A stretch of DNA of 64,000 nt from Rhodobium gokarnense (GTDB lineage Bacteria; Pseudomonadota; Alphaproteobacteria; Rhizobiales; Rhodobiaceae). Shown piece by piece: positions 1 through 64,000 of this stretch; the stretch's first letter is position 1, and every line of letters begins with the position of its first letter. A program made the position numbers and the translations under genes. The stretch is from assembly GCF_025961475.1 (NCBI RefSeq), contig NZ_JAOQNS010000014.1:1-64000 (forward strand), given 5' to 3'. The notes below the pieces were generated by a model that did no database searches, was not told where the DNA came from, and worked only from the letters and a program-made list of their open reading frames with translations.

Positions 1-67
1 CATGCGATCGTTTCACGGCTTCTACAGGAACAATTGAATTCCGCTTAGCAAGGCGTGCCATCCTTCC

Positions 68-1048
68 CTAAATTTCAAACTGAGACACTACCCCGCGTTC
101 GAATGCAGCATCTGTTGCCTGCTTGGCATCGGACTCAGTGACGACTGCCCGCTTTGGCCGGAGGTCTTCTGTCTCGTCCTGTTGCAGCGCGGCGCGGATT
201 GCACTGAGATCGACGTCTGCAAGGCAGGTCGGTTCCAGCCGCTGCTCACCCGCTTTCGGTGTTTTGGAGGTATCGAGCGTGCGGATCTGTGGAAATGACA
301 CCCGGTCCAAAATTGCGTGATCTGGAGACCAGACCCAGCCCTCGCCAACACTGAGACTGGCAAGGCTTTCGATAACCTCCCTTGCCCGGTCATTGTCCGC
401 GTTTCCATCCACCCACGCCTTGATCGCATCCCGGTCCTGCGGGCTCGTGACACCAAGGGCCACGAGCGTCGAGAGCTGGGTCAGCACGTCCTTGTTGATG
501 CGTGCCGGACGTTGGGTGATGGAAATCAGGCGGAACCCATAGGCCCGGCCGCGCCGGGCAATCCGGTCAACTTCGCCAAGAACTCGTGTCGAAGCATCCT
601 GCTTGCCGGGGGTCTGCGGCGCGAAGACGTCGGCTTCTTCCAAGACGATCCAAAGCGGATCTCGGTTCGTGATCCACAACTCCTCCAGAAGATCGCCGAC
701 CAAACGCTGCCAAGCAGCCTTGCGCATCTCGCCCATATCGATGACGGTCGGCATGTTGTTTTCGGCAATAATCCGCGCGAGCGGCGTGCCTATCGCTTCG
801 CTCAATGGCAAGTCCGCTTTTGGCCCGCCAATCACGGCAACCGGATACCCTTCTCCGGTGCCGTCGGCGGACGATCGCAACCCCCACCAAGTTGACAGCG
901 GATCCAGCACCAGGACGCGACGTTTGAGGTCGAGAAGTCGCTCAACTATCCCCTTGGCCGTGTACGTCTTTCCGCGCCCCTTCTTGCCGAGGATGGCAAT
1001 ATCTGCATCAAGAGCATCGTCCGGAATGGGGTGAGGCACTGCCGTCAT
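68..1048 (-). CDS. HerA/FtsK-like (DUF87-type) P-loop ATPase
   Basis: A 326-residue ATPase. The Walker A motif GKKGRGKT is at residues 21-28 and the Walker B segment LWIVLEEAD at about 132-140. A later segment, ISITQRPARINKDV, resembles the sensor region of HerA/DUF87 ATPases. Such proteins are DNA-pumping or DNA-processing motors. The role here is inferred to be in phage DNA processing, because the gene is the last visible one of the left early operon, downstream of recombination genes. Its start overlaps the stop of the upstream gene by four bases (ATGA), so translation is probably coupled. No partner NurA-type nuclease is visible. Confidence 0.8.
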   Translation of the reverse strand: MTAVPHPIPDDALDADIAILGKKGRGKTYTAKGIVERLLDLKRRVLVLDPLSTWWGLRSSADGTGEGYPVAVIGGPKADLPLSEAIGTPLARIIAENNMPTVIDMGEMRKAAWQRLVGDLLEELWITNRDPLWIVLEEADVFAPQTPGKQDASTRVLGEVDRIARRGRAYGFRLISITQRPARINKDVLTQLSTLVALGVTSPQDRDAIKAWVDGNADNDRAREVIESLASLSVGEGWVWSPDHAILDRVSFPQIRTLDTSKTPKAGEQRLEPTCLADVDLSAIRAALQQDETEDLRPKRAVVTESDAKQATDAAFERGVVSQFEI

Positions 1049-1398
1049 TCCGCGGCCTCCGGCAAATCGTCGAGCACAGCATCTACGATCATGTCTTCAA
1101 TCACCGCGTCGCAGATACGCCGTACGAGCTCGTTTACGGTGACATCACGCTTGGCAGCATGTGGCCTCAGGCCGTGCACGATATCGAGCGGCAGCGTGAA
1201 TTCCTGAGTGTTGAGGTTGTCGAATGGCCGCCGCATCCGCTTCTGGCCTTTTTGCCCGGAGTGGGCCAGCGAGGTGACCATCTTCACGCTTATGCCAATT
1301 CGCGCGCCGATCTCATCGTTGTCCAGCCCCGCTTCTTGCATGGCGAGGATAGCTGCGGTTTGGCTCGGATAGCCCAAGACGGGCTTTGGCTGTCCCAT
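1045..1398 (-). CDS. Small regulator with HTH and ribbon-helix-helix-like parts
   Basis: A 117-residue protein starting at ATG 1398; a longer upstream extension is arginine-rich shadow of the next gene. The N-terminal half (EIGARIGISVKMVTSLAHS) looks like a helix-turn-helix. The C-terminal half (FTLPLDIVHGLRPHAAKRD followed by VTVNELVRRICDAVIED) looks like a CopG/Arc strand-helix-helix. It sits directly downstream of a CtrA-like DNA-binding protein and is translationally coupled to the ATPase below it. The function is inferred to be transcriptional control; no exact family was recognised. Confidence 0.7.
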   Translation of the reverse strand: MGQPKPVLGYPSQTAAILAMQEAGLDNDEIGARIGISVKMVTSLAHSGQKGQKRMRRPFDNLNTQEFTLPLDIVHGLRPHAAKRDVTVNELVRRICDAVIEDMIVDAVLDDLPEAAE

Positions 1399-1402
1399 GT
1401 GA

Positions 1403-1798
1403 TCAGACCTCCGGATTCTCTGGTGAGTTCTGCTCGGCGGCACCTTTCTTGAACGTACGGCGCGTTTCCTCGGCCAAGGCATAGCCCTGGCCCCAGACCG
1501 TCCGGATCTCGACATCGAACAGTCTGAGTTTTTTGCGCAGTTTGCAGATGAACACGTCCACGATTTTAGGTTCCGCCTCGTCCTTGCCGACGTCGCGATA
1601 GAGTGCCGCCAAGATGGCGTCCTTGGTCGCCATGGAGCGGTTGACAAGAACCCCGAACACGCAGGCCTCTGCGCCGGTCAAACTCCATTCGATGGGCAAG
1701 GGTTTTGTCTCCATCAGAGCATCCTCGAGGACAGCAATCCGCGCCCGCAGCACTTCGTTTTCGTTTTCAACGACCTCAAGACGAGCGTTGGCGTCCAC
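1403..1798 (-). CDS. Receiver-less CtrA-like winged-helix DNA-binding protein
   Basis: A 131-residue protein. Residues 1-30 form a leucine-rich coiled coil (ENEVLRARIAVLEDAL). The rest is an OmpR-class winged helix with the near-exact CtrA recognition signature KIVDVFICKLRKKL and the wing sequence VWGQGYAL. CtrA is the master cell-cycle response regulator of alphaproteobacteria. This protein lacks the phospho-receiver domain, so it cannot be controlled by the CckA-ChpT relay. The coiled coil may supply dimerisation instead. The gene overlaps the upstream ParB-like gene by 23 bases. A role in redirecting CtrA-dependent host promoters, or in phage late control, is inference. Confidence 0.85.
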   Translation of the reverse strand: MDANARLEVVENENEVLRARIAVLEDALMETKPLPIEWSLTGAEACVFGVLVNRSMATKDAILAALYRDVGKDEAEPKIVDVFICKLRKKLRLFDVEIRTVWGQGYALAEETRRTFKKGAAEQNSPENPEV

Positions 1799-2645
1799 GG
1801 ATTTTCCTCGTGTTTCGGAACAGCACGGTTACCAGTGCGCGCCACAATGGGACGCGGTGCTCTTGAGCCAACAAGGCTGCCTGGCGCTCGGCATCGCGTC
1901 CGAGGCGGCGCAGAGTGGTCGCGATGTCTCCCGGATCGACTTGGCCGGCATATTCCGGCGCGAAGAGAAGCGTTTCGACGGCCTTGATCGCCGCCGTCTG
2001 GACCGGCGCCTGGCGCGCCTCGACCAGGACGTCTAGAACCTTGCGCGCGCCGACGACGTAGCGACGGCGGATCAGTTGTTCCAGGGTCGCGACGGCAACG
2101 GTGTCGCCTTCCTTGTAGCGTCCGTTCGCCGGCGGGTATTTCAGAACGCGCACCCCCGCGCGCTCGCAAACCTGGCTGATCGTCAGGGCGTCCTCATCCC
2201 CGGCCTTGAGCCGGGCGTAGAAAAGCTGCATCGGCGTGATGGCGATGCGGTCGCGGTTGTGCTTGACGAAGGCTGTTGCGCGGTCCTCAACGGCGCCGCC
2301 ATCGACCAAAAGCACGGGGATGGTTTTAATCTCCGGGTGCGACGCAGCGGCAATCGCCGTGTGCTGGCCATCGATGACGTGCAGGTCGCCGTCGACCTCG
2401 ACGACAACCGGAGGCTTGAATGCGCGCCAGTCCCAGGCCGACAGGATCTTGCGGATCAGCCTCACCGAGCGCTCACCGAGATTGCGCTGGTAGCTCTCGT
2501 CGACGAGCAGCGCAAGCGGGTCGGCGTCACGCAGGACAGGAGCAGTCTCGCTCACCATCCCCGGCGAGATGTCGGGAAACTGCATGGCCGCAATGCGTCG
2601 CATCTCCGCCTTTGCGGCTGTCCAGTCGTTTTTCGAGAAGGCCAT
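1776..2645 (-). CDS. ParB/Srx-fold domain protein
   Basis: A 289-residue protein with a ParB N-terminal-like core: the segment VVVEVDGDLHVIDGQHTAIA carries the GQH pocket typical of the ParB/sulfiredoxin fold, which binds nucleotide. A C-terminal helical region follows (LEQLIRRRYVVGARKVLDVL). No ParA partner is present, so plasmid-type partition is not indicated. Phage relatives of this fold include DNA-binding regulators and nucleases. It lies between a XRE regulator and the CtrA-like gene in the left early operon. Confidence 0.75.
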   Translation of the reverse strand: MAFSKNDWTAAKAEMRRIAAMQFPDISPGMVSETAPVLRDADPLALLVDESYQRNLGERSVRLIRKILSAWDWRAFKPPVVVEVDGDLHVIDGQHTAIAAASHPEIKTIPVLLVDGGAVEDRATAFVKHNRDRIAITPMQLFYARLKAGDEDALTISQVCERAGVRVLKYPPANGRYKEGDTVAVATLEQLIRRRYVVGARKVLDVLVEARQAPVQTAAIKAVETLLFAPEYAGQVDPGDIATTLRRLGRDAERQAALLAQEHRVPLWRALVTVLFRNTRKIRGRQRSS

Positions 2646-2656
2646 CAGCCGTCTCC

Positions 2657-3082
2657 CTACGCCGCGGCGGTGGCCGGTGTGCCGTTGTCGGCAATCAGTG
2701 TCCTGGCTTCCATAATCGCCTGCGCAACGCGCTCGAGGCCTTCGCGCTCCGGGATGGTCATGGCGTCATAGGCGGCGAGAAGCTGACGGCCACCGGACCG
2801 GTCGATGATGGAGGTCAGGATCAACGACAGGAGAGGCGTATCAAGACCGATACCCTCGACGCCGTCGAAGAGTGTGGCGATATCGGTGTCGAGGGCGCGG
2901 GCAATCGACACCAGTTTGGAGGAGCTCACCCTGTTGGTGCCCTTTTCGTATTTTTGCACCTGCTGAAAGCTGACCCCGAGGTGTTCTCCGAGCTTCTCCT
3001 GGCTCATGCCCTTGACGTTGCGGATCTTGCGGATGTTGTGGCCGACCTGGACGTCGATCGCGTTGGGCTGCTTCGTGGTCAT
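2657..3082 (-). CDS. XRE-family transcriptional regulator
   Basis: A 141-residue protein starting at ATG 3082, with a four-base overlap with the upstream gene stop. Residues about 12-66 form a canonical Cro/CI helix-turn-helix (SQEKLGEHLGVSFQQVQKYE). This form, with the continuation KGTNRVSSSKLVSIARAL, is very common in alphaproteobacterial chromosomes and phages. The C-terminal tail is helical with no recognised sensor. It is a second HTH regulator, separate from the main repressor at 10.6-11.3 kb. Confidence 0.85.
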   Translation of the reverse strand: MTTKQPNAIDVQVGHNIRKIRNVKGMSQEKLGEHLGVSFQQVQKYEKGTNRVSSSKLVSIARALDTDIATLFDGVEGIGLDTPLLSLILTSIIDRSGGRQLLAAYDAMTIPEREGLERVAQAIMEARTLIADNGTPATAAA

Positions 3083-3522
3083 TGACGTTCTCCTTGCTTC
3101 AGTTTTCTTGCCTGTTCGCGGGCTTCGGAAAGGATCTGTTCGGCGGTTTCGTCGTCGCCGCTGGCGGTCCAGAGAGCGACCGCGACGGCGACGGGATCGA
3201 TGCCCTTTGCAGCCCACCAACGGCGCTCGTTCGCGGCGTGCTGCGCGCCGTCACCAAAGACGTGCTGTTCCGCGCAAAGGGGCACCGTCCATTTGTCGTC
3301 CGCCTTCTCGCCCATGCCGGTGGCGCGCTTTCCGAACCGCGGGTCGCCGTAACGAATATGGGCGGCGTGGATATCGCCGAACTTGCCAGTCACGAGGCAC
3401 GGAAGCGTCCGGATCCAGCGAAGATGCTGGGCCGCTGTTCGGCGTGGCCGCTTCGTGCGCCCCTTTCCGTCCCTGCTGAAGGCCGTGTCCGGACGGGCAA
3501 AGCGATATGCGCCCATCCCCAT
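3079..3522 (-). CDS. DUF968/HNH-like phage recombination-region protein
   Basis: A 147-residue protein. It contains CLVTGKFGDIHAAHIRYGD and later WTVPLCAEQH, a cysteine/histidine pattern resembling the small HNH-type nucleases (DUF968, YbcO/NinG group) found in phage recombination operons. The C-terminal part is a helical tail rich in charged residues. It is flanked by the RecE-like nuclease genes and overlaps its neighbours by 1 and 4 bases, consistent with one polycistronic message. Catalysis is inferred from motif spacing only. Confidence 0.6.
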   Translation of the reverse strand: MGMGAYRFARPDTAFSRDGKGRTKRPRRTAAQHLRWIRTLPCLVTGKFGDIHAAHIRYGDPRFGKRATGMGEKADDKWTVPLCAEQHVFGDGAQHAANERRWWAAKGIDPVAVAVALWTASGDDETAEQILSEAREQARKLKQGERQ

Positions 3523-4856
3523 CAGCCTCCGCTGGATTTCTTCAGAGCCAGATTGGCCGAATTGACGAGCTCGCGGATCTTCGCCTGGGTTTCCTCCGCA
3601 CTGGTCTTTCCCGCGATGGAGTCGCGGTGCGCGTTGACAATGTCGGTGAAAACACTCCGGTCCAGTCCGCTGTCGTTGAGGGTCTGGTTCACCTCCTCTG
3701 CGAACGCCTCCTCATAGACCACCTCGATTTGTTCGGCGGACTCGCAATCCCAGAGGGCCTTGTTGATCCGCTCCGGAAGCGAAAGCACGACTCCGCCCTC
3801 TTCATGAGGGGGGGGGGAGGCATTGTCCGATGACGCAGGACCTTCACCGGACAATGCCTCAGCAGCGACGGAAGATTCCTGGTCGCCGCTGTCGGTCGAC
3901 TGAAGGGCCTTCTCCTCGGTCGACACATGGTCCGCCGCATCGGCGGGTGCCTTCTTCGAATTTCCTGTTGATGCCTCGCTCATCGAGGCATCAACCGTGC
4001 CTTTCGCCGCGGAAAAGCCTTCCCGGTCCTTTTTCTTTGCCGCAACACGTTCTTTCAGTCGCTCGGCCGCGGCCTTGTCCTCTGCCGTGTTGGCCTGCCG
4101 CGCGAACATCTCCTCCACGGTGGCTTCGCCGTTCTTGATGGCGGAGAACATGCCGCGAAGGGTGACGATGTGATCGATGGTGACGTCCTCGTTCCCATCC
4201 ACACCCAGCGCGGCGAAGATTTCGTCGGGCGTCACGCCATAGACGGCAAAGGCCTGAATGGCCTTTTCCCGGTTTTCCGATAGCGTGGTGACATCGCCGG
4301 CAATGACACTCTGCACGGACTCATAGGCGCGACGCCAAAGCGCCTTCGGGATACCGCTCAACGTCGCGTTCCGAAGCGCGATCGCGCACGCGGCATTGCC
4401 GGTGACGACGATCATGTCGTCGTTGTAGGTGCGCCCGTCCTTGCCGGAAATCCGGCGCCGGACACGGACGCTTGTTGCCGAGTTGGTTTCCAGGTCATGG
4501 AAGATGCCCTCGGCTTCGACGTATTTCTCGGCGCGGTCGACGTGAACGACCCGGGCCGCCGACCGGCAATTGCCATAGGCCTGACGCAGGATCTCGGCGA
4601 AGCGGACGGATGGACCCTTGATCGGCTTGCCGCCGCGCGGAAGGGCGTACATGCATTCGGCTGCCGTATCTTCGTCCAGCGTTGCCAGATTCATGATCTG
4701 GGAGGCGACACGCTTCAGCGTGCGCGGATAGGCGTGCGCTGAAGCGATCTGCTGATCGATCTCCGCCCGGGTCAGACCGACCGCCAGGCTTTTCGAAACA
4801 TCGAACCCGCTCTCGACGATCTCGCCCGTATCGTTGTCGACAATGTCCATGCTCAT
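3522..4856 (-). CDS. Conserved phage protein paired with RecE-like nuclease; candidate annealing partner
   Basis: A 444-residue protein starting at ATG 4856, within an ATGA overlap with the nuclease gene stop. The N-terminal 220 residues hold the conserved block GGKPIKGPSVRFAEILRQAY and a stretch ending NDDMIVVTGNAACAIALRN, a family that recurs beside RecE-like exonucleases in phages. That position suggests a single-strand annealing or recombination cofactor, but no RecT or Erf motif was identified. The middle is low-complexity and acidic. A run of ten G (plus strand 3808-3817) falls in this linker, so a one-base slip would remove the C-terminal domain. Confidence 0.65.
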   Translation of the reverse strand: MSMDIVDNDTGEIVESGFDVSKSLAVGLTRAEIDQQIASAHAYPRTLKRVASQIMNLATLDEDTAAECMYALPRGGKPIKGPSVRFAEILRQAYGNCRSAARVVHVDRAEKYVEAEGIFHDLETNSATSVRVRRRISGKDGRTYNDDMIVVTGNAACAIALRNATLSGIPKALWRRAYESVQSVIAGDVTTLSENREKAIQAFAVYGVTPDEIFAALGVDGNEDVTIDHIVTLRGMFSAIKNGEATVEEMFARQANTAEDKAAAERLKERVAAKKKDREGFSAAKGTVDASMSEASTGNSKKAPADAADHVSTEEKALQSTDSGDQESSVAAEALSGEGPASSDNASPPPHEEGGVVLSLPERINKALWDCESAEQIEVVYEEAFAEEVNQTLNDSGLDRSVFTDIVNAHRDSIAGKTSAEETQAKIRELVNSANLALKKSSGG

Positions 4857-5800
4857 TCCGCCGCTTCCTGTCCGTGGAAAATCGCTTCGTCGCGGGCCTT
4901 GGAGATTTCCGCTTCCATCTTGTCGGCGGCCCATTCCGGGAACCTGAACGTCTCGACGTCGTCATAGCCGTGCGGGCCCGGCCAACAGCCGGTATCCCAA
5001 GCCCGCTTGAATCGTTTCAGCGCCCAACGACAGCACTTGGCCGCGCGCATCTGGTCCTTCGGATCCAGCGTGAACACCCGAACGCAATAGGGCGCCGAGG
5101 ACTCGACGCAGACGAGCGTGAACGACGTTATCGGCCGACCGGTCATCACTTCGTGCCCCCAGCCGACCAGGGCACCCTGCATGTCGTAGCGGAACATCCG
5201 CATCGACCGGACAAAGTCCTCGGTCTGCACCGAATGGGTGACCTTGAGGTCGGTGTAGTCGTCGTCGCTCGGCCGAACATCGGGGCGGGAACGGAGCCAG
5301 ATGCCGGTCTCTTCGTCCTTCCAGAACGTCGACGTTTCGACGTCGCCGTCGAGCATGCCGGATTGCACCGCCGGATGGTTGGCGAGGGCATCGCGGATGC
5401 GCAGGATCTTCTCGCGCTGTGTCGGCGTCAGCACCGTCAGGCCGGAGTCCTTCATCATCTCCAGCCATTCCTTGCAGGCCGTGCGATTGCCGTTCCAGGC
5501 AGCGCCATCAACCCTTTCGGGGCGGAGGACGAAGCGCTTCGAGAACTCCTGCTCTCCCAGAAGCAGGTGGTGAGCCGCCCGGCCCAAGATCACCGCGTCG
5601 CTTTCGTCCTTCTGATCCTCGCGCCTGGGGTTGTAGGGGCTGTCGCACCAGTAGTGCGCCTCGCTCTTGGTCCAAATGGTTCTCAGCCCAGACGACGAAA
5701 TGCAGGGCTCGGGGCCGGTCGGCTTACCGTGGTAGAAATCCAGCGGCATGCCGGTATAGGTGCCGGGCTCGGTGATGGGGTGGCCATTCCAGGGGATCAT
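4853..5800 (-). CDS. RecE-like PD-(D/E)XK exonuclease
   Basis: A 315-residue nuclease of the exonuclease VIII/RecE-like family. Visible motifs are GRAAHHLLLG (residues 73-82), the acidic residue of RPD at about 172-174, and the catalytic D-L-K at 184-186 followed by VTHS. These proteins resect linear double-stranded DNA 5' to 3' to give single strands for annealing. The gene heads the recombination pair with the gene immediately downstream. The start at 5800 is ATG. Confidence 0.88.
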   Translation of the reverse strand: MIPWNGHPITEPGTYTGMPLDFYHGKPTGPEPCISSSGLRTIWTKSEAHYWCDSPYNPRREDQKDESDAVILGRAAHHLLLGEQEFSKRFVLRPERVDGAAWNGNRTACKEWLEMMKDSGLTVLTPTQREKILRIRDALANHPAVQSGMLDGDVETSTFWKDEETGIWLRSRPDVRPSDDDYTDLKVTHSVQTEDFVRSMRMFRYDMQGALVGWGHEVMTGRPITSFTLVCVESSAPYCVRVFTLDPKDQMRAAKCCRWALKRFKRAWDTGCWPGPHGYDDVETFRFPEWAADKMEAEISKARDEAIFHGQEAAE

Positions 5801-5849
5801 GATTGCATCCTCAAATCTCAGTCGCTCAGCGGCGGACCGCCGTTGTGTC

Positions 5850-5999
5850 CTATGCCGACCGGTCTTGCCTCGCGTTCATCGCGGTAGACCGTTGCCCCCC
5901 CCCCGGGGGGGGGCGTGCCGGCTGCTTTTGCTGGCTATCCTCAGGCTCGCCGGCAAGCATCGCGCGCCAGGCGGCGTAGGGATCGATTATCGTGGTCAT
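5850..5999 (-). CDS. Small phage protein, 49 residues
   Basis: A short ORF starting MTTIIDPYAAWRAMLAGEPE; the upstream gene ends in a four-base overlap with this start. The coding sequence crosses a C10-G9 tract (plus strand 5895-5913), which encodes Pro-Pro-Pro-Gly-Gly-Gly, so the C-terminal 20 residues depend on exact tract length. No known family was recognised. Confidence 0.55.
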   Translation of the reverse strand: MTTIIDPYAAWRAMLAGEPEDSQQKQPARPPPGGGQRSTAMNARQDRSA

Positions 6000-6319
6000 G
6001 ATTTTTCTCCTCGCGCCTTTGCGAGCGCGGCATGGGCACTTTTCATCGCTGCGAGCAACGGATGGGAATCTGCCGGAACGGTCATTCCGTTTACAGGCCC
6101 CGGCCGGGACCACTCGCCGATGGCTGCCGCGCATGCTTCCAGCGCCTCGTAGAGGTCCGGAAGAGCCGAAACTGCTTGCCTGTTGAAAGCCGCATCAGGC
6201 CCAAAGAAATCTGCACAAATCGCATGAGAACCATTTGGGTCGGCGTGGGATTGAAAATCCGGATGGATGCCGTCCTGATAAACGCGCCACGGCCCCGGCG
6301 TGAATTGCGGCTTGCTCAT
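5996..6319 (-). CDS. Small phage protein of the TPGPWRV type
   Basis: A 107-residue protein starting at ATG 6319, which shares one base with the stop of the upstream membrane-protein gene (TGATG). An alternative GTG lies one codon earlier. The motif TPGPWRV near the N-terminus and the helical tail recur in small early phage proteins of unknown function. There is no catalytic motif or membrane segment. Confidence 0.65.
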   Translation of the reverse strand: MSKPQFTPGPWRVYQDGIHPDFQSHADPNGSHAICADFFGPDAAFNRQAVSALPDLYEALEACAAAIGEWSRPGPVNGMTVPADSHPLLAAMKSAHAALAKARGEKS

Positions 6320-6474
6320 CACATCGCTCCCAAGGCTTTGATCTCGTCATCGAAAAGAAGGATCACCGCGACCGCCGCCAGCAGCCAAGCGACGAACACC
6401 ACACGGCTTTCCGTCGCTTTGACAAGGAACGCGGCGAGAAGGGCGCCACCAGCTACTGCTCCGAAGAAGGCCAT
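6319..6474 (-). CDS. Small membrane protein, 51 residues
   Basis: This ORF starts MAFFGAVAGGALLAAFLVKA. It has two hydrophobic stretches (residues about 2-18 and 25-40) separated by a short charged turn, and a charged C-terminus. It fits exactly between the coiled-coil gene upstream and the next gene, sharing the TGATG junction. It is probably an inner-membrane protein of unknown role. Its hydrophobic reading frame and tight spacing support it as a real gene. Confidence 0.6.
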   Translation of the reverse strand: MAFFGAVAGGALLAAFLVKATESRVVFVAWLLAAVAVILLFDDEIKALGAM

Positions 6475-6479
6475 GGCAG

Positions 6480-7490
6480 CTAGAACCGAATGGAGACGTT
6501 GGGCACGACGCCGTCGGCGATCGCTTCGACGACGGCCTTGGCATGCTTCTTCGGCAGAACCTTGATCGCAGCGCAGATGGCCGTTACCGCTTCGTCGATC
6601 ACGCGGGTGCGGTTTTCGATGTCGGCGGCCCGGCGCCGCTCCTCTTCCTCGCGCTGCCGCTTTTCCTCGGCCTGGCGACGCTCTTCCGCCTGCTGGGCTT
6701 CGATGACACGCTGCTTCTCGGCCTCGGCGGCGCGAATCCGTTCCTCGGCCGCCTGTTCTGCCTCTTCGCGGGCTCGTGCGGCAGTCAAGGCTTCGATCCG
6801 CTGGCGCTCCTCCTCAGCGCGCCGGGCCTCGGCCTCTTCACGGCGCTTGCGCTCTTCCTCGGCCCTGCGGGCGCGTTCCTCGGCGATGCGCCTTTCCTCT
6901 TCAGCTCTGAGTCGCTCGAGCTCTGCTTTCTCTGCCTCGGCAATCCTGGCGCGCTCGACGGCGACCTCAAGGGAGCCGATCGCATCCTTCAGTTTCGCCG
7001 CAGCGGCGGCTTCGAATTCCTGGAACACATCCGGATCGACATGGAACGCCTTCAGATCGGCGAGCCTGCTGCCCATCGTCTCGGCCGTGTCGTTGAAGTC
7101 CGTGCGGCCAGCGCCCTCGATCCAGGCGATCTTTTCCTTGACGATTTCCGCCCGCTTTTCTTCGGCCGCCTCCCAATCATCGAGGGGCTTGCGAACTTCG
7201 GCCTTCAGCGCATCCAGGCGACCGCGGATTTCCTTCCTGGTGCCATCGATTTCCTTGATCTTCTTTCGCACGTCGTCCGTCAGCGCCTTGCCGGCGTTGT
7301 CGATCGCGGTCTTGGTTTGGGCGATCCTATAGGCCGTCGAAGCGATGGCCTTCCGGCCCTTCACGGTTTCGAGATCGACGGGCGCCGCCAACACCTCTTT
7401 GCGGATGTTCTTGAAGAATTCTTCGAACTTCTTGCCGTCGACGAGAACGGAAACGGGATTTTCTCCGACGTATTCAATGACATTGCTCAT
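6480..7490 (-). CDS. Long coiled-coil phage protein
   Basis: A 336-residue protein starting at ATG 7490, with a four-base overlap with the upstream gene. The N-terminal 160 residues are a conserved helical domain (SNVIEYVGENPVSVLVDGKK onward). Residues about 160-290 are an almost uninterrupted, Glu/Arg/Ala-rich coiled coil (repeats of EERRRAEEER type). A short C-terminal cap ends VPNVSIRF. Proteins of this shape occur in phage recombination operons near annealing proteins. No enzymatic motif is present. The long open frame on the opposite strand is a shadow of the low-complexity coil. Confidence 0.75.
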   Translation of the reverse strand: MSNVIEYVGENPVSVLVDGKKFEEFFKNIRKEVLAAPVDLETVKGRKAIASTAYRIAQTKTAIDNAGKALTDDVRKKIKEIDGTRKEIRGRLDALKAEVRKPLDDWEAAEEKRAEIVKEKIAWIEGAGRTDFNDTAETMGSRLADLKAFHVDPDVFQEFEAAAAAKLKDAIGSLEVAVERARIAEAEKAELERLRAEEERRIAEERARRAEEERKRREEAEARRAEEERQRIEALTAARAREEAEQAAEERIRAAEAEKQRVIEAQQAEERRQAEEKRQREEEERRRAADIENRTRVIDEAVTAICAAIKVLPKKHAKAVVEAIADGVVPNVSIRF

Positions 7491-7651
7491 ATTTCCACCC
7501 CTAAGGCCTCTGCGGCCGCGACCGCCTCGCGAATAAAGTCGTCCCTGATCTTCGGCTTTAGCCGCGCCCACCTTCGCTCGGCGCGAGCCGGATCGTTCTC
7601 CCGCGCCCATGTTCGCCAGATGGCGAAGGCTGCGGACTCAATGCGGGTCAT
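7487..7651 (-). CDS. Small phage protein, 54 residues
   Basis: Starts MTRIESAAFAIWRTWARE at ATG 7651; its stop overlaps the next start as ATGA. It is helical, Arg/Ala-rich and without membrane segments. It is supported by translational coupling and by the sense-strand amino-acid pattern. No family was recognised. Confidence 0.55.
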   Translation of the reverse strand: MTRIESAAFAIWRTWARENDPARAERRWARLKPKIRDDFIREAVAAAEALGVEI

Positions 7652-7716
7652 GGCCTGCCTTCGTTTGCTGGATGCTGAAGGCCTTCGGCATCCAGCCAAA
7701 GGCCTCCGATAATCAT

Positions 7717-8088
7717 CTAATCAGCGACCCGGCGGGCTTGCTCAGTGAACGGGTTGTATTCCTGGTTGTTCGTAATGAGGTAGGCGCCGGGCTCTACCAC
7801 CTGTTCCTCATGGGGATCTCCAGCCGACTGTTTCAGCACCGCCGGTTTGCCGAGAATGGCGTAAAGCATCTTCATACCGGCATCCTGGAACTCCATCACA
7901 GTCGCGCCGCCGGCTTCCAGGACGTGGTGATGACCGCTTTCCGAATGGCCAACGATGAATCCATCTGGACCGGGCCCGACGAGTGCGAACCCGTCCGTGT
8001 CGACGGTCCCTTCGTCGATCCGGATGAAATTGACCTCGCCATGGGCGTTGGTCAGGCGGCAAGCGGTAACGTTGTCGAAAGCAGACAT
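7717..8088 (-). CDS. Hypothetical phage protein, 123 residues
   Basis: Starts MSAFDNVTACRLTNAHGEVN at ATG 8088, directly downstream of the DUF6745 repeat-protein gene (4-base gap). It is predicted to be a compact beta-rich protein with a glycine-rich middle (LVGPGPDGFIVGHSESG). The C-terminus ends near NNQEYNPFTEQARRVAD. It may work with the repeat protein, based only on adjacency. Confidence 0.6.
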   Translation of the reverse strand: MSAFDNVTACRLTNAHGEVNFIRIDEGTVDTDGFALVGPGPDGFIVGHSESGHHHVLEAGGATVMEFQDAGMKMLYAILGKPAVLKQSAGDPHEEQVVEPGAYLITNNQEYNPFTEQARRVAD

Positions 8089-8092
8089 CCGA

Positions 8093-9682
8093 TTAGCTCC
8101 GTTTTTCAGGTGGGGAATAAAGATTCGCCGGCACTCTCGCGTGCCAGGCATGCGCGTGGTGTAGATCAGGCTTCGCCAGCTCGCGCTTGTTGACGGCCTC
8201 CATCATCTCCCCGTTCCTCGGGCAGAAGAATTTCAGGTAGAGCTCGCTTTCCGGAAGTCCTGGCAACCAAACTTCCAAGAGATCGCCGCGTTGCGGATCT
8301 TCGTGGCTGTCGATGACACGGTGCTTAAGATTGTCGAGCATCTTCGGCCATCCGATGATGGCAGCGCCTGCGGCTCGTTGCTCGACGTTCTCGGCACGCA
8401 GAACTTCGGCTGGTTCGAGCGTTGCCTTGTTTTCAATCCAATGCGCCGGCACGCGCGTTCCATGCCAGTGGTAGAGACACCATCCGTCGCGCCAACGGTG
8501 GGATGGTCCATCCTCGCAATGAGGCAAGTTACCGTCGTCAAGTTTGAGGACTTCCGGGAAATCCGAGACGATGCAGAATTTCTCGTGCATCACGCGGAAC
8601 CCGCCGTGGATGGCCGCGCGTTCCCAAGCGTCGTATGCCGCATGAGGCGCCAATCTCAGCCCAAGGATGTCGCGCGCAGCCGTAAGATAACAATCGTAGC
8701 TGCCCCACATGTTGCCGCCTTGATAAACCCTCCACCACAGTCGAGCGCATTGGACGCCCAAGGGGCCCGCGAGATCAAAACACGCGCGCGCCGCTGCGGT
8801 TTCGGCGGCGCCCGTGGCGGCGTACGTGGCGGCGTCCGTGGCGGCGTCCGTGGCGGCGCGCGTGGCGGCGCGCGTGGCGGCGCCCGTGGCGGCGTACGTG
8901 GCGGCGCCCGTGGCGGCGTCCGTGGCGGCGTCCGTGGCGGCGTCCGTGGCGGCGTCCGTGGCGGCGTACGTGGCGGCGCGCGTGGCGGCGTCCGTGGCGG
9001 CGTCCGTGGCGGCGTGCGTGGCGGCGTGCGTGGCGGCGTCCGTGGCGGCGTCCGTGGCGGCGTGCGTGGCGGCGTGCGTGGCGGCGTGCGTGGCGGCGTC
9101 CGTGGCGGCGCGCGTGGCGGCGCGCGTGGCGGCGTCCGTGGCGGCGTCCGTGGCGGCGTCCGTGGCGGCGCGCGTGGCGGCGCGCGTGGCGGCGCGCGTG
9201 GCGGCGTGCGTGGCGGCGTGCGTGGCGGCGTGCGTGGCGGCGTCCGTGGCGGCGTGCGTGGCGGCGTCCGTGGCGGCGTCCGTGGCGGCGTCCGTGGCGG
9301 CGTACGTGGCGGCGTGCGTGGCGGCGTGCGTGGCGGCGTCCGTGGCGGCGTGCGTGGCGGCGTACGTGGCGGCGTACGTGGCGGCGCGCGTGGCGGCGTC
9401 CGTGGCGGCGTGCGTGGCGGCGTACGTGTACCAGATTGCGGCCGATGCACCATACGAGAAGGCCATCACCATTGGGGATGGAACAATAACTACGCGCGGT
9501 GCGGGACGTCCGGCCGCAGCATATAGATCGACAATCGCGCGCCGGATCTTTGTTGGCTCGATTGGCTTGGTGCGCAGAACTCTGCGGATCCACATTTCTG
9601 TGTGGATATCCATTGCCGCTTTTTCTTCGCACGTAATCCCGCCTTCGGCGCAATTTGGCTTCCGGATAATGTTCGAGTCCAT
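8093..9682 (-). CDS. DUF6745-type protein with about 52 AAT-X tetrapeptide repeats
   Basis: A 529-residue protein in three parts. The N-terminal 80 residues form a mixed domain. A repeat tract of about 52 units of Ala-Ala-Thr-X follows, where X is Asp, His, Tyr, Arg or Gly. The C-terminal part resembles DUF6745 proteins, including [19 protein letters not shown] and [18 protein letters not shown]. The repeat tract is encoded by a 12-base unit in which ten bases are essentially invariant and only two vary. All six frames are open through the tract because 12 is a multiple of three, but only this frame continues into real domains at both ends. The function is unknown; a four-residue period with alternating charged and aromatic residues suggests a solenoid or rod-like surface. 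Confidence 0.75.
8804..9428. repeat. 12-bp tandem repeat array, about 52 copies
   Basis: The plus-strand unit is CGTGGCGGCGNN, where NN is TC, TG, CG, TA or CC. The other ten positions are constant through more than 600 bases. The array lies wholly within the DUF6745-type gene and encodes its Ala-Ala-Thr-X tract. Synonymous positions do not drift, which indicates recent expansion or gene conversion. Confidence 0.95.
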
Positions 9683-10284
9683 CAGACGCGTTCCTTCGTT
9701 GGGAAGATGATGTCACCGCGCTGGTAGGGGCGAGTCCAATCGCCGGCGGCACTCACGCGGACCCACTTCTCGCCGTCCCAAACGAACGGAAGGTGCCCTT
9801 CGACGAACCGGATGGCGAAGTCGCGATTTTCTTCGGCGGCGTCGATCTGGTCGGCGACAAGGCGGGCGATGGCTTTCGTTGCATCGAAAGCCTGTCCAGA
9901 TCCGATATCGGCAAAAATTACTCTGGATACAGGGCCGTAGCAGCCGCCCTGGAGGATGCGGTCGACACACTTCTGCTCGGTGTCGAGGATCCGGTCGACG
10001 GCAAGTGCCTCATCGATGATCGGAGAGCCTTCTAAATCCTGGATAAAAGCGAAAAACGGTCGAAGTCCTGCGGCCTTGGCATCCGGTGTTTCTTCGGCCT
10101 TGCATCGTGCCTCGGGGCTTTGATCCTGCGACAGGCGTCGGTGGTGGCTGGCAAGGTCGTCGCACAAGCGGTTGGTCTTGGCTGTTTCCTCGGCAATGGC
10201 CGCGCAGAGTCGATACCGAACGCCCTCGATGATGCGGTCGCAATGCGTGCCGGCCGTTCTTCGTGTGCGAGTTGTCATCTGCAT
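9682..10284 (-). CDS. Hypothetical protein, first gene of left early operon
   Basis: A 200-residue protein and the first gene after the leftward promoter. It starts at ATG 10284 behind GGAGTG; a second ATG lies two codons in. The N-terminal half is helical with scattered Cys (RIIEGVRYRLCAAIAEETAK). The C-terminal half has a beta-rich segment (LPFVWDGEKWVRVSAAGDWT). The gene's stop shares a base with the next start. No known family was recognised. Confidence 0.65.
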   Translation of the reverse strand: MQMTTRTRRTAGTHCDRIIEGVRYRLCAAIAEETAKTNRLCDDLASHHRRLSQDQSPEARCKAEETPDAKAAGLRPFFAFIQDLEGSPIIDEALAVDRILDTEQKCVDRILQGGCYGPVSRVIFADIGSGQAFDATKAIARLVADQIDAAEENRDFAIRFVEGHLPFVWDGEKWVRVSAAGDWTRPYQRGDIIFPTKERV

Positions 10285-10299
10285 GGCTCACTCCGTTGA

Positions 10300-10312
10300 A
10301 TACCCAATGTAT
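10300..10312. promoter_or_regulatory. Operator ATAC-N5-GTAT (left, site 1)
   Basis: The perfect site ATAC-CCAAT-GTAT covers the -10 element of the leftward early promoter. It has the same half-sites and the same 5-base spacer as three other sites flanking the repressor gene. It is probably bound by the CI-type and/or Cro-like protein. Confidence 0.75.
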
Positions 10313-10336
10313 TGCTCATTGCCGAGCGTATGTCAA
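10308..10336 (-). promoter_or_regulatory. Leftward early promoter (PL-like)
   Basis: On the minus strand a consensus TTGACA (plus 10331-10336) lies 17 bases from AATACA (plus 10308-10313). The first gene of the left operon starts about 25 bases downstream. Both boxes overlap ATAC-N5-GTAT operators. The rightward promoter has the same architecture. Confidence 0.7.
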
Positions 10337-10348
10337 TACGAAGGGTAT
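10336..10348. promoter_or_regulatory. Operator ATAC-N5-GTAT (left, site 2)
   Basis: The perfect site ATAC-GAAGG-GTAT touches the -35 box of the leftward promoter. Centre-to-centre distance to site 1 is 36 bp, nearly the 35 bp seen between the two right-hand sites. Confidence 0.75.
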
Positions 10349-10393
10349 GATTTTTTTAGTGGGCTGTGAAGATGTTTCTCGCGCGCGTTCACA

Positions 10394-10438
10394 CTGAGAA
10401 GGAGGGGTAGGGGCTATAGGCCCCTACCCCCCTCTCAG
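10394..10438. terminator. Strong GC hairpin downstream of the repressor gene
   Basis: A perfect 11-bp stem (10404-10414 with 10420-10430, loop TATAG) is extended by outer pairing CTGAG/CTCAG. It lies between the repressor gene end and the leftward promoter, so it could terminate repressor transcription. No T-run follows on either strand, so the terminator role is uncertain. The G-rich arm could also fold as a quadruplex. Confidence 0.45.
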
Positions 10439-10527
10439 AGTTTAGTTATACGTCCTTGTCTCTGAGCCGCGCGCAATACTATTTTTCTGAGCCGAGCGCG
10501 TAGCAAGACGCGGGCCAACTCAGATCT

Positions 10528-10610
10528 TGTGACATCTGTGACAATTGTTCGAAAAAGGCCAAAAAAAACAATGACTCGGTGATGTCACACCGCATGTCAC
10601 ATATGTCACA
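10528..10610. repeat. Inverted TGTCACA arrays around an A/T-rich centre
   Basis: Two TGTGACA copies (10528-10534 and 10537-10543, 9 bp apart) face three TGTCACA copies (10583-10589, 10595-10601, 10604-10610; steps of 12 and 9 bp). Between them is an A-rich segment bounded by ATTGTT (10544-10549) and AACAAT (10567-10572). The same heptamer with the same 9 and 12 bp steps recurs at 20183-20219. Candidate iterons of a replication origin, or an array for a dedicated DNA-binding protein. The stretch 10285-10612 otherwise holds only promoter, operators and hairpin, plus a near-repeat of TCTGAGCCG at 10461 and 10486. Confidence 0.75.
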
Positions 10611-10612
10611 AC

Positions 10613-11338
10613 TCAAAAAACGGCGGGCTGCACGAAGGTGATCACCAGCGCGGCGATTTGCACTTCGACCTCGTCGTTGGGCGAGGCATTGATGGGCCCG
10701 ATGTCGATCGGCTTGTGGCGCGGGTTAGACGACCGCGGCGCCAGCATGATCCGTCCGTTTCTGATCGAAATCTCTTTCAGGGTCCGCTCGCGAAAGCTGC
10801 CGCCGTTTCGGAATTGTTCCACGACCACCGGCAGACCGGACCTTGGCGACATTCCGGTTTTCGCCCAAGGCACGGCAACGACATAGCCGCCATCGCGAAC
10901 AAATTCGTCGAAGGAGTCGCCGACAACCTGATAGGCGACATAGTCGGCCCGATCGAATCTTGGGTCCGGGACGACGGGGATCGTCCCGAGAATGTCGTCC
11001 TGGATGTCATCGACATGGATCCACGACGTGGCCTCGGCTTTCCCGACGATGGGCGCCAAAATCACGCCCTTTCCTGAGTAGGGTGCGCCGGCCGTGTCGA
11101 GAGGCGCCGGCGGTTCCGCCTCATCGCCGCGCTTCGGCCCTTCGCCTGTCAGGAGCCACTTCAGGCTGATTCGGAAAAACCGGGCATATCGAATCGCGGC
11201 GTCGGCGGTCATGCCCCGGGTGCCGTTTTCGTGCGACACATAGGTCACCTCACGCACGCCCATTGCCTTCGCGGCTTCCGACGCATGCGCATACCCGGCC
11301 TCTACGCGCGCTGCCCTCAATCGTTGCCATCTGCTCAT
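10613..11338 (-). CDS. CI/LexA-type prophage repressor (XRE HTH plus S24 domain)
   Basis: A 241-residue repressor. Residues about 1-65 form a Cro/CI helix-turn-helix ending WLLTGEGPKRG. An Ala-Gly pair at residues 83-84 is a plausible self-cleavage site. The S24 domain has the catalytic Ser at 142 (VVGDSFDEFVRDGG) and a candidate Lys at 188 (RTLKEI), 46 residues apart, similar to lambda CI. It should keep the lysogenic state and be inactivated by RecA filament-stimulated self-cleavage. It is divergent from the Cro-like gene, with two operators between them. The Met after GDS found in many relatives is Phe here. Confidence 0.88.
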   Translation of the reverse strand: MSRWQRLRAARVEAGYAHASEAAKAMGVREVTYVSHENGTRGMTADAAIRYARFFRISLKWLLTGEGPKRGDEAEPPAPLDTAGAPYSGKGVILAPIVGKAEATSWIHVDDIQDDILGTIPVVPDPRFDRADYVAYQVVGDSFDEFVRDGGYVVAVPWAKTGMSPRSGLPVVVEQFRNGGSFRERTLKEISIRNGRIMLAPRSSNPRHKPIDIGPINASPNDEVEVQIAALVITFVQPAVF

Positions 11339-11362
11339 AGGCCACCCATCGCAAATACGCGG

Positions 11363-11375
11363 ATACTTCGGGTAT
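11363..11375. promoter_or_regulatory. Operator ATAC-N5-GTAT (right, site 1)
   Basis: The perfect site ATAC-TTCGG-GTAT lies between the divergent repressor and Cro-like genes and touches the -35 box of the rightward promoter. Confidence 0.78.
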
Positions 11376-11402
11376 TGACGAGAGGCGATCGAATGGAATA
11401 CA
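11375..11402 (+). promoter_or_regulatory. Rightward early promoter (PR-like)
   Basis: TTGACG (11375-11380) lies 16 bases from AATACA (11397-11402), mirroring the leftward promoter. It drives the Cro-like gene at 11437 and the right early operon. Both boxes are overlapped by operators. Confidence 0.7.
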
Positions 11403-11410
11403 AAAGGTAT
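11398..11410. promoter_or_regulatory. Operator ATAC-N5-GTAT (right, site 2)
   Basis: The perfect site ATAC-AAAAG-GTAT overlaps the -10 box of the rightward promoter, 35 bp centre to centre from site 1. Confidence 0.78.
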
Positions 11411-11436
11411 GATGAATCACATTGAGGTCGTGATCG

Positions 11437-11664
11437 ATGGATGGTGCGGGGATTCGAGAGCTCCGGGAGAGCTTCGGGATGTCTCAGGCGCAGTTTGCAA
11501 AACTGCTGGGTGTTCGGCAGCCGACCGTCTGCCGGCTCGAAAGAGGGCAGACGGTGGCGGGGGCGATGTTGACGCTTTTGGAAAGTCTGAAGGCCGGACA
11601 CATCACACCTGAAATGCTGAAAGACAAGCAAAAGACTACCGAGAAGGAGGGCTCAGATGCGTGA
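11437..11664 (+). CDS. Cro-like XRE regulator
   Basis: A 75-residue single-domain helix-turn-helix protein (MSQAQFAKLLGVRQPTVCRL). It is the first gene of the right early operon and divergent from the CI-type repressor, the standard place for Cro. It probably competes for the ATAC-N5-GTAT operators. The stop overlaps the next gene start by 8 bases. Confidence 0.85.
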   Translation: MDGAGIRELRESFGMSQAQFAKLLGVRQPTVCRLERGQTVAGAMLTLLESLKAGHITPEMLKDKQKTTEKEGSDA

Positions 11665-11983
11665 ATTCCTTGCCCCGCACCGTGGAAAAATCGAACGCGA
11701 TCTGCGGGACAAGGAACAGGCGCGAGCGGAGATCCGGGATCTCGCCAATCAGGCAGTCGCTCTCGAGCGCATCAAGACCGGGACGAAAGAGGCGGCGATC
11801 GGCAACCTCAGCGCCAGGCACGATCTCGGATCGTGGCTGTTGCGGCTTTGCCGCGGGGATCCGGTTCGGGTCGAAGTCCACTATGTCGTCCGGCTGGTCG
11901 ATGCGCTCGCCGGCGCGCTCAAGGAACACGACATGCGGCTCGCGCTGGCGCGCGAACGTCTCCATGCCATAGGTGCGGCATGA
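11657..11983 (+). CDS. Hypothetical early protein, 108 residues
   Basis: A helical, Arg/Glu-rich protein starting MREFLAPHRGKIERDLRDKE, preceded by GGAGG. It sits between the Cro-like gene and a tiny membrane-protein gene, overlapping both. No family was recognised. It has no membrane segment and no nuclease motif. Confidence 0.6.
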   Translation: MREFLAPHRGKIERDLRDKEQARAEIRDLANQAVALERIKTGTKEAAIGNLSARHDLGSWLLRLCRGDPVRVEVHYVVRLVDALAGALKEHDMRLALARERLHAIGAA

Positions 11984-12102
11984 CCCAGGATTGCCTCGGC
12001 GCGATCTTCTGCGCGTTTTTCGCAGGCGCCTTCGCTTCGGCTCTGCTGTGCCGGGTCGCGGCGATGCGGCGCCATTCCCGTGATGTCCGGTTCGGGGGCT
12101 GA
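11980..12102 (+). CDS. Tiny membrane protein, 40 residues
   Basis: Starts in an ATGA overlap with the preceding gene. The hydrophobic segment LGAIFCAFFAGAFASALLC is followed by a basic tail (RRHSRD), giving a predicted inner-membrane protein with the tail in the cytoplasm. The role is unknown. Many phages carry such tiny early membrane proteins that affect host exclusion or division. Confidence 0.5.
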   Translation: MTQDCLGAIFCAFFAGAFASALLCRVAAMRRHSRDVRFGG

Positions 12103-12108
12103 TCCGTG

Positions 12109-12717
12109 ATGCAGCCCATTTCCGCTCAAGGTCCTGGCGAAGGTCGGTCTTGGCCGTTCGGGGCGCTGCAGATGTTCGGCTACGACCTGATCATGGCCGA
12201 CCCGAATTGGCGCTTTGAGACATGGTCGGAAAAGGGCCGGACCAGCAAGGGTCCGGATCGCCACTACACGACGATGACTGTCGGCGAGATCAAGCGAAGC
12301 TTTCCCGTAGGGCACCTGGCGGCGAAGGACGCCGTGCTCTGGCTTTGGGCCACCCATCCAATGATCGATCAGCAGATCGAGGTCGGCCGCTTCTGGGGCT
12401 TCCAGTTCGTGACATCGGGCGTCTGGGTCAAGCGGACCAAGCACGGGAAGCTGGGGTTCGGCCCAGGCTATCGGTTGCGCAGCGCGTCGGAGCCGTTCCT
12501 GATTTTCATCAACGGGACGCCTGCAACATGCCCGGTCGTGCGGACCGTCGTCGAAGGACCGCTGCGCGAACATTCCAGGAAACCGGATGAGGCATATCGG
12601 GAAGCGGAGCGGCTACTGCCGGGAGCGCGGCGTGCGGATCTGTTTTCGCGGGAGACCCGGCCCGGTTGGGACAGTTGGGGCGACGAAGCCGGAAAGTTCA
12701 ATGAGGGGCGGCATTGA
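12109..12717 (+). CDS. MT-A70-family DNA adenine methyltransferase
   Basis: A 202-residue MT-A70-type protein. The catalytic motif IV is DPNW (residues 31-34) rather than the usual DPPW, followed by the conserved block HYTTMTVGEIKRS and VLWLWATHPM. It is expected to methylate the N6 of adenine in phage DNA using S-adenosylmethionine, for protection against restriction or to alter host methylation signals. A GTG one codon before the chosen ATG is an alternative start. It shares the early operon with a C5-cytosine methyltransferase. Confidence 0.82.
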   Translation: MQPISAQGPGEGRSWPFGALQMFGYDLIMADPNWRFETWSEKGRTSKGPDRHYTTMTVGEIKRSFPVGHLAAKDAVLWLWATHPMIDQQIEVGRFWGFQFVTSGVWVKRTKHGKLGFGPGYRLRSASEPFLIFINGTPATCPVVRTVVEGPLREHSRKPDEAYREAERLLPGARRADLFSRETRPGWDSWGDEAGKFNEGRH

Positions 12718-12742
12718 CCGCCGTTGCAAAAGGAGACCGCCG

Positions 12743-13399
12743 ATGACTGGCGAAGGCGACAACATCAAGGGCATGGTGATCTTCCACCATGGGCGAATCA
12801 AGCGCGCGACGGCAGAAAAGGACTCGGCCGTCGGGTCGTTGCGCAACGCCAAAAAGCAGGCGATCACCGACGAAATTGACGTCGAGGCGCTGGAGTTTTG
12901 CGCCAAGCTGCAGAAGGCGAAGAAGCCGCACGAGGTGGTGCAGCACCTGAAAAACAAGATCCTCTACGCCGGCTATCTGGGCCTCGACCTGCCGCGCCAT
13001 TTTGACCTTTTCGATGAGCCGAAGGAAGATCGCACGCCGATCGAGGACAAGGCCCATGAGGACGGGTTGCGGGCGGGTCTGCAGGATGATGTCCCGGAGG
13101 CCAACCCCCACGACCCGACGTCCGCCACCGGTCAGTCCTGGCTGCGTGGCTTTCATGCCGGTACCGCCCAGCGCAAACAGATCCTCGAGATGCAGGCCGA
13201 GGTCATCAAGGGCGAAGGCGATGAAGGGGACGATGAGGAGACCGTCGACGATTCCCTTGATGAGGCCATCGATGGGACCGAGGACGACGACGATGGGCCG
13301 ACCGACGTCGGCGAGGTTACCCGGTCCGAGCTCGAGGAGAGGATCGACGGTCCAACGATCGTCGATATGAACGCGCGCAGGAAAAACGCGGCGGAGTAG
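12743..13399 (+). CDS. Early protein with RMF-like repeats and acidic tail
   Basis: A 218-residue protein starting at ATG 12743 behind AAAGGAGA. The N-terminal 100 residues are helical. Residues about 110-150 (AHEDGLRAGLQDDVPEANPH, then GQSWLRGFHAGTAQ) match the pattern of ribosome modulation factor-like domains, which are common in alphaproteobacterial phages. The C-terminal 60 residues are strongly acidic. The function is not known; the RMF-like assignment is by pattern. Confidence 0.6.
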   Translation: MTGEGDNIKGMVIFHHGRIKRATAEKDSAVGSLRNAKKQAITDEIDVEALEFCAKLQKAKKPHEVVQHLKNKILYAGYLGLDLPRHFDLFDEPKEDRTPIEDKAHEDGLRAGLQDDVPEANPHDPTSATGQSWLRGFHAGTAQRKQILEMQAEVIKGEGDEGDDEETVDDSLDEAIDGTEDDDDGPTDVGEVTRSELEERIDGPTIVDMNARRKNAAE

Positions 13400-13436
13400 C
13401 CGCACGCATCAACCAGCGAGTTGAAGGGCGCGGTCG

Positions 13437-14216
13437 ATGATCCTCATCGGCATGGACATCGCGACGGTTACTGGCGTCGCCCTGCGTGACGACGACGGGC
13501 AGATCAAGGCCTGGTCCTTCCGCGTCGATGGCGACGGGCCGGGGGATGTCTTCAAGGCATTCGAGGACAAGGTCTACCGGATCCTGAAGAAGCACCGGCC
13601 GGTACGGATCGCGATCGAGGCGCCGCTGCGTTCGGACATCAGCCGGGAGACGACGGAGGAATACTTCGTCGACAATGTTCGCCATGTCCGCAAGGTCCGG
13701 AGCCCGATCACCAACATCAACACGCTGCGAAAACTCTACGGCTTCACGGCGATCGTCTACGCCTGCGCCTGTCGCTGCAGCATTCCGGTTGAAGAGGTCA
13801 AGGAGAACCAGTGGCGATCGGCCTTCGGGGTCAAGATCGGCAAGGGCGTGCCGTCCTCCGGTCGGCGCAAGGCCTGGAAGCAGGCAGCGATTGATCGATG
13901 CCGGCTGGTCGGCGTTCGGGCCCTGGATTCCGACGCTGCAGAAGCGGTCGGCGTGCTCTGGTGGCTTCAGGGCCAAATGGTTGGGCCGCGCGGCGCGCGG
14001 GTGCGGGCGGAAAGCCTGTTCAGTTTCGAGGGATCCGATGGCCGGCGAAAAGATCAGGCTTCAGGAGATGATCGACGCCTGCCTGGAAAGGGCCGGGCAC
14101 CTGCGCGGCGTTCAGGCGGCGCTTCAGAAGATGGGGGCGATCAGGGAGCCCTCGACCTATGCGATGCGCCAGGCGGAGGTCTTCGACGCCATCGTCAAGG
14201 CGCTGCGCATGATTGA
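13437..14216 (+). CDS. RuvC-fold nuclease, probable Holliday-junction resolvase
   Basis: The first 200 residues form an RNase H/RuvC fold: MILIGMDIATVTG supplies the first catalytic Asp, IAIEAPL the Glu, and DSDAAEAVGVLWW the C-terminal Asp. This fits a resolvase acting on branched replication or recombination intermediates. The last 58 residues overlap the next gene by 179 bases and read as Arg/Gly-rich out-of-frame sequence, so the native stop may have been lost by a frameshift near 14.03 kb. The domain itself appears intact. Confidence 0.75.
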   Translation: MILIGMDIATVTGVALRDDDGQIKAWSFRVDGDGPGDVFKAFEDKVYRILKKHRPVRIAIEAPLRSDISRETTEEYFVDNVRHVRKVRSPITNINTLRKLYGFTAIVYACACRCSIPVEEVKENQWRSAFGVKIGKGVPSSGRRKAWKQAAIDRCRLVGVRALDSDAAEAVGVLWWLQGQMVGPRGARVRAESLFSFEGSDGRRKDQASGDDRRLPGKGRAPARRSGGASEDGGDQGALDLCDAPGGGLRRHRQGAAHD

Positions 14217-14271
14217 AGTCGATCCGGATGGCTTCGTCGCCTGGCATCGCAACAGACTGAAAAAGAAATGA
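14038..14271 (+). CDS. Small early protein, 77 residues
   Basis: Starts MAGEKIRLQEMIDACLERAG at ATG 14038, inside the 3' end of the RuvC-like ORF in a different frame. The helical, well-formed sequence and the ATGA junction with the methyltransferase start support it as a real gene over the overlapping tail. No known domain was recognised. Confidence 0.65.
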   Translation: MAGEKIRLQEMIDACLERAGHLRGVQAALQKMGAIREPSTYAMRQAEVFDAIVKALRMIEVDPDGFVAWHRNRLKKK

Positions 14272-17045
14272 GCGGCCTGATCATCGATCTGTTCGCCGGC
14301 GGCGGCGGGGCCTCGCTTGGCATCGAAATGGCGACGGGGCGTTCTCCGGATATCGCCATCAACCACGATCACGCGGCGATCCGCATGCACGCGGCGAACC
14401 ATCCGGAGACGCTGCACCTGGAGCGCAGCGTTTGGAAATCGGACCCGTGGGAATACGTCCGCAACAGGGAAGTCGACCTCGTCTGGGCCTCGCCGGATTG
14501 CTTCGTTGCCGGAACAATGATCCTGACCGATCAGGGTTACCGACCCATCGAAAGCATCGTCGAAGGCGATTGTGTCCTCACGCACGCGGGAAGGTACCGT
14601 CGCGTCTACGGGACGATGCGCGCAAAGAAGTCGGTGCACAGCGTCGATATCCAAGGTTCGCCCACCTTGATGGTGAGCGGCGAACACCCCTTCTTGGCAC
14701 GACCGATAGAGAATGTCTGGGACAACAGACGGCGAAACTACCGCCGGACGCTACTCGAGGCGCGGTGGGTGGCGGCAACCAATTTGCGGATCGGCAACGC
14801 GGCGATGAATGCCGCCGGTGGCGACAGGGATTTCTGCGCCACTCCTTGCGAGTTCGGAGCTCTGCCGATCCCCCAAGTCGGCGGCAGGGGGATCGACGTG
14901 GATGAGCGGCTGATGTGGCTAGTTGGCCGATATGTCGGCGACGGGTGGTCGCGCATTAGAGGCGGCCATGCGGAACTGGTCATAATCTGCGCGAAGGACG
15001 AGGCCGACGAACTCGCCGAACGTCTCGACGCTTGGCCCAGGTTAGGGATGCGCGCCGGGCATGGCGAACTCGCTTGGCATCGTCGTGAGGTCGAGACGGC
15101 CGTGCAATTTAGCACGAACCATCGCGGCTTGGTGGAGTGGATCAGGGGCCAGTTCGGCCATGGTGGTTACCATAAGCACTTCCCGGCCTGGTGCATGTCC
15201 GCACCTGTAGAGCTGCGTCGCGCTCTGCTTGCCGGCTATGTGTCGGCCGATGGCAGCCAGCTTATGATTTCCGGCAACAGCGTCACCGAGACGATCACAA
15301 TCTCCAAGGCGTTGGCTCTATCGACCAAAGCCATTGCGGAGAGCCTCGGCTTTACCGCCACCGTCTCGAACCCACGTGCCAACTCCTCTACGATCGAAGG
15401 ACGCGATGTGCAAGCGAAGCGCACCTATCTCGTCAGATGGAGGGAGACGCGGAAGAGGCTGCAGACGGTCCGCGAGGGCATCCATAACTGGTCTCGGGTT
15501 CAAAGGGTCGGAGAAGCCTCAGAGCCCGTCGAAGTCTTCAATATCGCGGTCGAGGAGGACGAGTCTTACGTCGCGGACGGGATCGTCGTCCACAATTGCA
15601 AGCACCACTCCAAGGCCAAGGGATCGCGGCCGGTCAAGCGCAACATTCGCGATCTCGCCTGGGTGGTCAAATGGTGGGCGCAGTCGGTGCGCCCGAAGGT
15701 GATCATCCTCGAAAATGTCGAGGAATTCCGCGATTGGGGGCCGGTGGTGCCGGACGCATCCGGCCGGTTCTTCCCGTGTCCGGACCGCAAGGGCGAGACC
15801 TTCAAGCGGTTCGTCGGCGAGCTGCGGCGCCTCGGCTACCGGGTCGACTGGCGCGAGCTGGTTGCGGCCGACTACGGCGCGCCGACGATCCGCAAAAGGC
15901 TCTACATGATCGCCCGGCGCGACGGGCTGCCGATCGCCTGGCCGAAGCCGACGCACGGGCGGGCCGACGATATCGACGTCATCGCCGGGCGAAAGCTGCC
16001 TTGGCGCAGCGCGGCGGAAATCATCGACTGGTCGCTGCCGTGCCCGTCGATCTTCGACACGGCGGCGGAGATCATGGCGAAGTTCGGCCTTCGCGCGGTG
16101 CGCCCGCTCCAGCCGACGACGCTTCGGCGCGTTGCGCGGGGTGTCGGCAAATACGTGATCGAGGCCGCGGAACCGTTCATCTTGCCGATCACGCATGCCG
16201 GTTCGGATCGCGTGGAGCCGATCGGCGAACCGCTTCGCACGACGACGGCCGCACATCGCGGCGAACGGGCGCTTGTGATGCCCTTCGTCTCCCGGCAATT
16301 CGGCGCCAGCGTCGGGCACGGCGCCAGGGAACCGCTGGCGACCGTCACGGCCGGCGGCGGCGGCAAGTCGGCCCTCATTGCGCCGACGCTCGTCCAGACG
16401 GGATATGGCGAGCGCCCGGGCCAGGCGCCGCGGGTGCCCGGCCTCGACAAGCCGCTCGGCACGGTCGTCGCCGGCGGGCAGAAACACGCGCTTGTCGCGG
16501 CCTTCATGGCGCAGCACAACACGGGCGTCGTCGGACGGACGGCCGATGCGCCGCTGTCGACGGTGACCGCGACGGGCGCGCAACAGGCGATCGTGGCGGC
16601 GCACCTGTCGCATTTCTACGGGTCGAACACGGCGGGCGGCGAAGGCGACCTGCGGCAGCCGGCGCGGACCGTCACGGCCGAAGGCAATCACGCGTCCCTC
16701 GTCACGGCGTTCCTGTCGACCTATTACGGCACCGACCAGGCGCCGCAGCTCGGCGCGCCGCTGCCGACCGTGACGACGGTCGGCCGGCATAGCCTGGTGA
16801 CGGTGACGATCGACGGAGCCACCTACGTCCTCATCGACATCGGCATGCGCATGCTGACGCCGCGCGAGCTGTTCCGCGCGCAGGGCTTTCCCGACAGCTA
16901 CCAAATCGAGGCGGATGCCGAGGGCGTGCCGTTTTCCAAGACGGTGCAGGTCGAGAAGTGCGGCAACTCGGTCTGTCCGCCCGTCGCCGCGGCGATCGTC
17001 GCGGAGAACCTGCCCTGGCTGGCGCAGCGGACGGAGGCGGCATGA
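14268..17045 (+). CDS. C5-cytosine DNA methyltransferase with in-frame intein
   Basis: A 925-residue precursor. Residues 1-77 hold the SAM-binding start (IIDLFAGGGGASLG) and lead to WASPD. An intein occupies residues 78-443. The enzyme resumes at Cys 444 (CKHHSKAKG), then IILENVEEF (motif VI) and a C-terminal GNSVCPPVAAAI motif. The catalytic cysteine is the first residue after the intein, so the mature enzyme (about 559 residues) can work only after splicing. The target-recognition region has about six degenerate repeats of roughly 30 residues (PLxTVTA...). It is probably used to protect phage DNA. The gene overlaps both neighbours as ATGA. Confidence 0.9.
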   Translation: MSGLIIDLFAGGGGASLGIEMATGRSPDIAINHDHAAIRMHAANHPETLHLERSVWKSDPWEYVRNREVDLVWASPDCFVAGTMILTDQGYRPIESIVEGDCVLTHAGRYRRVYGTMRAKKSVHSVDIQGSPTLMVSGEHPFLARPIENVWDNRRRNYRRTLLEARWVAATNLRIGNAAMNAAGGDRDFCATPCEFGALPIPQVGGRGIDVDERLMWLVGRYVGDGWSRIRGGHAELVIICAKDEADELAERLDAWPRLGMRAGHGELAWHRREVETAVQFSTNHRGLVEWIRGQFGHGGYHKHFPAWCMSAPVELRRALLAGYVSADGSQLMISGNSVTETITISKALALSTKAIAESLGFTATVSNPRANSSTIEGRDVQAKRTYLVRWRETRKRLQTVREGIHNWSRVQRVGEASEPVEVFNIAVEEDESYVADGIVVHNCKHHSKAKGSRPVKRNIRDLAWVVKWWAQSVRPKVIILENVEEFRDWGPVVPDASGRFFPCPDRKGETFKRFVGELRRLGYRVDWRELVAADYGAPTIRKRLYMIARRDGLPIAWPKPTHGRADDIDVIAGRKLPWRSAAEIIDWSLPCPSIFDTAAEIMAKFGLRAVRPLQPTTLRRVARGVGKYVIEAAEPFILPITHAGSDRVEPIGEPLRTTTAAHRGERALVMPFVSRQFGASVGHGAREPLATVTAGGGGKSALIAPTLVQTGYGERPGQAPRVPGLDKPLGTVVAGGQKHALVAAFMAQHNTGVVGRTADAPLSTVTATGAQQAIVAAHLSHFYGSNTAGGEGDLRQPARTVTAEGNHASLVTAFLSTYYGTDQAPQLGAPLPTVTTVGRHSLVTVTIDGATYVLIDIGMRMLTPRELFRAQGFPDSYQIEADAEGVPFSKTVQVEKCGNSVCPPVAAAIVAENLPWLAQRTEAA
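14499..15596 (+). other. Intein with LAGLIDADG homing endonuclease (366 residues)
   Basis: The first residue is Cys (block A CFVAGTMILTDQGYRPI). Block B is VSGEHPFL. The endonuclease motifs are LVGRYVGDGW and LLAGYVSADG, both with their acidic residue. Block F is NIAVEEDESYVADG and the C-terminus is VVHN before Cys+1. All residues needed for class 1 splicing are present. The insertion lies immediately before the catalytic cysteine of the host methyltransferase. Confidence 0.93.
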
Positions 17046-17338
17046 TCCCCGACATCGCCACCGAGCTCGACCTGCGCAGCCGCGGATATCGCGACCATGT
17101 CGAACGCATGGCGGCCGGGCGAACGGTCGTCCCGAGCCTTGCCGCCTACCTCGCCGACCGGCTCTGGCAAACGGCGCCGCATCAGGAGGTCGTGTTCGTC
17201 TCCGCCGACGATGCGCGCTTCGCCCGGCTTGCGGAGCGGTGGGCGACGGCGCGCAAGGGCCGCCGCTGCCCCGTCGCCGACAATGGCTGGCATTTCCCGA
17301 AACCCTGGGTGGACGAATTGACGATGGAGGGGGCATGA
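17042..17338 (+). CDS. Hypothetical early protein, 98 residues
   Basis: Starts in an ATGA overlap with the methyltransferase stop and ends in an ATGA overlap with the next gene. The sequence (LDLRSRGYRDHVERMAAGRT then EVVFVSADDARFARLAERWA) is mixed alpha/beta with no recognised motif. Tight coupling on both sides supports it. Confidence 0.6.
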   Translation: MIPDIATELDLRSRGYRDHVERMAAGRTVVPSLAAYLADRLWQTAPHQEVVFVSADDARFARLAERWATARKGRRCPVADNGWHFPKPWVDELTMEGA

Positions 17339-17994
17339 GGGCTTTATGTTTGCGAGAATTGGCCATCGACTGGCTTCGTGTCACGCACCCCGGGTCGATC
17401 ATCGTGACGGAGTTGAGCGTTGCGGATTGGAGAGGTGCTTCGCTTGATCTTGCGGCGATTACGGAAACGCATATCGCCGGTATCGAGATCAAGGGCGAAG
17501 GCGACAGTCCGGCGAGGCTCGATCGCCAAGGGCTTGCCTACGGCATGGTCGCCCGGGAAATGTGGCTCCTTTGCGATATGAGCCTTCAGGAGAAATGCTT
17601 TTCCAGGCGCCCGGCTGGATGGGGGAGATTGGAGATTCACGAAGGCATTGTCCGGCCTTACAACGTCGCAAAAAAACTCGGCCCTTTAAAAAAACACCCT
17701 TTGGGCGGAACGTATTACCCGACCGTTCGTGACGAGAGCCGATATGAGCCGGATCGCTGGTATCCACAGGAGCACCAGTCGCCCCACGTCATGTGCGGAA
17801 CCCTTTGGCGAGATGAACTCTGCGCGATAGCAAAGTGCTATCAGCTTTGTTCAGCCAGCAAGGCGCCTGTTCACGTGTTGACCAAGGCGCTTTGCGATGC
17901 GCTCCCGGCGCCGCTATTGCACGACGAGATGATTAAGGCTCTTCGCCGTAGGGTCTGGCGAAGGCCGGTTATCGATTTGAGGGGGGCGAAGTGA
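17335..17994 (+). CDS. PD-(D/E)XK-superfamily-like protein (MmcB-like pattern)
   Basis: A 219-residue protein with the pattern TELSVADWRGASLDLAAI followed by GIEIKGEGDS and LDRQGLAYG. This acidic-spacer-ExK arrangement resembles MmcB-type and other PD-(D/E)XK nucleases. The rest of the protein has several Cys and Trp residues without a clear zinc pattern. It is placed between DNA modification and replication genes. Nuclease activity is inferred, not demonstrated. Confidence 0.55.
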   Translation: MRALCLRELAIDWLRVTHPGSIIVTELSVADWRGASLDLAAITETHIAGIEIKGEGDSPARLDRQGLAYGMVAREMWLLCDMSLQEKCFSRRPAGWGRLEIHEGIVRPYNVAKKLGPLKKHPLGGTYYPTVRDESRYEPDRWYPQEHQSPHVMCGTLWRDELCAIAKCYQLCSASKAPVHVLTKALCDALPAPLLHDEMIKALRRRVWRRPVIDLRGAK

Positions 17995-20141
17995 GCGACA
18001 TCAATTACGTCGCGTTGATCGGCCCCGTGGCGATCACCTTTTGGGGAGACCCGAACAAGGCCCTTTCGAATGACAAGGAGCTGAGGTGGGGAACCCGGGG
18101 CGCGCGTGTCGTCGATCTCACCAAGGGCACTTGGGTAGATCATTCGGCGGCCGCGGGCGGCGGCGTCTTGAAATTGATCGAAGTGGAAAAAGGGCTTGGA
18201 ACCTCCGACGCAGTTCGCTGGCTTGAGGAGCAAGGGCTTGTGAAGCGGGAGGATCCGGCGGCCGCGGCCAAGGCTTCGGAAAAGGAGATCGAAACCACCT
18301 ACGACTATGTGGACGAGGAGGGAACCTTCGTCTGCCAGGTGGTGCGCTACCGGAAGCCGGCCGAGCCGCGGTTTCGCCAGCGGCGCAAGGCAAAAAACGG
18401 GGTCTGGATATGGGGGCTGAGCGATGGAACCTACGGCCGGTTTCGGCGAGACGGTGACTGGTTCAAGTTCAGCCAGAAGCACGCCGACCGTTATGTCGAG
18501 ACGACGGAGTTCGGCGAAGTTGCCAGATTCCTTTATGGACTCCCCGAGGTCGTCGAAGCCGTCGCGCTCGAGCAGGCGGTCTATCTGCCTGAGGGGGAGA
18601 AGGACGTGGACAATCTCCGGGCCATGGGCCTTGTCGCCACCTGCAACATCGGCGGCGCCAACAAATGGCAGCAGTCGTTCACCGAGAGCCTGCGCGGTGC
18701 CCATGTCGTGATCCTGCCGGACAACGATGAGGCCGGCGAGAAGCACGTGACGTTGGTTGGCGCGGCTCTGAGGGACGCGGTCTCATCCTTGCGGATCCTT
18801 CGCATTCCGGGGTTGCCGGACAAGGGAGACGTCTCCGACTGGATCGCGGACGGTGGAACGGCCGACGCGTTTCTGGATATGGTCGATCGTCTGGCCCGTC
18901 CATGGAAGCCGGCGCCGCCGAAATCGAAGTTCGGCGGCCTGCTCTTCCAGGATCTCGATCGGGTCAAAGGTGAGGAATACGAGTTCCTGATCGACGACTT
19001 CCTGTCGCGCGGGGACCGGTCGCTGGTCTACGGCGCGTCGAAGTCCGGCAAGAGCTTCCTGGCCATCGACATGGCCATGTGCGTCGCGCGCGGGATCGAG
19101 TTTTTCGGGAAGGCGGTTCGCAAGGGCGGGGTCATCTACCAGGCCGGCGAGGGACAGAAGGGCGTGAAGAAGCGCCTGCGAGCCTATCGGCAGCACAACG
19201 AGATGTCGCCCGACACGCCGCTGGATTTCGTGCTGATGCCGGCGACCATCGACCTCTATCACCGCGACGGCGATGTCGACGGGTTCATCGCCGAATGCAA
19301 GGCCTGGGCCGCGGTGATGAACGAGCGGCTCGAGCTGGTCGTGATCGACACACTGTCGACGGCGACGGCCGGCGCCGACGAGAACAGCGGAAAGGACATG
19401 TCTTTGGTCCTTTCGAACTGTGCCCGCATCTCAACAGAGTTGAAGGCGCACGTCATGTTGGTCCACCACATGCCGAAAAATGGCAAATCCCCGCGCGGTC
19501 ACGGTTCTATTTTCGCGAACATCGATAACGCCATCCAGGTTGACCGCGACGAAGAAACGGGCGTCAGAACCGCGTTTGTCGAGAAGCAGAAGGATGGCGA
19601 TGACACGGCGAGAGTCAAGTTCGAACTCTGCGCGATCACGATCGGCCGGCGGGAGATGGACGACCGGGCGATCACGTCCTGCGTCGTGGTGGATAAGGGC
19701 ACCAAGGACGAGGCGAAGGCGGCCGACAGGGCCCGGAGCGGCGTTCACCTGAAAGGGCAGCGCCGGCAGCTCTATCAGGCCCTCATCGACGCCCTTGCCG
19801 AACAGGGCATCCCGACGCCGCCGGAACTCAAGCTGCCGAGGTCAATCCATACCGTCGTCCGATACGCAGCGTGGAAGGATGCCTTTACGCGCATATCGTT
19901 CATCGATGAGGGCGATGAGAAAAAGCGCGACGCGGCCGTGCGTCAGGCAATCTCGCGAGAGGGGCGGGAGATGCACAGCCGGCGTTTGATCGGGCGCCAC
20001 GACAATTACGTTTGGATCACCGGCAAACCGGTGGCTGGGTTTGCGAACCGAAGCCGCGATGAAACCTCGGACAAGCCGGACAGCACCGCGTTGGACGGTG
20101 AGGATCCGTTCGCGACGTGGCCTGGGGACGGCGGCTTGTGA
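17991..20141 (+). CDS. Primase-helicase (Toprim plus RepA/AAA_25-type ATPase)
   Basis: A 716-residue replication protein. The N-terminal part includes a Toprim domain with PEGEKDVDNLRAMG (Glu 201) and ILPDNDEAG (DND at 244-246). A RecA-fold ATPase follows, with Walker A GASKSGKS (348-355) and Walker B LVVIDTLSTA. A C-terminal basic region with possible winged helix comes last. No N-terminal zinc cysteines are present. It is likely the phage replicative helicase with primase-like activity. It lies immediately before the second TGTCACA array. Confidence 0.85.
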   Translation: MSDINYVALIGPVAITFWGDPNKALSNDKELRWGTRGARVVDLTKGTWVDHSAAAGGGVLKLIEVEKGLGTSDAVRWLEEQGLVKREDPAAAAKASEKEIETTYDYVDEEGTFVCQVVRYRKPAEPRFRQRRKAKNGVWIWGLSDGTYGRFRRDGDWFKFSQKHADRYVETTEFGEVARFLYGLPEVVEAVALEQAVYLPEGEKDVDNLRAMGLVATCNIGGANKWQQSFTESLRGAHVVILPDNDEAGEKHVTLVGAALRDAVSSLRILRIPGLPDKGDVSDWIADGGTADAFLDMVDRLARPWKPAPPKSKFGGLLFQDLDRVKGEEYEFLIDDFLSRGDRSLVYGASKSGKSFLAIDMAMCVARGIEFFGKAVRKGGVIYQAGEGQKGVKKRLRAYRQHNEMSPDTPLDFVLMPATIDLYHRDGDVDGFIAECKAWAAVMNERLELVVIDTLSTATAGADENSGKDMSLVLSNCARISTELKAHVMLVHHMPKNGKSPRGHGSIFANIDNAIQVDRDEETGVRTAFVEKQKDGDDTARVKFELCAITIGRREMDDRAITSCVVVDKGTKDEAKAADRARSGVHLKGQRRQLYQALIDALAEQGIPTPPELKLPRSIHTVVRYAAWKDAFTRISFIDEGDEKKRDAAVRQAISREGREMHSRRLIGRHDNYVWITGKPVAGFANRSRDETSDKPDSTALDGEDPFATWPGDGGL

Positions 20142-20182
20142 CATGGTCAATCCGTTAAGTTTCAGCGGCTTACAAGCGAAGT

Positions 20183-20219
20183 TGTCACATATGTCACAGA
20201 TGTCACAAGGCATGTCACA
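20183..20219. repeat. Second TGTCACA array, four direct copies
   Basis: Copies at 20183-20189, 20192-20198, 20201-20207 and 20213-20219, with steps of 9, 9 and 12 bp, all in the same orientation. The same heptamer and spacing occur at 10528-10610, so one protein probably binds both. The array lies between the primase-helicase stop and the next gene, a place that would suit an origin or an operator. Confidence 0.8.
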
Positions 20220-20236
20220 AGCATTGAAGGGAGACG

Positions 20237-20551
20237 ATGATGGCCAAGCGGGTGGTAATCTGGCAGGACGGGGACCGCTGGCTGACGGTCTTTGCCGATG
20301 AGGGAGTCGAGGTCTTCTGGGTTGACGAGGGAGCAAAGGCGGACCGGACTTACAAGATGACGCCGTCCCCGGTGCCTGAAGGTTTGCTCGATGACGAATA
20401 TGGCTATGCGGACGACGGCAGCGCGGCGTCGATCCGCGCCAACCGCGCCATGGCCGCAATCGAAGGGCGGCCGTTCCTGCAAGCCGTCCGAAAAGACGAA
20501 AAATCACGAGAAGAAGGTGAGTGTGGAGATGACGGTCCAGAAGCTGCCTGA
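20237..20551 (+). CDS. Hypothetical protein, 104 residues
   Basis: Two consecutive ATG codons follow GGGAGAC. The protein starts AKRVVIWQDGDRWLTVFADE, a beta-strand-rich start with an acidic C-terminus. It overlaps the next gene by 23 bases. No domain was recognised. It is the first gene after the TGTCACA array. Confidence 0.6.
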   Translation: MMAKRVVIWQDGDRWLTVFADEGVEVFWVDEGAKADRTYKMTPSPVPEGLLDDEYGYADDGSAASIRANRAMAAIEGRPFLQAVRKDEKSREEGECGDDGPEAA

Positions 20552-21581
20552 CGAAGAGCGCTTCATCATCGCCGTGCTCTGGATGTGCGGTTGGCCGGTG
20601 GCGGCGATCGCGGCGCGTTGCGGCGCGACGCCCGGCAAGGTGCGCGGCGTCGTCCACCGGCTGCCCTATCCGCCCCGCTCGGAGTTGTCGGTCGCGGATC
20701 GCCAAAAGATCCTGGATGAGTTGAAGGCCGGGCGCCGTGACGGCGGCCGGTTGCCCGACACCATGTTCGTCGCCGAGTTCCTTGAAGCGGGGCAGGTCAA
20801 AACGGTTCGTCGCATTGATTTTTCCGGCGGGGAGCGACGATCGTACCAGGTCGACTATGGCGACCGGGAAACCGTTCGACTGCCGCGCGACGTCCAGCCG
20901 AAGGGTTTGGGCTCATTGCCGGTCGAAACGGATCACATTGCCGCGGGCCGCCGCCGGGACGGGCCGGTGGCCAAGGCCGAGCCGGGGCGGGGCGGCCGGC
21001 GCCGAATCCTTGAGGACGCCAGCGAGAAAGGGTCGCCGATCCTGCAGCTTCGCGATCATTCCGCCGCGCCGCTGGAATACCTGGAATTCAAGCACGTTCT
21101 GCAGGATCGCCCGAAAAAGGACATGACACGGGAGCAGGTCGTGTGGATGGACGGCGCCGAGCATCGACGCCTTGTTGCGGCACGCCGGTTGCGGGATGTG
21201 TTTGAGGGTGCGGAGATCTCGCCGGCGCGATCGCTGGATCTGATGAAGGCGCCGGGCGGCGCCGGCAGGCCAAGCAGCATCGCGGACTATGTGCTGGATT
21301 GCCAGAAGGAGGTTGCCCGTCTCCGGGAAGGGCTACCGGAGGGGTTGCTCGCTATCCTCGAGGCGGTGGTCCACCGTGATCTCTGGATATGGCAGGACGT
21401 TCGCAGGAGGTCGGAAAAGCGTCGGATATTCGACGATATTCGCCGCGGTCTTGACTTTGTGTCCTTCGTCCACGGCGAAGTCAGCCTGGGGGAATTGTCC
21501 TGGCGATGGCCGGAGCCCTATTCGCAAGAACTCTATCGGCGACTGAGGCCGTTTATTCACAGGACGGGCGGCAAGGGGTGA
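20529..21581 (+). CDS. HTH regulator, GcrA-like N-terminus with DUF6456-like C-terminus
   Basis: A 350-residue protein starting at ATG 20529. The N-terminal segment (IIAVLWMCGWPVAAIAARCG, then TPGKVRGVVHRL) resembles the GcrA-type helix-turn-helix of alphaproteobacteria. The C-terminal 150 residues (EHRRLVAARRLRDVFEGAEI and later ILEAVVHRDLWIWQ) resemble DUF6456 regulators. As the last gene of the right early operon it may control later genes, in the manner of a phage Q-type activator; this is inference. Its 3' end overlaps a convergent zinc-ribbon gene by 29 bases. Confidence 0.6.
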   Translation: MTVQKLPDEERFIIAVLWMCGWPVAAIAARCGATPGKVRGVVHRLPYPPRSELSVADRQKILDELKAGRRDGGRLPDTMFVAEFLEAGQVKTVRRIDFSGGERRSYQVDYGDRETVRLPRDVQPKGLGSLPVETDHIAAGRRRDGPVAKAEPGRGGRRRILEDASEKGSPILQLRDHSAAPLEYLEFKHVLQDRPKKDMTREQVVWMDGAEHRRLVAARRLRDVFEGAEISPARSLDLMKAPGGAGRPSSIADYVLDCQKEVARLREGLPEGLLAILEAVVHRDLWIWQDVRRRSEKRRIFDDIRRGLDFVSFVHGEVSLGELSWRWPEPYSQELYRRLRPFIHRTGGKG

Positions 21582-21762
21582 TCGGCGCTTGGTCGATAGC
21601 TTTCCATTCGGGGCCGTCGGCGAACGTTTCAAGGCAGCCCTGGCAGAATGCAGCGTCGAAAATGCGAAGCAGTTCCCACGCTTCGCCGTTCCAGACGGCC
21701 CAAGCGTCCACGACGATGTTCTCACGACCGCAATTTGGGCAGACAGGCGTTTTCCCGGGCAT
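21553..21762 (-). CDS. Small zinc-ribbon protein
   Basis: A 69-residue protein on the opposite strand to the flanking operons. CPNCG near the N-terminus and CQGC in the middle form a four-cysteine zinc ribbon, followed by an acidic TFADGPEWKAIDQAP stretch typical of small phage proteins. It is probably in one unit with the 37-residue gene upstream, behind a repressor-related promoter at about 22.0 kb. Confidence 0.65.
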   Translation of the reverse strand: MPGKTPVCPNCGRENIVVDAWAVWNGEAWELLRIFDAAFCQGCLETFADGPEWKAIDQAPITPCRPSCE

Positions 21763-21795
21763 TGGCTATTGTCTCGCTGGATCATGAAACGAAGC

Positions 21796-21820
21796 GGCCG
21801 GCGCCATCGCGGCGCCGGCC
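21796..21820. terminator. GC-rich 10-bp hairpin between two small genes
   Basis: A perfect inverted repeat GGCCGGCGCC / GGCGCCGGCC with loop ATCGC. On the minus strand it follows the 37-residue gene and is followed by a weak T-rich stretch. It may attenuate transcription into the zinc-ribbon gene. Confidence 0.5.
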
Positions 21821-21834
21821 AAGTTGGGGAGGAG

Positions 21835-21948
21835 TCAGACTGCGATCAACGGGAAATCGCATTCCGGGGCGAGACCGATCCGTTTGAGGGCAATCCGCGT
21901 CCTGCGGATGTGTCGGCGACCCTCTTTCCATGTCGGCTTTCTTTTCAT
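21835..21948 (-). CDS. Basic 37-residue phage protein
   Basis: Starts MKRKPTWKEGRRHIRRTRIA at ATG 21948, six bases behind a consensus GGAGG ribosome-binding site. It is strongly basic (about one third Lys/Arg) and ends PECDFPLIAV. The strong ribosome-binding site and the promoter just upstream support it. It may bind nucleic acid; no family was recognised. Confidence 0.6.
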   Translation of the reverse strand: MKRKPTWKEGRRHIRRTRIALKRIGLAPECDFPLIAV

Positions 21949-21989
21949 TTGTGGCCTCCATTTTTTTGGTTACATTTGCTGGCGGCGTC

Positions 21990-22032
21990 ATTCATATCGT
22001 ATTGCTCTGTCCGGCGTCAATACGCAACGAAT
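21990..22032 (-). promoter_or_regulatory. Third operator-type promoter, two degenerate sites
   Basis: On the minus strand GTATTGACG (as in the rightward promoter) supplies TTGACG at plus 22015-22020, with TATGAA 18 bases on. Two one-mismatch versions of the operator flank the boxes: ATAC-GCAAC-GAAT (22020-22032) and ATTC-ATATC-GTAT (21990-22002). It is likely a weaker target of the same repressor, controlling the two small minus-strand genes. Confidence 0.55.
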
Positions 22033-22128
22033 GATTTTGTATACAGTCCGATGGCGGCCATAGCGAAAATGGCTATTTTCTGCCGATATCCGCACTACGA
22101 AATTCTGTTGTCGGGAGAACGATGCCGA

Positions 22129-22148
22129 ACGAATTTGACAAAATTCGT
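22129..22148. repeat. Inverted repeat ACGAATTT-GACA-AAATTCGT upstream of the tRNA
   Basis: A perfect 8-bp inverted repeat with a 4-base loop about 80 bases before the tRNA. It contains TTGACA, which could be a -35 box, although no good -10 follows. The interval 22033-22229 also holds a small hairpin (22065-22080) and no gene. A promoter or operator for the tRNA and the following RNA is plausible. Confidence 0.45.
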
Positions 22149-22229
22149 TTTGTGAGTCACGTTTTTGCCGAATCGTCGAAAAGCGAGATGATGCCGGGGC
22201 CCCGAATGATCTGGTGATATCCGGCGTGT

Positions 22230-22306
22230 CGTGGGGTGGAGCAGTCCGGTAGCTCGTCAGGCTCATAACCTGGAGGTCGAGGGTTCAAATCCCTCCCCCG
22301 CTACCA
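22230..22306 (+). tRNA. tRNA-Met (CAT), initiator type, phage-encoded
   Basis: A 77-nt tRNA with all arms and an encoded CCA. The anticodon CAT is at 22264-22266. Initiator hallmarks are the unpaired first acceptor position (C1 with T72) and A11-T24 in the D stem. The anticodon stem has A29-T41, then two G-C pairs, where the classic initiator has three G-C pairs. It lies inside the prophage immediately before the 1-kb structured region. Confidence 0.93.
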
Positions 22307-23330
22307 AGTCAGGGCAACGCCCGTGGGTTTGCGCCAAGCTAGCAAGCCGCCTTATTCCCTCGTATGGGCTCAGCGAGCTACAGAGGGCACATAGTGGTCA
22401 GGCAGACGCTCCGGGGCGCCGATCCTGTCTGCTGAAGTAGAAAGAGCCCCGGAAGTATTTCTGCCAAGGGCTGGTTTCCCAGCCAACGCAAAGCAAGGAT
22501 ATGGGCGATAGCCGGCGGCCTTGCGTTGTAGAACATGAGCACCGGCGAGGACACGAGTAATAGACGCCTCCTCGGCTTGGTCGCGACAGGTGGTCTAAGG
22601 TTCGACGCGCACTACTGTTATGGAAGGCAGCGAGCCTGGATCCAGAGGGTTAGAGACCCTGTGTTCATGCAATCCCGCGTAGCTGGTGCGCCAGCGGAGG
22701 CGCCATCGAGTCGTGAAACCTGGCGCCTCCGCAAAAGTAGTGGCAAACGATGCTGTCGCAGAAGCGCGTTTGCTGATATGATACTGCGATGCTTCACGGT
22801 TGCAGCAGGGCCGTGACTAAGACAAGGCTGGTCGCCCAAGCGACCGGTTTAGCCGCTGCCAAATTCGCCCATCAGGGCAACGGAATCGATGCTGCGGCGT
22901 GGAAAGCAGACACGTGTCGGCCCGTAGAGCCCGGCGTTGAAATAGCTGGGAACGGGTGACGACGCGCTGGACGACATGCGCATAGATCCAGTGAGCCGGG
23001 GTAGCGTCCGGTCAGCATCGACACTAATCGGCGCGTGTCATCATTGCCCGAAAATCTTGACCCACTCAGGAGAACGGCTTGGCCGTAGCCATTGTGGCGT
23101 AGGGTATTGGGGTGCGCGCCGACCCTATCGACGCTGTGACACGGTGATTTCTGCTTGCCGTAGGGCGTGGTCGGAAGTCTTACCACGGACCGCATTGCGG
23201 GGGTTCAGCAGGCCCCGCCAGCGTCGACAAATACCCGCCAAGGTCTCCAATTCAGTTTGGAGATGACACCGCCCCACGACGCGTTTGGTTTCCTAGGCCT
23301 TCGTGCGTCGGGGTGGCGGCTCTTCAGGAG
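22307..23330 (+). ncRNA. Candidate giant structured RNA (GOLLD/ROOL-like)
   Basis: About 1 kb follows the tRNA without any protein-like reading frame, yet it is dense in perfect helices: GGGC/GCCC (22312-22322), GGCTGG/CCAGCC (22469-22484), AACGC..AAGG with CCTTGCGTT (22485-22527), an 11-bp stem (22694-22704 with 22722-22732), GCAAACG/CGTTTGC (22743-22773), GGTCGC/GCGACC (22830-22845), a two-step hairpin (22921-22956), GCGGGG/CCCCGC (23197-23218), TCTCCAA/TTGGAGA (23244-23263) and a terminal stem (23269-23319). The 11-mer TCAGGGCAACG occurs twice. Large phage RNAs such as GOLLD and ROOL often sit beside tRNAs. Exact family, boundaries and expression are not established. Confidence 0.62.
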
Positions 23331-23335
23331 GCTCT

Positions 23336-23566
23336 ATGACATTTCTCGAATTCAAAGCATGGTTCGACGGCTTCTGCGAGGGCATTGAAGGTGCGCCGAA
23401 TACTGAGCAGTGGAAGCGGATCTGCGAGAAGTTCGGCGAAGTCCACGAACCGCTGCCGGGGCCTTGCCCTCAACCTTATCGCTTTGTGCCTGGGGACATG
23501 TCCCCGTTTGGGCCGCCGTACGAAATCACCTGCTCACTGCCCGCGTTCAATCTTGATCTGAACTGA
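23336..23566 (+). CDS. Small phage protein preceding terminase, 76 residues
   Basis: Starts MTFLEFKAWFDGFCEGIEGA at ATG 23336 behind GGAGG, directly after the structured RNA. The aromatic/acidic N-terminus (FKAWFDGF) recurs in small proteins before terminase genes of alphaproteobacterial phages. The role is unknown. The following 149 bases hold a two-level hairpin (23598-23646) and no gene. Confidence 0.65.
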   Translation: MTFLEFKAWFDGFCEGIEGAPNTEQWKRICEKFGEVHEPLPGPCPQPYRFVPGDMSPFGPPYEITCSLPAFNLDLN

Positions 23567-23715
23567 CTTGCGGCCCTGTGCCGCTCTGTCCACCGTAGGG
23601 GCGTGGAGCCGCGCCGGTCTAGCGGCAGTTTCGTCTTCTGCGCCCCTCGCAAGTCTGACCGGGGAGCGGTGGCGCCCATCTTTGAAAAGTCGGAAACAAT
23701 CAAAGAAATCAAAAG

Positions 23716-24096
23716 ATGCCGCGTGGTGGAACCAGACAGGGTGCCGGACGAAAGCCAGGCAAGGTGAGCGCGGCCAAGCGCCAACTATCGGAAAAGGCAC
23801 GCGGTCTCGCCGATGGCGCCCTGAAGACGCTGAACGATATCCACAAGGATCGAAAAGCGCCTCACAGCGCGCGGGTGTCTGCCGCGACGGCAATCCTGGA
23901 TCGCGCCTATGGCCGCCCCCCGCAATCGCTGGAGCACACCGGCAAGGACGGCGCACCCCTCGCATTCGTGGATCTGACCAAAGCAACGGATGACCAGCTC
24001 TCGGCACTCGAATCTTTCTTCGGCCCGCTTGCCGGATCCGGCGACGATGCTGAAGGCGATCCGACAGGAGAGGGAAAGGCGCCGACTCGAGGCTGA
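23716..24096 (+). CDS. Terminase small-subunit-like protein
   Basis: A 126-residue protein. The basic N-terminus (MPRGGTRQGAGRKPGKVSAA) is typical of small-subunit-like and DUF5681 phage proteins. A helical domain (ARVSAATAILDRAYGRPPQS) and an acidic tail follow. It lies immediately upstream of, and overlaps, the large terminase gene. It would recognise the packaging site. Confidence 0.7.
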   Translation: MPRGGTRQGAGRKPGKVSAAKRQLSEKARGLADGALKTLNDIHKDRKAPHSARVSAATAILDRAYGRPPQSLEHTGKDGAPLAFVDLTKATDDQLSALESFFGPLAGSGDDAEGDPTGEGKAPTRG

Positions 24097-25525
24097 GCGT
24101 GAGCGCATTGCCAAGGATGCGGAGCGCATCCGGGCAAGATGCGCGACGCTCGCGGGTTTCGTCCGGGAGGCGTGGCATGTCCTCCACCCGGCCATCGATT
24201 ACGTCCATGGCTGGCACATCGACGCGATATGCGACCATCTCGAGGCGGTCACCAGGGGGGGCATCACCCGGCTGCTGATCAATGTGCCGCCCGGCACGAT
24301 GAAGTCGTTGCTGGTGTCAACGTTCTGGCCGGCATGGGAGTGGACGAAAGAGCCGTCGCGATCGTATCTGACGACCTCCTATTCGGAGGGCTATGCGAAG
24401 CGCGACGCGCGCCGTATGCGCGATCTGGTGGAATCTGAGTGGTATCAGTCGCTATGGGGTGACCGGGTTACCCTGTCCCGCAAGGCGGAAATCAGTTTCG
24501 AGAACACGGCCCGTGGGTATCGTGAGGGCAAGGCGTTTGCGTCCCTGACTGGTGGCCGGGCGGATCGGCTGATCATCGACGATCCGCACTCGACCGAAAC
24601 AGCAGAGAGCCCGGCCGAACGGGAGACGACGGCCCGGATTTTCCGGGAGTCGGTGCCGTCGCGGCTGAATGATCCGGCGCGGTCGGCGATCATCATCATC
24701 ATGCAGCGGCTGCATGAGGCCGATGTTTCCGGGCAGGCGATATCGCTGAAGCTTGGATATGAGCATCTGATGCTGCCGATGGAGTTCGAGCCGGAACGCC
24801 GGTGTCGGACGTCGATCGGGTTTCAGGATCCGCGACAGTCAAGCGGGGAGCTTCTGTTCCCCGAAAGGTTCTCGCGTGAGGTCGTTGAGCGCGACAAGGT
24901 GCCGATGGGCTCCTACGCCGTCGCAGGCCAGTTTCAGCAGCGCCCGGTGCCGCGCGAGGGAGGCATGTTCAAGCGGTCCTGGTTCGATGGTCAGTTCATC
25001 GGCGCGCCCCCGGCCGGCACCAGATGGGTTAGGCATTGGGACCTTGCCGCGACGAAGAAGAAGACGGCGGCGCGCACGGCCGGGGTGAAGATCGGCAGGG
25101 CCCCGGATGGGTCTTTCATCGTCGGCCATGCGGTGACGACGCAGGATGAAGGCAACGCTGTCCGCAAGTTGATCAAGGCGACGGCCGAGGTGGACGGAAA
25201 ATCTCCGCTGATCAGCCTTCCGCAGGATCCTGGTCAGGCCGGCAAGGTGCAGGCCAAGGACATGGTTGCGATGCTCGCCGGCTGGACGGTCAAGGCCGAG
25301 CCGGAAACCGGCGACAAGGTGACGAGGGCTGAGCCGTTCGCGGCCCAGTGCGAGGCCGGGAACGTCTACATCGTCAGGGGCGAGTGGAACGAATCCTATC
25401 TTGACGAGCTGTGCCTGTTTCCGGGCGGGCAGTTCAAGGATCAGGTTGACGCGTCGTCGGGCGCATTCGGAAAACTTTTGGACAAGCGGGGCGGCGGGTC
25501 GGTGTCGTTGGGCGGATTTTACTGA
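24047..25525 (+). CDS. Terminase large subunit
   Basis: A 492-residue packaging motor starting at ATG 24047, overlapping the previous gene by 50 bases; an ORF extension to 23990 is shadow-like. The ATPase has a deviant Walker A NVPPGTMKS (79-87) and Walker B RLIIDDP (174-180). The C-terminal RNase H-type nuclease region begins around RHWDLAATKK, giving the first acidic residue. It cuts concatemeric DNA and drives it into the prohead. Confidence 0.93.
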   Translation: MLKAIRQERERRRLEAERERIAKDAERIRARCATLAGFVREAWHVLHPAIDYVHGWHIDAICDHLEAVTRGGITRLLINVPPGTMKSLLVSTFWPAWEWTKEPSRSYLTTSYSEGYAKRDARRMRDLVESEWYQSLWGDRVTLSRKAEISFENTARGYREGKAFASLTGGRADRLIIDDPHSTETAESPAERETTARIFRESVPSRLNDPARSAIIIIMQRLHEADVSGQAISLKLGYEHLMLPMEFEPERRCRTSIGFQDPRQSSGELLFPERFSREVVERDKVPMGSYAVAGQFQQRPVPREGGMFKRSWFDGQFIGAPPAGTRWVRHWDLAATKKKTAARTAGVKIGRAPDGSFIVGHAVTTQDEGNAVRKLIKATAEVDGKSPLISLPQDPGQAGKVQAKDMVAMLAGWTVKAEPETGDKVTRAEPFAAQCEAGNVYIVRGEWNESYLDELCLFPGGQFKDQVDASSGAFGKLLDKRGGGSVSLGGFY

Positions 25526-26970
25526 TGACCGAAGACTTTGACATCACCTCGCATCATCCGTCCTATGACGCCTATGCCCCGGATTGGGAGAGGATGCGCG
25601 ACGCCGTAGAGGGCGAGCGCTGCATCAAGGACAAAGGCAAGGCGTATCTGCCGATGAAGTCCGGCATGGTCGCCATGACTGACCTTCAGGCGCGCGATCG
25701 AGCCTATGAGGCATACAAGGCGAGAGCGGAGTTTCCGGAGATCGTCGGACCGACGGTCCGCGGTGCCCTTGGGCTGATTCATTCGAAGGAGTCGACGATC
25801 GAGCTTCCGTCCGGCCTGAAGTCGCTCGAGGAAAAGGCGACGCGGGACGGCCTGACGCTGCAGACCCTGCACCAGAGGGTGACGGCAGAGCTTCTGCGGC
25901 TCGGTCGCTATGGCCTGATGCCTGGCGTGACCGATGCCGGCGAATTCTACATCGCCGGCTACACGGCGGAGAGCGCGATTAACTGGGACGCGCCGACCGG
26001 GACGCTGGAGTATCTGGTCCTTGACGAGAGCGCTGAAGAGCGCGACGTCGTCACGAACAAGTGGTCAAAGGTCTGTCGCTATCTGGAGTGCCAGCGGACG
26101 GCGGAGGCCGGGTTTGAAACCCGCAAGTGGATCGAAAAAGGCAGCGCGGTCGACGGCAAGAAGAAGTTCGAAGTCGAGGCCGATTGGTCTCAAGCGGGAA
26201 CGCGGCGTCGCGATCGCCTCCCCTTCCTGCCCTTCACCTTCATCGATACGATGGACCTGACGCCGGAGCCGGACGATATCCCGCTCTATGGCCTCGCCAA
26301 TCTGGCGTTCCGGGCCTATCGCCTCGACGCCGATTACATGACGGCGATGCATTGGACCAGCGAGCCGCAGCCGTGGATCAGCGGGTGCAGTAGGGATAAC
26401 GCTCCGACAGCAATCGGGGCGTCGAATCTTTGGGTGTTTGAGGACACCGGCGCCAAGGCGGACTTCCTCGAGTTCACAGGTCCTGGCGTCGAAGCGCAGC
26501 GCAAGGCGATCACGGACACGCTCGAGCGCGCGATCATGTTCGGCGCTCAGCTGTTTGCCGACAACAAGCGTACGGCGGAAAGCGGCGAAGCGCTGCGGCT
26601 GCGCCTCGGTAGCCAGACCAGCACGCTCAAGATGGTCTCGGTTCAATCGGCGGCCGGGCTTGAACGGTGCCTGAAGGACGCGGCCCTATGGGCCGGCGCC
26701 AACCCGGACGAAGTGCATGTCGAGCCGAACCTCGACTTCGTCGACCACGAATTGAGCCCGCAGGAAATCCTCGCCATCGTGTCGGCGTGGCAGTCCGGCG
26801 CCTATTCCAAGGTGACGCTGTTCGAGAATCTTCAGCGCGGCGGGGTCATCGATCCCGGGCGGACGCTCGAGGAGGAGCAGCAGTTGATTGATGACGAGGG
26901 GCCGGCGCTTGGTGGGGTGACCGCGCCACCTGAGCCGACACGGACCAATGCTGAGGAGGACGCAGCATGA
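25525..26970 (+). CDS. Portal protein (DUF4055-type)
   Basis: A 481-residue protein whose start shares a base with the terminase stop. It matches the DUF4055 portal pattern: an N-terminal segment ending MKSGMVAMTDLQARDRAYEA, a central PLYGLANLAFRAYRLDAD and a long helix around AITDTLERAIMFGAQLF. The Glu/Pro-rich C-terminus is variable in the family. Twelve copies would form the DNA channel at one capsid vertex. Confidence 0.85.
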   Translation: MTEDFDITSHHPSYDAYAPDWERMRDAVEGERCIKDKGKAYLPMKSGMVAMTDLQARDRAYEAYKARAEFPEIVGPTVRGALGLIHSKESTIELPSGLKSLEEKATRDGLTLQTLHQRVTAELLRLGRYGLMPGVTDAGEFYIAGYTAESAINWDAPTGTLEYLVLDESAEERDVVTNKWSKVCRYLECQRTAEAGFETRKWIEKGSAVDGKKKFEVEADWSQAGTRRRDRLPFLPFTFIDTMDLTPEPDDIPLYGLANLAFRAYRLDADYMTAMHWTSEPQPWISGCSRDNAPTAIGASNLWVFEDTGAKADFLEFTGPGVEAQRKAITDTLERAIMFGAQLFADNKRTAESGEALRLRLGSQTSTLKMVSVQSAAGLERCLKDAALWAGANPDEVHVEPNLDFVDHELSPQEILAIVSAWQSGAYSKVTLFENLQRGGVIDPGRTLEEEQQLIDDEGPALGGVTAPPEPTRTNAEEDAA

Positions 26971-27161
26971 TTGGCAAGATCGTTAGGCGCATGCGTGCCT
27001 GGCATCTGCGACGCCAGCGTACTCTAGCGAGAGAACGGCAGTTGGTTGCAGTTGCCACTGTCATGACGGCGGCGCTTCGCGATGTCCCGTTGACCACGAG
27101 CCATCCAGGCGGCGCTGGAGGCTTTCTCGCCGATATGATGCGCGCCGACGCTGATGCTTGA
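26967..27161 (+). CDS. Small basic phage protein, 64 residues
   Basis: Starts in an ATGA overlap with the portal stop. The N-terminus is strongly basic (VRRMRAWHLRRQRTLARERQ) and the C-terminus neutral with acidic end. It overlaps the next small membrane-protein gene by 8 bases. The role is unknown. Confidence 0.55.
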   Translation: MIGKIVRRMRAWHLRRQRTLARERQLVAVATVMTAALRDVPLTTSHPGGAGGFLADMMRADADA

Positions 27162-27312
27162 TGCCCTTCACGCCGTGTTCTCGTCCTTCTGGGCCTTTAT
27201 GGGCGCACTGGCGCTTGTCGGCGCCGTCGGGTTTTTCGGCGCTGCGTTCATGGCCGTGGTCACGGCTATGGCGCTGAAGCGGCGCTCTGATCCGGATCAT
27301 GCGGGCGGGTGA
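27154..27312 (+). CDS. Small membrane protein, 52 residues
   Basis: Starts MLDALHAVFSSFWAFMGALA; a long hydrophobic stretch is followed by a basic end (ALKRRSDPDHAGG). It is predicted to span the inner membrane once or twice. It fits exactly between overlapping neighbours (TGATG with the next gene). The function is unknown. Confidence 0.55.
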   Translation: MLDALHAVFSSFWAFMGALALVGAVGFFGAAFMAVVTAMALKRRSDPDHAGG

Positions 27313-28388
27313 TGGACACCGCCAGCGAGAAACTGCTCGATGCATCGATCCGCCACCATGTGTTTTTGCAGCGCTATTCGACCGCGACGGCGCGCAAAAT
27401 CGTCGCCTTGTTGAACAAGGCCGATGAAGACCTTGTCGCCAAGATCCAGAAATACGACCCGACCGCGGTCACGGGCGAGTTTTCCCGCAAGCGCCTCGAA
27501 AAAATGCTTGAAGCGATCCGGGCGATCAACCGGGACGCCTATGCCCAGGTCAAGGGCACGCTCAACGCCGAACTGAAGGACTTCGCGGCATACGAGGCCG
27601 GCTTTCAGGCGCGGATGATCGAAAACGCGGTTCCGATCGCGCTCGACATCGTGCAACCGTCGGCGGCGCAACTCTATGCGGCGGTCAATGCGCGGCCGTT
27701 CCAGGGGCGGTTGCTGAAGGAATACTTCTCAGGGCTTGAAGCGGCGGTGCAGGCCCGGCTTCGCGATGCAATTCGGCTCGGCTTTGTCGAGGGTGAGACG
27801 ATTGACCAGATGGTCCGCCGCGTCAGGGGCACGCGGGCCAACCGGTTCAAGGACGGCATTCTCGAGACAAACAGGCGCGGTGCTGAGGCGGTCGTTCGGA
27901 CCGCTGTCAACCACACGGCCACCGTGGCGCGAAACGAGGTCTACAAAGCCAATGAAAGTGTCATCAAGGGGGTTCGTTGGGTGGCGACACTGGACAGCCG
28001 CACGACGCTGATCTGCGCTTCCAGGGACGGCAAAGTCTATCCGGTCGACAGCGGCCCGCGGCCGCCCGCTCATTGGAATTGCCGCTCGACGACAACGCCC
28101 GTTCTGAAATCCTGGAAGGAAATGGGCATCAACCTTCGCGAAGCGCCTGAGGGGACCCGCGCGAGCCTTGACGGCCAGGTGCCGGCGTCAACCACCTATG
28201 GCGAATGGCTCCGCAAGCAGCCAAAGTCGGTACAGGAAGATGTCCTTGGCGTGACGAAGGCAAAGCTGTATCGTGACGGAAAGCTGCCTATCGACCGATT
28301 TGTCGATCGCAAGGGCGAGGAACTGACCCTCGCCGAACTGGCCAGGAAGGAATCCGACGCCTTCCAACGGGCTGGTGTGGAGCTTTAG
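27312..28388 (+). CDS. Mu gpF-like minor head (morphogenesis) protein
   Basis: A 358-residue protein from ATG 27312 (GTG one codon earlier is the alternative). The diagnostic segment is WVATLDSRTTLICASRDGKV, followed by PPAHWNCRSTTTPVL, the conserved C-terminal region of SPP1 gp7/Mu gpF head proteins. It binds the portal and helps capsid assembly and DNA ejection. The position right after the portal is canonical. Confidence 0.85.
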   Translation: MDTASEKLLDASIRHHVFLQRYSTATARKIVALLNKADEDLVAKIQKYDPTAVTGEFSRKRLEKMLEAIRAINRDAYAQVKGTLNAELKDFAAYEAGFQARMIENAVPIALDIVQPSAAQLYAAVNARPFQGRLLKEYFSGLEAAVQARLRDAIRLGFVEGETIDQMVRRVRGTRANRFKDGILETNRRGAEAVVRTAVNHTATVARNEVYKANESVIKGVRWVATLDSRTTLICASRDGKVYPVDSGPRPPAHWNCRSTTTPVLKSWKEMGINLREAPEGTRASLDGQVPASTTYGEWLRKQPKSVQEDVLGVTKAKLYRDGKLPIDRFVDRKGEELTLAELARKESDAFQRAGVEL

Positions 28389-28400
28389 GGAGGGCCGGCT

Positions 28401-28718
28401 TTGGACAGCGAAGAGCAGAAGGCCGCCAAGATACTTGGCGAAATGCTGACGTCATCGATGTTGGCCGCGTATGAGAAGGGGCGGCTACAGCCATACGCTT
28501 GGGAGCGCCAAGGTTTGCAGTGGCTCTTGCGCTTTCGTGAACGCAATCCTGGGGTGAGCGTTGGAAACGACTGGATCCGTGATTTCATTGATCTGAACGC
28601 CAAAGTGATTCAGATCGACGACGCCAAGATGAACTTCGATCTTCGGTCAAAGTACCGGTCCGCCCAGCGGCCGGACGACGGCGCCGACGCCGTTGCTGCA
28701 TGGGGAGGCGGGCTGTGA
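28401..28718 (+). CDS. Hypothetical protein, 105 residues, TTG start
   Basis: Starts at TTG behind GGGAGG. The protein is helical (EEQKAAKILGEMLTSSMLAA) with aromatic residues in the middle. Its stop overlaps the next GTG start (GTGA). It lies in the head-gene cluster; no family was recognised. Confidence 0.6.
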   Translation: MDSEEQKAAKILGEMLTSSMLAAYEKGRLQPYAWERQGLQWLLRFRERNPGVSVGNDWIRDFIDLNAKVIQIDDAKMNFDLRSKYRSAQRPDDGADAVAAWGGGL

Positions 28719-28930
28719 GCGAGTCTGGAGATGACTCGCTGCCGCGTGTTCGCAAAATCGATGGAGCCTCGTTTTGGGGTGAACCGATCATGGAGATGGA
28801 TCGGGAGCGCCTGTTGGACGTAATCGAAAGCCTGGCTGAGCGGATTGACGAAATGCAATCGTCCTCCCTCGATATGGTCATGATGGGCACCAAGGCGACC
28901 GGCTCGTGGCCGCCGCCTCATGGCCGATGA
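28715..28930 (+). CDS. Hypothetical protein, 71 residues, GTG start
   Basis: A GTGA overlap with the preceding stop supports the start. The middle is an acidic amphipathic helix (EMDRERLLDVIESLAERIDE) suggestive of an oligomerising segment. It ends in a Pro-rich tail and overlaps the next gene by 11 bases. Confidence 0.55.
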   Translation: MSESGDDSLPRVRKIDGASFWGEPIMEMDRERLLDVIESLAERIDEMQSSSLDMVMMGTKATGSWPPPHGR

Positions 28931-29171
28931 TCCCCAGCGATTCCGGGTCATAAAAGGCGGCGAAAGGCCGAAGAGACACCGCGCCCGCAAGCGCGGTGAA
29001 GCCGAGGTTCTAACCTGCTACGTCTGCGAGCAGGATACCGGCGTCGCGACGGCGCTCACAATCGAGATGAAGCAGGGCCGCATGGTCGCCGATGGAAAGC
29101 CTCAAGGCGGTTCCAAGGTGATCTACTGCGCCCATTGCCTGTCCCGCGGAAAGCTGACCAGGCTTCTGTAG
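28920..29171 (+). CDS. Small zinc-ribbon-like protein
   Basis: An 83-residue protein with a basic N-terminus (GGERPKRHRARKRGEAEV) and two CxxC knuckles (CYVC and CAHC). This is a likely zinc ribbon. It lies before the scaffold gene; the role is unknown. The following 120-base leader contains a GGCC-GAT-GGCC hairpin (29259-29269). Confidence 0.6.
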   Translation: MADDPQRFRVIKGGERPKRHRARKRGEAEVLTCYVCEQDTGVATALTIEMKQGRMVADGKPQGGSKVIYCAHCLSRGKLTRLL

Positions 29172-29291
29172 TTCAACGCATCGCTGTTTCTGCCTAACCC
29201 CGCGCCGCAAGGGAGCGCCGCGGGCCGGATGCGTGCATCTAAGCCACCAAACCAGACCGGCCGATGGCCGCCAACGAAAGGAGATCGCCCG

Positions 29292-30143
29292 ATGGGCGTC
29301 AAGGCAATCCTGTCCTCCGAGCAGTTCGAAGAGCTGACGGACGACAACATCAAAGACCTCTACAGGCAGAACGACGGCAAGTACGTGCTGGACGTGGAGG
29401 GCATCGACAACCACCCGAAGGTGGCCACGCTCAAGACCGCGCACGAGCGCTCGAAACGCAGCGTCAAGGCGCTCCGGGATGCCGCCCATGGCCGGGAGGT
29501 CGACGAGACCGCCATCGACGACGACCAGACCAAGGCTGCGCTCGAGAAGATGCGGTCGCGGTATTCCTTCCTGCCTGAGGACTTTGACCAGGACGCGTTC
29601 GACGCGCTCCAGGAAGCGGCCAAGGGCAAGGGCGGGCAGCCGACGGAAGAGCAGCTTGCGCAGATGCGCGAAAAGCTTACCGAAAAGCTCGAGAAGAAGT
29701 ACGCGGATCGCCACGCGGCTGAAATCGAACCGCTGAAGGCCGAAGGCGAAGAGCTGAAGGGCGCGATCAACCGCTACATAGTCGACGGCGGCCTCGCTGC
29801 CGCCATGGACGCGGCGGACATCGACCCGAAGCACAAGGGCGTGCTGCTTCCGTACCTCAAGACCCGCGGCAAGATCCGCGTCGAGCGCGACGATGACGGC
29901 AACCGCACCGCCGTCGTCGAAACCGACATGGGCAACGTCGCCCTCAAGGAATGGGTCAGCGAGTTCGCCGGCACCGACGAGGGCAAGCAGTACGTCGCCA
30001 AGCCGACCGGGCCGGATCCGCGCGGCAACAACGGCGGGCGCGCAAGCGGCAAGACCATCTCTCGGGCAAAGTTCGACGCGATGGGTCAGTCCGAACGCGC
30101 AAAAGCGATCAAGGACGGCATGAAAGTCGTCGATCAGGCGTAA
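29292..30143 (+). CDS. Capsid scaffolding protein
   Basis: A 283-residue protein starting at ATG 29292 behind AAAGGAGA. It is helical, Lys/Glu-rich, with a long coiled coil (EEQLAQMREKLTEKLEKKYA) and a charged C-terminus, matching phage scaffold/GP20-like proteins. Placement immediately before the major capsid gene supports the call. It would guide coat assembly and then leave the prohead. Confidence 0.78.
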   Translation: MGVKAILSSEQFEELTDDNIKDLYRQNDGKYVLDVEGIDNHPKVATLKTAHERSKRSVKALRDAAHGREVDETAIDDDQTKAALEKMRSRYSFLPEDFDQDAFDALQEAAKGKGGQPTEEQLAQMREKLTEKLEKKYADRHAAEIEPLKAEGEELKGAINRYIVDGGLAAAMDAADIDPKHKGVLLPYLKTRGKIRVERDDDGNRTAVVETDMGNVALKEWVSEFAGTDEGKQYVAKPTGPDPRGNNGGRASGKTISRAKFDAMGQSERAKAIKDGMKVVDQA

Positions 30144-30159
30144 GCCTCACGTCAATACC

Positions 30160-30193
30160 GCGCCCGATGGGCGCTACCCTCCGGCCGATGGCC
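30160..30193 (+). promoter_or_regulatory. Two small GAT-loop hairpins in the capsid gene leader
   Basis: GCGCCC-GAT-GGGCGC (30160-30174) and GGCC-GAT-GGCC (30183-30193) lie between the scaffold stop and the capsid gene. The second matches the hairpin before the scaffold gene. They may stabilise or process late mRNA. Confidence 0.45.
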
Positions 30194-30232
30194 TCCCAAA
30201 CCTCACCATCCTGATTTGAAAAGGAGGCCACC

Positions 30233-31414
30233 ATGGCCAACGTCCTCACGGACCTGGCTGCCGATATCTACAAGGCAGCCGAAATTGTCGGTCGGAATGT
30301 CGTCGGTTACATCCCGTCCGTCATGATCAACGCCGGCTCGGAAGCCGCGGCGCAGGGCGACACCGTTCGCTCCTTCACCACCGCCGAGCCTACGCTCAAC
30401 ACCTCTGTCACGCCGTCCATGACCATCCCGGAAGGCGACGATCAGACCGTGTCGAGCAAGACGCTCGTGCTCAACAGCGTCGCCAACGTGCAGATCCCGT
30501 GGACCGGTGAAGACATCAAGCATGTCAACAACGGTTCCGGCTACGAGACCATCTACGGTCACCAGATCCAGCGCGCCTTCAACAAGATCACCAACCAGAT
30601 CGAGGCGTCGGTCGCAGCGGAGGCGTATAAAAACGCGTCCCGCGCCGTCGGCACCGCCGGCACGACCCCGTTCGCGTCGAATTTCGACCTGGTCGCTGAG
30701 GCGCGTCAGATCCTGGTCGACAACGGCATGCCCGTCGATGACGGCGAGCTGTCGCTGATCCTGAGCACCACAGCCGGTACCAAGCTCCGCAACCTTGCGC
30801 AGCTTCAGAAGGCCAACGAGTCCGGTGGCGACGAGCTTCTTCGCCAGGGCGTTCTGCTCGACCTGCAGGGCGCAATGATGAAGGAATCCGCCCAGGCGCA
30901 GTCGCACACCCGCGGCACCGCGTATGGCTCGTCCCCGGCCTATCTGACCGACACCGCCGGCCTGTCGCCGACGACCTATGCGGTCGGGTCGACCACGATC
31001 CACCTCGATACCGGCGCCGGCACCCACGTCGCCGGTGACGTGATCACCTTCTCCGGCGATTCCAACAACTACGTCATCGGCACCGGGTCGGCTTCGAGCG
31101 GCGACAAGGACATCGTCCTGAACGGTCCTGGCCTTCGCGAAACCCTCGCCGATGGCGTCACGGCGACGATTGCCAACAGCTACACGGCGAACGTCATGTT
31201 GCACCGCTCCGCCATGGAGCTCGCCATGCGGCCGATGGCCGAACCGCCGGGCGGCGATGCCGCTGTCGACCGCATGGTCGTGCAGGACGACCACTCCGGC
31301 CTGGTGTTCATGATCTCGGTCTACAAGGGCTACAAGAAGGCGATGTTCGACATCACCACGCTCTATCAGGCCAAGGCCTGGAACGACGAGGCCATCGCGC
31401 TGGTTCTCGGCTGA
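30233..31414 (+). CDS. Major capsid protein, P22 coat-like
   Basis: A 393-residue protein behind AAAAGGAGG. The N-terminus (MANVLTDLAADIYKAAEIVG) and the segment VNNGSGYETIYGHQIQRAFN follow the P22 gp5-like coat family. A Gly/Thr-rich insertion around residues 230-300 (TGAGTHVAGDVITFSGDSNN) would form the extra surface domain. It builds the icosahedral head. Confidence 0.82.
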   Translation: MANVLTDLAADIYKAAEIVGRNVVGYIPSVMINAGSEAAAQGDTVRSFTTAEPTLNTSVTPSMTIPEGDDQTVSSKTLVLNSVANVQIPWTGEDIKHVNNGSGYETIYGHQIQRAFNKITNQIEASVAAEAYKNASRAVGTAGTTPFASNFDLVAEARQILVDNGMPVDDGELSLILSTTAGTKLRNLAQLQKANESGGDELLRQGVLLDLQGAMMKESAQAQSHTRGTAYGSSPAYLTDTAGLSPTTYAVGSTTIHLDTGAGTHVAGDVITFSGDSNNYVIGTGSASSGDKDIVLNGPGLRETLADGVTATIANSYTANVMLHRSAMELAMRPMAEPPGGDAAVDRMVVQDDHSGLVFMISVYKGYKKAMFDITTLYQAKAWNDEAIALVLG

Positions 31415-31471
31415 TCCTCATCCACGAATGCGGCCGGGACGGTTGCCCCGGCCGCGCAATGGAGCGACGTC

Positions 31472-32449
31472 ATGGCCCTCTTGTGCGAAATCAGCGAGCA
31501 GAACAGCTCCAACGTTCCGCTCGGCAGTAACGCGACGTTCACGGGCAGCGGAGAGTTCAGCCTGCTTCCGGACGTCATGGTCACCTGTTACACGGACGCA
31601 GGTGGAACGCTCTACGTCGACTTTTCGACGGACGGCGGGAACAACTACGACAGTTCGCTTGCGTTCACGGTCGCGGCCGGCTTCAACGAATTCCACACTG
31701 GCGTCAAGGGCGCCCGGGTGTGCCGGGTGCGGCTGGTCAACGGATCGAGCGCGCAAACGGTCCTGCGTCTCCACACCGAGTTCGGGCAATTTCGGCAGGG
31801 CAATCTGCCGCTCACGGCGACCATCAGCAATGACTCCGACGCGATCGTCACCCGGTCTGTTCTGGTTGGCGCAACGCAGGACGGCGCCTATACCAACGTC
31901 GCGACCACTGCCCAAGGATCGTTGCTTGTCGCATCCGAAGGCACGGACGTTGTTGCCGAGAACCTCCTGTTCCGCTACCTCGACACCGTCGGTGACGGCA
32001 GCGGGACCAAGAATGCGGTTGGCAACTATGCCTCGCCAACGCAGGACTTCCGCATCACCTGTCCCGCAAACGAGATCTATGTCATCAGTCGCATGCTCGT
32101 GCTGCTCCGTGATGGCGGCACTTTGAGCGCTGACGAATACGGCAATCTGAGCGCGCTGACAAACGGGATCCTGGTCAAGGTTCTCGACAGCGGCGACAGC
32201 GAGCTCATCGACCTCACGGACAACGTCCCGATCAAGTCCAATCTGCATTGGTCGCGTCTTTGCTACGACGTGACGGAGCACGATTGGGCGACAGGCGACA
32301 ACTTTGTCGCCGTGCGCTGGACGTTCGCGGCTTCTGGCGCACCGATTCTTCTGACGGCCGGTGAATCATTGGCCGTCCGGTTGAGCGACGACTTTACCGG
32401 CATGGTCGAGCAATATTTCCATGTCCAGGGCTATTCACGAGCCGCCTAA
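31472..32449 (+). CDS. Structural protein after capsid; possible head decoration
   Basis: A 325-residue, beta-rich, Ser/Thr-rich protein (TLYVDFSTDGGNNYDSSLAF). No cleavable signal peptide is present. It follows the capsid gene, the usual place for decoration or head-fibre proteins. Function is assigned by position and composition only. Confidence 0.55.
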   Translation: MALLCEISEQNSSNVPLGSNATFTGSGEFSLLPDVMVTCYTDAGGTLYVDFSTDGGNNYDSSLAFTVAAGFNEFHTGVKGARVCRVRLVNGSSAQTVLRLHTEFGQFRQGNLPLTATISNDSDAIVTRSVLVGATQDGAYTNVATTAQGSLLVASEGTDVVAENLLFRYLDTVGDGSGTKNAVGNYASPTQDFRITCPANEIYVISRMLVLLRDGGTLSADEYGNLSALTNGILVKVLDSGDSELIDLTDNVPIKSNLHWSRLCYDVTEHDWATGDNFVAVRWTFAASGAPILLTAGESLAVRLSDDFTGMVEQYFHVQGYSRAA

Positions 32450-32459
32450 AGGAGACACC

Positions 32460-32873
32460 ATGCGCATCCCGACCGTGAAAATCGTCGCAGATCATCCCCG
32501 AGGCTGGGCGATCATCAACAAGGCCAACTTCGATCCGAAGAAACACGTGCTCTACGGCGCTGAGGCGGCCGCTGCTGCCGTTCAGCCGGTGCCGGCGGGC
32601 GTTGAGGCGCCGAATTCGCTTTCAGGCGCTGGTGAGGCTGCAGACGTCCCGCTGAGCGTTGCCGGCGACTCCTCCGAACTCTCCAACGATGAACTCCGCG
32701 CCGCAATCGAGGCAGCGACCGGCAAGGTGCCGCACTGGAAGGCCAAGCGCGAGACGCTGATCACGCAGTATCGCGACGCTCTGTCGGCGCCCCAGAGCGA
32801 GGCTTCCATCGCCCCGGCGGCCGTGCAGAGCGAGGCCAACGGCGCTGCCGATGATGAAGGTGCCGCCGCATGA
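32460..32873 (+). CDS. Hypothetical structural-region protein, 137 residues
   Basis: ATG 32460 follows AAAGGAGA; an upstream extension to 32421 overlaps the previous gene. The N-terminal 40 residues (VKIVADHPRGWAIINKANFD) are conserved-looking. An Ala/Pro linker and a helix (LRAAIEAATGKVPHWKAKRE) resembling small head-region helical motifs follow. It overlaps the next gene as ATGA. Confidence 0.6.
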   Translation: MRIPTVKIVADHPRGWAIINKANFDPKKHVLYGAEAAAAAVQPVPAGVEAPNSLSGAGEAADVPLSVAGDSSELSNDELRAAIEAATGKVPHWKAKRETLITQYRDALSAPQSEASIAPAAVQSEANGAADDEGAAA

Positions 32874-33379
32874 CCATCGACGTCACGGCCAAGTCCGCAA
32901 CGGCCGTTGCCTACGGTTCCGCTGCGGAGGCCGATGCGTATTTCACCGCGCGCGCCATCACCACGTGGACCGGCACGGATGCGGCGAAGGAAGCGGCCCT
33001 GATCCGCGGCTGCGACTACCTCGAGGGCAAATACCGCGGCCGCTGGGAAGGCCTGGCGACGACGGAAGCGCAGTCGCTTTCATGGCCGCGCGGCTATATC
33101 TGCGACGTGGACGGCTATTCGATCGACGCCGACACCGTCCCCAACAAGGTGAAATACGCCAATTTCGAGGCGGCGCTGCTGATCCTGACCGGCGCCGATC
33201 TCGAGCCGGCTCTGGAGCGCGGCGGCGCGCCGATCATGGAACGCGTCAAGGCAGGACCGGTTGAGACGGAAACGGAGTACAGCGCTGGTGCCCCGGCCCG
33301 GAGCGTCTTCACGAAGATTGAAGGGCTTTTGGTCGGTCTGGTGAAGAACCAGAACACTGTCGAGTTGGCGCGGGTATGA
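32870..33379 (+). CDS. Head-tail connector (DnaT_2-like)
   Basis: A 169-residue protein with YGSAAEADAYFTARAITTWT and LIRGCDYLEGKYRGRW, the pattern of the family annotated as DnaT-like in tailed-phage connector clusters. It probably joins portal and neck. It overlaps its neighbours by ATGA on both sides. Confidence 0.72.
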   Translation: MTIDVTAKSATAVAYGSAAEADAYFTARAITTWTGTDAAKEAALIRGCDYLEGKYRGRWEGLATTEAQSLSWPRGYICDVDGYSIDADTVPNKVKYANFEAALLILTGADLEPALERGGAPIMERVKAGPVETETEYSAGAPARSVFTKIEGLLVGLVKNQNTVELARV

Positions 33380-33594
33380 CCGACAACGTCATCTCTCTCG
33401 GCACCATCACGTGCCTCGATTTGCCAGCCGACCGTGTGCTCGACGCATGCAAGGGAAATTGCTCGGACGGTGTAATCATCGTCGGACGCGACGACGACGG
33501 AGAGCTGTACTTCGCTTCGTCCATTGCCGACGGCGGGGCAGTGCTTTGGCTACTCGAGATGGCGAAGAAGCATTTGCTCGAGAATGAGGCTTAG
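33376..33594 (+). CDS. Small protein, paralogue A (72 residues)
   Basis: Starts MTDNVISLGTITCLDLPADR. The core GVIIVGRDDDGELYFASSIA is followed by a helix LLEMAKKHLL. The next gene shares the MTDxVxSL start and a D(G)-E-rich strand followed by a helix, so the two are likely paralogues. They sit among connector genes; the role is unknown. Confidence 0.6.
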   Translation: MTDNVISLGTITCLDLPADRVLDACKGNCSDGVIIVGRDDDGELYFASSIADGGAVLWLLEMAKKHLLENEA

Positions 33595-33602
33595 GATCTG
33601 GT

Positions 33603-33893
33603 ATGACCGATAAGGTCCAATCTCTGGCCATGGCGCGCTCTGTGGCGGCTTGCGACAACACCCTCATTTCGCCGCCCGAATGTCTTGAGGAAGCCGCCCG
33701 AGAAATCAGGTCTGGCGAACGCGCATGCACCTCAGTTTTCGTTCTGACGCTTGATGCTGGGTTGGACGGCGATGAATTCGGTGTTGGCTACTACGCCAGC
33801 AATCTGAAAGCGTCGCAAATGCTGGCAATGTTGGAGGTGATGAAGGCGCGCGTGCTGACGAGCATGGGGCACATCGCGGCGCCTGAACAATGA
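33603..33893 (+). CDS. Small protein, paralogue B (96 residues)
   Basis: Starts MTDKVQSLAMARSVAACDNT. The segment GLDGDEFGVGYYASNLKASQ and the helix MLAMLEVMKARVL parallel the preceding gene, suggesting tandem duplication. It overlaps the next gene as ATGA. It is probably cytoplasmic. Confidence 0.6.
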   Translation: MTDKVQSLAMARSVAACDNTLISPPECLEEAAREIRSGERACTSVFVLTLDAGLDGDEFGVGYYASNLKASQMLAMLEVMKARVLTSMGHIAAPEQ

Positions 33894-34264
33894 CTACCAC
33901 CGTCGCCACCATCGCCGCCAAGGCCTTCGACGGCGTCGCGGCGAAGATCTCCGGCGTCATCCAATCCTGCACGCTGACCAGGACCACGCAGGGCGCCTAT
34001 GACCCGTCGACGGGCTCGTATTCGACGACCACGTCGACCGACACCGGGCGGGGGCTGTTCGACACGTCGACCAAGATTGAAGACGCCCTTCCGGGCTATA
34101 TCGCCGGCCCGACCGAAAAGCTGGTCTGGATTGAAGGACTGGACACTCTGACGCCGAAGGAAAACGACGGGCTGACCGTCGGCGCGTCATCCTACACCGT
34201 CATGCATGTCGGCGATATTGTGGGGGCTGGCAGCTTCTACGCCGCGACGGTGGTCAACAGCTAA
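33890..34264 (+). CDS. Head-closure-like protein
   Basis: A 124-residue beta-rich protein (SCTLTRTTQGAYDPSTGSYS). The position between the DnaT_2-like connector and a gp10-like protein, together with its size, fits a head-closure or stopper protein of siphoviruses. Confidence 0.6.
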   Translation: MTTTVATIAAKAFDGVAAKISGVIQSCTLTRTTQGAYDPSTGSYSTTTSTDTGRGLFDTSTKIEDALPGYIAGPTEKLVWIEGLDTLTPKENDGLTVGASSYTVMHVGDIVGAGSFYAATVVNS

Positions 34265-34288
34265 TTTTTCGCAACAAGGAGACTGACC

Positions 34289-34693
34289 ATGACCACTCAG
34301 ACCGAGCAGACGACCAACATTGCCGCAGATCGTGAGGCGATCTTCGCCGAGGTCGAGAAGCACTATGCGGAGGGCGCCATCGACGCCATCCACGAAAAGC
34401 TGAACCCGATCTGGGATCGGGAGGACAAGGACGGTCGGCCCTACCCGGCTTCGGCGAAGTTCCGCGGTGACTTCTTCTCGAACGTGGCCTGGCACGGCGT
34501 CGCGCTCGAGGTGCCGCCCGAACGCGACCTGTCGAAGGCGACCGAGCTTCGGTCGATCCGCAAGACCCTGCTGCGCGAGCTGCAGGGTCATGATGAGACG
34601 ATCACGCCGAGCATGTACTCGGTCGAGGGATGGCGGGTTCAGCTTTCGGATGAGCGCCAGATGATCCTCATCTACGCCGTTCCGAAGAAGTAA
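34289..34693 (+). CDS. Hypothetical protein in neck cluster, 134 residues
   Basis: Starts MTTQTEQTTNIAADREAIFA behind AAGGAGA. It is mixed alpha/beta, with the conserved-looking PYPASAKFRGDFFSNVAWHG. No family was recognised. It lies between head-closure and gp10-like genes. Confidence 0.6.
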   Translation: MTTQTEQTTNIAADREAIFAEVEKHYAEGAIDAIHEKLNPIWDREDKDGRPYPASAKFRGDFFSNVAWHGVALEVPPERDLSKATELRSIRKTLLRELQGHDETITPSMYSVEGWRVQLSDERQMILIYAVPKK

Positions 34694-34738
34694 CGGAGCC
34701 GCGCCGGGGCGCTTCTGTGCATCCCGGCGCTATCGCCG

Positions 34739-35137
34739 ATGGCCAATGCAACACAGTTCTCAATCGATCTCGAACGCGAGTTCGTCGAGGAGGTCGAGGA
34801 CAAGCTGACGCTGGTCTTGCAGAAAATCGCAATGGAGACGCTGAGCAGGGTTGTCCTGCGCACGCCGGTGGATTCCGGCCGGGCGCGCGGATCCTGGGTG
34901 GTGTCGCTCGAAAGCCCGACAGACGAAGTGCCGGCCGGCGTTGATCCGGGCGGCGCTGCGACGATCAATCGTGGATCATCGATCATCACCGGGTTGCACG
35001 AGCCGAAGGTGACGTACGTGCAGTCGAATCTGCCTTACATCAACCGGCTCGAAAACGGCTGGTCTGGCCAGGCGCCGAACGGCATGGTGGCGGTGACCGT
35101 GGCGGAGATCGAAACCATGTTTGCGAGGATCGACTAG
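34739..35137 (+). CDS. HK97 gp10-like neck/tail-completion protein
   Basis: A 132-residue protein with TLSRVVLRTPVDSGRARGSW and NLPYINRLENGWSGQAPNGM, both hallmarks of the gp10-like family acting at the head-tail joint. It is directly followed by the tail terminator gene. Confidence 0.82.
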   Translation: MANATQFSIDLEREFVEEVEDKLTLVLQKIAMETLSRVVLRTPVDSGRARGSWVVSLESPTDEVPAGVDPGGAATINRGSSIITGLHEPKVTYVQSNLPYINRLENGWSGQAPNGMVAVTVAEIETMFARID

Positions 35138-35560
35138 GTGACCTTCGCCAGCGAGCGCGCCGCCATCGAAACCCGCTTCAATACGGAGTGGACGACGGGC
35201 TCCCCGGCCGCGCTCCGGACGCCAGTCGGATGGGATGCTCAAACCTTCGAACCGCCGACCGATGAAAGCTCCGTGCGCCTGACCATTCTGAACGGCGACG
35301 GCATCAACCAAAGCATGGGCGATCCGGGCAACAATGCCATCCGATATGCCGGTGTGGTGATGATCCAGGTGTTCACGCCAGGTGGCCAAGGCAGCGCGGC
35401 GGCGCGCGCGCTTGTGGACCTGATCGAGCCGATCTTTACGAACTGGCGAAGCGGGAATATTCTGTTTCGGACGATGAACGTGGGGACGCCCGACACGTCG
35501 CCACCGTTCTACATGGTCCCGGTGAGTTTCCCGTATCAGCGGGATAGCTTTTTGGGGTGA
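35138..35560 (+). CDS. Tail terminator-like protein (DUF4128 pattern)
   Basis: A 140-residue protein with GTG start right after the previous stop. TFASERAAIETRFNTEWTTG at the N-terminus and a beta-strand-rich core are typical of siphovirus tail terminators that cap the tube. Position after gp10-like agrees. Confidence 0.72.
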   Translation: MTFASERAAIETRFNTEWTTGSPAALRTPVGWDAQTFEPPTDESSVRLTILNGDGINQSMGDPGNNAIRYAGVVMIQVFTPGGQGSAAARALVDLIEPIFTNWRSGNILFRTMNVGTPDTSPPFYMVPVSFPYQRDSFLG

Positions 35561-35642
35561 GGAGGCGACAATGACCACAATCGACCGCACCGCAGTTGAC
35601 GACCTCGGCCGGCGCATTGACTAGTGCATCCGACGGCATGGA

Positions 35643-35819
35643 ATGGAGCGGCGCGTTCGGGCGGTGCGCCAAGCGAAGGCCATCCGTCGAGCGAGCGCGG
35701 CATTCGGAGCCGTGGGCATCTCCTTCGCAGACGCTGCCCGGCAATTTGCCGAATTCAACCGAACGGTAAGGATGTTGGACGAGTTCCAGAAGAAAGCGGC
35801 GCAGAGGAACGCGCTGTGA
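35643..35819 (+). CDS. Small basic phage protein, 58 residues
   Basis: Starts MERRVRAVRQAKAIRRASAA at ATG 35643 and ends LDEFQKKAAQRNAL. It is basic and helical. Its stop lies in a GTGA overlap with the next gene. The alternative frame across this interval is Arg/Gly-rich shadow. A 17-codon ORF (35571-35624) precedes it and is probably not significant. Confidence 0.5.
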   Translation: MERRVRAVRQAKAIRRASAAFGAVGISFADAARQFAEFNRTVRMLDEFQKKAAQRNAL

Positions 35820-36052
35820 CCGGCACGATGCAGCGCGCAAGCATTCGATATCTCGTTGCAGACGACGGGTTTCTTTTGCTAGTGCCTTCGACGTTCTCAG
35901 ACGAGGAATGCCGCGACGAAATCGAGCGGTACAATGCCACAAGCGACGGGTCGCGGAAGCTGTGGGGATTGGGCGGTATGGGCGGCATATACGCAAATCT
36001 TGACAAAACCCCTGCATGGCAGGATTGCCGTAGGGCTCCATTTGTTGCTTAG
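35816..36052 (+). CDS. Small protein, 78 residues, GTG start
   Basis: The start is taken at GTG 35816 (MTGTMQRASIRYLVADDGFL), coupled to the preceding stop. A beta-rich core with an acidic helix (FSDEECRDEIERYN) and a Gly-rich C-terminus. No family was recognised. Confidence 0.55.
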   Translation: MTGTMQRASIRYLVADDGFLLLVPSTFSDEECRDEIERYNATSDGSRKLWGLGGMGGIYANLDKTPAWQDCRRAPFVA

Positions 36053-36061
36053 GGGTGGACC

Positions 36062-36433
36062 ATGACCGATGAACTTGCAGCCCTCCGCAAGGAACGCTGG
36101 CCCTATCTCGTCCACCGTGAAAGCGCGGACGGCGATCGGCAGTTCATCGGCCGTGCACGGGACGTCGAAGCGGTCGTCTACGGCGACATCTATTACGCAA
36201 AGGATCTATTTGCCGGTGAAGGACCGGAAGGTTTCTGCTGTTCGCTTACCGTTGATGGTCTCATTTCGCATCGTTCTACCCATTCCAAGGAAGAATGGTG
36301 CGCTGTCGTTTCTGACCCGAAAGCGTTTGCGCGTTTGGTTGCTTATGCAACTTTCTCGAAAGACTACGACGATGGTAGCCGCTTGCTCCTGATGAAACAG
36401 ATTTTAGGCGCCGTGCTATCCCATAGATCATGA
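36062..36433 (+). CDS. Hypothetical protein, 123 residues
   Basis: Starts MTDELAALRKERWPYLVHRE. It is mixed alpha/beta with a Tyr/Asp-rich middle (AVVYGDIYYAKDLFAGEGPE). The local sequence is less GC-rich than the structural genes, suggesting an accessory gene. It overlaps the next gene as ATGA. Confidence 0.55.
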   Translation: MTDELAALRKERWPYLVHRESADGDRQFIGRARDVEAVVYGDIYYAKDLFAGEGPEGFCCSLTVDGLISHRSTHSKEEWCAVVSDPKAFARLVAYATFSKDYDDGSRLLLMKQILGAVLSHRS

Positions 36434-36657
36434 GGACCGCTGTGAGCAAGCATGAAAAACCCGGCGCAAACAGTGGCGCTTTAACCGTCGGCGAGCTCCG
36501 TCGCGCGATTGAGGATTTGCCGGACGACATGCCCATAGACGTCATGTCGGACAGTGGGCTTCGCGGCGATGCAGTGGGAGCATCGGTTGATCGTCTGTTG
36601 CCGAAATACATTGGCGACAAATATGAAGACCAACCAAAATGCCTGCTTATTTATTGA
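36430..36657 (+). CDS. Small protein, 75 residues
   Basis: Coupled to the preceding gene by ATGA. The core LTVGELRRAIEDLPDDMPID resembles small proteins seen in phages and plasmids in which this motif recurs. The function is unknown. It abuts the glycosyltransferase-like gene. Confidence 0.55.
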   Translation: MRTAVSKHEKPGANSGALTVGELRRAIEDLPDDMPIDVMSDSGLRGDAVGASVDRLLPKYIGDKYEDQPKCLLIY

Positions 36658-37254
36658 ATGCCGACCGTCGCCTGCGTCCTGAAATCCGGCGGCGTCTACA
36701 CCCCGGAATATGTCCACAGGCTACAGGACGGCGTGAGGCGGCACCTGCCGGGGGTGAGGTTCAGATGCTTTTCCGATGTGAAGGAAACCGCGACTGACCC
36801 GCTGCGGCACGATTGGCCGGGCTGGTGGTCGAAAATGGAGTTGTTCCGCCCGGACGTGAAGGGCGATCTGCTCTATCTGGACCTCGACACGGTGATCAAC
36901 GGTAGCTTGAAGGACATCGCCGCCGTATCGGATCTGACCCTTCTTCGGGACTTCGGCCGGCCCGATGGCCTGGGTTCGGGGATGATGTTCCTTCCTGAGC
37001 AGGACCGGTCGCCGATCTGGCTGAAATGGATCGAGGCGCCGGCGCGGTGGATGCGGGAATGCAGTCACGGCGCCATGTGGGGGGATCAGGGCTTCCTCGA
37101 GCAATTTTGGAAGATCAAGGCCGACCGGTGGCAGGACCTGGTGCCGGGGCAGGTTGTCTCGCACAAGTGGCACTCCATCGATGAGCGGAAAAGGGCGCGG
37201 GTGATCTGCTACCACGGGTCGCCGAAGCCGCATGAAACTGGATGGGCGATATGA
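36658..37254 (+). CDS. Glycosyltransferase-like protein
   Basis: A 198-residue protein with the metal-binding pattern LLYLDLDTVI (DxD) after PGWWSKMELFRPD, as in GT8-like nucleotide-sugar transferases. The C-terminal HKWHSIDERKRARVICYHGS is also family-like. It begins a run of putative carbohydrate and sulfate modifying genes between the neck and tail-tube genes. It may decorate virion proteins or host glycans. Confidence 0.65.
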   Translation: MPTVACVLKSGGVYTPEYVHRLQDGVRRHLPGVRFRCFSDVKETATDPLRHDWPGWWSKMELFRPDVKGDLLYLDLDTVINGSLKDIAAVSDLTLLRDFGRPDGLGSGMMFLPEQDRSPIWLKWIEAPARWMRECSHGAMWGDQGFLEQFWKIKADRWQDLVPGQVVSHKWHSIDERKRARVICYHGSPKPHETGWAI

Positions 37255-37457
37255 GCGACGGACCGAAACTCGTCAATCTTGGCGACAAGGAGAAAGACGA
37301 GTTTGCCGGCGCTCTCGCATCGGCTGTGCGGCAGATGGATCATTGGCGGCAACTGGTCGCCGTCATCGCCGAACGCCGCCGCATTGCCTTCGACGCCTAT
37401 GTCGCCGCCGGCTTCACCGAGCAGCAGGCGTTGGACCTGGTCAAGACGCACGAGTGA
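37251..37457 (+). CDS. Small helical protein, 68 residues
   Basis: ATG 37251 overlaps the glycosyltransferase-like stop. The sequence (MSDGPKLVNLGDKEKDEFAG, then a hydrophobic helix HWRQLVAVIAERRRIAFDAY) is a cytoplasmic helical protein of unknown role, common as an accessory gene in phages. Confidence 0.55.
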   Translation: MSDGPKLVNLGDKEKDEFAGALASAVRQMDHWRQLVAVIAERRRIAFDAYVAAGFTEQQALDLVKTHE

Positions 37458-37474
37458 GCGCGGGAGGCATAGGG

Positions 37475-37855
37475 ATGAGTGGCATGAACATCGTTATTCG
37501 GGCGTTGTATGATTTCAGTTACCCGGGATGTTCAGTGGAAGACTTTCGGCAGGGACGAAGTTATATTGTCTCTAAAAAAGATGCATCTTTTTTAGATGGC
37601 AAAGGGATAGTTTGCATTTTAAAAAATGCAAAGCCGAAGCCAACAGAAATAGATTGGACTAATTCGCGGCTTGCGACTGATGCGGCCGGACGAATTTCAC
37701 TAAAAACACCGTCCTTTTCATCACCATGCATGTCGCGCATTAATGCCGTTCCGGCAATTATGGACTGGCTTGCAGTTGAACACGGTATAAGTCCAGAAGA
37801 CTCTCGTGACCCACTGATGGCATTGTACTTGCTCACGTTAGTTGGTGATGTTTGA
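37475..37855 (+). CDS. AT-rich hypothetical protein, 126 residues
   Basis: Starts MSGMNIVIRALYDFSYPGCS behind GGGAGG. Its codon use and AT content differ sharply from all neighbours, suggesting recent acquisition. Two long palindromes (37571-37596 and 37611-37632) lie inside the reading frame. No family was recognised. It overlaps the next gene by 8 bases. Confidence 0.6.
   Translation: MSGMNIVIRALYDFSYPGCSVEDFRQGRSYIVSKKDASFLDGKGIVCILKNAKPKPTEIDWTNSRLATDAAGRISLKTPSFSSPCMSRINAVPAIMDWLAVEHGISPEDSRDPLMALYLLTLVGDV
37571..37596. repeat. 26-bp perfect palindrome in a coding gene
   Basis: TCTAAAAAAGATG is followed immediately by its exact complement. It lies in the AT-rich gene at 37475-37855 and would form a hairpin in RNA or a cruciform in DNA. 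Confidence 0.9.
37611..37632. repeat. Inverted repeat TTTGCATTTT-AA-AAAATGCAAA
   Basis: Perfect 10-bp arms with a 2-base spacer, 14 bases after the 26-bp palindrome in the same gene. Confidence 0.9.
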
Positions 37856-38351
37856 ACACCTCGCCCGCTTCCCCCGCATCATCGTCACCGGCCCTCACCG
37901 GTCCGGCACGACGATCTGCGCAAGGATGATCGCCGCCGACACCGGCAAGGTGTTCGTGATGGAGCGGGACTTGGCGACGCCGCGGTTTGAGGGCGACACC
38001 GAACCGGACCTGTCGGCCGATACGGTCGTCGCATGGCTTGGGGAGAGTCGCGACGTCGTGTTGCAGGGCGCGACCTGCTTTCGCTGGCTGGCGGGGCTCT
38101 ATTCGGCACTCAAACCCGATTTGGCCGTGGTCTATGTGGTCCGAAACACGGAAGACGTCCTGCGGTCGCAAATGGCCTATCGTGGGCGGCGCTTGGACGA
38201 CCCGACAGAGAAGCTACGGCAGTTCCAAGACCTGTGTCTGCCGAACTCGTTCCTGGTCGATTACGAGGCGCTATCGTCTCACCCGATGTTTGTCGAGGAC
38301 CGGTCCGGCTGGGCGCCGCGGCAGACGGAGCATGGGGCGCCGGTTCTTTGA
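37848..38351 (+). CDS. Sulfotransferase-like P-loop protein
   Basis: A 167-residue protein. The N-terminal loop RIIVTGPHRSGTTICARMIA matches the PAPS-binding loop of sulfotransferases and related nucleotide kinases. A later segment VVYVVRNTEDVLRSQMAYR matches the second conserved block (PxxRxxSxY-like). Proposed to add sulfate to a glycan or protein. TTG and GTG codons just upstream are alternative starts. Confidence 0.65.
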   Translation: MFEHLARFPRIIVTGPHRSGTTICARMIAADTGKVFVMERDLATPRFEGDTEPDLSADTVVAWLGESRDVVLQGATCFRWLAGLYSALKPDLAVVYVVRNTEDVLRSQMAYRGRRLDDPTEKLRQFQDLCLPNSFLVDYEALSSHPMFVEDRSGWAPRQTEHGAPVL

Positions 38352-38875
38352 TCGTCACCTTCGCGACGACCGATCCGCACTACGCCAGTTTCGCAGACCG
38401 GTTCGAAGCGCGCATGGATGAACTCGGTCTCGCCTATCACATCGAGCGCGTGTCGCCGTTCCCGACGCCGCGGCAGGCGTGTCTTGCGGCGCCGGCATGG
38501 ATCAAACGACAGGTCCGGCGTTTCGGCCCGGTCACCTGGATCGACGTGGACACCGAAGTCCTGCAAGCGCCCGAAATCGACCTTGGCGAGTACGACGTCG
38601 GGTTTGCCGAGAACCCGGAGCGGTGGCGCCGACGGTGCCCGGAGAACGCAATCGCGTCGGCGGTGCTGGCGTTCAACGACACGCCCGGTGCCCGGCGCTT
38701 TCTGTCCGACTGGCAGCGGCTGTGCGAGCAGTGGAAGCCGGGCGAATACGGCGCCCATAGGCGGCTCTGTTTCGTCCGGGAGTATGCCGAGGTCAGGGAA
38801 CTCGACATCACCCCGTTGTTGCGCGGGAAAATCGTCTACAGGGGCGCGAAAGGCGCCGTGGAGGTGGCGGCGTGA
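38348..38875 (+). CDS. Glycosyltransferase-like protein, TTG start
   Basis: A 175-residue protein starting at TTG 38348, overlapping the preceding stop. WIDVDTEVLQAPEID supplies a DxD-type motif, and FAENPERWRRRCPENAIASA follows, resembling GT families that read a donor sugar nucleotide. The upstream extension in this frame is a shadow of the sulfotransferase-like gene. Confidence 0.6.
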   Translation: MIVTFATTDPHYASFADRFEARMDELGLAYHIERVSPFPTPRQACLAAPAWIKRQVRRFGPVTWIDVDTEVLQAPEIDLGEYDVGFAENPERWRRRCPENAIASAVLAFNDTPGARRFLSDWQRLCEQWKPGEYGAHRRLCFVREYAEVRELDITPLLRGKIVYRGAKGAVEVAA

Positions 38876-39045
38876 AATCGATATTGGAAAGCGAAGCGCG
38901 AGCCAACCTTAACAATGACGATCTTCGGTTGTTTCACGAATATCGGGACCGTTTGATTCGGGATGGTGAATCGAAAGATGAGATTGAGATAATTCTTCGC
39001 GGCTTCATTCGGGGCTGTATCGAAGGCTATGGGGAAGATGAATAA
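38872..39045 (+). CDS. Small acidic protein, 57 residues
   Basis: GTG start in a GTGA overlap with the preceding stop. The sequence (MKSILESEARANLNNDDLRL, then DEIEIILRGFIRGCIEGYGE) is helical and acidic. The lower GC content than its flanks suggests an accessory gene. The function is unknown. Confidence 0.55.
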   Translation: MKSILESEARANLNNDDLRLFHEYRDRLIRDGESKDEIEIILRGFIRGCIEGYGEDE

Positions 39046-39583
39046 CCCCTACTTCGTCTTCACCATGGCGCGGTCGAAATCCTCATGGGTGACCGCGACG
39101 GTGATCGACGCCGTCGGCGCCTGGGTCGGCTCGTGCTCAGGCACCGTCGAAGGCTATCCCCGAGGCCAACTGGAAAACCGCAAAATCTTCGAGCTGCAAC
39201 GGTCGTGGTTCGGTCGCGGCTGGGAAATGGCCGATGCCGGCCGGACGATTGTCGCCCGGCCCGGCTGGCGAAGCGCCGTGCTCTGGACGATGAAAGGCGA
39301 CGGCTACACCGGCGGGCCCTGGGTCTACAAGGTCTCCGCCCTCTACTGGCGCCCGTTCATGGCATCGTTCCCGGAAGCCCGGCCGATCACCGTCCGCAGG
39401 GACAAGGCCGGCATTCTCGCTTCGGCAAAGCGCCATGGCGGCAACATCGCCTCCGACAAGGTGCTGGACGCCCATGTCCGGGCGCTGGACGAAATCGAGG
39501 CGAACTTCGATGCGTTTTCGTGCAACCCGTCGGCCGATCCCGGTGACATCGAGCGCCTGAAGGAATGGCTCGCTCGGTCGTGA
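39038..39583 (+). CDS. Second sulfotransferase-like protein
   Basis: A 181-residue protein. The N-terminal YFVFTMARSKSSWVTATVID resembles a PAPS-binding loop with Ser-Lys-Ser-Ser in place of the usual Gly-Thr. A later basic patch SFPEARPITVRRDKAGILAS fits the second block. It is probably related to the gene at 37848. An ATG at 39029 is the alternative start. Confidence 0.55.
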   Translation: MNNPYFVFTMARSKSSWVTATVIDAVGAWVGSCSGTVEGYPRGQLENRKIFELQRSWFGRGWEMADAGRTIVARPGWRSAVLWTMKGDGYTGGPWVYKVSALYWRPFMASFPEARPITVRRDKAGILASAKRHGGNIASDKVLDAHVRALDEIEANFDAFSCNPSADPGDIERLKEWLARS

Positions 39584-40122
39584 TCCTCGGCGGCGCGAAA
39601 TGCGTCTGGGAGGATCTGGACAACGCGCGGCGCTTCGGAACGTTCGACGCGACGTTTGCCATCAACGATATGCTCGCCCATTACCCGGGCGAGATCGACG
39701 TCTTCGTTTCGCTGCACCCGGAAAAGGCGGCGGAATGGCTGAAGCAGCGCGACGCGAAGGGCTTTCCGAGGCCGAAAAAGCGAATTGCGCACGAGAACAA
39801 CACGCAGCAGGGCCGGCCGAACGCCTTCCGTATTGACGAGACGCTGGAATACCGATGGCCGGGAATGTCCGGGTCCGGGTCGTCCGGGCTCTTCGCCGTC
39901 AAGGTGGCGATCGGGGAAGGCTTCGACCGGATCGTTCTGTGCGGCGTCCCGATGACCCCTGAGCCGCATTTCTTCGACGGCAAGCCATGGAGCGAGTGCA
40001 GCAGCTTCACCAAGGCGTGGACCGAAGCGCTGCGGTTCTATGCGGACAAGACCCGCTCCATGAGCGGATGGACACGAGATCTACTCGGCGAACCAACGAA
40101 GGATTGGCTCGCGCGCCCGTAA
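39580..40122 (+). CDS. Rossmann-like protein of DUF115/MptE-like pattern
   Basis: A 180-residue protein starting at GTG 39580, coupled to the preceding stop; ATG 39565 is the alternative. ILGGAKCVWEDLDNA, FAINDMLAHYPGEIDVFVSL and GSGSSGLFAVKVAIGEGFDR resemble DUF115-type proteins that occur with surface-glycan genes. It ends the modification cassette before the tail-tube gene. Confidence 0.55.
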   Translation: MILGGAKCVWEDLDNARRFGTFDATFAINDMLAHYPGEIDVFVSLHPEKAAEWLKQRDAKGFPRPKKRIAHENNTQQGRPNAFRIDETLEYRWPGMSGSGSSGLFAVKVAIGEGFDRIVLCGVPMTPEPHFFDGKPWSECSSFTKAWTEALRFYADKTRSMSGWTRDLLGEPTKDWLARP

Positions 40123-40191
40123 CACGGCCTTGGGCAAGCCGCATCGCCAACGTCGGACGACGTCGGCCTTCCCAATCGATGGAGCCCACAA

Positions 40192-41133
40192 ATGGCCTTT
40201 GCAGATTCCAGTGGTACCAGGCTGGCGTTCGTTGCCGAGAGCACGGATGGAACCACTCCCGCATCGCCGAGCTTTCAGAATCTCCGCTTCACCGGCGAGT
40301 CCCTGAACTACAACAAGGAAACCGTCAGCTCGGAGGAAATCCGCGCCGACCGGAACGTCTCCGACAGCATCGATGTCGGCTATGCCGTCGCTGGCGATAT
40401 CGAGGGCGAGCTGTCCTACGGCACGCTCGATCCGCTCCTGGAGGGACTTTTCCAGAGCACCTGGTCGTCGAATGTCCTGAAGAACGGCACGACGAAGAAG
40501 TTCTTCACCTTCGAAAAGACCTTCGAGCAGGGCGCGACCGACTCCTACATGCGCTTCACCGGCTGCCAGATCGGCGCGATGACGCTGAACATCAACGCCC
40601 GGGAGCGCGTCACCTACACCATGAGCGTCATGGGGCGGGGGCACACGTCCTCCGCCGCCGCGCTCTCCGGCGCCACCTACACCGCGGCGAACACCAACGC
40701 GATCTCCGCGGCGTCCAACGACGTTTCCGCGCTGACCCTGACCGGGATTTCGCCGGCGCCGACGGTGATGTCGCTGACCGTCAATATCGAGAACAACCTT
40801 CGCGAACAGACCGCCGTCGGCACCCAGGGCCTTGTCGGCATCGGGTCCGGCCGCTGCGTCGTCACCGGCTCGATCTCGATCTATTTCGAGAACCTTGCCG
40901 CCTATGACGCCTTCGTCAACCACACGGATGTCGGGATTTCCTGGACGGTCGGCTCGGTGACGAACGAGAAGTACACCATCAACATCCCGAAGGCGAAGTT
41001 TACGACCGGCACCGTGCCGACCCCGGGCAACGACCAGGACATCATGCTCGACTTCGAATGGCAGGGCCTCTATTCGACCGCGAGCTCGCCGCCCAACAAC
41101 GCGACCATCATCCTGACGCGGGCGGTCGCGTGA
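40192..41133 (+). CDS. Tail tube protein
   Basis: A 313-residue beta-rich protein behind GGAGCCC. The start AFADSSGTRLAFVAESTDGT and the segment SLNYNKETVSSEEIRADRNV are typical of siphovirus tail tube proteins. The C-terminal 90 residues resemble an added Ig-like domain. It polymerises around the tape measure. Confidence 0.85.
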   Translation: MAFADSSGTRLAFVAESTDGTTPASPSFQNLRFTGESLNYNKETVSSEEIRADRNVSDSIDVGYAVAGDIEGELSYGTLDPLLEGLFQSTWSSNVLKNGTTKKFFTFEKTFEQGATDSYMRFTGCQIGAMTLNINARERVTYTMSVMGRGHTSSAAALSGATYTAANTNAISAASNDVSALTLTGISPAPTVMSLTVNIENNLREQTAVGTQGLVGIGSGRCVVTGSISIYFENLAAYDAFVNHTDVGISWTVGSVTNEKYTINIPKAKFTTGTVPTPGNDQDIMLDFEWQGLYSTASSPPNNATIILTRAVA

Positions 41134-41369
41134 TGCGTGTCGAGATCATCCAGGCCTTCGACGGCTACGACACCGGCTGGAAGGTCCATCATCCGGCCGG
41201 CGAAAAGCTCACCGTCGCGCGCCACCTCGGCGATCTATGGATCGGCAAGGGGCTCGCCGTCGAGGTCGGACGGAAGGGCGCGGCGGCGGATGTGCCGCCG
41301 GCGCCTGAAGTCGATGAGGTGCCGCCGTTCGAGGTCGATACGGGCGGGGCTGAGGAAGAGGGAATCTAG
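41133..41369 (+). CDS. Small tail-region protein, 78 residues
   Basis: TGATG overlap with the tail-tube stop. The conserved-looking first half (MRVEIIQAFDGYDTGWKVHH) is followed by a Pro/Glu-rich tail. It is probably a tail accessory protein. It is convergent with the RHH regulator gene. Confidence 0.6.
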   Translation: MRVEIIQAFDGYDTGWKVHHPAGEKLTVARHLGDLWIGKGLAVEVGRKGAAADVPPAPEVDEVPPFEVDTGGAEEEGI

Positions 41370-41572
41370 TCGTTCAGGTAGCCGCGCTCTTCCAGCCAAT
41401 CGCGAAGAATGCGGCGGATGGCTTCGGGGCGAGATGGGTTGCCCGGGTTCACCGCCTCGTCCGAAATGAACGCATCGAGAGGCACAAGCAAATCGTCGTG
41501 GAGCCGGACCCCGAGCATCTGCCCTTTCCCGGTTGGTTTCGGTCCGCGCTTCTTTGGCTTTTGTGTTATCAC
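41366..41572 (-). CDS. Ribbon-helix-helix repressor (Arc/Mnt/CopG type)
   Basis: A 68-residue protein taken from GTG 41572; a TTG at 41587 gives 73 residues. A basic N-terminal arm (KPKKRGPKPTGKGQ) is followed by strand MLGVRL, helix HDDLLVPLDAFI and helix SRPEAIRRILRDWLEE, the RHH fold. It is on the minus strand and divergent from KilA-N and BRO antirepressor genes. Two TGTG-N4-CACA sites overlap its start, fitting autoregulation. Confidence 0.75.
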   Translation of the reverse strand: MITQKPKKRGPKPTGKGQMLGVRLHDDLLVPLDAFISDEAVNPGNPSRPEAIRRILRDWLEERGYLND

Positions 41573-41573
41573 A
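41562..41573. promoter_or_regulatory. Operator TGTG-TTAT-CACA, site 1
   Basis: A perfect short palindrome at the start of the RHH gene. The core GTGTTATCACA is repeated 34 bases further on. Probably bound by the RHH protein. Confidence 0.6.
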
Positions 41574-41595
41574 GTTATTGACCCCAATCTGAAAC

Positions 41596-41607
41596 CGTGT
41601 TATCACA
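41596..41607. promoter_or_regulatory. Operator (C/T)GTG-TTAT-CACA, site 2
   Basis: CGTG-TTAT-CACA, one base different from site 1 and in the same orientation, between the RHH gene and the antirepressor operon. Confidence 0.58.
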
Positions 41608-41676
41608 AAAACAGGCCGATAGGAAGCACCACCTTCCTACCGGCCCTAACCGAAAGCAACCTGACAGGAGGCTGCA

Positions 41677-41847
41677 ATGGCTGCCGGAGCGAATAGCACG
41701 GCGCAGGCCGGCAGGAAAAGGCCGGCGATCTGCAACAACATGCGCGTTCAGACCTGGACGACGAAGCGCGGCGGCAAGGCCGTGATGACCGCCCATGACG
41801 ACAACGTCATGCGCGTGACGTTCCGGAAGGGGAGGGCGGCGAAGTGA
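41677..41847 (+). CDS. Small basic protein, 56 residues
   Basis: ATG 41677 follows ACAGGAGG. The sequence (AGRKRPAICNNMRVQTWTTK, then MTAHDDNVMRVTFRKGRAAK) is basic. The stop overlaps the KilA-N GTG start, so it is first in the antirepressor operon. The function is unknown. Confidence 0.6.
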   Translation: MAAGANSTAQAGRKRPAICNNMRVQTWTTKRGGKAVMTAHDDNVMRVTFRKGRAAK

Positions 41848-42470
41848 ACGCGATCGTCATCCACCCGTTCCACGCCGCCCGGATCGAACAGCGCGTCGAG
41901 GACGGCTATCTGAACGCGACGGCCATGTGCAAGGCGGCCGGGAAGAAATTCAACGACTATGCGCGCCTCGATGCGACGTCGGGGTTCATGTCGGCGCTGT
42001 CGGCCGAAGCGGGGATTCCCGTTTCGAAGTTGATTCAATCGGTTAAGGGCGGTTCCGGCCCACAGGGCACGTGGGTCCATCCGAAGGTCGCCATCCACCT
42101 CGCACAATGGCTGTCGCCGGAATTCGCGGTGTGGTGCACGAACGTCCTGTTCGACTGGATGGGCGGCAAGACCGTTCCCGTGAAGTCGTTCAACCGCCGC
42201 CCGCCGACCAGGCGGGAGCCGGCGATGACGGCCCCGGCGCAACAAGGGCGCCCGAAGATCAGCCCGAGGGAGTTTGCGGAGCAGATCCCGCCCGAGGCCC
42301 TTTTGACGACGGCCGCCGCCCACATGCGGGAGTTCCTGGAAGGCAACGGGTCGCTCCGCTTCGTCCAGATCGCCCGCGCCTGTGTGGCGCGGCACATGAA
42401 GGACAACGACCCGTTCTTCTATCCGGAGCTCTTGAACGACGTTCCGCGGCGCGTCGACCGGATCAACTAG
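41844..42470 (+). CDS. KilA-N domain protein, putative antirepressor
   Basis: A 208-residue protein with GTG start. The KilA-N domain spans residues about 10-110: GYLNATAMCKAAGKKFNDYA, then GTWVHPKVAIHLAQWLSPEF. The C-terminal half is helical. KilA-N proteins act as phage antirepressors or DNA-binding regulators. It is in one operon with a BRO-type gene and divergent from the RHH repressor. Confidence 0.88.
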   Translation: MNAIVIHPFHAARIEQRVEDGYLNATAMCKAAGKKFNDYARLDATSGFMSALSAEAGIPVSKLIQSVKGGSGPQGTWVHPKVAIHLAQWLSPEFAVWCTNVLFDWMGGKTVPVKSFNRRPPTRREPAMTAPAQQGRPKISPREFAEQIPPEALLTTAAAHMREFLEGNGSLRFVQIARACVARHMKDNDPFFYPELLNDVPRRVDRIN

Positions 42471-42627
42471 GCCCGGCGCGGACATCTGACGACGCCCACT
42501 GACAATTCAAACACCCCCGCGACCAAGGGGATGGCGCGATACCGAGAGCTTCTGTGGCCCCGGTGTCGCATTGCGACCCACTACGCGCCGGTGGCTTGGT
42601 CGGCCGGGCGCCACAGGAGACCCTGAC

Positions 42628-43434
42628 ATGAACACGCAAACCACGATGGAGATCAACGGCGTGACCCCGTTCCAGTTCGAGGGACGGAACGTGCGCATCG
42701 TCGAGCAGGATGGGGAGTTCTGGTTCGTCGCCGGCGACGTGGCGGCGGAACTGGCCTACAGTTCGGCGCCGCAAATGACTCGTCTGCTCGATGCTGACGA
42801 AAAGGGTGTGCACCCGGTGCACACCCCTGGCGGCGAGCAGGATGTCTCGATCGTATCCGAGGCCGGTGTCTATCGGGCGATTATTCTTCGGCGAGCAACG
42901 AAAAAAGTCGACGAGCGCATTCGAAAGCGGATATCCCGCTTCCAGCGCTGGGTTTTCCACGACGTGCTGCCGTCGATCCGGCGCACCGGCAGCTACCGCG
43001 CACCCGAAGTCGACGCCATGGAGGCGCTCGGCAATCCGAACAATCTGCGCTCGCTGCTGCTGACCTACACCGAAAAGGTGCTGGAACTGGAAGGAACCAT
43101 TGCCGAGCAGGCGCCGAAGGTCGACGCGCTGGAACGGCTCAGCAACGCCGACGGGTCGCTGTGCATCACCGATGCGGCCAAGACCCTGCAGGTGCGGCCG
43201 AAGGACCTGTTTGCCTTCCTGCGCTCGCACGGCTGGATCTACAGCCGGCCCGGCACCAGCGATATCGCCTACCAGTCGAAGCTGGCGCAAGGCCTGCTCG
43301 AGCACAAGACGACGACCGTCTACCGGTCGGACGGCAGCGAGAAGGTGACCACGCAAGTCCGCGTCACCGCGAAGGGGCTCGCCAGGCTGGCGCAGGAATT
43401 CCCGCCGGTCGCGATCGAGGCCGTTGCCGGATAA
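42628..43434 (+). CDS. BRO-N / KilAC-type antirepressor
   Basis: A 268-residue protein from ATG 42628. The N-terminal BRO-N domain (FQFEGRNVRIVEQDGEFWFV, then DVAAELAYS) carries the usual VWRVFHDVL-like element (RWVFHDVLPSIRRTGSY). The C-terminal domain (ITDAAKTLQVRPKDLFAFLR, then GWIYSRPG) is the KilAC/Ant type. Such proteins bind and inactivate phage repressors. The 157-base gap before it holds nothing recognisable. Confidence 0.9.
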   Translation: MNTQTTMEINGVTPFQFEGRNVRIVEQDGEFWFVAGDVAAELAYSSAPQMTRLLDADEKGVHPVHTPGGEQDVSIVSEAGVYRAIILRRATKKVDERIRKRISRFQRWVFHDVLPSIRRTGSYRAPEVDAMEALGNPNNLRSLLLTYTEKVLELEGTIAEQAPKVDALERLSNADGSLCITDAAKTLQVRPKDLFAFLRSHGWIYSRPGTSDIAYQSKLAQGLLEHKTTTVYRSDGSEKVTTQVRVTAKGLARLAQEFPPVAIEAVAG

Positions 43435-43462
43435 CGGCGCGGCACGATGTCCTGCAATCAAG

Positions 43463-43488
43463 AAGGCGCCCCGTTCGGGCGCCTTTTC
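43463..43488 (+). terminator. Rho-independent terminator after the antirepressor operon
   Basis: AAGGCGCCC / GGGCGCC hairpin followed by TTTTCT. It also lies at the end of the convergent lipoprotein gene, so it may work in both directions. Confidence 0.8.
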
Positions 43489-43495
43489 TATGGCG

Positions 43496-43972
43496 CTAGC
43501 TGGTCATGATGATCGATTTTTCGGCGCCGTCTTCGACCGTGATCTGCCGATAGATGCGGCCGCCCTGTTGGATGCCGCCGGCATACCACGTGACGTATGT
43601 CACCAGATAGTAGTTGCCCGCGGGAACCGAGGCGAATGTGAAGCGGCCTTCACCGTCTGCAACCGTTTCCTTGGTGTACTTTTCGTAGCGCTTGTCTATC
43701 GCTTCGGCAGAAAACCCGCCGAATGCGATCTGGGACTTTTCAACGATCTCTCTGGTGTAGCCGGTGTCCGGCATTAACAGAACCGTGCTACCGGCCGCGT
43801 AGACAACCACGCCGTCATTTCGGCGCATGAATGCTTGTCCAAAGACGGAGGCGTCGCCGGCACCGAGCGCAAATTCATGCGCAGAGGCATCGAACTGGGT
43901 TTCCATGCTTGCGGTTTGGCATCCGGCAAACCCAAGCGCGACCAAGAAAACAACACTGAAAAACGCACGCAT
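43496..43972 (-). CDS. Small lipoprotein, probable lysogenic-conversion gene
   Basis: A 158-residue protein starting MRAFFSVVFLVALGFAGCQT, behind GGGAGG. A signal peptide ends in the lipobox LGFAGC, so a lipidated exported protein is expected. The mature part is beta-rich (GRFTFASVPAGNYYLVTYVT), similar to carboxypeptidase regulatory-like folds. Its isolated minus-strand position among late genes, with its own terminator, marks it as an accessory (moron) gene that could be expressed in the lysogen. Confidence 0.75.
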   Translation of the reverse strand: MRAFFSVVFLVALGFAGCQTASMETQFDASAHEFALGAGDASVFGQAFMRRNDGVVVYAAGSTVLLMPDTGYTREIVEKSQIAFGGFSAEAIDKRYEKYTKETVADGEGRFTFASVPAGNYYLVTYVTWYAGGIQQGGRIYRQITVEDGAEKSIIMTS

Positions 43973-44085
43973 TTCCCCACCTCCCTTTCGGAGGGCGGAC
44001 GATACCGCATGCAACTGAAAATGTGAATGACCCGACGCGCCTTGGCGCTGTGAGCCGACCCCTCCTCCCCTCGGCTCGCGTCATC

Positions 44086-44114
44086 GGGGCCGGCTGTGTC
44101 GGGCGGCCGGCCCC
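44086..44114 (+). promoter_or_regulatory. 9-bp hairpin in the leader of the tail-chaperone gene
   Basis: GGGGCCGGC pairs with GCCGGCCCC across an 11-base loop, preceded by a second hairpin GAGCCGA/TCGGCTC. It is placed 22 bases before the tail-chaperone start and may attenuate or stabilise late mRNA. Confidence 0.45.
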
Positions 44115-44136
44115 ACCAACCCGACGAGGTGAAATC

Positions 44137-44622
44137 ATGAAAATCGACGGCTACGTTCCCGTTGACCAGAAGATCGCCGGTGAAGACGGCGTGACGTTCG
44201 AATACGATCTCGGCTTCGGCATGATCCGGATCCGCTCCAAGAGCCTTTCCGGCCACGATAACCCGCAGTTCCGCATTGCGATGAAGGCCTATTCCGAACG
44301 CCAGGAGCGCCGCAAGAAGCTCGGCTCGGAGGCCGACAAGGACCTGGCGCGGCAACTCGCCGGCATCGTCTACGACACTGGCGTGTTGTCCTGGAGCACG
44401 ACCATCAAGTCCGATGGCGCCGTCATCGCGGCGACGCGCGAGAACTTCATCGACCTGATGACCGACCGCGCCTGCGAAAGGGCGTTCGACGTCTTCATCG
44501 GCGACGCGACGGACGAGCAGAACTTCCGGGCCGTGCCGCGGGAGGAAGACGCAAAAAACTCCGCAGCGCCCTCCGATGGCAAGTCGAGTGGGGCGAGCAC
44601 GCAGAGCGACTTGAGCGCGTAA
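44137..44622 (+). CDS. Tail assembly chaperone (gpG-like)
   Basis: A 161-residue protein starting MKIDGYVPVDQKIAGEDGVT behind GAGGTG. Position between tail-tube and tape-measure genes, size, and the frameshift heptamer near its 3' end mark it as the first tail assembly chaperone. In the zero frame it ends in a Ser/Ala-rich tail. Confidence 0.8.
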   Translation: MKIDGYVPVDQKIAGEDGVTFEYDLGFGMIRIRSKSLSGHDNPQFRIAMKAYSERQERRKKLGSEADKDLARQLAGIVYDTGVLSWSTTIKSDGAVIAATRENFIDLMTDRACERAFDVFIGDATDEQNFRAVPREEDAKNSAAPSDGKSSGASTQSDLSA

Positions 44623-44876
44623 AGCCCGATGCGCCGGCGCTGCAAAGGCGTCCCGAACTTCCGGGGCGCCTGGCCTTCTATCTAGAGGCATTCTGGGACC
44701 TTAATCGGTCGCGCCGGGTCGGCTTCGGCGCACCGGCCGGCATCCCGGTCAGTGAGGTCGCGGCCTATTGCGACCTCTGCGGATATCGCGATCCGTCCGC
44801 CCGCTACGACCTGCTGCGCATGATCCAGGACCTCGATACCGAATATCTCGACATCGTCAAAGAACTCGACAAGTGA
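44137..44876 (+). CDS. Tail assembly chaperone frameshift product (gpGT-like)
   Basis: Produced by -1 slippage at A-AAA-AAC (44553-44559). The first 141 residues are joined to 105 residues read from 44559 to 44876, including LAFYLEAFWDLNRSRRVGFG and ending IVKELDK. The downstream frame has no good start of its own. The total is about 246 residues. The fusion would bind the tape measure while the short form coats it, as in lambda. Confidence 0.8.
44553..44559 (+). promoter_or_regulatory. Programmed -1 frameshift site A-AAA-AAC
   Basis: A classic X-XXY-YYZ heptamer in the correct phase (GCA AAA AAC) near the end of the first chaperone frame. Slipping back one base gives a long open frame ending just before the tape-measure gene. 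Confidence 0.85.
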
Positions 44877-47800
44877 AAACCGAAGAAACGCTGATGGCCA
44901 CCCTTTCCGTCAAGATCGATCCAACCGGCGCACAAAGCGGCGGGCGCGTCGTCAGGCGTGTCATTATTGACATTGGCGGCGCTGCCGAAACGACAGAAAA
45001 GAAAGTCGATCGCTTGACGAGGTCGTCGGAAAGCAATTTCCGCAAGATGACCAGGTCGGTCAACCTCGCCGAAATGAGCATGCGCAGCTTAACCCGAGCG
45101 GCCGGCGCTCTTGGTGCGGCCGTCGGCACCGCAATGAGTGTTCGCAGTGTCGTCGGCTTCAAGGATGCTGTTGCGGAAGTTTCGACGCTGGTTGATACGA
45201 CCACCTTCAACATGGCCAAGTTGGAAAAGGGGGCGACCGCACAAGGGCGCGCATTCGGAGACCTAACCGGTCAGGCGCGCGCCTATTACCAGATCATCTC
45301 GGCGGGGGCTTCTTCCGCCGCCGAGGCGACCAGGACTTTGGACGCGGCCAACCGCCTTGCCGTCGGTGGCGTCACCAGCGTCGCGGTTGCCGCCGACGGC
45401 CTGACCAGCATCCTGAATGCCTATGGGTCGAAGGTCGAAAGCGCGACGGCGGTCTCGGACGCGCTCTTTGTGGCCATGCGGGCCGGCAAGACGACCATCG
45501 AAGAACTGTCGTCGACTCTCGGTCGCGTCGCGCCGCTTGCCGCCCAAACCGGCGTCGGGTTCGACGAACTCGTTGCGTCGATTGCGGCCCTGACGAAGGG
45601 CGGCATTTCGACGGCGGAGTCGGTGACCGGTGTTCGCGCGATCCTTGCCGCAGTGGCAAAACCGACGTCGGAGGCGTCGAAGCTCGCAAAACAGCTCGGG
45701 ATCGATTTCACCGCGGCCGGGCTTGCGTCGAAGGGGTTTGCCGGCTTCCTTGAAGATCTCGTGCAGAAGACCGGCGGCAACACCGCCGTTCTCGCGCAAT
45801 TGTTCGGCGGCGTCGAAGCCCTCGTGCCCGCAATGGCTTTAGCCGGACAGGCCGGCGAGGATTTTTCCGACGTCCTCGGCCAGATGGAGAACAAAGCCGG
45901 GCAGACGGAAATCGCCTTCAACAAAATGGCCAACAGCCCGGGTTTCCAGGCGGGGCGGGTATGGTCCGCGCTGCAGGCCGAAGTGCTTGGCGTCGGCGGC
46001 ACCATGACCGGCACGCTCGTTCCCGCGATCAAGGCCGTCGCCGACAATATGGGGCTCATCGTCAACGCGGTCGTGATCTTCACCGCCGGTCACCTTGCCG
46101 CAGCGCTGGCGACGGTGATCGCCCGGTTCGCCACCATGACTGCGACGATGGGGGCGGCGGCCGTCGCCGCGCGCACCCTCTCGGCGGCGATGGCCTTCGT
46201 CGGTGGACCGATCGGCATCGCTGTGACGGCGTTGGCAGGCGGGTATCTGTTGCTTCGCGACAATGTCAGTGCGGCGGCCCAGGCCACGGCCGATGCGGAG
46301 TTCGCCTATCGCCAGAATGAGGGCGCGCTGAACAATGCCAAAGCCGCATCCGAGGGCTATACCATGGCCCTCCGCAACCAGATTGCCATGCAGGTGGAGG
46401 CCGCGAAGTCGGCCATGATCCTGGCCAATGCGGAATTCGAAGCAGCGAATGCGCGTCGTGTCGGGTTTCTGCGCCTGACCGGTCTGAACTCGGATATTCT
46501 CCAGCATTTTGAGGACCAGGCCGCATCAGAGGCAGATGCTCTCACCAAGGCCTATGTGAACCTTGGGAAACAGTTGCAGACGGTCGATGGCAATCTAAAA
46601 AAAGTTGCAACGTCCACGGGCGGGGCGTCTGTGAGCATCGGCGACCTTGACGAGAAGACCAAGAACGCCGCCAAGGCGGCCAAGGAGGCCGCCCGCGAGT
46701 TCGAACGCTTCAAGGACACCGCCGACGGTCTGGTTGAAAAGTTCTTCCCGAAGGAAGCAGCCGAAGCCCGCATCAAGGAACTCATGTCGCTGCTCGACAA
46801 GTACGGCGACAAGCTGACCGAGATCCAGCGCAAGGCGGTCGACAAGGAAATCGACGCCCTGCGCAAGGTCGGCGACCAGGCCGACGAGACGGCGAAGCAG
46901 ATCGAGCAGACGCTCGGCGATGCGCTCGGCGACCTGTTCACCAAGCCGGCGGCGGACGCAAAGGATTTCTTCCGCAATTTGGCTCGCAGCTTTGCCCAGA
47001 TCGGATCGCAGAACATCAAGAACCTGTTTTCCGGCACACCAACGGCCGCAAATGACAATGTAACGTCGTCGGGCGGGCTTTTTTCTGGGCTGTTCAAGAC
47101 GATTTCGAGTGCGACACAGACCGGCGCAGAAGCGGGCACGGCAAAGGGTTCTGTTACAGGGCTTTCAGCCATCTTCGGCAAAGGCGGCGGCATTCTTTCC
47201 GGCGGAACCGCAAGTGCTGTCTTGGGGGGCGCCGGCATCGGCTACCAGACCGGCGGCGGCACCGCTGGAACGGTCATGGGCGGTATCGGTGGCGCGCTCA
47301 GCGGCCTTGCCGCAACCGGCGGCAATCCTCTCGGCGCCCTTGCGGGCGGCCTCGCCGGCGTTGTCGGCTCTCTTTTCGGCGGCAGCAACAACAAGCAGCG
47401 CCAGCAGGCCAAAGCACAGTTTGATGCGCAACGCGAGAACATCATTTCCCTCATAGATGTTGGCCGTGGCCGCGGCGTCGGCACGGCGACACAGCAGGTT
47501 CGCGAGTACAAGTCGCAGACGGACCCGGCGATCGAACTGGCAAAAAAGGCCGGTAACGACGCGATGGTCCGACAACTCCGCAAGGCCACGGCCGCGTTCA
47601 CGCAGCGCGTTCGAAAGGAATTTCTCGGCGGGTTTGAGAGCACCATCGATGCTCTGCGTTCCGGCCTTGGGGACAACTCCCCATTTGTCGTCGCCAGGAA
47701 GAACATGCTGGACCTTCGCGACAGCCTGCAGGGCGTGATTTCAGATGCGAAAGAGTTCAAGCGCGCTGGCGAGACACAATCCGATGTCGCCAAGCGCACC

Positions 47801-49339
47801 CGACAAGCGCGATCGGCCGCGCAGCAATACGCCCTGTCGCTGCTGCACGGGGCCAGGGAGATGACGGAAATGGAGGCCGCCGTTGCCAATGCGCGCGGCA
47901 CCGCCTCCGGCCTGAAAAAGACCCTTATGGACCTCGGCATGTCGTCGACAGAGGCGTCCAAGGCCATTTCCAAGCGCTTGAGGTCGGCGCTCGACGACCT
48001 CAGGGACGAGTACCGAGGCGACGTCCGATCCAGCATCAACGACCTGTCGGGCCGGGGCTACCTGAACGATATTGCCGATGCCCAGGAAAAGTACAACGAG
48101 CGTCTGAAGGACGCCGAGGCGCTTGGCCTCAGCGGTGCTGGCGCCTTCAAAGAGTTGCAGCTCTCGCTGGCCAACATCATTAGAAACTCCAATCTCACGG
48201 ACAAGCAGATCGACGCACTGTCAAAAAGATTTCCGGCACTCAGGAAGGCCCTGAAGGACTTGTCCGACGTCACCGTTTCCGTCGATCTGCAGCAGTTCTG
48301 GGACCGCATCTTCACGGCGCGGATAGACACATCCACCCTGAAGGGGCAGTTGGCTGTCTTCAACCGAGCCGCCAAAGCAGAATATGAGGCGCTGAAGGAG
48401 TCGGGCGCCTCTAAGCACGCGCTCGCTGTTTTGGAAAACACGCTCAACGCCGAGCGCAAAGCCCTGATTCGTCAATATCGCGAACAACAGGTTCAGGATG
48501 CCAGACAGGATCTTTTGAACGCTTACAACGCCGAGCGAAGCGAACTCGAGGACACCGCCTCAACGCTGGAAAACTTCATCGACCAGGTGAAGGCGTTCCG
48601 CGACGATCTGAAGCTTGACAGTAATCTTTCGACACTGTCTGCGTCGGAACGGCTGGCTGAGGCTCAGCAACAGTACAGTAGCACGTTCCAGGCGGCCATG
48701 CGCGGCGACGAGACCGCTATGTCGAGCCTGACAAGCGCCGCGCAAGCCTATCTGGAAGAGGCAAAATCCTACTACGCGTCCAGCCCGCAATACGCGACGA
48801 TTTTCGAGCAGGTCACATCCTCGCTCGATACCGTGCAGGCGTCGGCGACGCGGCAGTTGACATCGACTGAAAGACAGATCGATGCCCTTGAACGCCAGGT
48901 CTCGAAACTCATCGACATCGACGACGGGGTCATGAGCGTTGACGCGGCCATTCGCCAACTCAACCGCTATATGAGCGCGTTCATCAGTTCTGGCGGCGAC
49001 CGCGGCAGCCTGGAGGGCTTCGCCCGCGGCGGCTACACCGGCGACGGGCCGTCCAACGTCGTTGCCGGCGTCGTTCATCGCGGCGAGTACGTGATGGATC
49101 AGGCCGCAACCGCCCGCTACCGACCCTATCTCGAGCAAATGGACTCCGGGACCTTCGGTCCGCGCAACGACAACAATTCAAGAAATGACGCGAAACTGGC
49201 GCAGGCCATCATCACCTCGTCCGCCCAACAGGTCGAGGTGATGCGCGAGGAACTGCGCTCGGTCCGTGCCGAACTCAACCGCTTGACGAACGAAACCCGG
49301 ATTGCGGCAAACCGGAAGCAGAGGAAGGCGAACGGCTAA
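44873..49339 (+). CDS. Tail tape measure protein
   Basis: A 1488-residue protein with GTG start in a GTGA overlap; ATG 44894 is the alternative. N-terminal basic helices are followed by a TP901-like tape-measure core (AGASSAAEATRTLDAANRLA, LSSTLGRVAPLAAQTGVGFD). A hydrophobic Gly/Ala region at about 420-460 and 770-830 (TAGTVMGGIGGALSGLAATG) and a C-terminal block GYTGDGPSNVVAGVVHRGEY complete it. At about 1.5 angstroms per residue it implies a tail of roughly 220 nm. The gene is the longest in the window. Confidence 0.93.
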   Translation: MKTEETLMATLSVKIDPTGAQSGGRVVRRVIIDIGGAAETTEKKVDRLTRSSESNFRKMTRSVNLAEMSMRSLTRAAGALGAAVGTAMSVRSVVGFKDAVAEVSTLVDTTTFNMAKLEKGATAQGRAFGDLTGQARAYYQIISAGASSAAEATRTLDAANRLAVGGVTSVAVAADGLTSILNAYGSKVESATAVSDALFVAMRAGKTTIEELSSTLGRVAPLAAQTGVGFDELVASIAALTKGGISTAESVTGVRAILAAVAKPTSEASKLAKQLGIDFTAAGLASKGFAGFLEDLVQKTGGNTAVLAQLFGGVEALVPAMALAGQAGEDFSDVLGQMENKAGQTEIAFNKMANSPGFQAGRVWSALQAEVLGVGGTMTGTLVPAIKAVADNMGLIVNAVVIFTAGHLAAALATVIARFATMTATMGAAAVAARTLSAAMAFVGGPIGIAVTALAGGYLLLRDNVSAAAQATADAEFAYRQNEGALNNAKAASEGYTMALRNQIAMQVEAAKSAMILANAEFEAANARRVGFLRLTGLNSDILQHFEDQAASEADALTKAYVNLGKQLQTVDGNLKKVATSTGGASVSIGDLDEKTKNAAKAAKEAAREFERFKDTADGLVEKFFPKEAAEARIKELMSLLDKYGDKLTEIQRKAVDKEIDALRKVGDQADETAKQIEQTLGDALGDLFTKPAADAKDFFRNLARSFAQIGSQNIKNLFSGTPTAANDNVTSSGGLFSGLFKTISSATQTGAEAGTAKGSVTGLSAIFGKGGGILSGGTASAVLGGAGIGYQTGGGTAGTVMGGIGGALSGLAATGGNPLGALAGGLAGVVGSLFGGSNNKQRQQAKAQFDAQRENIISLIDVGRGRGVGTATQQVREYKSQTDPAIELAKKAGNDAMVRQLRKATAAFTQRVRKEFLGGFESTIDALRSGLGDNSPFVVARKNMLDLRDSLQGVISDAKEFKRAGETQSDVAKRTRQARSAAQQYALSLLHGAREMTEMEAAVANARGTASGLKKTLMDLGMSSTEASKAISKRLRSALDDLRDEYRGDVRSSINDLSGRGYLNDIADAQEKYNERLKDAEALGLSGAGAFKELQLSLANIIRNSNLTDKQIDALSKRFPALRKALKDLSDVTVSVDLQQFWDRIFTARIDTSTLKGQLAVFNRAAKAEYEALKESGASKHALAVLENTLNAERKALIRQYREQQVQDARQDLLNAYNAERSELEDTASTLENFIDQVKAFRDDLKLDSNLSTLSASERLAEAQQQYSSTFQAAMRGDETAMSSLTSAAQAYLEEAKSYYASSPQYATIFEQVTSSLDTVQASATRQLTSTERQIDALERQVSKLIDIDDGVMSVDAAIRQLNRYMSAFISSGGDRGSLEGFARGGYTGDGPSNVVAGVVHRGEYVMDQAATARYRPYLEQMDSGTFGPRNDNNSRNDAKLAQAIITSSAQQVEVMREELRSVRAELNRLTNETRIAANRKQRKANG

Positions 49340-49740
49340 TGGCGGCGATGACGCGCTATCTCCAGAAGGCTCTTCTGGACCACGCCCTGGGGATCACGGC
49401 ATTTACCATTCCGACGGAATTGTGGGGGTCTTTGCACACCGCTTCGCCGACGGAGTCGGGGTCTTTCGACGACGAGATTTCCGACAGCGGGTATTCGCGG
49501 CAATCGATCTTCGGGTTGATGACGGAAACCGACCTCACTTCGGGAACGTCGCAGATCGACACGGTGGTCAATTTCGGACCCGCCGATGGTGACAACGGGT
49601 CCGTGACATATTTCGCGATTTCGGATGCGTCCAGCGCCGGCAACATGCTGCTTTACGGCGCCCTGGCCAACTCGCAAACCTTTGATACGAATGACCAGTT
49701 TCAGTTGAACCCGGGACAATTGATCATCAAGTTCGACTGA
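49339..49740 (+). CDS. Tail protein, distal-tail region, 133 residues
   Basis: The start overlaps the tape-measure stop. TRYLQKALLDHALGITAFTI and ELWGSLHTASPTESGSFDDE match the small fibre/adaptor proteins that follow tape measures in some siphoviruses. Beta-rich. Two small hairpins follow (GGCGC/GCGCC and GCGTCGT/ACGACGC). Confidence 0.65.
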   Translation: MAAMTRYLQKALLDHALGITAFTIPTELWGSLHTASPTESGSFDDEISDSGYSRQSIFGLMTETDLTSGTSQIDTVVNFGPADGDNGSVTYFAISDASSAGNMLLYGALANSQTFDTNDQFQLNPGQLIIKFD

Positions 49741-49807
49741 TGCAACGGCGCGGGCAGCGCCATTCCAAGCGTCGTCACGACGCCTATTCCAAAAGATGGA
49801 GAAGACA

Positions 49808-50281
49808 ATGGCCGGCTACGCAGCCAGTAACCTGCTGGGCGGGACCCAGCAGTCCATGACCACCACCTTCAAGACTGCGCTGGTGCTCGCTGCATCAAAC
49901 GGCACGTCCCTACAGCGCTTTATGGTGCACGACATCATTTTTGGCACCGATGGAACGCCGGCCGACCAGGCCATGACCTGGGACGTCAGCCGGACGACGG
50001 CCAGCGGAACCGCAACGTCGATCACGCCGAACAAGATCGATCTCGCCGACGGCGCGTTCCTTGGCGTCGGCCTCGCCAACAACACGGTGGAGCCTACGGT
50101 CACCTCCAACTCCAACCTTCTGCCGATTGGCGCCAACCAGCGCGCGTCCATGCGCTGGGTTGCGTTTCCGGGTCAGGAACTGGTGGTTCCGGCGACCGAC
50201 GCGGCCGGTCTTGCGTTCCGCGCCAAGTCCCCCGGCTACACCGGTACCGTCATCGTCAACGCGCATTTCCGCGGCGCCTGA
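49808..50281 (+). CDS. Tail structural protein, 157 residues
   Basis: ATG 49808 behind GGAGAAG (four codons upstream is a weaker start). The protein is Thr/Ala/Gly-rich and beta-rich (YAASNLLGGTQQSMTTTFKT). It lies among tail tip genes; no known family was recognised. A GGCGGCA/TGCCGCC hairpin follows in the 71-base gap. Confidence 0.6.
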   Translation: MAGYAASNLLGGTQQSMTTTFKTALVLAASNGTSLQRFMVHDIIFGTDGTPADQAMTWDVSRTTASGTATSITPNKIDLADGAFLGVGLANNTVEPTVTSNSNLLPIGANQRASMRWVAFPGQELVVPATDAAGLAFRAKSPGYTGTVIVNAHFRGA

Positions 50282-50352
50282 TCGCAATAGAGGGCGGCGG
50301 CAGGACACCGCGCCTTGCCGCCGTCTTCTCCATGTCAATATGGGAGGCATCC

Positions 50353-50613
50353 ATGCGCAAGCCGGGCGGGGTTCTAATCCTTACCACGAACGACGGCAGG
50401 CAGGAGGAAACCGACACCTTCACCTGCGCCCATTGCAACAAGATCGTTCCCGTGAGGCCATTCCAGCGACCGGAGGACATCGGCGGGCGATGCGGCGGCT
50501 GCGGCGGGCTCATTTGCCCGGACTGTGTGTCCAGGGGCACGTGCGACCCGATTGAAGAAAAGCTCGCGCGTGCGGAAGCCGCCTATCACGCGCGACGCTC
50601 GTACGGAATCTAA
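50353..50613 (+). CDS. Zinc-finger phage tail-region protein, 86 residues
   Basis: ATG 50353 follows GGGAGG. Four CxxC-type knuckles (CAHC, CGGC, CPDC and a nearby Cys) suggest a zinc finger. Phage tail clusters often carry such a small protein of unknown role. Confidence 0.6.
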   Translation: MRKPGGVLILTTNDGRQEETDTFTCAHCNKIVPVRPFQRPEDIGGRCGGCGGLICPDCVSRGTCDPIEEKLARAEAAYHARRSYGI

Positions 50614-50616
50614 TCG

Positions 50617-52116
50617 ATGTTTGGTGCCTTTCCCTTCGGTTCAGCGCCGTTTGCTGGGGATGAAATCCCCGTTGCGGTCGAGCCCGTATTCGAGGATAGT
50701 TGGCACCAGTCGCTGAGCGAGTCGACGCGCTACCATGTCGTGCCGGCGGTCGCCGTCTGCCTGGCGTCGCTCTATGCGCTATCGATCAGCCCCGACGCGC
50801 TCGCGCAGCCGGAAACGGCAAATCCGGACAAATTCCAGCAAGAACTGTCGGAACCGGTCCGAACGCTTCCGGCGCTGGCGACGCACGATCAGCAGTTCCT
50901 CGCATTTCAGGGCTTCGCGCCTTTCCCGGAAACGGTTTCGACGGACAGGTGGGCGCCACCGCTTTCCGAGCCGGCGAGATTCCCGGCGGCGCTGCCGACC
51001 AATGCTCAGCAATTCGAGGCCTATCAGGGCTTCGGACCGTTCGATGAGACCTCGGTTGCGCAATGGACGCAGGCGCTGTCCGAACCGGTCCGCTTTGCGC
51101 CGCGGCTTGGACCCGAACAGCACCAGTTTGAAGCCTATCAGGGCTTTGAGCCCTTTGCGGAAACGGCATTTCCCGACAAGTGGATGCCGCCGCTTTCCGA
51201 GCCGGTTCGGTTTTCGCCGCGGCTCGAGACGGCAAACCAGCAATACGAGGTCTTTGTTCAGGCGGCGCCGTTCGGCGAAGCGATCTACGTCGAAAAATGG
51301 TTCCGGCAATTCGACGACCCGGTCCGGTTCGCGGATGCGTTGCCGACGGCGCTCCATCCTTTCCAGTTCCTCGTAAAGGACGAGCCGTTCCTCGAGGCTG
51401 TGTCGGCCGATCGATGGGCGCCGCCGCTTTCCGAGCCGGTTCGGTTCGCTGCATCTCTCCCGGTCACGCAGCAGCAGTTTCTTGCATACCAGGGGTTCTC
51501 GCCGTTCGAGGAAGTCCCGGCGCCGGACAAATTCCAACGCCCGTTCTCCGAGCCGGTTCGGTTCGCCGCGGCGCTGCCCGTCGCAAGCCAGCAGTTCGAA
51601 GCGTTCGTCAAGGCGGATCCGTTCCCGGAAATCGCCTATGCGGAGAAATGGGCACAGCCCCTCAGCGAGCCCGTCCGCTTCGCCAGGGCGCTACCGATTC
51701 ACGATCACCCGTTCGAAGCGTTCGTTCAGTTCGCCCCGTTTGAAGAAACGGTCACGGCCGACCGGTGGGTTCCGCCCCTCAGCGAGCCCGACCGCTTCCC
51801 ACCGCGGCTGAACACCGCCAATCAGCAGTTCCTCGCGTTCCAGGACTTCGCCCCGTTTGCCGAGCGAGTGACGGCCGACCGGTGGATGCCGCCATTCGCC
51901 GAGCCCGCCCGCTTCCCGCTTCGGCTCGAGACGAGATCACAGCAGTTCCTCATCTGGTCTGAATGGCCGGTTCTTCTCAATCCGGTCACGGTCACGCTCA
52001 TCGGCGAGGCAACATTGGAAGCCCGCGGCATCAACCCGGCACATGCCGTTCTCACGGATACCGGTCTGCGAACCTATGGCGCCGTTCTTCGGCCGTGGAG
52101 ACTGTCTGACCGATGA
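50617..52116 (+). CDS. Tail protein with about eleven 39-residue repeats
   Basis: A 499-residue protein. After the start MFGAFPFGSAPFAGDE come about eleven repeats with consensus DRWxPPLSEPVRFxxxLPxxxQQFxAFxxFxPFxETV; the first and last are divergent. The C-terminal 50 residues form a beta-strand cap. The gene next door begins with a related FPFGxxPFG motif. The repeats are rich in Pro, Phe and Trp and likely form an elongated stalk. No known family was recognised. Confidence 0.65.
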   Translation: MFGAFPFGSAPFAGDEIPVAVEPVFEDSWHQSLSESTRYHVVPAVAVCLASLYALSISPDALAQPETANPDKFQQELSEPVRTLPALATHDQQFLAFQGFAPFPETVSTDRWAPPLSEPARFPAALPTNAQQFEAYQGFGPFDETSVAQWTQALSEPVRFAPRLGPEQHQFEAYQGFEPFAETAFPDKWMPPLSEPVRFSPRLETANQQYEVFVQAAPFGEAIYVEKWFRQFDDPVRFADALPTALHPFQFLVKDEPFLEAVSADRWAPPLSEPVRFAASLPVTQQQFLAYQGFSPFEEVPAPDKFQRPFSEPVRFAAALPVASQQFEAFVKADPFPEIAYAEKWAQPLSEPVRFARALPIHDHPFEAFVQFAPFEETVTADRWVPPLSEPDRFPPRLNTANQQFLAFQDFAPFAERVTADRWMPPFAEPARFPLRLETRSQQFLIWSEWPVLLNPVTVTLIGEATLEARGINPAHAVLTDTGLRTYGAVLRPWRLSDR

Positions 52117-53693
52117 GCTTTGGCCTTTTCCCGTTCGGCGATCGCCCATTCGGCGATCTGAGCGAGTCGGGCACGTCTTTTGTCGTCCTGCACGGGCGCG
52201 CGTCGCTCACGGTCACCTTCGACTATGCGATCTACGCCGCGTCCCGGTCCTTCCTCACCGGTGACGATGACGTTCCGGCCGACACCTACTTTTCCGGAAC
52301 CTTGGCCCAGCCGCTAAGCTTCAAGCGATCGGCCATCAGCGGCGACGGGTTCTCGGGATTTGTCGAAGGGCAGGGGGAGTTGGTCGTCAACAACGGCGAT
52401 GGATTCTACGACTTCCTGCCGGAATTCTATGCCCTTGACGGTCGGGGGTTGGAGGTTCGCTACGGCCGCGACAGCGACGACTACAGAACCTGGTTCACGA
52501 TCTTCAAGGGGACGGCCTCGGATTTTCACGTTGACGAGACCGAGCTACGTGTCGACCTGCAGGACTTCGGGTACAAGCTCGAGATTCCACTCACCGAGAG
52601 CACCTATTCCGGATCGGGCGGGGTCAATGGCGGGGACGACCTGGAGGGCAAGCGCAAGCCGCTCTGCTATGGATATTGCTCCAACATCACCCCGGTTCTG
52701 GTTCAGTCGACAAAACAGCTCTACCAGGTCAATGACGGCCCGGTTCAGGCGATTTCGGCCGTCTATGCCAACGGTGTGGCGCTTGATTTCGATCAGGATT
52801 ACGGGACCGCCGCCGCGCTTCTGGCGGCAGCGATCCCGAGTGGCGATTTCGCGACGTGTCTCGCCTGCGGGCTGTTTCGCATCAATTTCCTCCTCGATGG
52901 GGACGTGATCACCTGTGACGCGGAAGGGGACAATTCCGGGTCCGGCTTTGTCTCGACACAGGGGCAGGTCATTCGACGGATCGTCGCTAACCTGTCGGCA
53001 TTGACCGACCCGGACGATTTCTATGTCCCGGCCTTCGACAAGTTCGAAACCGCACAACCCTTCGAAGTCGGTTACTACGCGGATCACAATGACACCTCGA
53101 CCGTTTCGGAGACCGTGACGCGGATCATGGGCTATGGCGGAACCATCGGGTTCCGGCGCAATGGGAAGCTCGAAATCAAGGTTTTTGAAGCGCCCGGCCC
53201 CGTCCCGGCGATGCGCTTCGATGAGACTGAAATCGTTGATATCCGACGCGAGAGGTTGCCGGACAACCTTACGCCGCCACCCTATAAATGGCGCGTCGGA
53301 TATGCCCGCAACTGGACCGTTCAGGACGAATTGGCCGGGGCCGTCGGCGACGAGCGGCGGGCATTTCTCGCCGAGGAAGTCCGATATGCCGTTGCCGAAA
53401 GTGCTGCCGTCAAGGTCAATCATCCGTTTGCCCAGGAGAGGGATCCGGTCGGCGGATATTTTCGCAATGAAGAGGATGCCCAAGGCCTGGCGGATCGCCT
53501 TCTTGCTCTCCATGCGGACAGCGCATCGCTCTACAGACTGACCCTTGGAACGCGGCCGTTTTCGCTCGAGATCAGCGACACAATAACCGTCACTTTTCCC
53601 CGGTTCGACCTGACGACCGGACGGAACCTGCGCGTCGTTGAGATTTCCGAGAATGCGAGCAGCAATGCAATCGAGATTGTGGGCTTCGGCTGA
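52113..53693 (+). CDS. Tail hub/baseplate-like protein
   Basis: A 526-residue protein starting MSFGLFPFGDRPFGDLSESG, overlapping the previous stop. The core (GEVVVNNGDGFYDFLPEFYA-like block, RGLEVRYGRDSDDYRTWFTI and KGTASDFHVDETELRVDLQD) resembles siphovirus tail hub or receptor-binding baseplate proteins. Its position before fibre genes agrees. The assignment is by pattern, not alignment. Confidence 0.6.
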   Translation: MSFGLFPFGDRPFGDLSESGTSFVVLHGRASLTVTFDYAIYAASRSFLTGDDDVPADTYFSGTLAQPLSFKRSAISGDGFSGFVEGQGELVVNNGDGFYDFLPEFYALDGRGLEVRYGRDSDDYRTWFTIFKGTASDFHVDETELRVDLQDFGYKLEIPLTESTYSGSGGVNGGDDLEGKRKPLCYGYCSNITPVLVQSTKQLYQVNDGPVQAISAVYANGVALDFDQDYGTAAALLAAAIPSGDFATCLACGLFRINFLLDGDVITCDAEGDNSGSGFVSTQGQVIRRIVANLSALTDPDDFYVPAFDKFETAQPFEVGYYADHNDTSTVSETVTRIMGYGGTIGFRRNGKLEIKVFEAPGPVPAMRFDETEIVDIRRERLPDNLTPPPYKWRVGYARNWTVQDELAGAVGDERRAFLAEEVRYAVAESAAVKVNHPFAQERDPVGGYFRNEEDAQGLADRLLALHADSASLYRLTLGTRPFSLEISDTITVTFPRFDLTTGRNLRVVEISENASSNAIEIVGFG

Positions 53694-54448
53694 TGGCGAA
53701 CGCGGCGATTGTCTATTCAAACCTGGCGGATGGTGCTGCGGTTTCCGCGCCGACGCAGGTCATTCTGGCGCCGGCGGCGAACGTGCAGGATCAGCATGTT
53801 GGGAAGAAATGGCGGTCGCGGACCGCATTGTCCTACCTGACCTTTGACTTCGGGGCGACGACATCGATTGACACGATCGCTGCCATCGGGCTCACGGCGT
53901 CCACGGTGCGACTGCGGATTTCGACGTCGGACTCCACCGGTGCGGCCGGCGATCTCTACGACAGCATGTCGGCATCCGTGGATCAGAACTTCGCCCAGGC
54001 CGTTTGGGCCTTGCAAACCGCAGTCTCCGGACGATATCTGCGGATCGATCTCGCCCACTCAAGCCTCGACTACGTGGAGGTCGGGCGCGTCGTCGCCGGT
54101 GTCCGGACGGCGTTTGGAAAGAACTTCGGATTCGGATGGTCGCTCACCTATATCGACCGGTCCGTGATCACCGAGACCCGTGGCGGACAAACGCAGATCA
54201 CGCCGGAAAACACCTATCGGGCGATCGACCTGACGTTCTCTTTCCTCACTGATGCCGAGCAGCGCGGCTTCGTCGACACGGTCAGCCGATCGAACGCGCT
54301 GAAGACGGACGTCCTTCTGCTTCTGGATCCTGACAGCAGTGATCTTCCCCGCGACACGGTCTGGGGCCTGATGACGGAGTCGACCAGCATCATGCAGCCG
54401 GATTTCGGAATCTTCTCCAAGCAGTTGAAAATCAAGGAGCGATTATGA
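53693..54448 (+). CDS. Tail tip protein, 251 residues
   Basis: The start overlaps the hub-like stop. Beta-rich, with a jelly-roll-like stretch (KKWRSRTALSYLTFDFGATT, LTASTVRLRISTSDSTGAAG) that resembles carbohydrate-binding folds. Probably part of the tail tip. It ends in an ATGA overlap with the next gene. Confidence 0.6.
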   Translation: MANAAIVYSNLADGAAVSAPTQVILAPAANVQDQHVGKKWRSRTALSYLTFDFGATTSIDTIAAIGLTASTVRLRISTSDSTGAAGDLYDSMSASVDQNFAQAVWALQTAVSGRYLRIDLAHSSLDYVEVGRVVAGVRTAFGKNFGFGWSLTYIDRSVITETRGGQTQITPENTYRAIDLTFSFLTDAEQRGFVDTVSRSNALKTDVLLLLDPDSSDLPRDTVWGLMTESTSIMQPDFGIFSKQLKIKERL

Positions 54449-55767
54449 GCCTGGTTTTTGCCAATCTTGTTCAGGAATCGTCCACGACGCAGGGCGTTAC
54501 CGACTTCGAACTTGCCGGTGCTATCACGGACTACCGGGCGTTTGGCAGCTTCATGAGCGACGGCGATCAGACCTATTACGTCGCCAGGCTGGACGATGAG
54601 TGGGAAGAAGGGCTCGGCACCTATGTCAGTTCGACAGACACTCTCCAGCGAACGACGGTGTTTCGATCGTCCAACAGCAACAACAAGGTCTCGTTTTCTT
54701 CGGGCACGAAAACGATTGGTATCAACGTTGGCCTGGAGACCCTGAATGCACTCTATCGCCGTCTTGACGGCTTAAACACCGGCCCCTTGGCCGGGCGCCG
54801 GAACATGATCATCAACGGCGCCATGGTGGTCAATCAGCGCGGCAGCACCGTTACGGGGGACAGCGGGTTCCCCGTCGATCGGTTCGAGGTCGAAAAAACG
54901 GCGACATTCGACTGGACATGCGAGCAGAGCACGGAGTCCCCGGCAGGATTCACGCACAGCCTCAAGGTCACGGCCGGTACGCCCGCCGCCGCCGGCGCCT
55001 CCGACTACGCGATCATCCGCCAACGCATCGAGGGGCTTAACACCGCCTGGCTGCAGGTCGGCGCATCCGGCGCCGCAACGGTGACGGCAAGTGTTCGCGT
55101 TCGTTCCTCAGTCACGGGAACATATGGCGTCTTCCTGACCAACGATGACGGCAATCGCTCCTACGTCACAGACATCACGATCAATTCTGCCGACACTTGG
55201 GAGGCGAAAACCGTTACCTTGACCCTCGACACGACCGGCACATGGAAGACGGACACGAGCACGGGCATAGAGGTTGGCATCGCGCTCATGGCCGGGTCGA
55301 ATTTTCAGGGGACGGACGCCACATGGGAGGGCGCGCAGGATTACGCCACGTCAAGCATTTCCAACGCGATCCTGAACTATTCCCCCGCGTCCCCGGCGCC
55401 GACCTTCTATACGACCGGGTGGCAGTTTGAATACGGATCCTACGCGACCGATTTCGAGCGAGTGACATATGCATCTGATCTGATGGCGTGTCACAGATAC
55501 TTTCAGGGGGGCATTCCCTTCGCGTCATCAGGTTACGCGGACGCCGCGGGTCAAACAGCACCATTCTACGCTATTCCTCAGTCGACTGTAGAGATGAGAG
55601 ATGCAGTCGTTGTCGAGAATCAGGATATCGACGCATTCGGCAACATCACTCCCGCTTCGTTCGGATATTTCACCCCTACAACGAAAGGAGCCGTTATCTA
55701 TCTTCAGAGTGGCAATGCCGGAAGAACGTATTGGCGCGGGAGAGTCGACTATAACGCCGAACTCTAG
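54445..55767 (+). CDS. Tail fibre / receptor-binding protein
   Basis: A 440-residue protein. The N-terminal 115 residues are an adaptor-like segment. Then GRRNMIINGAMVVNQRGSTV begins a domain recurrent in phage receptor-binding proteins, followed by a long Thr-rich beta domain resembling carbohydrate-binding modules. The last 110 residues have lower GC content, suggesting module exchange. It is likely the host-range determinant. Confidence 0.72.
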   Translation: MSLVFANLVQESSTTQGVTDFELAGAITDYRAFGSFMSDGDQTYYVARLDDEWEEGLGTYVSSTDTLQRTTVFRSSNSNNKVSFSSGTKTIGINVGLETLNALYRRLDGLNTGPLAGRRNMIINGAMVVNQRGSTVTGDSGFPVDRFEVEKTATFDWTCEQSTESPAGFTHSLKVTAGTPAAAGASDYAIIRQRIEGLNTAWLQVGASGAATVTASVRVRSSVTGTYGVFLTNDDGNRSYVTDITINSADTWEAKTVTLTLDTTGTWKTDTSTGIEVGIALMAGSNFQGTDATWEGAQDYATSSISNAILNYSPASPAPTFYTTGWQFEYGSYATDFERVTYASDLMACHRYFQGGIPFASSGYADAAGQTAPFYAIPQSTVEMRDAVVVENQDIDAFGNITPASFGYFTPTTKGAVIYLQSGNAGRTYWRGRVDYNAEL

Positions 55768-55797
55768 GCTGAACGAAGCAACCTCATCCATCTGCAA

Positions 55798-55818
55798 CCC
55801 GCCGCCGGCGGGTTTTTT
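55798..55818 (+). terminator. Rho-independent terminator after tail-fibre gene
   Basis: CCCGCC-GCC-GGCGGG hairpin followed by six T. It ends the tail operon. The endolysin gene starts 16 bases on, so read-through or a separate promoter is needed. Confidence 0.88.
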
Positions 55819-55833
55819 CATGGGAGAAACGAC

Positions 55834-56790
55834 ATGAGCCTTTCGCTATCGCCGGGCGGCGCAGACTTCATCGCACGCCGCGAGGGCAAGGTGTATCACG
55901 CCTACCGCGACGCGGTCGGCGTTGTCACCATTTACACGGGCTTCACTTGGGGAAGCGCCGTTTTTCGGGATTACTGGATGAAGACCCGCGGGCACAAGCT
56001 GCGCATGGGCGACACCATCACGGAGGAAGAAGGCCAGCATCTGTTGATGGTGGTCGCAGATACGGAATACGGCGCCGCCGTCAATGCGTCGATCCGGCCG
56101 ACCGAGCAGCATCACTATGACGGCGCGACGTCCGTTGCCTTCAATCTCGGCAAGGGGTCGGTGACCTGGCGTTGGGCGACGGCCCTTCGCGACGGTCACG
56201 TCGCACGGTGCGCCGCGCTTCTGCGGGCCGGCTACAACACGGCGGGCGGACGCCGCCTCCAGGGCCTCGTCAACCGGCGGCGCCTGGAGGCCGCCCTGAT
56301 CGAGCATGGCGACTATGCCGACGCCGGCGGCGTTGCCGTTACCGCGGCGCGGTTCGGCGCGCGCGACGATGCGGCGGCCAATGACAACGACGCGGCCGAC
56401 CGCGAAAAGAAGCTGATCGACTATCAGCGGCTCCTGAAGGCGCAGGGCTTCGATCCCGGCCCGATCGACGGCAAGTGGGGGCCGAGTACCCGCAAGGCCG
56501 TCCTTGCCTTCCAGCGCTCCCATGACGGTCTCGTCAATGATGGGATCCTCGGCCCGGCGACGATGGCCGCGCTCGACCGGACCGAAGTCGCCAAGGGAAC
56601 GACCAACGCGGCCGGCCTGATGTCCCTTGCGGCGGCCGGCGCGGGCGGCGCCGTCTCTGCATTCTCCGACTTTGACGTCACGGCCTTCATCGTCCCGGCC
56701 GTCGCCGTCGCGATCGCCGGCGCCGTCGTTTGGGCCGTCTGGAAGAACGCCGACGAAATCGGCCGGTGGTGGAGGGCGTCCCATGCTTAA
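55834..56790 (+). CDS. Endolysin: GH24 lysozyme plus peptidoglycan-binding domain
   Basis: A 318-residue protein. The T4-lysozyme-like catalytic triad is Glu 17, Asp 26 and Thr 32 (RREGKVYHAYRDAVGVVT). A PG_binding_1 domain spans about 193-248 (RLLKAQGFDPGPIDGKWGPS). The C-terminal 30 residues contain a transmembrane helix (VTAFIVPAVAVAIAGAVVWA). It cleaves the glycan of peptidoglycan at lysis. The C-terminal anchor is unusual for an endolysin. Confidence 0.85.
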   Translation: MSLSLSPGGADFIARREGKVYHAYRDAVGVVTIYTGFTWGSAVFRDYWMKTRGHKLRMGDTITEEEGQHLLMVVADTEYGAAVNASIRPTEQHHYDGATSVAFNLGKGSVTWRWATALRDGHVARCAALLRAGYNTAGGRRLQGLVNRRRLEAALIEHGDYADAGGVAVTAARFGARDDAAANDNDAADREKKLIDYQRLLKAQGFDPGPIDGKWGPSTRKAVLAFQRSHDGLVNDGILGPATMAALDRTEVAKGTTNAAGLMSLAAAGAGGAVSAFSDFDVTAFIVPAVAVAIAGAVVWAVWKNADEIGRWWRASHA

Positions 56791-56998
56791 GCACCTTGTC
56801 TACAGGCTCAAGGGCTGGCGGACGCGGCTTTCCAATGCCGTGTTCGGCGTTCTCGGCGTCGTCGCGCTGGTCGATCCGCAGCTCTGGGCCGGGGTCGTGC
56901 CGGTGAAGTACCAGGGCGCGGCGCTGCTTTTGTCGGCGCTGGTCAACATTGCTCTCAGACAGGTGACGACGACGCCGCCGGGACGGAGGGCGCCTTGA
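56783..56998 (+). CDS. Holin-like small membrane protein
   Basis: A 71-residue protein from ATG 56783, overlapping the endolysin stop. One or two hydrophobic segments (SNAVFGVLGVVALVDPQLWA, then ALLLSALVNIAL) flank a short loop. Size and position fit a holin or antiholin. Confidence 0.6.
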   Translation: MLKHLVYRLKGWRTRLSNAVFGVLGVVALVDPQLWAGVVPVKYQGAALLLSALVNIALRQVTTTPPGRRAP

Positions 56999-57381
56999 TG
57001 GTGATCTTCAAGACACTGCTTGCTTGGCTGACCGGCGGCGTTGCCGATCGGCTTATCGAGGCGTACCGCGCCAAGCTGACCGCCGAGAATGACGCCGACC
57101 GGATCGCGGCCGACGTCCGGATCAAGAGCCTGGAGGCCAAGCGCGATCTCGCTGTTGCCGAAGCCGGGTTTTTCTGGTCGGCGACCCGGCTTGGGCGGTT
57201 CCTCTTCGCCGTGCCGCTTGGCTTGTGGTACGCCGCCGGCGTCCTCGACAGTATCTTCCTCTTCGACTGGAACGTCGCGGCCCTGCCGTCGCAGTTCTGG
57301 GACATCGCACAGGTCGTCATTCCGGCGCTTTTCCTGTCGGAGACGGCTCAAATTGGTTTGAGGCATTGGGGTAATAGATGA
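56998..57381 (+). CDS. Holin-type lysis protein with hydrophobic segments
   Basis: A 127-residue protein starting at ATG 56998 (TGATG). An N-terminal amphipathic helix, a charged linker (RIAADVRIKSLEAKRDLAVA) and two hydrophobic segments (LFAVPLGLWYAAGVLDSIFL, VVIPALFLSETAQIGL). It resembles the 3-TM-like lysis proteins in this gene position. Confidence 0.6.
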   Translation: MVIFKTLLAWLTGGVADRLIEAYRAKLTAENDADRIAADVRIKSLEAKRDLAVAEAGFFWSATRLGRFLFAVPLGLWYAAGVLDSIFLFDWNVAALPSQFWDIAQVVIPALFLSETAQIGLRHWGNR

Positions 57382-57923
57382 CACCGGAAGAGCATGAGCG
57401 ACTTGGGCGTCTCGAAAAGCAACAGGCGGAAGATCACGAATTGCTCGTTCGCTTTGATGAACGGCAAAAGCTGCTGGTGTCGGATATGGCTATCGTCAAG
57501 AAGGACATCAGCGAATTCAAGGCGTTGGTTCAGCAAGCAGGTGGTGCCCGCTGGATGTTGATATCCTTGGGCGCGGCCGCCTTTTGGGCCATGGGGTATA
57601 TCGCCAATCTACTGCCGAAGCTGTTCGGTGTCTCTGCCTTGGCCATGATCATTGCCGGTTTGCTCATGCCAACACCCGTCGCAGCGCAGGGCGTCGTTCC
57701 CTGCGGCGACCGCGAAACCGTCGTGGCTATGCTGGCGACGCGCTATGGCGAGACGCCCCGGGCGCTGGGCCTCGCCTCGCGCTCTGACGTCCTGGAGATC
57801 TTCGTCTCCAAGGGCGGCTCCTGGACGGTGCTGATGACCAATACCTCCGGCCGCGCCTGCATGATCGCCGTCGGCGAGAACTGGGAGGACCTGAAGCCGG
57901 CCCCGCCCGGCGATCCCACCTGA
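57378..57923 (+). CDS. Lysis-region protein: coiled coil, membrane helix and C-terminal domain
   Basis: A 181-residue protein overlapping the holin-like stop. The N-terminal 55 residues form a coiled coil (RLEKQQAEDHELLVRFDERQ). Two hydrophobic stretches follow (about 58-98), the second ending in AQG like a signal peptide. The C-terminal 75 residues (CGDRETVVAMLATRYGETPR, then GGSWTVLMTNTSGRACMIAV) resemble small exported host-type domains. It may be a fusion of a lysis regulator and an exported domain. Confidence 0.6.
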   Translation: MTPEEHERLGRLEKQQAEDHELLVRFDERQKLLVSDMAIVKKDISEFKALVQQAGGARWMLISLGAAAFWAMGYIANLLPKLFGVSALAMIIAGLLMPTPVAAQGVVPCGDRETVVAMLATRYGETPRALGLASRSDVLEIFVSKGGSWTVLMTNTSGRACMIAVGENWEDLKPAPPGDPT

Positions 57924-57927
57924 GATC

Positions 57928-57983
57928 GGACCTGCGATAATTTTTCGGCCCACAAGTGCGGCCGAGAAAATTATCGCAGGTCC
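57928..57983. terminator. Long near-perfect inverted repeat at the end of the lysis operon
   Basis: Arms 57928-57950 and 57960-57983 pair throughout except for one extra G, with a 9-base loop. The arms contain GGACCTGCGATAATTTTTC. The A/T-rich part of each arm could give a bidirectional terminator. Confidence 0.75.
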
Positions 57984-58080
57984 CAAGAGCTTCCGCGCCG
58001 TCACCGCGGTACGGAAGAAGTCCAGTCATCTGGATTTGAGTGGCTCCTGTCCACTCTGTTTGACGCCCCCCCTGTGCCTT

Positions 58081-58111
58081 GCCGCTGGCCTTCGGGTCGG
58101 CGGCTTTTTTT
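58081..58111 (+). terminator. Rho-independent terminator with TTCG tetraloop
   Basis: GCCGCTGGCC-TTCG-GGTCGGCGGC followed by seven T. It insulates the right prophage end from the host region. Confidence 0.88.
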
Positions 58112-58139
58112 GTGCCTGCCCCGCGACAACAGGTGGATC

Positions 58140-58325
58140 CTATCTCCAGCCTTCCGGGATTGCCGGCATGATGGCAATCACCGTGGTAGCGATCGCTGCG
58201 GCACCGAACGCAACGGCAGACAGGGTTGCACGCCAGTCTCTGGCCTTGCCCGCGACGGCAGCAAGAAAGCCTTCAGCGACCGCCGAAAGGGCGGCATTGA
58301 AAATCAAAGCGGCGAAGAAAACAAT
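58140..58325 (-). pseudogene. Short membrane ORF without a usual start codon
   Basis: On the minus strand an open stretch reads TIVFFAALIFNAALSAVAEG, then VAGKARDWRATLSAVAFGAA, ending PEGWR. It is strongly hydrophobic and protein-like, but no ATG, GTG or TTG lies near AGGAGA; ACG or ATT occupy that place. It could be a decayed membrane-protein gene. The interval 57984-58419 holds otherwise only the terminator. Confidence 0.3.
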
Positions 58326-58419
58326 CGTCGTGCCCTGTCTCCTGCTAGGGTAAATGTTAGGGCGCGGTTGTCGGTCCGATCATTTTTTGCAGGAAATTCA
58401 TAGACTTATGCTGGACGCG

Positions 58420-58494
58420 TGGCGCTCCCTAGGGGAGTCGAACCCCTCTTTCCAGATTGAAAATCTGGCGTCCTAACCGATAGACGAAGGGAGC
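58420..58494 (-). tRNA. tRNA-Glu (TTC), probable attachment site
   Basis: A complete 75-nt cloverleaf on the minus strand with encoded CCA. The anticodon stem is CCAGA/TCTGG with loop TTTTCAA, giving TTC. Its 3' end faces the prophage, so integration probably used its 3' half as attB. The matching left attachment repeat would lie before base 1. The following interval 58495-58862 shows no gene or RNA I can support. Confidence 0.95.
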
Positions 58495-58862
58495 GCTTGG
58501 CCGATCATCGGAATCGACGGGCGGTTTATAGAGGGGAATGCTGCGGGCGACAAGACCGCCGGGCGGGATTTTTCGGCGTCCTTCGGCCCTGTCGCAACCA
58601 CATTCGGTGCGGTTACTGTAAGGCCCCGCAGTCGCTGATGCCGGGCCGCGTTCGAACGGGCGCAGGCCGGACACTGCGCGAGGCCGCAAGGCGTTTCCGA
58701 CGCCCTTACTTGAACCGGCGTCCGCGGGACGGGGCGCGAGGAGGCAAGGCGATTTCGAAGCCTTTGTTCGAACGGGCATCGACCGGGGCGGGGGAGAGGC
58801 AGCGGTGCATTCGCCGTCAGACCCATCGCCCCCGATCCAAGCCCGCCGATGCCCCAAAAAAA

Positions 58863-59303
58863 TCACCAGTGGCCGGTGTTGCCCATGGACGCCCAGGGCT
58901 CGGCCGGCTCCTTGGAGTCCCCCTTCTGCAGCAGCTCCACGGAAATGTTGTCCGGCGAGCGCACGAAGGCCATGTGGCCGTCGCGGGGCGGGCGGTTGAT
59001 GGTGACGCCGGATTTCTGCAGCTTGTCGCAAAGGCCGTAGATGTCGTCGACCTCGAACGCCAGATGGCCGAAATTGCGGCCCTCACCATAGTCTTCCGGG
59101 TCCCAGTTGTAGGTCAGCTCAACGAGCGGGGCCTTGTCGGTCTTGGCCCGGTCGCCGTCCTCCGGCGCGGCCAGGAAAATCAGCGTGAACCGGCCCTTTT
59201 CGCTCTCGGTCCGGCGCACCTCTTGCAGGCCGAGCTTGTTGCAGTAGAAATCGAGCGAGGCATCGAGGTCCTTCACGCGGACCATGGTGTGCAGATAGCG
59301 CAT
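58863..59303 (-). CDS. gloA: Lactoylglutathione lyase (glyoxalase I)
   Basis: A 146-residue vicinal-oxygen-chelate enzyme. [40 protein letters not shown] and the metal-binding His/Glu pattern (HTM, ELTYN, GHLAF, VELL) are diagnostic. It converts the methylglyoxal-glutathione adduct to lactoylglutathione. It is divergent from the sirtuin gene, with a 40-base gap between their starts. Host chromosomal gene. Confidence 0.93.
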
Positions 59304-59343
59304 TTTTTGCGTCTCCCGTTTTTTCGAATCTGAGGCTTAACTT

Positions 59344-60105
59344 ATGACGGTGATCGCGGAACTCAACGCCGCATGCGAAACAATCGCCGAGCTTCTGGCC
59401 GGCGCCCGGCGTGGCGTCGTCTTCACCGGCGCCGGCATCTCAACCGAGAGCGGCATTCCCGATTTCCGCAGCCCGGGCGGCATCTGGTCCAACTACAAGC
59501 CGATCATGTTCGACGACTTCTGCGCCTCCGAAGACGCGCGCATGGAGGACTGGCGCCGGCGCTTCGTGATGATGGACCAGTTCGGCGCGGCCGAGCCCAA
59601 TGCCGGCCACCTCGCCATCGCCGAGGAGATGCGGCGCGGCCATCTGGAGACGGTGATCACCCAGAACATCGACGGTCTGCACCAGCGGGCCGGCGTTCCG
59701 CCCGAGCGCGTCATCGAGATCCACGGCAACGGGACCTACGCCCATTGCCTCGACTGCCGCGAACGCCACGAGCTCGCCGAAATGCGCGCGCACATCGACG
59801 AGACAGGGGAGAGCCCGCGCTGCCGTTCCTGCGGCGGCCTCGTCAAGGGCGCGGTGATTTCCTTCGGCCAGATGATGCCGGAGGCGGAGATGGCGCGCGC
59901 CCAGGAGGCGGCCGTCAACGCCGACCTGTTCCTGGCCATCGGCTCGTCGCTGGTCGTCTACCCCGCCGCCGCCCTGCCGGTGATCGCCAAGCGGGCCGGC
60001 GCGACGCTGGTCATCATCAACCGCGATCCGACCGACCTCGATGCCATCGCCGACCATGTCGTGCGCATGCAGATAGGCGATGTATTCAAGCCTTTTCTTG
60101 GGTAA
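59344..60105 (+). CDS. cobB: NAD-dependent protein deacylase (sirtuin)
   Basis: A 253-residue sirtuin. GAGIS, the NAD-binding segment ESGIPDFRSPGG, the catalytic motif TQNIDGLHQRAG followed by EIHGN, and four zinc cysteines (CLDC and CRSC) are all present. It removes acyl groups from lysines using NAD. Host gene. Confidence 0.92.
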   Translation: MTVIAELNAACETIAELLAGARRGVVFTGAGISTESGIPDFRSPGGIWSNYKPIMFDDFCASEDARMEDWRRRFVMMDQFGAAEPNAGHLAIAEEMRRGHLETVITQNIDGLHQRAGVPPERVIEIHGNGTYAHCLDCRERHELAEMRAHIDETGESPRCRSCGGLVKGAVISFGQMMPEAEMARAQEAAVNADLFLAIGSSLVVYPAAALPVIAKRAGATLVIINRDPTDLDAIADHVVRMQIGDVFKPFLG

Positions 60106-60302
60106 GAATTGGCTAACCGTACCGTCGCGGGGAATTTGCCGGTAAAATACGCCCGATTTCCTTGCGGATAATTTCGTGGAGGCCTCGAAAACCCCTTGTG
60201 CCCGGCCCCCAACCCGATGGTATCCTTCTACCGGGAATCACTTCCGGCGGCCGTTGCTTGGGGACGGTGCGTCAGTGAGGCGTAAAAAAGAGGCCGATTG
60301 TC

Positions 60303-60887
60303 ATGGTGGCGAAGTATTCGCCAGATGCGCGCGACGACCTGGACGACCTCTCCGACGAGGCTGCAGTCGATGTCGTCGAGGTGGCGGGCACCATCAAGTG
60401 GTTCGACGTTGCCAAGGGGTTCGGCTTCATCGTCCCCGACGAGGACGGCATGGCCGACATCCTCTTACACGTCACGTGCCTGAGGCGCGACGGCTTCCAG
60501 ACCGCCTATGAGGGCGCCCGCGTCGTCTGCGAGGTGCTGGAGCGCCCGCGCGGCCTGCAGGCCCTCAGGATCCTCTCCATGGACGAGGCGACGGCCGTGC
60601 ATCCCTCGCAGATGCCGCCCTCGCGCACCCATGTCCAGGTGACGCCGACCTTCGGGCCGGAGCGGGCCCAGGTGAAGTGGTTCAACCGCCTGCGCGGCTA
60701 CGGGTTCCTGACCCGCGGCGAGGGCACCCCGGACATCTTCATCCACATGGAGACCCTGCGCCGCTTCGGCATTGCTGAGTTGCGCCCCGGCCAGTTCGTC
60801 ACCATCCGCTATGGCGCCGGCCCCAAGGGGCTGATGGTGGCCGAGATCCGGCCGGAAGACGGCGGCCACATCCCGTCCTCCCATTGA
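60303..60887 (+). CDS. Cold-shock-domain protein with two CSDs
   Basis: A 194-residue protein with two cold-shock domains: IKWFDVAKGFGFIVPDEDGM and VKWFNRLRGYGFLTRGEGTP, each with the RNP-like aromatic motif. The double-CSD form is typical of alphaproteobacteria. It binds RNA or single-stranded DNA. The upstream gap 60106-60302 holds no gene. Confidence 0.9.
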   Translation: MVAKYSPDARDDLDDLSDEAAVDVVEVAGTIKWFDVAKGFGFIVPDEDGMADILLHVTCLRRDGFQTAYEGARVVCEVLERPRGLQALRILSMDEATAVHPSQMPPSRTHVQVTPTFGPERAQVKWFNRLRGYGFLTRGEGTPDIFIHMETLRRFGIAELRPGQFVTIRYGAGPKGLMVAEIRPEDGGHIPSSH

Positions 60888-60895
60888 GGTCGTCG

Positions 60896-61393
60896 ATGCG
60901 GGCATCGGGCGTTCGGGCGGGTCGTTCTCAGGCCCGTTTCTTCCAGGTTTTTCTGCTGGTCGCCCTTGCATGGGCGGCGCTCGCCGCAGCCGGCCCGTTG
61001 CGCGCGGCCGATGCCGCGCCCGTGGTGCTCGAGACCGCGAGCGGCTCCCATTCCTTCACCGTGGAGATCGCCGATACGACGGCGGAACGCACCCGCGGGC
61101 TGATGTACCGCCGCGAGATGGCGCCGGACCATGGCATGCTGTTCGATTTCAAGCGCTCCGAACTACTCTCCTTCTGGATGAAGAACACCTATATCTCCCT
61201 CGACATGATCTTCATTGCCGCCGACGGGACGGTGAATTTCATCGCCCGCGACACGGTGCCGGAATCGACGGACCTCGTCTCGCCGCCGGAGAGGGCGCGC
61301 TTCGTGCTGGAAGTCGTCGCCGGCACGGCCGACCGCATCGGCCTGAAGGTCGGCGACCGTGCCCGCCATCCGCTGATCGGCGCCGGCGGGTGA
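60896..61393 (+). CDS. DUF192 exported protein
   Basis: A 165-residue protein from ATG 60896 (a TTG at 60884 is less likely). An N-terminal signal peptide (FFQVFLLVALAWAALAAAGP, ending ADA) precedes a DUF192 domain with ERTRGLMYRREMAPDHGMLF and FWMKNTYISLDMIFI. It is probably periplasmic; the biochemical role of the family is unclear. Confidence 0.88.
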   Translation: MRASGVRAGRSQARFFQVFLLVALAWAALAAAGPLRAADAAPVVLETASGSHSFTVEIADTTAERTRGLMYRREMAPDHGMLFDFKRSELLSFWMKNTYISLDMIFIAADGTVNFIARDTVPESTDLVSPPERARFVLEVVAGTADRIGLKVGDRARHPLIGAGG

Positions 61394-61478
61394 GGGGACG
61401 CGGCAGGGCGAGGGGGCAAAGCGCTTGTCCGCGAAGCGGTCAGCGTGTAATCGGATAGTCGGTTCGGCGCCGGACCGG

Positions 61479-61555
61479 CGGGGCATAGCGCAGCCTGGTA
61501 GCGCAACTGCTTTGGGAGCAGTAGGTCGCAGGTTCAAATCCTGCTGCCCCGACCA
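61479..61555 (+). tRNA. tRNA-Pro (TGG)
   Basis: A complete 77-nt cloverleaf, acceptor CGGGGCA/TGCCCCG, anticodon loop TTTGGGA giving TGG, CCA encoded. Confidence 0.96.
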
Positions 61556-61599
61556 GCCGTCCGGGCGAAAGGCAACGGGATTTCGGGAGACCGCCAGCA

Positions 61600-61905
61600 A
61601 TGATCGCGCGCATCTACAAACCGACGAAGACGGCCATGCAGTCCGGCACCCGCAAGACCAAGCGCTGGGTGCTCGATTTCGAGCCCGCCGCCCCGCGCAA
61701 CAAGGACCCGCTGATGGGCTGGACGTCGGCCACCGACATGACCCAGCAGGTGCGCCTGTTCTTCGCCACCAAGGAAGAGGCGATCGCCTATGCGGAGCGC
61801 AACGGCATCGAGTTCCGCGTCCTGGAACCGAAGGCTCGCGAGCCGAAGCGCAAGTTCTACGCCGACAATTTCCGCTACGACCGCGCCGCGCCCTGGACCC
61901 ACTGA
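61600..61905 (+). CDS. NADH dehydrogenase complex I accessory subunit (NDUFS4-like)
   Basis: A 101-residue protein, ARIYKPTKTAMQSGTRKTKR with MGWTSATDMTQQVRLFFATK and KSYADNFRY-like end (KFYADNFRYDRAAPWTH). This is the ETC complex I subunit family conserved between mitochondria and alphaproteobacteria, acting at the matrix/cytoplasmic arm of complex I. Confidence 0.92.
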   Translation: MIARIYKPTKTAMQSGTRKTKRWVLDFEPAAPRNKDPLMGWTSATDMTQQVRLFFATKEEAIAYAERNGIEFRVLEPKAREPKRKFYADNFRYDRAAPWTH

Positions 61906-62036
61906 TTTTTTGAAAGCTGCCCGCTTCTGAAGCGGGCCTTGCGAACAGCGAACCGGGCTCAAGGACAAAAAGACGCGCCGGAACACCGACCGAGAGCATG
62001 CGCCCGTGCCTCCTGTTGACCGCGCGAGGCACCAAA

Positions 62037-62113
62037 GACCCCGTAGCTCAGCCGGATAGAGCAGCTGACTTCTAATCAGCAGGTCGCAGGTTCGAATCCT
62101 GCCGGGGTCGCCA
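62037..62113 (+). tRNA. tRNA-Arg (TCT)
   Basis: A complete 77-nt cloverleaf, acceptor GACCCCG/CGGGGTC, anticodon loop CTTCTAA giving TCT, CCA encoded and followed by six T that may terminate it. The following gap (62114-62331) shows no other gene. Confidence 0.96.
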
Positions 62114-62331
62114 GTTTTTTCAAGGATTTGACGGGAAGTCTCTGCGATCCGCCGAGCGCTGATTGACGGTGAATGGCCCGCCGCGCCTGATGCCTTTGTG
62201 ACGACCTTGAAACGGGTCCTTCCGCCGCGCCGCTTTCGCCGCCCGTGCGCGTTGTTTGTTACCGCCCGCAAAATCGCCGCAAACCTTGTGTCAAAGCGCC
62301 GCCGTTTTCCAACAACCTGAAGGACGAGACG

Positions 62332-62721
62332 GTGATTCAGTTGACCGCGCTTTGGCGGGGGCTCATTGCGGCTTCTGTCGTGACCATGGTGGCTGCGGGC
62401 GGGACCGCGGCCATTGCCAAGACCGAGAAGGGCCGGGCCTCCTGGTACGCGATGACCTCGCGCACCGCGAGCGGCGAGCGGGCGAACCCGAACGCCATGA
62501 CGGCGGCCCACCGGCGCCTGAAATTCGGCACCCGCGTGAAGGTGACCAACAAGCGCAATGGCCGCTCGGTCGTCGTCTGCATCAACGACCGCGGCCCGTT
62601 CGTGCGCGGCCGCATCATCGACGTCACAAAGGCGGCGGCGCAAAAGCTCGGTTTCATCCGCGCCGGATCGGTGATGGTCGACGTCGACGTCGTCGGCCGC
62701 GAAACGGACGGCTGCGCGTGA
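62332..62721 (+). CDS. rlpA: RlpA-like septal/peptidoglycan protein
   Basis: A 129-residue protein starting at GTG 62332; a longer frame to 62245 lacks a good start context. A signal peptide (TALWRGLIAASVVTMVAAGG) precedes a double-psi beta-barrel domain with ASWYAMTSRTASGERANPNA, VKVTNKRNGRSVVVCINDRG and RIIDVTKAAAQKLGF. Short RlpA-like proteins are often lytic or septum-associated. Confidence 0.88.
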   Translation: MIQLTALWRGLIAASVVTMVAAGGTAAIAKTEKGRASWYAMTSRTASGERANPNAMTAAHRRLKFGTRVKVTNKRNGRSVVVCINDRGPFVRGRIIDVTKAAAQKLGFIRAGSVMVDVDVVGRETDGCA

Positions 62722-62834
62722 GGCCAAGGGCTTTGCCTGCCCTCGACCTGAGCACATAACGCGCGACGGCCAGGATTGATCCAAAGCCGTGTGCGATCCG
62801 TCTAATGGGAGAACCCGTTTTCCGGATCGAGGCC

Positions 62835-64000
62835 ATGACCGAGGACACCGCGCCGCCCGAGGCGCTGCCCAGCAAAGACCGCCGCCTGGTGTTCGGTGCC
62901 AGCGGCTATATCGGCTCCAACCTCGTGCCCTATCTGACGGCGGCCGGCATTCCGGTGCGGGCCGTATCGCGCCGCCCGCAGGTGCTGGAGGCGCATAGCT
63001 GGGACGGCGTCCAGGTCATGGCGGCGGACGCGCTCGACCCAAAATCCCTCGATCCGGTGCTGGAAGGCGTCGACACCGCCCACTATCTCGTCCACTCCAT
63101 GGCCGCCGGCCGCGATTTCGGCCGGCTCGACCTGGAGGCGGCCCGGAACTTCGCGGCGGCTGCCGAACGGGCGGGCGTCCGCCGTATCGTCTATCTCGGC
63201 GGGCTGGTGCCGGACGATGCGGATTCCGAGCACATCACCTCGCGCCGCGACACCGGCGACGAACTGCGCCGCGGATCGGTGCCAGTGACGGAGCTGCGCG
63301 CCGGCATCATCGTCGGGCCGGGCTCGGCGGCCTTCGAGGTCATGCGCGACCTCGTCTTCCACCTGCCGGTGATGGTGACGCCCCTGTGGGTGCGCTCCAA
63401 GTCGCCGCCTGTCGCCCTCGACAATCTGCTTTTTTATCTCCTGCGGCTGCCGGAGCATGAGGAAGCGGCTGGAAAGACGTTCGATGCGGCGGGCCCGGAA
63501 ACCCTCACATACCAGGACATGATGACGACCCTTGCCGATGTCGCCGGCCGGCAGCCGCCCGCCATCATCCCGGTCTCCGTGCTGTCACCGCGCCTGTCGT
63601 CCTACTGGCTGAAGCTGGTGACCGCCGTGCCCGCCAATGTTGCCCGGGCGTTGATCGAGGGCCTGAAGCATGATTTCGTCGCCGATACCGGGCCGCTCGA
63701 AACCCTGGTGCCGCAGCGGCTTCTCGGCTTTCGCGAGAGCGTCGAAGCGGCGTTCGCGGCCGAGCGGCAATGCACCGTGCAGGCGCGCTGGGTGGAAGGA
63801 GCGTTCAGGATGCGGGGCCGGCGGCGCGACCATGCCTACTATGCCAAGCGCGCCTCCGGCACGGCGACGGCAGAATCCTCGCCTGAGTCGGTCTGGAAGG
63901 TGGTGACGGCGATCGGCGGCGACAATCGCTACTACTATCTGAACACGCTCTGGACCGCGCGCGAGGTGCTCGACTGGATGGTCGGCGGCCGCGGCCTGCA
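62835..64000 (+). CDS. SDR-family NAD(P)-binding protein with DUF2867 (3' end outside window)
   Basis: A partial gene running off the window. ATG 62835 has GAGG upstream; ATG 62805 is an alternative. LVFGASGYIGSNLVPYLTAA is the Rossmann glycine-rich motif. HYLVHSMAAGRDFGRLDLEA and VRRIVYLGGLVPDDADSEHI mark the extended-type SDR fold. The C-terminal part around DNRYYYLNTLWTAREVLDWM starts a DUF2867 domain. The substrate is not known. Confidence 0.85.
   Translation, partial: MTEDTAPPEALPSKDRRLVFGASGYIGSNLVPYLTAAGIPVRAVSRRPQVLEAHSWDGVQVMAADALDPKSLDPVLEGVDTAHYLVHSMAAGRDFGRLDLEAARNFAAAAERAGVRRIVYLGGLVPDDADSEHITSRRDTGDELRRGSVPVTELRAGIIVGPGSAAFEVMRDLVFHLPVMVTPLWVRSKSPPVALDNLLFYLLRLPEHEEAAGKTFDAAGPETLTYQDMMTTLADVAGRQPPAIIPVSVLSPRLSSYWLKLVTAVPANVARALIEGLKHDFVADTGPLETLVPQRLLGFRESVEAAFAAERQCTVQARWVEGAFRMRGRRRDHAYYAKRASGTATAESSPESVWKVVTAIGGDNRYYYLNTLWTAREVLDWMVGGRGL

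Follow-up and report, generated by a model that had tools for sequence, protein, structure and literature searches.

A 44-nt module at positions 22308–22351, immediately behind a phage initiator-type tRNA in a Rhodobium gokarnense prophage, is almost certainly, judging by sequence comparison, an orphan homologue of a small RNA associated with DUF3800 genes. By the same comparison it stands out as the best-established structured RNA of the interval 22307–23335, which starts right behind the tRNA-Met and runs up to the ribosome-binding site for a 76-aa protein, with packaging genes downstream. DUF3800 has a predicted RNase H fold and a reported association with putative non-coding RNAs (PMC10910872). 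Below, the window is the whole 64,000-nt stretch of DNA that was analysed, R1 is a covariance model of the two hairpins of the module, and R2 is its extended version. The relevant features are as follows.

22230–22306, forward strand: phage initiator-type tRNA-Met (CAU), from ARAGORN, Rfam and tRNA comparison
22308–22351, forward strand: probable DUF3800-associated small RNA module (models R1/R2), orphan, without terminator, from R2, covariation and the match in genome G155
22312–22322, forward strand: hairpin 1, GGGC AAC GCCC (22312–22315 with 22319–22322), from covariation
22326–22348, forward strand: hairpin 2, GGTTTGC / GCAAGCC with loop GCCAAGCTA (22326–22332 with 22342–22348), from covariation
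22352–23335, forward strand: remaining non-coding stretch, structure unproven, from homology, codon and protein-family searches
22694–22732, forward strand: perfect 12-bp hairpin (22694–22705 with 22721–22732), from an exact sequence check
23326–23331, forward strand: AGGAGG ribosome-binding site of the next gene, read in the sequence
23336–23566, forward strand: small phage protein of 76 aa, ATG at 23336, with an N-terminus conserved in other phages
23990–25525, forward strand: terminase large subunit, from Pfam and PHROGs
25525–26970: portal, after the terminase large subunit

The prophage corresponds to IMG/VR UViG_2929249989_000002 (57,856 bp), which is identical across the interval. Its tRNA-Met has U72 opposite C1 and is initiator-like; a chromosomal initiator-type tRNA, whose C1 is opposite A72, shares 70 of 77 bases with it. 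The anticodon loops of the phage and host tRNAs are the same, so escape of the phage tRNA from an anticodon nuclease is not indicated. Elsewhere in the prophage, a C5 DNA methylase gene at 14268–17045 of the window matches Hint, intein-splicing and homing-endonuclease profiles, that is, the phage methylase carries an intein.

The interval 22307–23335 is non-coding. All 150-nt windows across 22201–23401 had low codon-usage scores (best frame −0.26 to −0.01; the reference, the 64-kb window, has a median of +0.22 and a 5th percentile of −0.077). Six-frame translations of the interval matched no protein family in PHROGs or Pfam, and tblastn with its three longest ORFs gave no notable match. Together, these results rule out a hidden protein-coding gene and bear out the claim of an earlier note that no protein-like frame is present beside the phage tRNA, which ARAGORN also detects. 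The same note held that genes normally overlap in this genome; this does not hold throughout, as the window contains further low-coding runs, and genes here do not always abut. One such run of low codon usage spans 10201–11551. We also considered, and rejected, an RNA that goes with either the small protein downstream or the terminase, since homologous loci mostly have ORFs at that place.

Homologues of the module came from outside phages. A blastn search with the entire kilobase returned nothing useful from 50,697 phage records or 72,556 plasmids, and 397 genomes of the order yielded one above-noise match, covering 38 nt at the 5′ end and occurring twice in G155 (E 1e-6). The 37-nt block 22312–22348 retains 33 identical bases in G155, and both copies there have the same arrangement: a −10-like sequence, the block, an intrinsic terminator and then a DUF3800 gene on the opposite strand. 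An integrase-like ORF and a small AlpA-like DNA-binding protein, both recognized by reading the sequence and not by a profile, lie near these copies. With R1 a third lineage came to light, G634 (57.3 bits), which is arranged as in G155. The G634 DUF3800 protein, used as a query, led to plasmids of Sinorhizobium, Rhizobium, Mesorhizobium and Pararhizobium, where R1 found the RNA convergent to the DUF3800 gene in four of ten loci examined. R2 further added G083, in a genome search that also returned weak matches of 23–28 bits; S. medicae, S. fredii and Rhizobium CB3171, in which an intact RNA accompanies a broken or remnant DUF3800 gene; and Agrobacterium CFBP6626 and Rhizobium SSA_523, in which AbiL genes adjoin and DUF3800 is absent. 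The R2 RNA copies on Agrobacterium and Rhizobium plasmids that lie by such AbiL-type abortive-infection genes, without DUF3800, are at 2509–2550 of locus L360 and 2509–2550 of L361.

Most non-phage copies thus have their own terminator and a convergent DUF3800 gene, intact or broken; these genes are about 810 nt long and lie 7–32 nt from the RNA. No R1/R2 RNA was present at 30 other DUF3800 loci from the order, and the RNA class therefore seems tied to one DUF3800 branch. The genomes searched are samples, and the 142 taken from the taxonomic class yielded no protein closely related to the DUF3800 protein of G634. On Rhizobium plasmids with a sister branch of DUF3800 (loci L355–L358), another two-hairpin sequence followed by a terminator faces the gene. 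R2 does not match this sequence, which may represent a further DUF3800-associated RNA class.

The case for RNA rests on how the paired positions change among these copies. R2 scores 58.7 bits (E 2e-13) on the window module with the window sequence itself in the model, but the G155 copies were found by blastn and those in G634 and the plasmids by R1, independently of R2. One of the four pairs of hairpin 1 is changed on both sides, from G-C to A-U, as are two pairs of hairpin 2, which also contains one invariant U-G pair (columns 21/40). Standard pairs make up 99.2% of the pair cells in a model-fitted alignment of 12 distinct sequences. The three pairs altered on both sides account for 18 cells, and at most one cell remains when the partners are slid by 1–3 columns. 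A MAFFT alignment (A2) of seven distinct sequences gave the same covariation picture. A DNA hairpin, moreover, would not explain the invariant U-G pair. From these results together we conclude that 22308–22351 belongs to a real RNA class.

DUF3800-associated RNA motifs, present in Rfam as DUF3800-I, DUF3800-VIII (RF03075) and DUF3800-IX, were reportedly first described by Weinberg et al. in 2017, and we know of no function for such RNAs. They are small structured RNAs linked to DUF3800, and the homologues of our module are convergent to DUF3800 genes. However, the module differs from DUF3800-VIII in sequence and fold, the copy in the window follows a phage tRNA and has no DUF3800 partner, and none of the DUF3800 models of Rfam 15 matches the copies scanned, namely the window copy (E up to 10) and those in G155.

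Among phages, IMG/VR was scanned with a degenerate pattern of the R2 core. Of the 19 contigs returned, only two have a convincing R2 RNA, our prophage and the 117.6-kb contig L384; these are the only two phage copies known. The remaining pattern matches (L168–L170, L338–L349 and L377–L393 except L384) were discarded, being mostly inside ORFs and having no convincing fold. The L384 copy scores 43.1 bits with R2 and ends 10 nt before a tRNA-Gln, and the window copy begins 2 nt behind the CCA of the initiator tRNA. No DUF3800 gene was found in the phage of L384, in the prophage or in its host genome. Neither phage copy is directly followed by an intrinsic terminator. A promoter search limited to the sigma-70 type found no consensus promoter in the phage region.

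A second instance comes from contigs L058 and L059, which encode a terminase with 65% identity to the one in the prophage. Here Rfam DUF3800-VIII lies directly behind a tRNA-Met (44.1 bits, cut-off 40.2), and no DUF3800 gene was found. The two contigs may count as one case, as they share the same tRNA and the same RNA and L059 is a fragment. In these sequences, then, two DUF3800-associated RNA classes share one location, right after an initiator-type tRNA of a phage, with the protein absent.

Several other stretches behind phage tRNAs came to our attention. In Caulobacter phage CcrSC, the roughly 348 nt that separate a tRNA-fMet from the tRNA after it (L178, 2575–2922), with a tmRNA just upstream, have a strong fold and no Rfam match; CcrBL9 (L214) has a stretch in the same place, and the folding z-scores for the two phages are −5.6 and −4.5. 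A candidate RNA of about 290 nt lies behind a tRNA-Met of phage IMGVR_UViG_3300034159_000051 (L184, about 7588–7890); CTATGAGGC/GCCTCATAG closes it, a terminator-like hairpin comes next, and Rfam does not match it. Komagataeibacter phage phiKX1 (L177, 265–600) has about 330 nt without an annotated gene behind a tRNA-Met, with a terminator-like hairpin at the end.

What, then, are the 980 nt that follow the module in the window? Searches of phages, plasmids, the 397 genomes of the order and 2.6 Mb of collected loci yielded no homologue of 22352–23335. Weak blast matches in G183, G392 and others, with E of about 0.001 per genome over 397 genomes, amount to chance, and the one in G183 overlaps ORFs. 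We infer that this stretch is untranslated spacer or scaffold with structure unproven.

The earlier note had instead proposed that the whole interval is a giant structured RNA, possibly a divergent GOLLD or ROOL. The structured RNA is real, but the covariation-backed structure is confined to 44 nt, and since the other 980 nt have no homologue, "giant" is unsupported. Membership in either class did not survive the search with Rfam models: the GOLLD and ROOL covariance models have no match in the interval at the gathering threshold or at permissive E-values up to 5, and in an Rfam scan of the region only the tRNA matches. There is a likeness of setting, in that the interval is a non-coding phage region adjoining a tRNA-Met (ending at 22306), and a GOLLD member, env-38, is also downstream of a Met-tRNA (PMC12286853). 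Folding energy does not single the region out. Its minimum free energy of −451 kcal/mol corresponds to z = −3.3 (100 dinucleotide shuffles), overlapping with 13 same-length control segments of the window (mean −1.6, sd 1.6, two at −3.5 and −4.5), with its own reverse strand (−3.1) and with a genuine tmRNA (−2.5). The stretch 22352–23335 alone gave −5.3, from 30 shuffles only. Such z-scores neither prove nor exclude a large RNA.

Individual elements read in the same way. The 11-bp stem proposed for 22694–22704 and 22722–22732 is exact and extends to 12 bp, a length reached in none of 60 shuffles, but stems of 12, 13 and 17 bp occur in other 1-kb segments of the window. The repeated 11-mer TCAGGGCAACG does occur twice, with the second copy at 22872 rather than 22873, but at chance level: 15% of shuffles contain such a pair, as do 32 of 62 segments of the window. 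The palindrome placed at about 22912 is present and starts at 22909. A new giant ornate RNA resembling GOLLD/ROOL, with the whole kilobase as one perhaps multimeric fold and the module as its 5′ domain, would account for the position of about 1 kb of non-coding sequence behind a tRNA-Met, for the z-scores of −3.3 to −5.3 and for the rare 12-bp hairpin. Given that Rfam has no match, that the z-score is within the control range and that 22352–23335 has no homologue and hence no covariation, we regard such an RNA as improbable.

Two further explanations concern the module itself. It might be a cis-acting leader, an antiterminator or processing signal of the late operon, with the 980 nt as plain 5′ untranslated sequence. 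Its place at the head of an operon running into terminase and portal, its two successive hairpins and the missing terminator in both phage copies would suit this role. Non-phage copies, however, have an intrinsic terminator within tens of bases and a convergent gene, a misfit for an antiterminator, and a leader seems to us somewhat less probable still than a giant RNA. Alternatively, a DUF3800 cassette could have inserted behind the tRNA, the RNA being kept and the gene decaying into the 980 nt. The size is right for a gene of about 810 nt lying 7–32 nt from the RNA, and S. medicae and S. fredii do have broken DUF3800 genes beside intact RNA. Yet broken copies still score 204 bits (S. medicae) and 23.7 bits with the DUF3800 profile, whereas the region scores −3.4 bits, below shuffles, and has no six-frame Pfam match. 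This reading is already disfavoured, and we give it the least credence of all.

The alternative that we prefer, tentatively, is that the orphan RNA serves the phage in trans. The module and the tRNA would be co-transcribed as the first part of the late operon. Processing of the tRNA 3′ end could create the 5′ end of the module, given that the RNA begins 2 nt after CCA and that no sigma-70 consensus promoter was found. The freed RNA might then act as decoy or antidote by binding DUF3800 nucleases that resident plasmids or competing elements encode, and the phage initiator tRNA might replace a depleted host tRNA, so that the late operon would open with a joint counter-defence. One published proposal sees phage tRNAs as an answer to defences that deplete tRNAs (PMC10264068), and an initiator-type tRNA could likewise replace a nuclease-depleted one; in that work, however, the anticodon loops are changed, whereas here the loop is that of the host and the neighbour is a DUF3800-type RNA. 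An antidote or decoy fits better than a guide that needs its protein, because on several rhizobial plasmids the RNA has survived its gene, and phages have the RNA by itself. The target would be hypothetical, as this host has no known DUF3800 gene.

Taken as one statement, an orphan DUF3800-type RNA behind the tRNA with the decoy or antidote mechanism included is conceivable but falls clearly short of probable. The decoy or antidote action by itself we consider rather doubtful from the sequences at hand. A wider version, in which phages carry orphan RNAs of several DUF3800 classes by their tRNAs as decoys or antidotes against the DUF3800 nucleases of plasmids and defence islands and the 980 nt here would be an RNA body of a new kind, is unlikely.

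Even so, the RNA without its protein lies by phage tRNAs twice in this class and again, as DUF3800-VIII, behind the tRNA-Met of related phages. The RNA thus seems to be maintained independently of the protein, as an antidote or decoy would be, which provides a concrete lead. Moreover, a covarying DUF3800-associated RNA class is now defined, and its lineages on Sinorhizobium plasmids make the class testable.
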